Positions 1 through 42,859 of a stretch of 42,859 bases of DNA are shown here, piece by piece (the stretch's first letter is position 1; the number at the start of each line of letters is the position of its first letter). Origin of the DNA: Paraglomus occultum (taxonomy: Eukaryota; Glomeromycota; Glomeromycetes; Paraglomerales; Paraglomeraceae); NCBI GenBank assembly GCA_910592205.1, contig CAJVPJ010000121.1:1-42859 (forward strand). The letters are read 5' to 3'. The notes under the pieces were generated by a model. That model saw nothing but the letters and a program-made list of their open reading frames with translations. It was not told the DNA's origin and did not search any database. The translations under genes and the position numbers were made by a program.

Positions 1-75
1 TGTAATACACCAACCGGTATGTTTTTTATTAAAATATTTGTTAATCGCATTATCAGACATTGTTATGGAGAGATA
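1..75 (+). repeat. Left terminal inverted repeat
   Basis: Identical over 75 bases to the reverse complement of 407-481. The pairing breaks at base 76 (g against the complement of 406). Confidence 0.95.
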
Positions 76-406
76 GTTTTTGTTTACACTAGTAATATTT
101 TTTTAATAAGGGTTTATTAAGTATACTGTGGATTTTTTTTCAAACTTTCACCGCAAGAGCCTTCTAAATCAAGCGTTAATCTTCAAGTTGTCTCGCAAGT
201 TTTAATTAGATGTCAAACGGTGTACAATGTTAGTATTAGTGCTTCATATATACAAAATTTTGTTAAACTTGCGTTAAGTTTACTAGCATCTGTCACATCT
301 TGTAATTTTAATTTTTTTACTAAACCCGAGAGCGAGCAAGTAGCAAATAGTATTGTTTACGTGAAAATTAAGCCAGCGGTTTCGATGAACGAACTTTGAA
401 CAAAGA

Positions 407-481
407 TATCTCTCCATAACAATGTCTGATAATGCGATTAACAAATATTTTAATAAAAAACATACCGGTTGGTGTATTACA
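407..481 (-). repeat. Right terminal inverted repeat
   Basis: Mirror of 1-75, ending ...GGTTGGTGTATTACA at 481. The flank continues gggtttct. Confidence 0.95.
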
Positions 482-1108
482 GGGTTTCTAAAAGAATACT
501 AATTGGCCGTTTTTTTATTTAAGGGTTCACGGCCCGATCACAAAGTAGCGAAAACGTGTGAGCAAATCCTTGGCAAAAGATACATATCCACAAGCCAAAA
601 TTTACGAATTATGAAACTAACAACGGGACTGTTTATGATGGGAGAATAAAAAATATAAATAATTTCTCTCCGCTCGAGGTAGAATCTGCAAGCCTTTAAT
701 TATGATAAATTTAAGCTATGAAAATTTTTATAATTATAACTTCTTTAGAAAGGAAATCCCCTTTCCAGGATGAAGTTGAGAGAAAAGAAAAAACAAGTAC
801 ATTATGATGAAAACCAGATTTCTCGGATTCCTCAGATTCCTCAGACTATCCAAAGCCTAAGAGAGTTAGTGATACAGACATATTTTAGATTACTTTTAAA
901 CTTTAATAATTGACTTTTCTACAATCTTCGATTCAGGTAAAAAGACAATCCCAGGAGGAAAAGAACTAGAAGAACAATCTGAAGATGCAAAACTAATGAA
1001 TGGAATGGAGGGCGAGGAGGGCGAGGAAGAAAAGTCTGCGGATAACATAGATGAAATTGACGATAATGAAGGAAATAATCATGATGATAATTCTAATATT
1101 TTTGGTAC
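482..1108. other. Intergenic, no gene seen
   Basis: AT-rich sequence with frequent stops on both strands. A short acidic (Glu/Asp-rich) open stretch begins at 996 but runs into the antisense of the transposase fragment, so I do not call it a gene. Confidence 0.5.
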
Positions 1109-1324
1109 TCAGACACAAACTGAAATTACAACCACTGAAACGCGCCCAACAATGTCATCTATATTTCGTTTGAGTATGCGACTGATAGTACTGGGATGGA
1201 TGTGAAGGCTATGTGATTGCTTTATCCACTCAGCCAGGCTAACATTATTAGTACTTGGATTCGTATTTTTGTATGTAATCAATGCTACTTTCTGTTCGCT
1301 ATTAAGAGTTGTTTTGTTAGTCAT
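1109..1324 (-). pseudogene. Tigger/CENP-B-like transposase, N-terminal HTH fragment
   Basis: The ATG at 1324 opens a 71-codon frame (MTNKTTLNSEQKVALI...) with the layout of a CENP-B N-terminal/pogo HTH: a first helix with QKVALITYK, then LAEWIKQSH, then the recognition helix HPSTISRILKR. In this family the domain binds the transposon ends, and a second HTH and a DDE integrase core follow. Here the frame loses family character after about residue 53 and stops at 1109, with no second HTH and no catalytic core. It is therefore a decayed fragment unlikely to be active. Confidence 0.75.
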
Positions 1325-1393
1325 GCCAAGGGTATTGCAATATCAGATATTGAAACACGAAAATTTTATTACAAAAGATCTAATCACATGACG

Positions 1394-1477
1394 TGCATTT
1401 AGGGGGGTGATGGGCCATGCCAATAGGTCCCATCAGTGTTAATCATGCACTTAGGAATTAGGGGAGTTGCACTTAGG
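1394..1477 (-). repeat. Three subterminal TGCAYTTAGG repeats
   Basis: TGCATTTAGG (1394-1403), TGCACTTAGG (1446-1455) and TGCACTTAGG (1468-1477) lie in the same orientation just inside the pogo-like terminus. Their position suggests transposase-binding sites at the element end (inference). Confidence 0.6.
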
Positions 1478-1491
1478 GAGGTCCCACTGTA

Positions 1492-2676
1492 AATAACTTT
1501 GTAAGAACACTTTCTATTCGGCACGTGATAAATCATAATGTATTATTGTTATCGGAAAATTTTAGTCTGGCGTTTAGATATTATCGACATCACTCCGGTT
1601 TCAACTAGTAATTTTGTTCAATCAATACCAAATGATGCAGTGCAAGGTATGAAACAGCCAAAAACGTTTCCCACACTGATTTTATTAAGTTATCATTGTT
1701 TTCGTTATTTTTAATGCAAATATTTTGTTGCTTTACGCTTAAAGTCTCATTATTTAGACAAATAAATTACGTAATTTCGTGGAGGAGAGTTATTCAAAAA
1801 CACTAGTCAATAATAAACCAAAATTCGTATGGGACTATCTGAACATTCTATAAGAATCAGGGATTATTTTAATAGATATGTTTCTTCGACTTTTCTCATG
1901 TTCAAATTTTTTTTTTAGCGTCGAGTCGTTTGAACGAGACAACGACCTCACAAATTACAATTTGTCCGAATTTATATCGCGAAATACTTTTTACCCCTCT
2001 GATTCGTAGTCTTTTTCGTGGCACACACCGGGAGATGGATATTTATTTGTAGGTCTATTGCGTTTTAAATTTTTTTGATATCAATTTTTTTCAACAAAAT
2101 TGTAATGTACCAGATGTACCTTCACCTAGCGGTGAGAAATATTTGTTGCTTCAACAGAAGACCGTAACCGGGAAAAAAAAGATGGCGAAGACCGTAATTT
2201 TGGCTGCCAAATCGATATTATATGGTCTATGAAGCTAACCGATATGGAATTCTCTATTGGAGAAATCAATGGCCCACCAAACCAACTCGATCACTCACAT
2301 TTCTTTAACTAAAATTGCGAAACTGTTAATAAAAGTTATTATAATAGGATTGTGAAGAAGTATGGTGGAACAGGAATGTATATGAATTTAGTAAAGTTGA
2401 ATGGCCTACATGTGTATTGTAAGTATTGCTAACTTTGAAAATTGTCAATATTATATATAACTGACATTCTCCTCTTACAGATAACGAAGTAATTGTGTAC
2501 GAGATGTCGATTCCGTTTGTACATTTTTGTGAAGTTATGCGATCGAAATTGACCCGCGATATTACAATCTGTGTCGGTGTTCCTTAAATTCAAGGTTTGT
2601 TTTTACTGACGCACGCACGTTTATTAATTATAAATAAAGGTCTTCTGCCTTTTTACAAACTTTTAATTGTCATTAG
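1492..2676. other. Intergenic or degenerate repeat DNA, no gene seen
   Basis: AT-rich. Short coding-like scraps occur around 2340-2590, separated by possible splice-like sites, but nothing long enough or recognisable enough to call. Confidence 0.4.
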
Positions 2677-3850
2677 GAATTGCTTGGAAAAAGTTTGGCC
2701 AACCTGAGAAAATATATTCAGGATGCGTGTACCCGTACACCCGATAATAATGAAAATGCACACCTGTTCAATACACTAACTGATTTGACAAAAAAAGAAA
2801 GTGACCTTGACATTTTGTCAAAATGTTTTTAATAATTATTTAATCGTTTTCTAATACTGCATACGTAATTCGCCACTTATCAAGAGTCATTCTTATGAGG
2901 AGAAAGGTGTTACTCATCCCTTGCCTGAAATAGAATATAGCTCAACCAAATCTGAATCTTCGACGGAGCCTGAAACATCTACGACCTCTTCTATTATCGA
3001 TTATGATTCAGCCGAGACTCTCGAAGTTTTAGAATACACAAGGAAAGAATTGATAGTGAGATAAAAGAAAGAAACCGGAAAAGAATCACATAATAACTCA
3101 ACTTTACCGATACGATTCGAAGCATCAACCATGTCAACACCTAAATCTCTGGACTCGAAAACTGTGAAAAATCTTTGGGATCAGAATCAAAATAAAAGCC
3201 TGGACAAAACATCCCAATCGCACAAGAAAAAGGGAACAGAGAATATCGTTCAGGTGATAGCTGATGGCATTCAGGATATTATTATTTCAGATGAGTCTCG
3301 AAGCTTTGCACTTCCTCAAAGCATGTGACTGAAATTTCAGCGACGGTCCATCATTACTCGACTTGGCACAATTATTTGATAAAGCAACAAATGCTGAATA
3401 TTATGCTACAAAAGCTAACCAGGAAGAAACCGTATGCTGGATTAACTATGGAAAAAATTTTGTAATTCAATATAATGATCTTATAAAAAACAGTAATTGC
3501 GAGGAAAGGGCGGTATAATTTATGATAAAATATTAGAGCATCTTACTATTATCCGTGAAAATAGATCCAAGGAAACTGGATTACAGCTCCCAGAAATCTC
3601 GCGTAAAACTTTGTGTAGAAAAACTCAAAAGGCTATAAAGATTTATAAATTATTCGAAAAAATAGGCATTGATAAAATTAAGTATCTTAAAGCATACGGT
3701 GCAAATTCTATTTCAGAATTGACAAACGATCAAAATCCAAAAGATATTTCTGAATATAACGAGAAATCACATGAGTGGAATTCGACGACGGCCCGTCGCC
3801 AAAAATCATACAACCGAAATTGTAATACTTACCAGAAACTGAGGTAAGTG
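2677..3850 (+). pseudogene. Decayed copy of a lineage-specific repetitive protein family
   Basis: Several coding-like blocks in different frames follow one another. They are a block after 2677 (GKSLANLRKYIQDAC), a Ser/Glu/Thr-rich block near 2880-3063, a block from 3131 (SLDSKTVKNLWDQNQ), a block about 3350-3500 (LAQLFDKATNAEYYATKANQ) and a block 3497-3847 (ISRKTLCRKTQKAIKIYKLF then EKIGIDKIKYLKAYGANSI). The last two join by a frame change near 3495. The order and motifs resemble a large family of repeated proteins in arbuscular mycorrhizal fungi whose function is unknown to me; some relatives carry a kinase-like region, absent here. Stops and frame changes argue for a pseudogene, although introns could explain some breaks. 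Boundaries are approximate. Confidence 0.5.
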
Positions 3851-5094
3851 CATTTTCTGAGAAGTTGTCACCGGAAAAACGATTTCAGAGGAATCAACCG
3901 AGGCAAGTGCATCATCCAATCGAACTTATGACCATGTTTACTTTCGTAATAAGACATTGTTACGATATTCTGATATAAAATATTTATTTCTGAAAAATTT
4001 ATCGTTATGGAATTATTGAGAGTTCATTATGCCCAGTATCATGGAGATGGAAAACGTGTAAAAGGTAGATACGACTGGATCCTATTTTATTATATGTGGA
4101 AAGCGTGAAATCGAAATAACAGAATAAATCGTAAAATCATCCAGGTATAGCCACTATGTGACTGCCTTCGGTAATTACTAATTAACGATATTTATTATTT
4201 TTTAATTACTATTTCGGGGTATGCACAGTGTTTAAGACAACTCATACTTAATTGAATTTGCGGTCGTATAAAACAATAATATGGATAAAGCCTAACATCT
4301 GAATATTTGGACTGGTATGCTAAATTGGTTGAAGTATGAACAGATGTTCACTTTGTCTGCAGTCTGCCCCATTTATTCTGAGAACCCGTCAGTTTTGCAA
4401 AAATATAATTGTTAGATTTTATGTGTGATTCGTGTCTGTCGAATCCAATTAACTTGTGCCGGGTTAGAAAATATTGGGTTAGATCTTGCTTTGAATCCCA
4501 ACAAGTTAGGTGACATTAATGAAGTGCTCTCAGAAAAGCTTGCCAATTATCACTGTAACCCCTTTTTTTACTCAAGTGTCTTAAACCATCTTAGTACAGA
4601 TGAACATTTCAGAAATATTACATTGTTGAGGCGATGATTATGGAATTATTTGTCACATTTTTCACGTTCGATCAATTAGATGAGTCAGCAGTAATAAGGA
4701 TGAACAGTGCTGTAACTTGCATTCGGCTAACTGTTTCTTTTCCTCATTTTGTCCATTTGGGTAATCGATTTGTAATAATATTTTTCTCTTTAAAAGCATA
4801 CCAATCCCATCTGTTCTCACTTTTTTCGTCACATGTTTCATCTTGGATTAATCTGATCTTTTAGCGAGCAATTACAAATATTCGCAAGTAATTGTCATAA
4901 TAGCAAATATGAACAAATATGACGCTTCATTGGCTCTTAATAAATTGAATCTTTTTCAGCTTGGGACGACCGCATAATGGATTTGAATTTTTGAAGTCAC
5001 GAAATTATTCAAGATCTTTTCCGCACACTCTCAGCAGGATCAGCCCAACGAAGGACTCGAAAACTCTATATACTCATTCAAATCTCCGATTAAT

Positions 5095-5355
5095 TTGCAC
5101 ATGAAACCGTATGCATTTCATGCGCATATCATCAGAAATCCAAACCTTGCTGAATGTTGTGTTGCAACTTTTTCTTGTGAAACTAACTGGCCAAGAACTC
5201 CGACGCCTCCACCAAAAATTACTACTAATGTGGTGTTTGATGCTGAAATAGAACATAACATTTTAACTGCCGGTGGGTTGAATGTACTTTTTGGTGGATT
5301 AACTGGCAGCACAACCCACTCCGCAGCTCGTCATTACTTACACCGTATGGAATAA
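5095..5355 (+). other. Unassigned open reading stretch
   Basis: A frame open through at least 86 codons to a stop at 5353-5355 contains a Pro-rich patch (PRTPTPPPK) and the peptide AGGLNVLFGGLTGS. The frame is also open for a little way upstream, so it could be an exon or a repeat fragment. No family recognised, no flanking exon proven. Confidence 0.2.
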
Positions 5356-5905
5356 TAAAGAATGACTAGCGGGATAGAATACAGTCTTATAGTCGTAACG
5401 ACAGTCTAGAAAGTGCAGAGCAAAAACAAATAATAAAAACAAGAAATCTCAACAACACCAACAGAAATAATCGATCGCATATGGATTGTCATTACCAATC
5501 GGGGGGTTATTGAATCGAACAAAAACAACATAGCAGAACGAAGGCAACTACCTATTTCCATTACTGATCAGCGATACTCGTGTATGGGGGGCGTTTGAAA
5601 ATCCCCCAGAAACCGATTATTTCCAAGTTCAGACTTTCCCCCATCACCGCCCGTCTTTCGGGGACCTGATTCTCTTGTCTTCTTCACTTGTAAACTTTGT
5701 CTTTATTAAAATGTACTTTACTAATATAACATATGCAGGAAGTACATCTAATAGTTTCTACCATACTATGAATGGTATCACTTGTGATCCGTATTCGGAT
5801 AGCTTACTTTGCGGGAAATTTTGACACGGAAACAGCCGGTTCGCTATGTTCACATCGTATGGTGTTGTTAATATACGAGTCTTACCAAGAACGAACAAGC
5901 TCTAA

Positions 5906-5937
5906 AAATAATAATAATAATAATAAAATAATAATAA
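5906..5937. repeat. (AAT)n microsatellite
   Basis: About ten AAT units with one interruption. Confidence 0.8.
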
Positions 5938-8755
5938 CGACATGTGCTTGTTAGGACGAATAACGAGGTAGTTTTCGTTGGAATAAATAACGTAATTGAA
6001 ATTTGCCTTTGCCAAAGAAAGCGTTTAGGATTTGAATGCAGATTATCGTATGATCACCACTAACTATATACGGAATTGATAAGCGAATATGGCTGACAAG
6101 GCAATACCAATTGCACCAACGCTGGCTTCAACATAATGGAAAGTCATGCACAAACATTGGTCCTGTGACTACGGGAAATGGACAGTTAAGAATTGAATTA
6201 AAAAATCTGTTCAAAACGTTAGTATTCCTTATATGCTTAATTAAAATTTTTAACTGTTCTATCAACAATAGGCACTTGACGACCAAAAAACATCAAAAAC
6301 CGTTGTATAATTTATTACAAATAGAATTAATTTCCGACTCGTTTATACTGGTGTTTGTTGTTTGGGCCATTAAAGCACCAATGGTTTCTCTCCTAATTTG
6401 TCGCATGTTCTCTTTCAACCAATAAATTTGATGATTTTTTTGGCGCTCCCACACTTTGAAAGACAATCTCGTTGTAGAGAATGACTACATATGACTTCAC
6501 TGCAACGCAAAATAAACTTGTACATTATTGTTTACATTTGTAACAACGTTTACATATTACACGCATTCTCGTTAAAGTTTTCTTATCATCCCTAAAGAAT
6601 CGGGCGAGTTTTGAAACAACGGTACACGCTATATAGCTGTTGCACTTAATTGAGAAGACGTTTGGAATACAAATAAACTGAATAGTAATACCGATGTCTA
6701 TGATAGTTAATTATCATGATATTGTTATGACGAATATCATATCGATTGTCGTGTCTAACTTATCTATTAAATGAAATGAGGTTTGCAACTTTATTATTGG
6801 TTTGTTGGTTTTTTAAGGAATTTGTTGACGGCAAAGTCCGGAGAATAGCGATGTGTTTTCTGAGTGAGCTTCCAGAGTCTGATTGTAACGCATCGAATCG
6901 TGTACTCCAAATATTGGTGAAAGAAAAAGATAACGGGATTAAAACAGTATTATAGTGAAAGCGCGAATGATTCTGCAAAATGTTGCACGATAAAATTACT
7001 TGCTTGGGGTATACGAAATATGTGGTACATTAATGTATATGATCGGACTGTACGATATTACGGCAGATGGCTTCATCATCGTCTGCAAAGATATGAGGGG
7101 AATGTTAAACAAGGCATCCATGTCAGCGGGTGAAATCCGAGATATGCGTGCGTAAGTTCCCTGCGTCTAACGATTCAGGGTAGTGTTGGCTCAGGAGTGG
7201 TCGCAAACAAGCAAGACTATTAAAACCAGTCATTAGGTCGATGTCAATTACTTTTTCAGTCTATTGTCAGTATCCAACCACCCAAACGTTGCCCAAAGTT
7301 GCCTAATACAATATAAGAAATAACAATTAAGGTTGTAAATAATCTCTATCCGGGACTTACGATTGTTTATTATACAGGGAATTATAATCAGTTAATGAGC
7401 CAATATTGTCCACATTTCCATATCTTTCTTAATAGGGGAGCTTATTCAAGGGTGTCTGATAAAGAGACTTGTTTACGCCATTGTTTATTGCCATAATGTT
7501 AAATTTTAATCAGCGTAACTGAATATGAAGATCATGATATTGTGTGATTAGTGTCACCACGACGATTATTTAATTCAAATAGCCGAATTTGTTTCATCAC
7601 TAATGCCAAGGTTGATTCTGGCCACTGTAGAAACAAAGATGTCAGAGCGGTGGCACACGGGTAACGTCTCTTATATACAGAAGTTCTGCATTTATTTATA
7701 ATCGTATGCGTCATCCTATGTATTTACTATATTGGTAAGTAGCACTGTGAGACTGTTACGTTACAGCGCTCTATTTATGTGCAAATAACAACAGGAAGTC
7801 TATTGTCTTCAATGATATCATCCTTTTGAGTAAAACAAAATCTGGTCGAACGTAACGAAGGACACACATACTCTGATACCGTTCGCTCTTCCTTTCTTTG
7901 CTCCCTATGCCTCCCCATTTCGCCAACAGACTTTTCTTCCCCTACTGTTTCTTATCATCGGCCGTGGTAATACATAAATCCCTTTGATATCTATTTTGGG
8001 ACACACTAACCTAGTATAGACCTGCGCCAAAAACTGTTATCCACACATGTGGCTTCCATTGTTATTTTAGTAGGCGGATACGTGACACAAGGTATATATA
8101 GACAAAGTAAAATAAAATTTTTTACGGTATATTTCTTATCCATTTACGTATGTGTAACAATAACAACGAACTCGGCATACACAATACGGGCATTATATGA
8201 TGAATAATAGAAAAATTGCATTATTACCTAAAATCTAGGACCCAGTCTTCCAAAGCGTATATTTATTTTACATTTGTAGAATACAATATGAGTATTTAAT
8301 TTATTATTTGATACAGTTATCTGTCAGCCTCTATATAAATATAGCAATGAAGACATCTTCCAAGCAGTTATTTTCGCCATCCTCGTCTTCTCTCCCGCTC
8401 CCTCTCTCATTCCCCCGGCTGGGCTTAGAATGCTCACCAAACCATACATTAGAAAAAACATTGCGCTTGTCGCTGTGTTATAATTTATTATCTTTACACT
8501 ATTAACTATATACACGGTCAACGTTTGTAAATATTCAATACACATAAGATTAACCTTTTATCATTACCGCACATTCTTTGCTACCGACCTTTCATTCTAA
8601 TACGATAAATTTATTGACAACACTCTGGTGACTGTCAACAAGAAGACAACGATTATTTCATACCCCTTTGCTAGTTCATCTTCCGTCGTATCCTTGCTAG
8701 CATTGAATCACATTCCCACCTTCTTCCCCAGCCGCCTTCATTATATTGTTCGAAA

Positions 8756-11457
8756 ATGCCTCACTCCTCTAGCGATTTAACTTTTTTGAGTAAGTATAGT
8801 CTCGTTCAAAATGAATCGATTAAACGATAAACGTATAGCTCTAACGACATCTCCTCAATTCTATTGAAAAATAATAGCGCGGGCAGTCTTGATAGTATGG
8901 ACCTACTTTTGGTTTCTTCAACATGCTTGGAGAATAGACCGCTTCCAAGCATTACATTGGCATCGTATAAAAAAGTATGAACTGGTGAGTGTGTGTGCCT
9001 GTTTATCACGGAGAATTATTAAAATCAGTACTTGACTAATTTTGATGTCACCTGATGACATTAATTACAAGATGTACTGCACTACTATTTTATTACCTGT
9101 TGTGTTCTCGCGACGTCCCTAACGTATCTCGTTTTTAATCATGACATTAGAAAACCGCCATAACCATCCTTCTGTTAATAATGGCCCCACTGCAAGTTTT
9201 CTCCGACATAATCTCAACAATCGTAAAATATCAAGAAGGCTTCATGATCTTACCTAACGTTACTCCCTCCACTCCTATTTCTCCGGCTTCTGTACTTGCA
9301 TCCGGAGAAATAATAACGAAGCCGTACATCTTATGGACACAGGCTCACAAAAACTGGATACTACCTTCAGACTATGTACTTTGTGCGAGTTTCAGCGTCC
9401 AAGTGTGAGTATTAAACGGCTGACTGCCTGGAAATTGCTTGAAGACAGTTTATCTAATTGCTTATGCTCATTCTTGCACAGTGGCCTTTTATTCCTTTTA
9501 CAATCGTTTTGGAATTACCTTGCGGCCAATGTAGCAAAAACGTCTTTCATGGGGAGCTTCGGTGAGTCATTTATTTAACAACTCGCTTCAATGCGATATT
9601 TAATATGTCAAACAACTTACATTATTTCTCTATACAGAATTCAAGTCCTATATCATATTTTCTGTATTCAGCGCCGCTGTCTTTCCAATACTAAGATTCA
9701 CCTTTCGCCATAATGATTTGAATTCTGATGTATTCCCTCAGCTAGCGTATGGTGTATTCCTGTTTATAATAGCGCTCTTAGGGATCCGCTCTAATCAGCG
9801 ATTTACTATGCTTCTCCGTAAAACGGGACAATCGATTCGACCGAGCGTAGTTGCAAAGTTGGAATACTTCAGAGACATGAATTTGTATTTGACGATGGGA
9901 TTAATAATTGGATCGGTCTCAGTCTTAATATTGTGCGTTGATGCATTGACACCGAACCAGTGGCTAAACAGGAGAAAATTCACGGCGGATCTGTTAATGG
10001 TCCACGTCAGCGTCGCCATGTGGATAGTATTCTTGACGCTAATTTTAATATTTTATCCGTCGGGAAGTTCAGCTAGCGATTCAGCCACAATAAAAAGCGC
10101 CGTATCCAACAAATCAGCCGTAAACGAAATTCCCACACAAGCATCCATAAGACCACAAACCCGTACACATACGTACGACAAACTAAATACTCCAGAATCA
10201 TCCCAACTATCGAGCTACGTTGTCGAAATGTCGGAAGATAATAACGGTAGCTTCCCTCCACCTCATCTCTCACGTCCACCACGATCGTATTCAACGGACG
10301 ATACGCCATCCCAATCACAAACAACTTTGATATCAACACCACCACCGTTCTCTCCAACCCCAACCACTTCACCAAAGTCTGTGTCGTCACCACGATTACC
10401 ACTGTATTCACCCACACCTGTGAGACAAGTACCATCTGTCAAAATGTGGGAAGGGATGAAATATCCGTTACAAACATCGAGTAATAATAGTTCTGATGAC
10501 ATTGGGAAGACAAACCAAACGAATGTGGACGAGGCAGAGAGTGGAGAACCTCCTGCATATGTTATTAGAGATCTCCGTAAAGGACAGTCACAAACACAAG
10601 GACAACCGCAGCAAGAGGCCTATCCTCTGTCGCCCACAGAACTAGCTCACCAGAAACGCGATTCCCGTAAAGTAATAACCCCATCTCTGTCAGAAGGCGA
10701 TCTCACATCGACTTCTTATTCGAATTCTCTTCGATCTTCTACTCTCCTGACGCAACAACAACAAGAACGATATCCGTATCCTCGCGCAACTTACGTCGGA
10801 AGTGGGGCCTTTATGCCCCCCAACCACAGACGAACGGAGAGCGATGCAATAACGGGAGATTCTTATGACGGCATGGGAAAGCGAGCGAGAAGGGCGAGTT
10901 TGATGCGAAGTGGGAGTTCACCTAGTCTGTTTTTGCTTAATTCGTCGCCCGTGTTACAATCACCGACTACACCATTATCACCAACAAGCGACATGATGCC
11001 AACATCGCCTACAAATTTTACAATGGACCATACACACGGAGCATCTAAACGATGGACAAGATGGGATACTAACAGGCCGACTGTGTCAAAAGCATATACG
11101 GATACGCAAAGCTCATCATATGAGGCTTCCACCAGATCGCCAGGATCTCCACGATCGGCTGTGCCATATTCACCTAGAACTGTCACGTCTCCTACATCTC
11201 CTAAATCTCCTAATCAACAACATTCATATCAGCGATCGATTCCTGCAAATCATTCGCCTTTGGTGCCTCGACGAACTTCCAAAGTGGACGATGTTGAAAT
11301 GGTGGCAGTTAGGTCGAGGCGGATGTCAGTGGCTAATGGGAAGAAGCAAGTGAGGACAGATAGTGGTGGATACGAGCTGCAGAGGGGATTAGACTCACCG
11401 ACGATAAGAATTTCTACTTTTAATGATTCGCATGAGAATATTACTCATGCATTGTAG
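8756..11457 (+). CDS. Seven-transmembrane (GPCR-like) protein with long Ser/Pro/Thr-rich tail
   Basis: Model of five exons: 8756-8789, 8878-8984, 9151-9404, 9482-9561, 9638-11457 (764 aa); all donors are GTAAGT or GTGAGT and phases close. Seven hydrophobic segments fall at about residues 13-30, 49-70, 122-145, 162-182, 191-208, 241-262 and 276-298, followed by a tail of about 466 residues rich in Ser, Pro, Thr and Gln with many SP/TP sites (SPTSPKSPN, TTPLSPTSD). Seven helices and a large hydrophilic C-terminus match the layout of fungal GPCR-like receptors, but I see no diagnostic family motif (no DRY/NPxxY), so ligand and G-protein coupling are unknown. The SP/TP sites suggest regulation by proline-directed kinases (inference). 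The start is the ATG opening a short exon after a pyrimidine-rich leader; without exons 1-2 the first helix would be lost. Likely plasma membrane. Confidence 0.8.
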
Positions 11458-11515
11458 ATGAGCTTCATTTATATATACATATTTTTATCTAATTTATACT
11501 GGTTGGTTACTGTTC

Positions 11516-11538
11516 GTTTGGTTTGGTTTGGTTTGGTT
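11516..11538 (+). repeat. (GTTTG)n short tandem repeat
   Basis: About 4.6 copies of GTTTG just after the 7TM gene stop, in its probable 3' UTR. Confidence 0.85.
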
Positions 11539-11936
11539 GTCTGAATGGGATAGATATAGTCTGTGATAATTAAATGTAAATTTTTTGTATATTGTTTTCT
11601 TTACTTCATGGGTTTACGTAGTTGGAATCTTGATGGCTTAATTTTTGAGGTAAAAAAAAAGTCTATCCTGGACAAAGTAATAGTATTTTCCATTCTTATA
11701 TTTATTTCAACTTTTACAAATCAAGTGTTTAAAGTAAAAAAAAAAAGTTCAATCTGTAATAATAAAGCAAAATTATAAGACTGTTTTAACATGTATATCG
11801 TAGTGCAATCGGCCTGTTATATTATTGTATATCGATATTAAAGCTAAATTTAGCTTTCATTTGTAAATTACAAAAGACATACACAAGTCCACGAGCCACA
11901 ACCATTATTGTTGATTTCAGCCACACTGTTTATTCA

Positions 11937-11944
11937 TCACGTGA
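11937..11944. promoter_or_regulatory. TCACGTGA E-box palindrome upstream of USO1
   Basis: A perfect 8-bp palindrome containing CACGTG, 53 bp before the USO1 ATG. CACGTG is bound by bHLH factors in fungi (for example Cbf1, Pho4). Regulation by one of them here is inference. Confidence 0.4.
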
Positions 11945-11996
11945 AGAATTTGACATTTGAGTTGTCAGTCCTCGTAAACTGTCACAATTATTGACA

Positions 11997-14900
11997 ATGG
12001 ACTTCCTGACAAGAGGTTATAAGGGCTTATTAGGTGAAAAAGGTCAACCACAGACGGCAGAAGATACTGTGATTAAGTTATGTGACAGAGCGGCGAATTC
12101 CACTCTTCTTGAAGACAGGAGGGCTGCTATTCTGGGACTCAAAGGGTTGTCCAGAGAGTACAAACTGGTAAAGAACTTATTGATGTTGATTTCACGTTGC
12201 GCGTTTACAGTATATACTGAACAGAGATGCTTTCTTATACTTCAAGGAAGTAGGCGATAAAGGATTGGGCGTGCTGTTGAAGATATTGAGTGAGGATAGA
12301 GCAGACATCGATACAGCAAAAGCTATTCTCGAGATTCTGAATATATTATGTGCACCAGATAGAGTAGAGGTTGGTTGAATGTAATTTGCTAAGAATATGT
12401 CCATTATGTTATAAAGAGAACGAATCATAATTGATCTATAGGATGTAGGAAGAGATCTTGGACTACGATTCACTGATGAAGTTTTGCAAGTAAGCATAAA
12501 CAATTATACGTCGGAATTGGTCTTAGCGTAGTCGTCACAGTTAAATTTACCTCATTTGTAACTTACTGACTCGGGAATTCGTTCTTTATTGATAGGATGA
12601 ATCACATATACATCTGTTCCTTGATCTCCTCCAAGAAGTCGACTTTTATGTTAGGTTCCACGATATTCAATTGCTCGCTACCCTACTGACAACAAGACCG
12701 GATAGAGTACAGGACTATATCTTGACAGCACCTATGGGAATATCTAGACTAATGGATTTATTGGATGACCATCAAGAGGTTATACGGAACGGTTAGTGTG
12801 ACGATAATTCGCTTTTACTGCATTGTTATTGAATAGTAAACAAAACAATTAACGTTCATAAACTTTAGAGGGTCTACTACTTTTGATCTCATTGACAGAG
12901 ACCAACGCAGATATTCAAAAGATTGTCGCGTTTCAAAATGCATTTGATAGATTGTTAGAGATTATTACTGCGGAAGATGGTTTGAATGGAGGAATTATAG
13001 TTCAAGATTGTTTACAATTGACGCTGAACTTATTGCGTTATAATGTCTCCAACCAGGTTAGGATAGTCGTATTCAAGCAATTAAATGAGCGTTTCTACAT
13101 TTATGCATGATTGAGTATTATCGCGTCTTTAACTAACATGACGTTTTACAATTTAAAGAATTATTTTAGGGAAACAAGTTGCATACAGAGGATATCTGGA
13201 TTACTGGGATATCCATCTACGTCAGAAGATAATGTTATCGATTATCATTTTTCGGATTGGCATGATCAAGGAACGAACAACATTCTCGTGTTATTGGAGC
13301 TCGTCAGAATACTCGTTGCCCCAAATAACACCAACACAACAACAAATCAAGTAAGCACAAATTACCACCGTGTGGGCAGAATTAAAAGCTATAGGGTGTG
13401 ATTGACGCATGTGCGTTCAAGAAGCACAACACAGCATAACAATACATGTACGCATGTTAGAATCTAAAGGTTTTTGTATTCCTTACAGCGTGTAATGAAC
13501 CAATGTGGGATGTTAAAACCTGTGATTGAACTTGCATTGGCCTCCAATGCCCCCTCTCCAGCGAAAACACAAGTACGTGATATTCCTTTCGCTATTCTCT
13601 TTGTATAACGAAAGTGTTCTATTTTTTCGAGTATTGTATTTATTGTTTGATCTTGTATCTGTCTTTTATTCTGCGGGCTTTTTCTATTACCGCTTTAGGC
13701 ATTCTATGCTTTAGGCGATCTTGTACGCGCAAATCAAACAAATCAAGAAGTGTTGGCGAGAGCGCGTGTAACCGTACCAATTCCAACTTACAGATCAAAT
13801 GAATCATCAACTTCACACTCTCGAACCACATCACAAAGCAGCGCGCATTTGTCGTTCCAAGAACAAGCGCAAGCAATGCCTCCTCGCTCAGCTATTATGG
13901 GCCTGATCGCTGTTGCCGTTGGAGCCGAACCCGAGAGTTATGGGACTAGAGCCGCTGCTACGTATGCGTTTGAGGTTAGACTCGATTGGGGAGTAGGGTC
14001 AAATTAGTGACTTTTGATAATTTTGTTGTGATGTCGTTATTATTTTTGTAGGCATATATAATGAGCAATGTGGAAGCGCAAGTCCTGCTTGCATCTTCTC
14101 TAGCACCTCAATCTGATGCTGCAAATAACTCTGATCAAATAACAGGTTATACAAATCTAAGCTTACATGTGCTAACTCAAACCCAATTCCATATACTTAC
14201 CTGTTTCTAATTGTTAACAGCGGGAGCGCAATCAGCCGGAACGCTGCTTCTAGCTGCCCTTCTGGAATGGGAAGATTCTGCTGCTGATCCATACGTTGTC
14301 TGGTTTGCTTCGGTGATATTCTCACACATTCTCTTGCATAACGAACGATCAAAAGACATAATTCGTGGTATTTACACCGCTGATGCCGATTCAACCGATG
14401 AGGGGGCACCGCTGTTGCAACTTATTGTAAAGAATTTGAATATTGCTAATAAGAATAACGCGGATGTGAGAGTCCTGATTGGATATCTGTGTTTGCTATG
14501 CGTGTGGCTATGGGATAGCCCAAAGAGCGTTGGTGATTTCCTGGCCGAGGAATCACATTTGCAGATGGTATCCTTTTCAACATCGATTAAATTGACGAAT
14601 TTTCCTGAGTCGCACGGGAAATTTGTGAAAACACGTTATTTGTGGTGGAACTATATATGCATATATTATTTATTTATTTATGTCCAATGTTTGCCTTAAC
14701 TGAAATGTCCGCTTAGTTGATTACTCTAGTCGCCCAATCGTCTAGTGTCGATCCACGTGTCCAGGGTCTTTGTGCGTTTTTATTGGGAGTATGTTATGAG
14801 TTCAATAATGAATTGGAGGGCTCTAATGTTTCGAGGTAAATAATACTGATATCAGGGATAAGTTGACAGCAATATATTAAAGTCAAAATTACTTTGTTTG

Positions 14901-15834
14901 ATAGGTCAACACTTTATCCTATTTTAATCAACCGCATCGGAATCGATTTATTTGTTAACCGTATCACACGGCTGCGTGAAGCACCACATTTTAAACATGC
15001 ATCACAGTACCTTTTTGTAAGTAAAATTAGTTTTGCGGCATTGACTGATGGCACAGAAATGACTACAATGACTGATTTGTTCAATCCATATAATCTAGAT
15101 CTCACCTAATGAACTTAAAGCTTTGCCTGACTTGTACTTCGATTACCAATTTGCGGAATTCTTTAAGGATAATTACGGTAAGTGAATGCTTTAACGGGCT
15201 TGTTTACCTTCTGCTCATTGCCAATATCACGATTCATGCATTCTGCTTTTTAGAAACCATTCAACGCTCTATTCGGGTCGATCCGAAAGCAACGCGATCG
15301 CCTCGTCATAGTACCGACACCAACGGCAACGATAACGACTCGTTTTCCTTATCTGCCATAACTTCTCTCAAAGGCGTAATCCAAACACAGGAAGCCCAAA
15401 TTAATGAACTAAAAGAGAAAATCAAACAGATGGAGCTTGAATCTAAGGTACGACTGTATAGCTTTTGACCATTGTAGTTATTTGTACAAGGAACTAATCG
15501 TATTGTCTTATGTTGTTGTCTCTGTTGTCATTAGAATTCTGTTGATAATGGCCCTGCATCAGTTGCACGACAAACGCTTGAATCGAACGATGAGAAATAT
15601 GCAATATTGGAGTCAAAATACATTGCGTTGGAGAACAAGTATGCACAGTTGAACAAAGAACACGAAGATCTACTTGAATGCCTTACTGAGCATGAGGAGA
15701 GTATTAATAAATACCGGACAAGGTTAATCGACCTCGGGCAGACTGTTACGGACGATGAAGAAGAGGAGGATGACGAAGAGGAGGATGACGAAGAGGAGGA
15801 AGAGGAGGAAGAGGAGGGAGAAGAAAAAGACTAG
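11997..15834 (+). CDS. USO1: Vesicle-tethering factor Uso1/p115
   Basis: Fifteen exons: 11997-12167, 12247-12369, 12442-12489, 12596-12791, 12869-13056, 13159-13350, 13489-13572, 13699-13974, 14052-14145, 14221-14567, 14717-14835, 14905-15016, 15099-15177, 15254-15447, 15535-15834 (840 aa, every phase closing). The first about 680 residues are the armadillo-type head of Uso1/p115: MDFLTRGYKGLLG, SREYKLEVGDKG, PMGISRLMDLLDD, QKIVAFQNAFDRLLEI, VQGLCAFLLGVCYEF and FVNRITRLRE are family hallmarks. A coiled coil (about 705-810) and a run of Asp/Glu closing the protein (about 814-840) follow, as in p115. The protein tethers COPII/COPI vesicles to cis-Golgi membranes with Rab1/Ypt1 and golgins, upstream of SNARE pairing. 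The tail is far shorter than in yeast Uso1 (about 1790 aa) and nearer animal p115 (about 960 aa). Start chosen at the ATG opening the conserved N-terminus. Confidence 0.95.
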
Positions 15835-16125
15835 TCTGATTTGTGGTAAAGAATTATGGGACATCTTATTTATATTATTGCCTAATACTTAACGAATCTT
15901 AGACTACCATTGTATTATTAATTTCTTCTGATGTATTATGCACTCTTTCATTTATATTAATTGGGCACGCATCAGATGCGTATGTTTTGTCACCATTAAT
16001 CGAAATTTGACGTTTAGAGTACTGCCGAGGATTATAACTATCGGCAATTTAATGAGTCGAATTGTTATATAGACTTGGATAATTTTATTACGGATAAATC
16101 TGATATTGATATTACAAACTTTCTA

Positions 16126-19100
16126 TTACAATTTGTCACCCAGTGTCTTAAGCAGTCCGGGTGCCTTTGTTTGTCCACTTGGCTTCCTTAGAAACGGATT
16201 TTCTAAAGAAATATAAATATAAGTTCATTGTGCTATCCAAACACGCCCCTTATCATGCACTTACTTCTATGCGAAGGGTCCGCCTTATGCGTTAAATTAG
16301 CTTTCTTGAATATCGGTGCTTCCTCTATGTGGTTATTTTCCTCATTCACATCCATCTCTTCAGCGTGTCGCTTTACGGTTTGGTTGGGCGCATCGTTATG
16401 CCGCGTTGTTGTTGCTTCATCCCCCATCATGACGTCAACGTCACCATCTTCTGTTGATCTGTGCGAAATTGGATTAATAAATATAATAAATACATAAGAT
16501 AAAAATGGTAACAAATTATGCTCATTTACTTTTCATGCTGAGGCGACATTTGCGGGCTATCCTGTACAGTGAGTGATGATGTATTTGTAGTTACTTGCAC
16601 TTCTGGTTGTTGCAGTGGCGGCTGTAACGGTATACGCTGCCGTGATGTGATTTTTAATGGAGGTTGTCTGCTTTCTTCTGTGCGATATGCCTGTTTTAAT
16701 CAATAGAAATAAATATGTTATACAATGATTTTACCATGGCCGAAGTTGTATTGAATTAAAATAATAACCTTATTCAATGCATTTATTCTCTCTGCCAGTT
16801 TCGCATAGTTATTATGCTGAGCAATCTTTATAGCAGCTTCTATTGTTGCCGGTGAGTTCAACAATGTCGCTAAATCATAGGCGCGCTCTATCTTTTCCGC
16901 TTTGCATGCCATCTGGGAGAACAGACACGTATTGAGAATGACGGTATTTTAAAACATCTATAACTTTTCGGATGTTGTTAAGTATACACGTACCTGAATA
17001 AGCTGTAGTAAAATTTTATCGATCTCAGTGTACTTCTTACGGAACTCGAGTTGTCTTCGTCGGTACTCATTTCTAGCTTCTGCTTCCTGCTGTTCATAGT
17101 CTATCAAAGTGTTCATGCGCATATACCTGCAATATGAAATCATGTAAATAAAGTCAATAATGATAGATGATGTATATAGAATGAAGCCACTCACTTCTCT
17201 TCAAATTGGCCGATAGGTTTGTCAATTTGTAGTAACGGCATCTGGAAGCTAACTTCATCTATTGGTGGTCTTGGGAGCGAAGGATGCTCCTGTCCATCCT
17301 ATTATTGACACAATTTAATGTAAACATCGGGAAGACCGCTAGATTCTGACAGAAGTAAAGCAATTGGCCTAATATACCTTGCATTTTACACACATTAATT
17401 CCATGTCAAGTATTCCGACAGGCCAATACGTTACTGTCTTTCCTTCTTCTTTTGGTATCGTAGATGTATCCAATATTGGTATCCAGCGTGCCTGACGAGG
17501 CTCACGATGACGATGAAGAATGCTCAGAACTCCTTTTGAATCGTAAATGGCCGGTAACTCAATGATGACAAATAAATTTCAAGATAATAATGTTATTTTC
17601 CCACCGATCTAGCAACAGACAGATTTTTTTGCATGCTTACTCCATCTTGTGAAAAGTCCAGCCAATTCAAAACTGCTCCGGTTGATAATGGCAAGTGGCC
17701 GTCTTGAATAAAATCATGCGATTCAATATTATACAATATATATCCCAGGTTTTGTGATCCTAGCAACATAAATATTAGTGTAAAGTAGCAACTTACAGGT
17801 GACATATCTGAGCGTCGTATTATACCTTTCAGTCCTGGGCCTACATGGTAAATAAACATGGCAAATTCATCATTGGCTGTCATGCATACGATCGATGGTA
17901 GAGAAAAGACTTTTGTCTGAACTCCTCCACTTGAAAAAAATCGTATATAGTTCTTCGAGGTAGCCGCAATCGGACCTTTGCCACTCAAGGCCAAAGCTAA
18001 TATCGTAACCGGTATGCTCGCTTAGTAATCTAGGTTATCGTGATATAATGCATTCATAATTACCCGTCACGCATTCTCCTGATGGAAGTTCTAATGTCCA
18101 TTCGCCTCGTGAATTCCGTGTTTCTGGTTGGAATGAGATCACACTTGGACCACCAGTACTTGACTCGGCCGCAAATGCTGCTCCTTGCCTACCTGTATAA
18201 AATTTTGCATTTGCAATTAACGTGATTTGAACTTTTTGCTCTCAGTACGTAAATAACTAACCATTACATACCCAAGCAACCCATAGAAAAGTTGTACAAG
18301 TCAGTGAAATGGTACGGTCGACATACTGATTTGTCCAAGTATTCAACACTTACTGTCGAATGTGTTCCTTGATCGAGTGTTGTAATGCATCCTATCAAGT
18401 TGAATACTGGAAGAAAGTCCAAAACAGATTAGTAAAATCAGAACTGATTTTAACGGTAATATTCAACAAATTTGAATATATATCTGACCAAGATAGCGTG
18501 ATTTTTCCTTCTCCGGCGTCGATCCTGGCTGAAATGGTTTCTGGGGTGTACTGATGTCGACTGTAGATAGCATATACTTTTTCAGCCACAGGTTACATTC
18601 CATCGTATGGTTGATAATACAATAAAAACGACATACCATTAGATTTCCTATCCATTGCATACGCAGGCTTTTTAGGCACATACCCTGCACCATCGTCATC
18701 CTCAACAAAATCATCCAGATCAAAGTAATCATCTTTGTAATCATACTTGAGCCTGTTGCTTCTGCGTGGAGCTGTTGTATATGTGTCACTTATATGTGCG
18801 ACAATGAAATATGTAATGATTAAAACAACTACCATTTTTGTCTGCGTCTTCGCACTCTGCATCATCAATGCTGATGTTGAATATACGATCCAGTACAACA
18901 TCATCTTCCTCCATTGTGACACTTCCTTCATTTTCAATATCGTCAAAATCAAATGGCTCCCAGAAATATAAAGTTCCTTGCACGTCCACCTGTACGTGAC
19001 GATAAGCGGTAGGATTATATTTGATCCAGCAAGAAAAAACAATATTAACTTTCACGAATCAACAAGAACTTGTGCGATGAAAAAAATCCAATTTCTGGTG

Positions 19101-20680
19101 GAACGTGGTATGGCAATAAGCATGGTGGAAATTTTTCTTACGTATGCTATTTTCTTGCCATCTGGATGCCATGATAGACCAGTCACATGCGCTTTATGTC
19201 TTATTCTAAAATGTCGGATTGAATAAGTTACAATTCACATATATTATATGCTAATTGGTAATAGTTCACTTACTTCCATGAAGACTTCCTCTTTATTAAA
19301 TTCCAGATCATTATGTAACAGTCCAAACCCGCTGTGGCCAAATATCGTCCATTCGGTGACCATTGAAGGACGCATATATTCTGAATAACGACAATTTCAG
19401 TGAGCATGTACAAGTCAACATACGAGTGCTTAAATCATATACCTGTTTATGTTGATCTTTGAACATTATATTATATTTCCAAGTATTCTTATTGACAATG
19501 ACGACGTCTAGATAGAGCAAATATTAGCGTGATCCAATATTGATTTGCAAGTCTACCTCAACTTACCTTTATCATCTCCTGGAACAGCAAAACATTTCCC
19601 TGACGGATGCCACGCTATCTGACACGTCTGCGGGTCGCTATATCCAGAGTATAACTGTTTAGCATAACATTTTATTGATTCACAAACTGTAGCTACTCAT
19701 GATCTGACTTACCCTGGATCTGTGTGCGGAATTATGCCCAAAAAATGCTTAATGAAACGAGGCTCACCGTATCGCATGTCCCATACTCGAATAGTCCCGT
19801 CACAACTAGAAGAGACCTGCATTCACATAACCATTCCGCGAATTTTCAGGTCAATATATATTTGGACATTGGCGAGAAGGTAATGATAGTCACTCACCAA
19901 GAACTCTCCATCTGGATCAAACTCGACACACCTTACAGAATTCGTATGTCCTTTGACTACAACCACATCACTAATGTTTACCGTGTTGACTATCTGGATG
20001 GTCGAATCGCTAATAGAGAACGTTAATCCATCTCTGCTGATATTTAAAAGTCAGACCACAAAACTTCATTGCATACTTACTCTGAAGCCACGGCTACTCG
20101 TAAGCCATCCGTATTAAACGAAACATGTCTTGCAGGCAACGTACAGCGATACAGTAATGATTCAAATTTCTTGGTTGTCAGACTAAACAGCGCGACGGTC
20201 TTGTCTTCCGATGCAGTAACAAGCTTTCCATTCTGATGTTAAAAACGTGAATATAAATATATGGAATAAGCACAAATATCATACATGCAATATGTAAAAT
20301 TAAGTTATGTGTAAAATAATAACAACGTTTATCCCAATGCAGCGAATGCCCTTAGTATGATGAATAATGTTAATGGGTCTATCATCTATATTCCCGTTGG
20401 CCAAGACAAGAAAGAATCGAATTGCTCCATCTGCTCCAGCTGTAAGTAAGAAACTACGAAAAATCAAATCTTAGAATAATAATAATAATAATAATCAAAG
20501 ATTACGCATCCTTCCCTACACATACTTGCCGTCTTCGTTGTAACTAACGACAGTGTAGCCTTGTGTGTGTACTAAGAAGGAATCTATTCCCGGTTCTGGT
20601 ACTTCCCGTGCTTCTAGTTCCAGTCCAAACTCACTTTCTTCAGGTAATTCGGGAAAATCAAGATCAGATTGAGATCCCAT
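16126..20680 (-). CDS. CTF4: Replisome hub Ctf4/Mcl1/WDHD1 (AND-1)
   Basis: Twenty-three exons on the minus strand, listed 5' to 3': 20526-20680, 20327-20453, 20081-20232, 19898-20009, 19713-19816, 19567-19637, 19443-19507, 19274-19380, 19142-19205, 18833-18989, 18637-18771, 18489-18560, 18272-18406, 18064-18192, 17826-17996, 17641-17759, 17378-17557, 17195-17298, 16994-17126, 16769-16912, 16530-16690, 16265-16458, 16126-16202 (955 aa). N-terminal WD40 propeller to about residue 335 (LLTAGADGAIRFF, FDPDGEFLVSSSCDGTIRVW, SWHPDGKKIAY), an acidic linker (EEDDVV; DDFVEDDDG), the SepB region opening with KPFQPGSTP and containing SGGVQTKVFSLP and GAVLNWLDFSQDG, then the helical block around 720-812 with QMACKAEKIERAYDLA, and a charged tail. 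The family trimer links CMG helicase (GINS) to polymerase alpha-primase and other clients, and acts in cohesion and repair. The C-terminal HMG box of animal WDHD1 is absent, as in other fungi. The last intron is supported by the terminal exon restoring NPFLRKPSG. Confidence 0.95.
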
Positions 20681-20776
20681 GATTCAAAGTGGCTATCGTT
20701 GGTTATGAGGGAGAGAACGTGTTTTATCCAATATTTAATATTAATGGATGCTAAACGAACATTCAGAGGCCGCCTC

Positions 20777-20782
20777 ACGCGT
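20777..20782. promoter_or_regulatory. MCB box ACGCGT
   Basis: Perfect palindromic MluI cell-cycle box 97 bp upstream of the CTF4 ATG. In budding and fission yeast MBF binds ACGCGT to drive G1/S transcription of replication genes, and CTF4/mcl1 is that kind of gene. Function here is inferred. Confidence 0.5.
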
Positions 20783-20822
20783 CGTGTTTGAAGATCGGCG
20801 TCAATTTTACCTTTTTCGGAAA

Positions 20823-20828
20823 ACGCGA
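20823..20828 (+). promoter_or_regulatory. Second MCB-like site ACGCGA
   Basis: ACGCGA within TTCGGAAAACGCGACGG, 41 bp from the perfect MCB. A one-base variant of the core, so weaker evidence. Confidence 0.35.
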
Positions 20829-20960
20829 CGGGGGTTATCCCAACGAATACAACTTTCCACCCTGTAAACAATGTTATAGTTTCTCACTTCCTAGCTCTCA
20901 GTCCTCGTCTTGATATTAAAGAGTCCCTGCCTCGGGTTCGATAACGGTCTGTACAGACGA

Positions 20961-23447
20961 ATGACACGAGGCTATAACATGTCGACAAGAAACTCGAAAG
21001 TAAAAGAAGAAAAAAAAAGCAACGCATTTTTCCGTGAAGGCAAGCATGTTTACATGAGATAGAAAACAGAGTTAATCGATTATTAGAATTTTGAGTTGTT
21101 GTTATTTTAACACCAGCCTTTCTGGCATAGGAGATGAAGTCAATTCCGTTGTAACCACCAAAAGGGTGGATTGGAAGACGATAACTCCTCCACAATGCGT
21201 GACAGTTACTAATATAGCGGTTTGTAGTGACCTTCACATTAATGTTGCAGCAATTATTGACCAGTCGCACCGAGTACTATATTTGTTCGTTAACAGAAAA
21301 CTCTCAGGGCCAATTTCGAAGCTAAACAACAACTAAAGACCGAAGAAGAAGAAACACAGAGTATAAACCCAAAGATTCTGCTAGAAAGGTAAAAGAGGAT
21401 TCTAATGAAGAATCTTTCGTGTTTTCCACCAGTACAATAGAAGTGACATCTCTCAATTCAATGTAGTGAAAGCATTGCGACTGTTCGAAAAGAGAACCTG
21501 TTCAGTTCTGAGGTTACAGAGTCCGAGCAAGATATCATTGATAAACGGGTCGCTCTTCAACGACGTCACGTGTGTATGATTATCAAAGATCTACGCAGTA
21601 AATCTTGTAGCAGAGTGTATAACTGATGAGAATAGTTTATAGTATGCGGAATTTGAAAAACGAGAGTATGAACGCAAAGCCAAAAAAATTCGCGACATAT
21701 TCGAATTTTTAATTGACGATGAAATTAAGGCTGCGCTATCGGATTGTGAGAACGACGAGGTTTGCTTGAAACAATGATTTACGCGTTGAGCATCGTATCC
21801 ATCAGCTAATGAATCAATTGATTTCGTTTACAGGAAGAAGTCATCGTTCGAATGACACAACATGGATATTTACATCAGCTCCGAAAGAAGCTATCAGAAA
21901 AACAAGGAAAGATGTCTTGTAAGCAGTGATACAAAGACGTGTGGGAGGAGAAGGGAGTGGTTGAGTGTGCGATAACACGATTCGAATAATCAAAGCAAAT
22001 GCTTGTATTCATGTGATCAGCCAAACAAATGAGTGAAGAACAAAAGGAAGCGTACGAACAGCTGTTAAAGAAACGTAAAGAAACTCTCAGAAAGACCTCG
22101 GGTTTATCAAGTAAAAAGTATGTTAAGATATTGTATTTCATAATACAGCAGAAATATTGAGCTGACGTTACGTTTAAGTCAATATCACCGCATGAAAGGC
22201 CGTCTCACACTCGATGAAGCTCTGAAACAAGTGCAGGATAATAACAAAGATCTGGAAAAGGCTTTTGAGGGATGGTCCGAAGCTCGCATTAAAGCATACA
22301 AAGCAATTGAAACGAAACCGAATACTTACTATTATCGATTCAATGCACCAGGAGAAGAGCAAAAGAAAGGGCCATGGACAGATGTAATTTCCCATAGATA
22401 TATCAATAAACATATGATTGGCTCATTTTGCGCGAACGTTAAATACAATTTTCTTTATCAATGCAGGAGGAAGAAAAACTCTTTTTTCAGAGGCTTGAAG
22501 AAGTAGGAGCAGATGGCCAATGGGGTCTCTTCTCGATGGCCATACCCGGACGCGTCGGATATCAAGTAAATATAGTTTAATGTCTCCATTACTTGTTTAT
22601 CCAACTTGATATCTCATGCCGATACTTTTCTAGTGCTCAAACTTCTACCGTCTACTTATCGAAACTGGGCGAATTACCGATCCCAATTACGTGCTTGATC
22701 CAAAAGGCAAAGCACACTATCTGTTTAGCACCAAAAACAAACAAACTGGTGTGACAGAGAAAACTTTTCGAACTCATGTGAAACATGGAAGTAGGAATGC
22801 ACGCGCAAGTGGTGGGTTGTCGAGCTCTAGTTCGGGTTCGAGGTCAGTGCTTGTTCGGCGGAAACGTAGAAGAACTCGGCTGACTAGTGACGATGATGAG
22901 GATGAAGACTTTGATTGTGACGATTCGGGTAGTTACACTTTAAAGTCGTGGAACACCTCTAAGAGGACCAAGACAAGAGCATCTTCTAGTAAAGAGGAGA
23001 GTGGGGAGGAAATAGATCCTTTTATGCAGCAAAGAAATGAGAATCCTCTACCAGGATTTACAGATCCGATCACTTTGGATGAAGTGGTCAAGCCAGCAAT
23101 GTCGCCTTACGGACATGTGATGAGGTTTGCTATAACGATTAGTCTGATATTGTGCTATGCTAGATATGATTTGTTGATCGGGCTTATACCGAACACGAAA
23201 CGTGTACGTGTTTGACAGTTACGACAGCTGGGTTCGATGCCTTTCGTCCGAACCGACGAAGAATATTTGTCCGTTGACTAAAAGACCTCTGACAAAGCGA
23301 GAACTTATTATCTTGACTGTAGACAATATCGATCAGTATAGGTCAGCATCACATGTCTGTAAAGTATGTTATTTCACGAGTGATACGGAAAATTAACGTT
23401 CTGCTCTGACATTTATTTCTAGGAACAAAATCGTGAATCCTTATTAA
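20961..23447 (+). CDS. SANT/Myb-domain protein with C-terminal U-box-like domain
   Basis: Ten exons are well supported: 21297-21388, 21467-21569, 21643-21759, 21834-21918, 22021-22117, 22149-22383, 22467-22565, 22634-23124, 23219-23341, 23423-23447 (488 aa, phases closing). The first half is charged and helical (EKREYERKAKKIRDIFEF; QLLKKRKETLR). A SANT/Myb repeat follows (GPWTDEEEKLFFQRLE, GQWGLFSMAIPGRVGYQCSN), then a basic and acidic low-complexity linker (VRRKRRRTRL; DDDEDEDFDCDD), then a U-box/RING-like end: PLPGFTDPITLDEVVKPAMS, YGHVM, YDSWVRCL, CPLTKRPLTKREL. Known logic: SANT domains bind DNA or histone tails and U-boxes recruit E2 enzymes, so a nuclear chromatin-linked E3 ligase is possible (inference). 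The N-terminal exon is provisional: ATG 20961 or the in-frame ATG 20979 (MSTRNSKVKEEKK), with a donor at 21048 (GT, in phase) or 21040 (GC, AG|GCAAGC, out of phase without another exon). Transcribed divergently from CTF4. Confidence 0.8.
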
Positions 23448-25060
23448 GTATACATGTCTTAACATTGCTCTAATACATTTGTACATTTTGCGCTCAACTA
23501 CCAAAGATTCTTGAGATTGTAAAATTCATCGTGTCCTTTCAGTCTCAGTGAAGCGACGCTGTTTTTTGAGCGCCCGCAGCAGTTTTATTTCCGATTTTTT
23601 GAGAGATAAGTTGAGATGGGACATCATCCAGGGGGCGTGAATAGTGAGTTGTGGGGTTTACGCGTATTATTATATTGGTCACGGGCCAGAAATAATGTTA
23701 CGATGTGTCAGGTAACTTGGTTTAAGCACACGTCTTCAAAATTTTGGTAAAGTACTCCATTGGAAACTAATGTAGAGTAAACATGCTCTATAGTATATAT
23801 TTTATTGACATACAATAAAAGACTCGTTTCTGTTACTGTGCCAAGAATAACTTAAATGAATTTATCAATATTTTTGCAATTTGTTAGTGGGTTAGCATGG
23901 CATGGATAATCATTAGATCTAATCACATAAGAGAAGATACGCGTAAATTTTAAACAAGACTTTTGTGTAGAATAATGTATTCATGTTCCCATTATAAAAG
24001 CTTTTCTGTTACAAATCCCGTGGTCTTGATGTACTATAATTTTTTAGGCATTGTTGAACTCGGTCGAGTTGCAGGCTTACATCGCTCCCAACAGCTTTCA
24101 CATCACATCCCAAGACTTACCGAGGTTTTGCGCTGGGACCTAGCATGGGCCCCCTTCTTGGCTGTTTCTGCCAAAGACATGTTTGCAAACAAACAAGGAT
24201 AGAACACCTTGGGCTAATTGTAATTCAATGACAAAAGTTGCAGTTGTCTAGATTTACAAATGCTCAAAGATTTGAATTTTTTTATGTGATAATATAACTA
24301 CAATTTGTTTTAAATTTATAATAAACCCATATATATATAAATTCCCCATAACTAGTAAATCCTAATTTTAATTCAATGAACCCCCCAAAAAAATCTAATT
24401 GTAAGAGAATCCTGGTAGCTAAATATACATAAATACACTATAATAGATACAGAAAGGTTTACAATATAACCATAGAGACAATTCCTAATATTCAACCCAA
24501 CGTATGCGAGGACTTGCTACAAAGAGGGAGGCAAAAGAATTGAATAATAAGATGGATGGTTTGTTTTACATATTCAAACTGGTGAACAAACAAAATGCTA
24601 AAAAAAAACGCCAAAAGGATAGTGATCATCATGCAATTCATAAAGTAGAAGAACACGTCAAAGGGGAAAAGGAAACAAAAATAAAGATGAAAGAAGAAGA
24701 AATTGAGACGTATAAACAATGGTAAATGAAAAAGCTTTATACAAAATTACTATATATAAACACCTAATTGCTGTAAATGAAAACACGTCCCTGCTATTGT
24801 TGTATTTACTTTTGAAGAAAAACAAAAAAGAAACATGATGGTAATATGTATAAAAAAGAAAAAAGCACTGATGAAATTTTGTAAAACTACAAGAAAAGTA
24901 GAAAGATAACAAAAGGAAAGAAACCAACACAAAACATCATAATATTACCATCCCGAGAAAAAAAAAAGCGGAAACAATACTTGTGAATCTTCTTAATATG
25001 TTTAATCACCAAAACTTCCCAGTAATTTTATGCCATCTTTCGTAACCACATTATAAATCC
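23448..25060. other. Convergent intergenic region, no supported gene
   Basis: Lies between the 3' ends of the SANT/U-box and Grainyhead genes. A GC-richer patch at 24040-24200 is open for about 55 codons and a Lys/Glu-rich frame runs 24504-24725, but neither has family motifs or flanking exons. The rest is A/T-rich. Confidence 0.5.
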
Positions 25061-27374
25061 TTAAAATTTCAACGATAAAAGCACACCATCCTGCTCTACG
25101 GTATAGTCAATTTCCATGTCCTGTTCATCTTCAATCTGATGAATCAATTCATCGTCAACTCGCACATTAATCCCACGTTTAGTGTGTCGATGAACGCTTG
25201 AAACGGTTTGACCTTGTAAATCGAGCTTGTCAACAAGTTTGGCAATGAGGTCGGAAGCCGTCAATTGGTTAAGATAGATTGCACGGTAGACTGATTCATT
25301 GGGAAACTTGGCATAAATGCAAAGGACTGGATATAAAAATAAAAGGTGAGTAACAATTAATCAATTGCCTATGCAGTTGATTTTTCGACAACACTTTTTT
25401 TTTTCTTCACGCAAACTCACCAGCACGCTTCTTCCGTACAGGAATGTATGTTGGATCACAATCTAGAGCTTCCATGAAACTATCGGTTCCAACCGAAATT
25501 CGTCGTCGCTTGCCCAGATGCAAGGTCACCAATTCTCCGCCATCAGCGTCGGATTCTAAACTGTTGATCTGCTCTGCTAGATTTAGCACATCGCCATCAT
25601 CCGCTGCATCTGAATTACCCGTAATTTCATGGAACACTGTCACATTGGTAGGTTGTGCATACATCATCATCACTGGCGTCGTTTCTTGTGATTTGACTTT
25701 GAAACAAAAACAAACAGTAAGAATTTATGGTAAAAAGTGACCAAAAAAGAAAATTTTCAACGTTCCGTAAAATAGTACCTCTCATTTTATCACACATTTT
25801 GTCCAGGTGTTTCTGGTCATCCTTATATTTACGTTCCGCTCCTTTGTCCCTAAAGAGCTTAATCTTGGCAAACGATTTCTCTAGCGATTGTTCGCTTTCG
25901 CTCTTGGTTTCAACATGCACTCGAAGCGGAATGCCTTTGACACCCTTTATGCGCGAAAAGTCTGTCGACAAGCAGTTAAACTTCACCAGTATCTTTGCGG
26001 GTTTTTTACCGTTCCATTGGAATTGTACACGATCAAAGGACTTTGTCTCCACATTTCTTATGCCCGAAGATGCGGCCTTGTCTATTATTACACACATTGT
26101 ATGATTATTTAGTGTTGTGGGATAACAAAGAATCAACAATGTCATAAACAGATGGTAAATCTGTATGTACATACCAATATCAATAGCCCGAGCAGTTTTG
26201 GGTGACGCTTGCTGGCTCAGCCAGAAAGTCCAATATGATGACGCTACTTTGCGATGAGCTTCATCATGGAACATTACTTTGATAATCGTTGTAAAATCGG
26301 CATCGGTCTTTTCCTGATCTTGCAATATGACACAATAGTATTGACCTGATGTAAAAGAAGATTGCTTCAAGTCAGTATGCAACCGTTGGGGGGGGGGGAA
26401 GAGTCGAAAATCAAGAGCAAAGTTGGAGAATGTACCTTTATTGAGGTAAGTTATCGGTGTTTCATCAATGCGCTGGGCCGCAGCTGTGGGTGCTTCTAAA
26501 ACAACTTCGAATCGTAAATTCCTATTAAACGCGCAAATAGGGTGAGCGTCGGGTAAATTTGAGAATCGCACTCTCTGGAAACGTATGCCCTTCTTGCTTT
26601 CTCAATATCAAACTCTTTTCCGGCAAGTAAAATCTTGTTACTTACGAGCTAGGTTGATTGATGCTCGCCGGTGGAGATGGAATAGTAACAGGCTGAGGGT
26701 TATTCTGATAATTAGACGAAACTTCCTGTGGTGGCTGGGCATGATCCAATGGAGGCGAATGATGATACGTTGAATGGTGCTGAGAGATGTGATGCGACAT
26801 ATGATAATCGTTGTTGTTATTCCCGTTATTGAGGGAATTTATTGGACTGAGGGAAGGTATAGGACTGAGTGACGATTGAGAATTGACGGTTGGTAGGGGA
26901 TTGGACAACATTTGATTATGATTTATTATAGAATGGTTCGGATGCGGGTCATGAATGTCGTGTTTGTAAAGAGATTGATGGGGAGGGTGAGGTCTGCTTT
27001 TCGACGTAAACGGATAAATGGTAGGATTAGTTTACGAGCAACAAGATTCGAGCACTAGAGCACGGTCAATTATTTTTCAATTGGGCATAAAAGCGCTCCT
27101 TGATAATAAAGCATACTTACGGGTGCTGTTGATAGGTGCCAGGACCAAAGTGTGAATGCAGGCTCCCAAAGTTATTGGAATGCATATGTGAAGAAGCCAG
27201 GGGCAAAATCATGCTGCTAAATGCAAAGAAAGCATGGTTAAAATTAACGTTAGTCGTGTGTGGACCATAAATACGTGTAGTCTTTTGTTGTTGTTGTTCC
27301 CGTTGTTTTTACGGCTATTGGTTAGGACACCAACACATCAATGATAGCAAGCTTTACCTGTTGTCATAAGGCAT
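25061..27374 (-). CDS. Grainyhead/CP2-family transcription factor
   Basis: Eight exons, 5' to 3': 27358-27374, 27216-27... ending 27121 (27121-27216), 26646-26996, 26436-26572, 26175-26345, 25779-26081, 25421-25696, 25061-25326 (538 aa, phases closing). Residues 1-154 are a disordered His/Ser/Pro/Asn-rich region (HPNHSIINHN; NNGNNNNDYH). The CP2/Grainyhead DNA-binding domain follows at about 155-360: RFEVVLEAPTAAAQRIDETP, ITYLNKGQYYCVILQD, VMFHDEAHRK, YWTFWLSQQ, FDRVQFQWNGKKPAKILVKF, STDFSRIKGVKGIPLRVHVE. The C-terminus (about 452-538) is a ubiquitin-like dimerisation region (VLCIYAKFPNESVYRAIYL, DMEIDYTVEQDGVLLSLKF). Animal members control epidermal barrier genes; a Neurospora member has been linked to cell-wall remodelling and conidial separation, so a wall-related role is a fair guess. 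The short first coding exon (17 nt) carries only MPYDN plus two bases. Exon 3 has a NAGNAG acceptor (26993 or 26996). Confidence 0.92.
26388..26398 (+). repeat. G11 homopolymer inside a Grainyhead intron
   Basis: Eleven consecutive G on the plus strand, that is C11 in the transcript, in the 90-nt intron between exons 4 and 5. Unusual in this AT-rich sequence. Confidence 0.85.
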
Positions 27375-29364
27375 TTTTTTTATTGATCGTTGTGATAGGA
27401 AACCAAAGAGTAATGGTTGATTGCTTTGTCGTTACTGGCGCACAAGCGAGTACGCGAGAGTATAAATGTAGTCGTTAGAGCGAGTATTTTGTGTTAAACA
27501 AATAGTCGACGCGCGAGAATAAATTTTTTCTTGTAAAAATAAATGGAAGAATATTGTTGTAGTACAGTCGCAGTCGTTATAAAAGTCGTGTGAAACAGAA
27601 GTGAAGGCTCGCACACTTTCTGTCAAAAAGACAACCAGCTGAGAGCAAGACACACAAGGCGACGGGATCGATTTACAGACAAGTTTTTTGTGGGCAAGGC
27701 CTATTATTTATCAAATGAAATTTAGGGTATTGCAGGAAATACCCTCCCGCCTCATTCCGCGGTAACTCACCCAAAAAGTATACAATCTGCATGTGTTATT
27801 GTAAATTCATTAAATTTATTCAATATATTAATGTAATCTAATTTCAAAGGTTACATAATATAAAACCATAGAATCGTAAGAATCCTTATAGAAGGCCACA
27901 CAAAAAATGAGGGATGTGACACAGGTAACTCGATATGGCAGAATGGCCCATTAAAGTATATGCAAACTGCGTATATCGAAAAACGATGTATAAATTGATA
28001 GAATTGATATTGGGGGGTGGGGATGATATAATCATTTATTAATATTTTTTTGGTTGTTCTGAACAATGTGAAATAATCGACAAGGGTCAAATACAGGGTT
28101 TATTTAATCATTATACATCATCTTATAATAAAATTCCCATTGAATGAGGATACAATAAGGTTAATACGTAACACAATAACAGTCAATATCATTAATGGTG
28201 ATTTCATAGTCGAGTATATGCTACGAAATGTGTTAAAATATGTGCATCCGAGCTAGCCCATGCAAGTAATAACAATATAAAACACAAATTAATATTCTTT
28301 AGACGTTGTTCCATTGCTCGCCGTATTCGAGATTTCGCTGATACGTTCACAAACGTTCTTTTCCCTCCCTCACCCCTTTCGTGACTTCATCCGGGGCAAG
28401 TTTATGGCCATAACTATGTCATAATGACACTCCCCTTATATAGGATTAACGAAATAATATAACGATGTATTAGTAATGTGTATTTAATGTTTGATATTAA
28501 GGGCACGGTAATGGTAAGGAAAAAGTTATCATCCATTAATTATACCATATTGAACTTGAATACGTCTCCCGTTGATTGGTTGGAAGTCTACAGCTCTCCT
28601 TTAATATTTTTAATATAACAAAATTTGGTCATGGTGAACCTAAAATAAAAAAAGTATGGTGTACATTCGGTATGTTTTTGTAATGGAATGGTTGAAAGAA
28701 AGGGAAAAAGGGAGAAACAATTCCGACGCCGTCATCCATTCATCCTTTCCTATTAAACACATCTCAAACACTCACGCTCTACAAAATACAACATGTGCGT
28801 CATTTTAGTGTCTATCACTATGTATAATCTCTATTCTAAGCTGTTCGGTGTCACGATGTTTGTGGAGAGTCAAGAGTGGAAATTAGTATTGAGTCGACAA
28901 TAGCGAGGGTTTGTTTGGGACGAAATGCGCAAAAGTGTCTCAGAGTATGCACTTTGAATGCATTGTGCGTGTTTGCATACATATAAATTGTAGTCATCAA
29001 ACCTAGATTAGTGCATTTATTTGCATTCTTTTACAATGCAAATAAACACAGAGTCAACTTGCTACCAATCTGCATCCAGACCATTAACCCAATCTCATGT
29101 AAATGTCAACTCTTATCTACTCTAGTGAAACGAATAGGCAAGCGCCCCCTTCCCAATAATAATGAGGTTAACAGAAGAGGGTACGAAAAACAACGATGTT
29201 GCTCGATTAGGTTATGGGACGGGTAGTAAGTAGTCAAGCAGGGTCCAATACGATCAGCATAAATGAATTAGGTTATGTGTGGTAAGTAAACATGTGGTCG
29301 TAATAATACTGACAATAATAACTATAATCGTTATTAATATCCTTGATACTATTGTCCTTGCTAT

Positions 29365-29462
29365 TGTTATGGTTATGTTATGGTTATGGTTATGTTATGA
29401 TTATGTTATGTTATGATTATGATTATGTTATGTTATGTTATGTTATGTTATGTTATGTTATA
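29365..29462 (+). repeat. (TTATG)n tandem repeat with variant units
   Basis: TTATG units mixed with GGTTATG and GATTATG variants, then a nearly pure run of about eight TTATG copies to about 29460. Looks like expansion from an older imperfect array. Confidence 0.9.
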
Positions 29463-29540
29463 GTTACGTTATAAATGGTTAAGGTTGTAATTATAATTAT
29501 GGTTAGAATCTTATTGTCAAGGTCATTCGCATGGTTCTTC

Positions 29541-29588
29541 CGCATCGCATCGCATCGTCATAATTATTCGCATCGCATCACATCGTCA
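29541..29588 (+). repeat. (CGCAT)n repeat in two blocks
   Basis: CGCATCGCATCGCATCGTCAT (29541 onward) and a near-identical CGCATCGCATCACATCGTCAT about 28 bp further on. Confidence 0.85.
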
Positions 29589-31380
29589 TGGTTGTCGTCA
29601 TAAACGTTCTGGTGGTTCTTTGTATCGTTGTTTACAAATGGCCTTTGTCCAAGCGAGAACAGCAATATTAATCCGACACCAAAGTATGCACTGATATCAA
29701 ATGATAACATCAGTGGGATAACACATTAGACTCGATTAAGTAATGATAACAAGTTGATAATCTATTTTTTTTTCACACTAGACAACCCATTCAACTTTAT
29801 TTATTTCCATCGAGTCTATTTTTGTTCCCCTCCTGTTTCTTGTCTTATCCTGTTTATAATGCCCTCTATCCGGGTTTATTTTGGTATCTTTATTTATTCG
29901 CTGTCAACCACGCTCTCTTACTTCATAAGACGATCGTCCATTGAACGTTCGACAAATAGAACTACCCGTCCATATGCAAGCACAAGATAATGGTATGCAT
30001 TCATCTGAATATGTGAATTAGATATGCAGAGATTTACGATTATGCATTACTTTCCAAGTAAGTTTGTATCAATAAGTAAAGTCTATTGCAAAGCTGCAAC
30101 ATTTGTGTGGCACGCATGATTTGTTCTCTCAAATTTTTTACCCGCAAAATTTTTTTGTCCCTCGTCTCGTTATCTCCGCCTCTTCTCATTCTCTAAAATA
30201 CTGGCCTACCGTCTCCTTGACTGCATTGTACAACGTTCACAAGCTGGACTATCATTACGACTTGTTCCGTGAGCACGAAACTAAGCCTCATGCAGGTATA
30301 TGTACTTGGATTTGGCAAGTTAATAATAGGAGGAAGTTTAAGAGAGAATACGAGAAGAGTAAAGCGTCCACATGTAATGTAGAGCAGTGACAAACTGTGA
30401 AATTATGTCATATGTCATTCATATCATGTACGATGTTCATGCACATTAAATGGGGCATTCTCTGACCAATACAATTTCTGATCAATACGAAACTACTCGC
30501 TTGACCAATAATCTTGTGAATCGATCGTCGTTTTATATTCATTTCTATTCATGCACAGCTATTTGCGCACAATGAGGAAACTTTATGAGTCAAAGTAAGG
30601 GAATCAATCAAGTATAAAAGTGCATTTACTTGCATCGTTCTACTTAATGTGCTTCTTTATTATATACCCCCACATGTGCGGTCAGTGTTAAAGGCATAAC
30701 CAAATATGAACGCAATCGCATCTGGCGCAATTCCTCTCTCCCGTGATTAATAAATGTATACGGCTAGTTGATTATTAAACAATCAGATTAATAAAGCATT
30801 TATTAGTGTAACTTAGTAATAACAAATAGTTTCGGATTACTTATTAATAGCTTTATGTATTACGATTTTCTTTATTGGTTCTTTATTCTGTATTCTATCG
30901 TCATTCGAGGTAATAAAAGGAATAATGATATTGGTTACAGTTCTAAAGTGTTTCATGTCTATCTTTTATGGTCTGGGGGCTTTTTTTTTACGTCTGAATG
31001 AGAACCATTCCCCAACGTAAATATATGCTTCTATATTCAGTAATATACATTCAAAATCCATTGACTTGAAGATCTTCCGCATACTTTGCAGTTTGCTTGA
31101 ATGATCAGTAAAAGGGGCGTTTGTCGCTACTTTCGCTTATGCCCAATATTTTTAATAGATACTCTTTGATTTAAAGTCCTCTCAGTGTTACTAATTATTG
31201 TTTGTGTTTAGGACCCAGTTTTCAAAGGGGGTGGGAAAGCTTTGATTATTGGTTTTCGGATTTTTCAAGTAAGTTTCTTAGAGATGATTTTCCGCAGTGT
31301 TTTTTGAATCCCCAAAAAGGTAATGATAATAATAAGGTTGTAATCACAAAATTACTCGCTTATCATCTGACCTACTCTAT

Positions 31381-31446
31381 ATTATCCAATCAACAACGCT
31401 TATTCATACACATCTACTGTGTATTATCCAATCAGCAATGCTTATT
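31381..31446 (+). repeat. Direct repeat of a CCAAT-containing 24-mer
   Basis: ATTATCCAATCAACAACGCT (31381 on) and ATTATCCAATCAGCAATGCT (31423 on), start to start 42 bp; each unit is 24 bp with two differences. Both contain CCAATCA, the CCAAT-box core recognised by the HAP/NF-Y complex; binding is inference. Confidence 0.7.
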
Positions 31447-34400
31447 GTTATCGTCATCATATTTATTATTAGCATACACGCACCAACTATTTTTTTACAA
31501 TATCAATGCATAAAGAGAACCTATTCAGAATACATATCCGCACAATAGCTTCGCTTACAAACGACTCTAAAAATAATTCACTTTTCTCACAGATGTTCTC
31601 ATAACACATATATATTCTAGCAGCCTATCCGCGAAAGGTCATGCGCATGGTCACAAGCACGTAATTTTACTATTTGTGATCTACATCGACAAAGGATGCA
31701 CAAAAATCAGCCTACTCGTTGCACAATATATGTTGAAAGCATAGAATGGTTAGAATACACGGTAAAAGTAAAGTATAAAAAAAAAGCTTGGCTTTTTTAA
31801 CCGTTGGAGCAATGCATATTCTATAATGTATGCATTAGTCATACATATTATTATATCATAGTTGGCGAATAGAGAGAAAACTACATTTCTACAGGTAAAA
31901 AAAAATTAAATGTGTTACAAATTCTACGGATGACACGCTTACGTTGAGCGTTCTAGTCTGACTTTTCAATGTTTTGATCAAATTGCAAATTGTACATACA
32001 ATTAAATGTTTGTTGCAGGGAAAGGGTTGCTTTTGAGAGTAGGCCAAAAAGTGTTCGTAACAAATAACAAATTAGTGTGCATGTACCATAAATAGCTAAA
32101 CGAAACGACAATAATAAATATCCATACTGCCAAAATGGTAACGTATTAATGTTTATCCTCTCACCAACCTTATCTGACCCACACAAACCAGTTCTAGTCC
32201 TTACCCGACTCTTTATCCCTCTTTTCAGACAAACCCGATATGGCAGTTCGAGCTGTGAATCTTAAACTTGTAGCACAATATAAACAAAATGCTCGGCTTG
32301 CCCAATAACACGTCATGTGATTACTTGGCGTGAGCCATTAAATTATTGGGTAACGAAACCAAGACATTTATCCAAATTAGGGATAATATAGCAGAATTAG
32401 GAAAACGGTTGGGAAAAATAAAACGGCATCCAAACTCCGATGCAAAGTGTATTATTTTACCGTTTTACGTGTGGTTGCTCTCCAACCCCCCTCAATTCGT
32501 CCTGACCGAATGCTCAGCTGACAGAAATAAATATTTATTCAGTTTTCCTCTTCACATAAAACGTAACTCAAAAATATTTATAACTTTTTTTACACATGCT
32601 CTTTTACAAAACGTGGAATTTAGAAGTAATAAGAATCATGTTGACAAAACAAAGGAGGGGGTCAGCTGTTTATATTTGTTCTACACATAGAATCTTCCCC
32701 TATTACTATCGATCGATATCGCAGTTACGCGGCCCATTCAAACGACTACGTAGTTTGGGCAAAATGATTGTGTCTCTGGTGCTAAATAAAGCTGCCCTTT
32801 GTCTGCATAATTGTAGTATGAATCAAGTGATTGTTAATTAATTGTAACCTCACCAATCCACCCCCCGTGCGTTTATTCTCGTGTTCTTGTTTCCTCCCTC
32901 GTTTTTCTTTGTTTGTCCAATGACCATATCTGGGTGCTTACAAACTTCGTACTCTAATACTTTAAACAATCGTCTCTAATAAGGTTTTATTTCAATTGTG
33001 TGACGCAAAAGCGATCAGCCGCTATTAATTGTTACACTCGAGTATATCACATGTTATGTGTAGAGTATGACAACGCCCTGATCGATATCGATAAGGTTAC
33101 TTGGAAAAGGCGGAAATCGTAGTGATTACTTCATTAGCGTACGTAATCAAAGTGCTTATTGTTTCTATTAATTAAATCATCCTTTATACCATTTGCATCG
33201 TCGAGGGAGGCGAGAGACGATCGATTCAACAATCTAGATTGTAGTAAGCTTCTTTAAACCGTTTTCCTACAATGGGTCGCTAAATACTCATTATGGTCAT
33301 CATATCAGGGTTTTCGGTGTTTGATTGAGAAAAAAAGGGGGAAGGGGTGGAAAATGATCGAAACTATGAATTTGCGGTCGAGATAACGTTACCCGATCAG
33401 TCAACCTGATACATTACTTTTTATAAAGACAACGTCTTTATTGCGTAATCAAACATGCCGCAAATGATTTAACCTGTCCCAAATTTTGGTTTTGAGTACA
33501 ACAGTACCGAAACATTCGATAATTAATATTAATATGGCAGATCCCAAATGCTTTTTGCTCCCTTTGTAACAATTAATTTTACTGAATTGAGGCCTCTCAA
33601 GTACGAAGCGGGTGATGACTCATGCTCGAGTTTAATGTCAATAGTGTCGGAGATGAATTCTGTTAATATGGCAATAAATTACTGGGCGAAAGAAAGCCAA
33701 AGAAAGTCCTTTAAAAGAATATATTGGTCAATTAACTGTCGATAACAATAAACCGCAAAGCTTAAAACCTCAAACTTGATGGGACGTCGCCTGCCTGAAC
33801 AAATCAATCCGACCGCTTAATTGAAAGAAACAAAACCATTAATATGTAAACTATAGCATAAACCGTAGTTCTTATCTCTCCATTGTTCTGCCTGTCAATT
33901 AGATAGACCCTTTATTGCATGCCTCGACTTTTTTCCTAGTGACACAGTCGATTTGTTGATTCTCATTGTTAAATCATTTATGTTCGATCATCAGCAATTT
34001 CTGAAACGCTAATTAGCACAATTTCAGATTCACAATTACGAGGAAAAAAAAGTTTCGGCTTCTCTTATTATGCTATAACTATTGTAGCACTTGCAAGTGC
34101 GCCTTTGTGACGACCAGTGGAAAGCGCTGGCTGAAAATCTATTGCCAAGATTACATAATGAAACTTTTGTCAAAGTTCTGGCAAACTCAAAAAAGCCAAA
34201 CTGCCTAATATTAACAATTGTGCGTTGACGTTATAAATCATTTATTTGAGACAACATAACACTAAACGCCTTGCTTGTATACAACATACAAATTAAAATG
34301 GTCGGAATAAATACAAGAGGAATAAAAATTCCTTGTTATTGAAAACGACGAGGATTTTTTCATTTTAATTTTTCAACAACTATTCGAGGCGTGCGAGTAA

Positions 34401-34929
34401 TAAAAGCGGGCATGACTTTATATTTACAGTTCTTCAATCCTCATTTAACCAGTATAGCGAGTAGCCGCTATTCATTCCCTTCGTTTGGAATTGAATAAAC
34501 ATGTAAAGACGCGGGACGCTTATTTGACTAAATAAACGTTATTATGGGTAACAGATCGAAAGATTGAAGAAAAGGAATTATCGGTAGAACCAATCCCTGT
34601 ATTAATGTATCAGTATATTCGGTCTTGACCTGCTCTGCAAGAAAGTGTGTTTGATCCAGATAATCGTTTTAATGTTTTTAAATCCAATCCACCAGGGAAT
34701 AAATTTATTAAAAGGATAATGTATATTGGATCGTTTTACAACACGCAGTTAAAATTTACAAGACTATTCGCGTTGACATTGAGCCACCGAACTCTTTAGT
34801 TGATCTTTGAATAAAGCCACTTTGAAAAATAACGTAAGGATTACTGCAAACAAATAAGATACATGTACATGTAAGGCAACAACACGTTATGCGTCGAGAC
34901 TGATATCATGGTGGATAATTACGGTCTCA

Positions 34930-37490
34930 CTATCCAACTCCATACACCTTCTCAATGTACGTCACCCAGTGTACGATGATCTTCTTCACCTCTTCCCACC
35001 CGATCAATCCACCCTTGCTTTCCTCACTTTCTGCGCTCGCCGTGACCTTGAACCACTCGCGATGCACAATGCCACACCCGCTACATTTTTCAATATCCGC
35101 GCGGAATCGTTCTCCCAGTTCGATATGAATCAACCTCTCAGCACGATGACTATATTTGCATCTTTTTAACGACCAAAATGGATTATTGCTCTCATCTTCG
35201 TGAACATCAGCAAAAATGTCCTCATAATCATCAATGGTAGAAAGAGATGAGTTTGAGATCAAACTCTCGCGACGTGACAGGGAGGGTGGAAGACTGACGT
35301 TGGGAAAGTACTCGATGACCTCGGGCGTATACCCGCAGTGTTGAGACCACTGATATATACGACGATGGAGATTAGTGGTGCGTCCCACTTTGTACAGAGT
35401 ACTGTACGGATCCCGATGTGTATCTGAGCCAGAAACAATATGGTAAGCATAGATAAAACCCGGCTCGTCGCTTTCCGAGATCGGCTTCTCCATTTCAGAT
35501 CTAAGAAGGCGTCTGATTTCTTCCGGCAGATCAGGATTTATCCATTCTAACGAGTTGGATGGCGGTTAAGGAAAACATTGTTAAGTAAAAAAAAAAAAGG
35601 AACGTGCTACCAGTGTCATAATGTGATAAACCAACCTTCAAATTTTAACCAAACCATTCTCGAGCGTCCAGGAACGAATAGAACACTCTCTACATCTGTA
35701 TTCTGCGTTTGAGCATATTCCACCCTATGCTGATGACAATATTGCACCTCACCACGGTCGTGTTCGGAACACTTGACACGGCGAATGCATCTCTTGCCAG
35801 TCTTGTTGATACCGCAGCATTGAACAAAGTTTGAAGAATTCAACGGTGACGAAAAAACTGAAGGAGTGTCTCCGGTGAGATCCACGTGAACGTGAGTGGA
35901 TGTACGACGAAGTGGAGGAGAGATTACGGGGGATGAGAGAAGAGAAAACGATGGAATAGGCGGATATTTCTCTGATGGAGTTGACGTATCAACATCGGTA
36001 GTCAATGATTCTTTGTAACTATCTTTTTCAAGCGTCACCACATTTCGACGTGGCGTAGGAGACCCAACTAGCGGAAGTAAGGAGCGCCTTAGCGCCGCCG
36101 GAGATAAATCATGATCACCGCGCTTGATCGGAATAGGCGATCCGCATGCTTTGGGTGTATGAGCTGGTGATTGTTGCGTTGAGGAAGACGGCGTGACAAA
36201 TTCACCTTGTTTCTCACTTGATTGCTCTCCATCATCAAATTCTTGATTGGACCATAAGATCGATGGTCCATCAACAAGAGAACGAAATGGACTTGAACCC
36301 AATTCGATAGGACGAGTAGCGTAAATTGCCTGCGTGGGAGAACTGGAGAGCCAAGGGGCTGTTAGTATTTGCGTATCAGGAGTCACCGTTGTCGGCGTGC
36401 GAAATAAATCTTTATGTGTTGTTTCTATGAAGCTGTCATCTGGCACGGCGGGACTTTCCAAAGGAATCGGATGTTCCGGAGGACCTTTCGATTGGTCACG
36501 TGTATTATCGGACGTGTCAGTTTGTACTTGCTTGTCTTCATGCTCGGCAACATTGGGGCCGTCTTTAGGGTTTGGATCACTATCATGTATATCTGATGTA
36601 TTCCGCTCGGACTGTGATTCGGAAGGTCCACAGGATGGGGCTGTCGATATATCAGTCTTAGATGTGCTTCCAGACGCTTGCTGTAATTGCGTAATCTTTA
36701 CTTCAACATTGTTATCCAATTGAATACTAATGACTGTAGCCCTAGCAGAACTATCAAGGTTCTCGCAATCCTGATCAAAGTTCAATTTCGTTTGGCTAGT
36801 CTGTTTACCAGCGCCCGAACGTCTCCACGCATTCTGGTTTGATAAACCTCTAGCGATCCCTGCGGACTTGTCAACTGTGCCAGACTTGTTTTCACTCGCG
36901 TCACTAGCTAAATCAATAACCTCTACTTTTTCATCCTGACCAAAATTCAGCTTCGTTTGAGTAGATTGGTTGCCAACTTCCGAACGTTTCCGCAAAGTTG
37001 TCGCGTTACGGTTCTGGTTGTTTATTGATAATCGTCTTATGGTCCCTACAAGTTGCTCGTCATCTTTTTGATCCACAAACGATGATGTCGTTGAGAGGCT
37101 ATCCAATCCAGTGTCACTATTCTCGTTCAACACCTCCGTCTCTCCGTCCTGCCTAGCGTCGTTCGGCTGCTCTTCCGTAGTTGGATTAGTCGGTAAACCA
37201 AACACAGATCCACTCGTCTGTGCCCTATGATGAAAACAGTAATGGTCGACTACAACGGGACGCCGACAAGGTTGTCCCGTCGTTAAAGATATTCCTTTAC
37301 AATGTGGAGTGAAGGGTGAAGTGCTGACGCGACTTGGAAGGACGGATGTTTTCTTGAAAACCGGACTGACGCGTGGAGGCGTTGTAAATTTAGAACCAAT
37401 TCGAGTGGATTGTGCGAGTATTTCTTGCAGCGTTGGCTGTTTCAGTTTTGTTGCAACGGTAGAGGATTTATGAGTAGGATCCGTACTCAT
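34930..37490 (-). CDS. Mug113-like protein with T5orf172 (GIY-YIG superfamily, DUF1766) domain
   Basis: Two exons, 35636-37490 then 34930-35546 (823 aa); the intron restores KFEEWINPDLPEEIRRLL. The C-terminal domain has GFIYAYHI (648 on), YKVGRTTNLHRRI (670 on), RAERLIHIEL with Glu about 755, and CSGCGIVHREWF (about 773 on), the signature of fungal DUF1766/T5orf172 proteins related to S. pombe Mug113. This superfamily includes GIY-YIG nucleases, but the classic paired GIY and YIG motifs are divergent, so catalysis is uncertain. The long first part is Ser/Thr/Pro-rich and disordered, with two matching Cys/His knuckles: C64, C75, C85, H88 and C558/559, C568, C585, H588. Acidic hydrophobic motifs VEVIDLASD (189 on) and VHVDLTGD (534 on) look like SUMO-interaction motifs. 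A segment with QTKLNF occurs twice (178, 233) in an internal duplication. Probably nuclear, DNA- or SUMO-linked (inference). Confidence 0.85.
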
Positions 37491-38739
37491 TTTAATTTAT
37501 GCAAATGAATGTGTAGGTCAAAAGTTCTATAATACTGATGTTATTGAGTTAAACAACAACAATAAGTCAGCAAAGATAGACTTACACTATTCCCTTGTTA
37601 CTGTTCGCTGAAGCGAAGATAAACAAGGAAGTAGGTCAATATATTTAGGTTGTAAATGCTATTGATACATAAATAAATGGGGGCAAATCCAACAAAGAAC
37701 ATAACGCGACTTATATTTCTGGGGTACTAACTTTATTGATCGCCACCAATCACCCCATAATTTTTCATTAAACTTTTTACTAAATCGAACATTTGCTAAA
37801 GCCAGATTGTAAATTTATCGGCATTGTCGCGGAGACTCTCTAATTCGATGTTTCTAGTTAATAATAATAACGGTTATAAAATAACGATTCAAAAAAAAAA
37901 AGTTCAAGGATTGTTTGTTGTTTTACATCAACACGTTATTAGGTATCATTTTAATTAATGATGATATGAGAAGATTTACAGGTCAACAGGTTTAATTACA
38001 AGGTTACAAAGATATTTCGATGGCGTTAAACAAGAGTCTTTTGGAACATTAATTTTCTCTGCCCTTCAGTTGCGTTTGTTCTTAACTTTTGGCCGTAACT
38101 AAATTTTCCTTGATTTTTTCCTTGGTATATTTCTTTTTTTTTTTGTTAAATGTTCATCTATTTGTATGTTAGCCAAGATAAAGACTTTACACTACTTGGA
38201 TCTGTTCGGCAAATCTTAAATTTAATTTCCTTTGATTTTGACATAAGCATCTATCAGACTTGATCAACGAATTGTTATCCAATCATTTAATCGCCGATGC
38301 CAGAAATTATCCACCATGTACGTGTTAGTATTGTTGATAAAATGGGAATAAGTTTGATAGGGCACGGTTGATTAGCAAGCAGTGCGGTAATGCGATTCTT
38401 TGTTTTTAATTACTACCCCGAGTTATACTTTTATTACACAAGAAACTGCATCCATTATTATCAAACCCTGATATAGCTTGTAGCCATAAATACTGCCTAC
38501 ATTTACAAGCATCACCGAATTTATATTAAGTGCTCTTTGCATAACGTTTATAGTTTCAATGTCTATAACTAATATTTTGTGACTCATTATAACCAATTTT
38601 CCGCTATCGCTGTTATAACGAGAGTTCTTAAATTAGACTGACAGAAAAATTACGTTATAAGCGCATATTCTTATACTAATGTCCAATTACAAATTGTGTA
38701 CATGTATTTATTTATACAATTGTCCGTTTTATACAGTGT
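37491..38739. other. Intergenic, promoter of the Mug113-like gene and 3' flank of the second 7TM gene
   Basis: AT-rich, no gene seen. Poly-A/T tracts near 37890 and 38140. Confidence 0.55.
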
Positions 38740-40111
38740 TTAGACAACAACTTCAAGATCTGAATTTTGATATATTGATGATGAAGATATGACCAATTGA
38801 CCACATGAAGACGTTGAAATTGAAAGTTGAAAACTCTGTAATATGGCTGCTTGGATTGATTCTGAAGATGGATCGTGTACATCCAATACAAATAGCTTGA
38901 CCCGATCTTGGATTGTGGATGTTGCAGAGTTGTCTGCTATAGTATCGCTGTTGTCTCTTGTTGAATTGACGACTACATTGGTCGTATTTGTGTTGGGATC
39001 ATCGAACCTAACAGGAATCGTGTTCGATGCAGTCGTTAGAGCAGCATTTGCAGAGCCATTGGTTGCGTCGTTATGTCTTGTGTTGCTTGCTGGATTGGGC
39101 GCTGGGCCATTTGTCGGGTTACGGACGGGATTACCCGGAGCGTTATTATTATTATTTATATTATTACCTCTGATATTGTGAACGTTGTTAACAAATGCCA
39201 TTGGCTCTATTCGATTACTGGCAAGGCGATTCCATCTCTTTGTAAAGAACCCGACAAACTGACCGTCAAATGTTATAATCAATGCCATCAGAATAGACAC
39301 CATACTTGCAATAACGGGTGCTATTATATAGGCTTTATCAGCATCTCCTGCTCGTCTCAGAAGCCATTCACCATTGAACAAAAGCACAAGGAGAAATAAT
39401 ACAGACTGCCATAATATCACAGCCTTGAATAAACCTGCGCGGTGTGCGTATGCCAATGTTTTTTGAAGAATAAATATCACGACGAACGTGTTGTAAAGAT
39501 TTAAGAGTATGTCAGGGCGAAAGTACGTCCATAGTGATTCACCAAATGCATTCACTTGTCCGGGAATACATGGAGATTCTGCTGAAACTTTCCCGGATGA
39601 CGTTGCAAGTTTGTATGTCTTTAAGGAAAAGATAAAAATTTTTTACAAATAAGCGTAAATACAAAACGAACGAGAATGACTGTTGACGTAGATAAATTAC
39701 CTCTATCGTAATAATCATCACCATAAATACAATTGCTACGCAGACATCCATCGCTACCGTACCCCTTATGCTCATTGTCCTTTTAGTTAGAAATCCAGCG
39801 ACAGCCAACCTCCATAACACATCTCCAACACCCGCAATATACCCAGTTGTTTGACAACTTTTCTGATCAACATGTATGTTCATTCTGCTCAGAATCACTA
39901 CAGCCACCCCTCGCCATATGCCAGCCATCATGATTAAGCACTTGCACTTGAATACCGTCATCGAGCGCTGCCTGCTCGTAAGTATACTGTATAGAAGACA
40001 TGCAAAAAATATAGTAATGGCAATTGCCCATGAGACGGTAGTGTAGAGGGTGGTAAACGAGTCATTTGAAATGTATTCATCTTTGAATAGCGAGTACGAT
40101 ATCGTTGGCAT
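38740..40111 (-). CDS. Second seven-transmembrane protein, GPCR-like layout
   Basis: Two exons, 39701-40111 then 38740-39618 (429 aa), joined in phase 0 by a GTAATT...AAAG intron. Hydrophobic segments at about 22-44, 55-75, 88-108, 118-136, 173-194, 200-224 and 232-253 give seven helices; residues 254-429 form a hydrophilic tail rich in Asn (NNINNNNNAPGN) and Thr/Ser/Asp. The loop between helices 4 and 5 carries a cysteine (SPCIPGQ) and another lies before helix 3 (KSCQTTG), a pair that could form an extracellular disulfide (inference). It shares no clear motif with the 7TM protein at 8756-11457, so this does not look like a local duplication. I do not recognise the family; receptor or transporter-like roles are both open. 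Confidence 0.75.
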
Positions 40112-41426
40112 ATTTGTTTATTTGGCAAGTGGGGGGATATTGTAGTGTTGTGCTTGTTTACAGCAACATTAGTTTTCTGCCGAAATTTGGTGAGAAAACA
40201 AACCGAGCGCAAGTGAACAGTAAAAACCAGTAATATGCTCGTTTATTATACTCCCGGATTTACAATTAAACTTGTTTCTGGCACAATAGGCGATATTAAA
40301 TTACTACTCGTAATGATTCCGTATATAGATCATTTGTTCTCCGTAGTCGTAATAATAGTAGTAAGCTATGCATATTTAATATTGCGTTAATCCCTTTATA
40401 ACTCGTTTGGCAAAAATGCTTAAATGGTAACCAATTAAAGCTCTCGTTAACCTGTGTAATGCATCATTTGCTTCGTTGTTACTATTATTAATATTACATA
40501 TTCGTAACAATAAGCTCAAACCAAACCTCTTATCATTGTTTAAAAAAAAAAAGCCCCGGACTCAGCATTGTTGTTCGATATAAGTGTCAAAATGATACAC
40601 TTTCTCCGTAGATCCCTGTGAGAAAGATTTATCAATCGATAATCGAGGGTCTCATTTTGTGGCGAATTCAATAGAGTTTATGTATGCATATGCTAATGTC
40701 AATTCGATCGAATGGCATCGTCGATCTAATTATCGTTAGTATTGGGGCTAAACTGCGGATAATAAGGGAAGTGATTTGCGATTAATCCAGCAAAATATAG
40801 GCATAAGAATAAGCGTTTTAGGTGTAGCCTTCTTGCATAATGGTGGGATGTGATTGGTTGTTAATTCTTACAAAGTATCACTATTATTAGAAATTAAAAC
40901 GCAAGCGGACCATTATATTTATTATTAATCCCCTTCGATCCATATTCGGCTGCTGACAAACAGGTTTCAGTAGTCTTTTCTGCGTGAAATTGGTCTCTCC
41001 TTGATAAAAATAGCTGTTCTCTTGCTTTAATTTCATTTACAATTATTATTGAAGTATTGGTTTAAATCGAGAGGCTTGTTTAAATATATCCCAATTTTTT
41101 CAGTAATATTTGTAAGGACCTCGCGGTCAGATCTTTTGGTAATTTAAATAGCATAGTAAAATGTATTAAAAAGTCTTCAGATTTCAATTCTACACTGTTT
41201 ATACATTCAATTTCAGCATATATGACTCTTCGTTTGTATTCGACTATGATTCGGGCTAAGTTGCACTATTATCAACAGAGCTGCAATAGTGAGACATCTT
41301 AAAGACGAATCGACTTTTCGTTTAATTTATTTATTATCAAACCGATCGTTGAATAATTATCAGTTTTTTAGCCATAATAGGCAAATCTATTTAAGATTAG
41401 TAATTATTTCCTAAAAAGATTAAATT
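40112..41426. other. Intergenic between the second 7TM gene and the ABCD gene
   Basis: AT-rich with no supported gene. It should hold the 7TM promoter (right after 40111) and the ABCD 3' UTR and terminator (left of 41427). Confidence 0.55.
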
Positions 41427-42853
41427 TTAATCGTCACTACTAGTAATGTCCGCATCTTCGCCTTCGTCTCTATTCCGTGTTGGATTGGAAGCAAACGGCG
41501 ACGTAAGATCGCTTTCTTCAAGTCTACGCATGATAATACAGAGTTGCAGTTGAAACGTGAGTCGTAGACACTTAATAAGAATCCGAATAAATGACATGTT
41601 ACACTTACTTTCTAAACTCGTAGCCTCCTTGCCCGTCAAATCGAAGAAGCCATTCGTGATATTTAACTAAAAAGTCACGTCAGTTAAGTATCAAATAGAG
41701 CCAGGACTAAAGCAAAGTTAATGTAATAATCTTAAGACTTACACTATAATTTCACGCAAGTAATATTTTCAAATTGTAGAGAGCATATTTATTAGTATTG
41801 TCATTTCGAGAAATATAAATTTAAGTCTGATGATTCGTTACATACCAATGAGACGCGATGAGAGACTGTGAACAGAGTGATTCCTAGTTCACGAGCGTGT
41901 GTGTACATAAGCCCTTCCACATCAATACTCACTGCACTTGTGCATTCGTCTAGTATTGCCTATATATTATGTACATCGTTAACAAACGCGTCGTGATATT
42001 AAATAGTGCTCAAATACGAATACATGTGGAACAAAACAAAGCTTACAAATTGTGGTCGATGATAGAATAGTCTTGCCATAGCTACTCTCTATTGCCCGAA
42101 AAAGTATAAAAATTAGTGGGTTAAAATTGACTAGTAAAATGTAAACCCCCATATAAAATAATCACGATACCTGTTTCTCTCCCCCAGATAATACATCAGC
42201 CCAATCCTGAACAGCATCCCATCCACCTTCTCGATTAACTATGTAGCCTAGATGGACAACATTCAGTAAATCCATCAATTTAGTATCATCATATCCCTTC
42301 ATGCGTGCTTGTGTCTTTGTGTCTGGGTATATAACCTGCCAGTATCAAAAAACAAGTTAGCACGTTTAACGAATCAAAATCTATGGAAAATGGACATGTT
42401 TGTGCCACGACATTTTTACCTGATCGCGAAAAGTACCCAAGGCCAAGTAAGGCTTTTGAGGTACATAGAACAACTGCGATGCTGACGGTTTGGTGACATT
42501 GCCGTCTATATAAAAACCATAATTTAGTACATGATAATATCACTTAGAGAATTAGATATTGTTAATTCCATTACGCAGAAACTTCCTTCATCAAACGTAA
42601 TAGTCTAGTCTCTCTTTTCTGAAATTACGAGATCAAACATAAATTAATGACTAACCAAACAATGGCCACAGATCCCCGAGAATTCGGAAAAGCGAAGACT
42701 TGCCCTACAACGAGGCAATATACGTCGATTAGTTAGCTGTTGCTTTAATTAATACATAGCCTACTTGAAAACAAATGCAACTCTTACGCAGCCATTAGGG
42801 CCTGATATCAGACAGTTCATCCCCTTTTCAACTTTGAATGACATTCCTCTCAC
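41427..42853 (-). CDS. Peroxisomal ABC subfamily D half-transporter (PXA/ALDP type), 3' part
   Basis: C-terminal nucleotide-binding domain only; the gene continues beyond the right edge. Exons 5' to 3': 42788-42853, 42656-42704, 42420-42505, 42171-42335, 42047-42088, 41846-41959, a one-base exon at 41743, 41609-41666, 41427-41523 (225 aa in the window). Walker [15 protein letters not shown] is split by an intron after GPNGC, the Q-loop is [20 protein letters not shown], the ABC signature LSGGEKQRVAMARL, Walker [13 protein letters not shown] and the switch [24 protein letters not shown] and [16 protein letters not shown] are typical of ABCD proteins, which import very-long-chain acyl-CoA into peroxisomes for beta-oxidation as dimers. 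The family normally has an N-terminal six-helix membrane domain, which must lie outside. The 42853 exon start directly follows an AG at the window edge. Confidence 0.93.
41743..41743 (-). other. Putative single-nucleotide micro-exon of the ABCD gene
   Basis: Joining 41846-41959 straight to 41609-41666 by the only GT...AG signals loses the frame by one base. Inside that 179-base gap, the minus strand reads ATTATAG, T, GTAAGTC: an acceptor, one base, and a perfect donor. Splicing it in gives introns of 102 and 76 nt, within the normal range here, and codes S-L-F-K-Y-H where ABCD proteins have S-L-W-K-[YFH]-H. Confidence 0.6.
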
Positions 42854-42859
42854 CTATTT

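What the first reader, a model, noticed from the sequence alone, without database searches (positions are those of the whole stretch)
41667..41845. Candidate one-nucleotide exon in the ABCD transporter gene
Seen: every other junction of this gene closes in phase, but the gap 41667-41845, taken as one GT-AG intron, puts the conserved end ([17 protein letters not shown]) out of frame by exactly one base. The gap is also longer than its neighbours and contains AG-T-GTAAGT at 41743. Including that single T fixes the frame and places Phe at the aromatic position of the SLWKYH motif. Known: one-base exons are extremely rare (a case is reported in Arabidopsis APC11). Alternatives are a one-base deletion or assembly error at the donor (TTGGTATGT), or a non-canonical splice giving Val instead of Phe.
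Basis: partly seen in the sequence, partly recalled or inferred. Interest (0 to 1): 0.75.

Follow-up and report, generated by a model that had tools for sequence, protein, structure and literature searches.

The report
One-base exon in mycorrhizal fungus gene
A peroxisomal transporter gene of an arbuscular mycorrhizal fungus seems to hold an exon of a single DNA letter, and the one-letter gap that it fills recurs at the same spot in published gene models of related fungi, though no RNA has yet shown it.

Summary
The window is a Paraglomus occultum (Glomeromycota) contig and the minus-strand gene an ABCD3/PMP70 orthologue. Joining 41846 to 41666 leaves the conserved C-terminus one base out of frame. 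A gene finder trained on 106 kb of this genome, this junction left out of its splice matrices, chose the one-base exon T41743 in three of three settings: introns of 102 and 76 nt, protein HRVSL-F-KYHEW.

It is a very weak site, and 0 of 231 listed homologues have one extra residue there.

An assembly error is nearly excluded: 8 of 9 listed Glomeromycota ABCD3 gene models, from five orders, break at this junction; the five junctions upstream in the same domain are intact in 44 of 45 cases. Three models carry the same frame-shifted tail. So the one-base shortfall is conserved.

Best explanation: a one-nucleotide exon (0.85). No RNA and no DNA of relatives could be examined. Such exons are known (plant APC11 and VPS55, Fusarium CYP621A): a new, apparently very old, member of a known kind.

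The parts
41846..41959 (-). upstream coding exon, ends ...FTVSHRVSL at a phase-0 donor TTG|GTATGT
   Evidence: translation and homology; donor at the 80th-85th percentile of predicted introns
41744..41845 (-). inferred intron A, 102 nt, GTATGT...TTATAG
   Evidence: branch-point-like TACTAAT with its A at about 41792, no AG between it and TATAG; acceptor weak (0-5.5 percentile)
41743..41743 (-). inferred one-nucleotide exon: T on the minus strand (A on +), first base of a TTT (Phe) codon
   Evidence: only base that closes the frame with two ordinary introns; best of 20 enumerated GT-AG closures; chosen by the gene finder in three of three settings
41667..41742 (-). inferred intron B, 76 nt, GTAAGT...TTTTTAG
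   Evidence: donor 37th-53rd percentile, acceptor 1-14th percentile; branch-point-like TTAAC with its A at about 41684
41609..41666 (-). downstream coding exon (TT)[19 protein letters not shown]
   Evidence: homology to ABCD3
41838..41845 (-). tandem donor GTAT|GTAA: the rival +4 donor cuts between 41842 and 41841
   Evidence: rival donor at the 0-2.3 percentile
41427..41523 (-). last coding exon, with stop codon TAA
42047..42859 (-). five further exons of the same gene (42047-42088, 42171-42335, 42420-42505, 42656-42704, 42788-42859 incomplete at the contig end)

Best explanation
The gap is two ordinary short spliceosomal introns separated by an exon of one nucleotide, T at 41743. Intron A (GTATGT...TATAG, 102 nt) and intron B (GTAAGT...TTTTTAG, 76 nt) abut at AG-T-GTAAGT. 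Because the two splice sites share one base they cannot both be occupied at once, so splicing should be sequential (inferred): removing B first leaves TATAG|TTTAAATATC, removing A first leaves TTGT|GTAAGT, and either order gives TCA TTG TTT AAA TAT CAC, i.e. HRVSL-F-KYHEW, with the ABCD3 length kept. Shown here: the one-base shortfall, the core, the site strengths, and that gene models of other Glomeromycota have the same shortfall at the same junction. Inferred: that the T is spliced in, that the core is shared by the relatives, and that it dates from before the split of the Glomeromycota orders.
For: Frame: the direct join is one base short; the exon T restores it. Exhaustive closure: of 20 GT-AG solutions the one-nucleotide exon scores best, 6.8 bits above the next even when charged 13 bits for an additional intron; the margin over the +4 donor is 5.6, 7.7 and 7.4 bits in three trained settings and 3.4 with 20 hand-defined introns only. 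Gene finder: chosen in three of three settings, and the only internal exon of 10 nt or less among 93 and 90 in the two strict settings. Lengths 102 and 76 are ordinary, 179 is rare. Spacing: 118 of 120 and 102 of 111 listed homologues have exactly one residue between SL and xYH/xHH, none has exactly one more. Relatives: 8 of 9 listed Glomeromycota ABCD3 models break here, in Paraglomerales, Archaeosporales, Glomerales, Diversisporales and Entrophosporales; the tails of P. brasilianum, F. geosporum and D. eburnea are compatible at 16 of 17 positions with [11 protein letters not shown]... read one frame over, against at most 10 of 17 in 3000 control segments. F. caledonium has the insert CKYEQSF exactly there, which can be encoded as T-GTAAGT-AYGA..., as if an annotator had read on from the one-base exon through its donor; a compatible tripeptide occurs 13 times in 206,599 residues.
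Against: No transcript, and no DNA of any relative, was available. Acceptor A is weak (0-5.5 percentile), although acceptor B, needed under almost every model, is little better (1-14). The branch-point-like TACTAAT lies 49 nt from its AG, farther than in most introns here. A core this good arises by chance in 0.1-1.5% of comparable stretches. In the loosest setting the finder predicts 8 internal exons of 10 nt or less among 148, and in the strict settings it misses the 42-nt exon 42047-42088 of this very gene. Glomus cerebriforme (P0242) has an unbroken model with one Val (SLVKYHEW), which may mean a lost intron, a shifted donor or a one-base exon G. Some of the broken models have other faults upstream (P0322, P0330, P0338).
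Confidence: 0.85

Rival explanations
1. Tandem donor: the spliceosome uses the GT four bases inside the usual donor (TTGGTAT|GTAACG) with the acceptor TTTTTAG, one 175-nt intron; the protein gains one residue (HRVSLVFKYHEW).
For: Canonical GT-AG, closes the frame. Alternative splicing at GYNNGY donors is documented: 0.58% of human and 0.77% of mouse coding GYNNGYs (PMC4267661, passages). Second-best of the 20 closures. It is not excluded by the conserved shortfall alone, because most strong donors contain a GT at +4.
Against: The site scores at the 0-2.3 percentile of this genome's donors, directly beside a donor at the 80th-85th. In the 20 hand-defined introns the four donors without G at +5 all follow CAG; this one follows TAT. 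0 of 231 listed homologues have one extra residue here. P0242 has one residue, not two. It leaves AG-T-GTAAGT and the intron length unexplained.
Confidence: 0.08
2. Sequencing or assembly error, or a one-base deletion private to this strain, at the donor.
For: One base is missing, and only one assembly could be looked at; no second copy of the region is in it.
Against: The congener P. brasilianum and two other genera have gene models with the same frame-shifted join, and five further models detour round the same junction. Independent errors at one junction in five orders are not credible.
Confidence: 0.02
3. Non-canonical splice after TTGG (donor TA), or direct splicing followed by a -1 ribosomal slip, either giving SL-V-KYHEW.
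For: Would give the single Val seen in the Glomus cerebriforme model.
Against: Needs a non-GT donor beside a strong GT donor. I see no classical slippery heptamer in TCATTGTTAAATATC (own reading, not a tool result). Leaves the core and the intron length to chance.
Confidence: 0.03
4. The direct join is the real mRNA and the C-terminus has truly shifted frame, or the gene is decaying.
For: Three published models read it that way (P0241, P0305, P0338).
Against: Those tails differ among species in the shifted frame but fit [11 protein letters not shown] at 16 of 17 positions in the normal frame, i.e. the normal frame is under selection; in P. occultum the rest of the reading frame in the window is intact.
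Confidence: 0.02

Closest known systems
Single-nucleotide exon of CYP621A in Fusarium (PMC12940212; parts 1 and 2 of 3 read)
   Same: Fungal nuclear gene, out-of-phase junction in a conserved motif, over-long intron (139 nt against a median of 56) with an AG-N-GT core, one base restores the frame, automatic gene models wrong at the junction.
   Different: There N is G, 20 orthologues in one genus (24 genes are spoken of), proved by RNA reads. Here N is T, a transporter of an early-diverging fungal phylum, the shortfall spans five orders, and there are no RNA data.
Single-nucleotide exon of APC11 in Arabidopsis (PMC4674806; part 1 of 3 read)
   Same: Constitutive one-base exon between two GT-AG introns, required for the frame.
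   Different: Plant; 422-nt gap; N is A; shown by cDNA and GFP reporters.
1-nt microexon of VPS55 in land plants (PMC8831610; passages only)
   Same: One-base exon with a GTRAGT donor, conserved over a very deep split, missing from reference annotations.
   Different: Plant; shown by RNA-seq and RT-PCR.
GYNNGY tandem donors (PMC4267661; passages only)
   Same: The donor here, GTATGT, contains a second GT at +4 that would also repair the frame.
   Different: The second site is very weak here and would add a residue that none of the 231 listed homologues shows.

Membership tests
single-nucleotide exon | reading frame across the gap fails without exactly one added base (mod 3) | tested here: met
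single-nucleotide exon | AG-N-GT core with flanking introns of ordinary length and splice sites within the genome's range | tested here: met
   102 and 76 nt; donors 80-85th and 37-53rd percentile; acceptors weak, 0-5.5 and 1-14 percentile
single-nucleotide exon | shortfall conserved in orthologues | tested here: met
   gene models (proteins only): 8 of 9 listed Glomeromycota models break here
single-nucleotide exon | AG-N-GT core conserved in orthologous DNA | tested here: inconclusive
   no relative's DNA reachable; indirect hint from the F. caledonium insert CKYEQSF
single-nucleotide exon | transcript containing the base, with two junctions | not testable with these tools
   no reads or cDNA at hand
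ABCD3 / PMP70 peroxisomal half-transporter | sequence family (TIGR00954; ABCD3 structures) | tested here: inconclusive
   TIGR00954 best family at E 1e-103, profile positions 472-660 of 660, but 348 bits against a cut-off of 918.9 meant for the full length; PDB ABCD3 8z9x E 1.9e-90 and ABCD1 about 1e-81; the listing's top hit is the two-domain plant ABCD1, 9wfg, E 1.5e-109 summed over two domains. The transmembrane half lies beyond the contig end.
GYNNGY tandem donor | second GY at +4 of usable strength | tested here: not met
   present, but at the 0-2.3 percentile of donors

The most novel reading that the evidence does not exclude
The one-nucleotide exon is a shared heirloom of the arbuscular mycorrhizal fungi: it arose before the orders of Glomeromycota split, has been spliced accurately ever since, and would be the first phylum-wide one-base exon outside land plants, with one lineage (Glomus cerebriforme) perhaps showing a different base or the loss of an intron.
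Probability: 0.65. Interest if true: 0.72.

Novelty: new member of a known kind. Interest (0 to 1): 0.62.

Why it matters
One-nucleotide exons put the exon-size limit at one base and test how a spliceosome can use an acceptor and a donor that share a single nucleotide. The cases found in print here are from plants and one ascomycete genus. A case kept across a fungal phylum would show that such an exon can be maintained stably over a very long time, and it makes order of splicing and fidelity testable in a short natural construct of about 350 bp. It also has a practical side: 8 of 9 listed published models of this gene in mycorrhizal fungi are wrong at this point, and recurrent breakage of unrelated gene models at one junction is a cheap screen for more such exons.

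Tried and rejected
Splice statistics: a first EM on candidate introns recovered 5 of 20 hand-defined introns and was dropped; a first gene finder without an intron cost overpredicted grossly, 747-1150 introns, 3-11 of 20 recovered, and was dropped; with an intron cost it recovered 19, 18 and 18 of 20 in its final rounds. In the two strict settings the +4 donor fell under the finder's donor threshold (0.03 and -0.18 against 0.5), so the finder could not choose it there; the enumerations put no threshold on it.

Control against my reading: 1 of 110 (also 1 of 105 and 1 of 172) predicted introns has an AG-N-GT as good as this one. It is 19579-19767 in a WDHD1/Ctf4-like gene, and the published model of that gene (P0121) codes straight through its first part, so the GT is the true donor of a normal exon and my finder was wrong.

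Relatives' DNA: genome contigs gave only ABC transporters of bacteria and archaea among the 80 loci listed; viral contigs gave none. In-genome paralogues on C997, C847 and C440 have no intron and no added residue here, so they show the normal spacing but not the origin of the introns. The 18S search (RF01960) did not complete. Literature search was too broad to be informative; one search listed one paper, not relevant here. Considered and rejected: upstream acceptors (a TGA lies in frame just before TTTTTAG) and longer micro-exons (5 or 23 nt; all score at least 22 bits below).

Full report
What the gene is. The minus strand of 41427-42859 encodes the ATP-binding half of an ABC subfamily D transporter of the ABCD3/PMP70 type: TIGR00954 is the best NCBIfam family, E 1e-103, over the last 189 of 660 profile positions, and solved ABCD3 chains match at about E 1e-90. 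The contig ends inside the gene. The transmembrane half was not found elsewhere in the 32.3-Mb assembly: searches with PF06472 and with a congener's full-length protein met only paralogues there. The organism is Paraglomus occultum, or a record so named: a WDHD1/Ctf4-like protein of the window matches '6831_t:CDS:10 [Paraglomus occultum]' at 90% identity over 100% of my model, and that record's contig is 42,859 bases long, the length of the window. Taxonomy: Glomeromycota, Paraglomerales.

The observation. Six other junctions of the gene close in phase; the join 41846/41666 does not, by one base. The conserved peptide [17 protein letters not shown] lies in the frame that needs one more base. 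Spacing is strict in this family: between SL and the xYH or xHH motif exactly one residue stands in 118 of the 120 listed homologues (the other two end before it) and in 102 of the 111 new ones. Of the nine others, eight are the Glomeromycota models described below, and one Rhizopus model (P0333) misses my pattern though it reads TSLIRHHEYLL. None has exactly one extra residue. Both lists are the best 120 rows of much longer hit lists (2601 and 7406).

Splice-site statistics. I defined 20 introns by homology in this gene and in three ABCD paralogues and trained a small gene finder on 106 kb, with the junction in question kept out of the splice matrices. In three of three settings it placed exons at 41846-41959, 41743 and 41609-41666. 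In the two strict settings this is the only internal exon of 10 nt or less (of 93 and 90); in the loose setting there are 8 among 148. The first donor is strong (80th-85th percentile), the donor after the T average (37th-53rd), the +4 donor very poor (0-2.3); both acceptors are weak (0-5.5 and 1-14). A 179-nt intron is rare here (4 of 110, 4 of 105, 5 of 173), while 102 and 76 nt are ordinary. Among 20 GT-AG closures in and around the gap the one-base exon is first, 6.8 bits ahead of the +4 donor although charged for a second intron; the margin is 5.6, 7.7 and 7.4 bits in the three settings and 3.4 with the 20 hand-defined introns alone.

Null. Equally good AG-N-GT sites turn up in 0.1-1.5% of shuffled or genomic stretches. 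One of 110 predicted introns had one; there the GT proved to be the true donor of a normal exon, because the published model codes through it. The core alone would therefore have left real doubt.

Relatives. The last protein search reached full-length ABCD3 models of Glomeromycota. In Paraglomus brasilianum the model runs HRVSL and then [19 protein letters not shown]; the direct join in P. occultum would read [19 protein letters not shown]. Funneliformis geosporum (HRHSL-LNIMSGFFALMEKE) and Diversispora eburnea (HRHSL-LNIMSGYLDLMEK) do the same. These tails can be encoded by DNA that reads [11 protein letters not shown]... in the neighbouring frame at 16 of 17 positions; 3000 control segments reach at most 10. 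Ambispora leptoticha skips to YHEW; Diversispora epigaea and one Entrophospora candida model skip to WLLRFDG; the other E. candida model skips more; Funneliformis caledonium inserts CKYEQSFL before KYHEW. Thus 8 of 9 models (7 of 8 species), in five orders (F. caledonium, D. epigaea and P. brasilianum placed by genus), are faulty at this junction. The five junctions upstream in the same domain are intact in 44 of 45 cases; the junction just downstream is also altered in four models (P0241, P0256, P0305, P0338), three of which are the frame-shifted ones. The models are not flawless elsewhere: P0322, P0330 and P0338 lack other pieces of the transmembrane half or linker. The exception at our junction is Glomus cerebriforme, SLVKYHEW. 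Part of these annotations come from an in-house GeneMark-ES pipeline (PMC11134847, passages; that these very records come from it is my inference from their naming), which can hardly be expected to propose a one-base exon.

Interpretation. A shortfall shared by five orders is not an assembly error, and selection plainly holds the KYHEW frame. Something adds one base, or four, to the mRNA. The one-base exon explains at once the frame, the family length, the over-long gap, the TACTAAT-TATAG and TTAAC-TTTTTAG arrangement and the AG-T-GTAAGT core. The F. caledonium insert can be encoded as T followed by GTAAGTAYGA, as if an annotator had entered at the same acceptor and read through the next donor; this is suggestive, not proof, since 96 of 384 encodings fit and I had no DNA. 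The +4 donor remains possible until RNA is seen.

Place among known things. One-nucleotide exons are in print for plant APC11 (PMC4674806, part 1 of 3 read) and VPS55 (PMC8831610, passages) and Fusarium CYP621A (PMC12940212, parts 1 and 2 of 3 read), the last calling itself the first fungal case. Searches (15 and 4 papers listed) showed none for an ABCD gene or for Glomeromycota; subscription journals are not covered. The P. occultum genome paper (PMC9453076, passages) describes a 44-Mb Illumina assembly and RNA data used for annotation; the assembly searched here has 32.3 Mb and may be another one.

Noticed in passing
window 16125-20680, minus strand: WDHD1/Ctf4-like gene of about 22 exons; the published model P0121 (Paraglomus occultum, contig of 42859 bases) identifies the window's organism.
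   Followed up: partly
window 42859 and beyond: The contig ends inside the ABCD3 gene; its transmembrane half was not found in the 32.3-Mb assembly.
   Followed up: partly
L029 (C997), L030 (C847), L031 (C440): Three further ABCD-type genes (Pxa2-like, Pxa1-like and a more distant one; labels by my reading), all without an intron at the SLxKYH position.
   Followed up: yes
proteins P0241, P0243, P0244, P0256, P0305, P0322, P0330, P0338: Public ABCD3 gene models of seven Glomeromycota species are mis-joined at the same junction; shared breakage of models could serve as a screen for other one-base exons.
   Followed up: yes
protein P0242 (Glomus cerebriforme): Unbroken model with Val at the position (SLVKYHEW): lost intron, shifted donor or a one-base exon G; not resolved.
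   Followed up: no
window 11961-15834 plus strand and 25060-26911 minus strand: Multi-exon genes that look to me like a Uso1/p115 tether and a CP2/grainyhead-type transcription factor (recalled resemblance, not searched).
   Followed up: no
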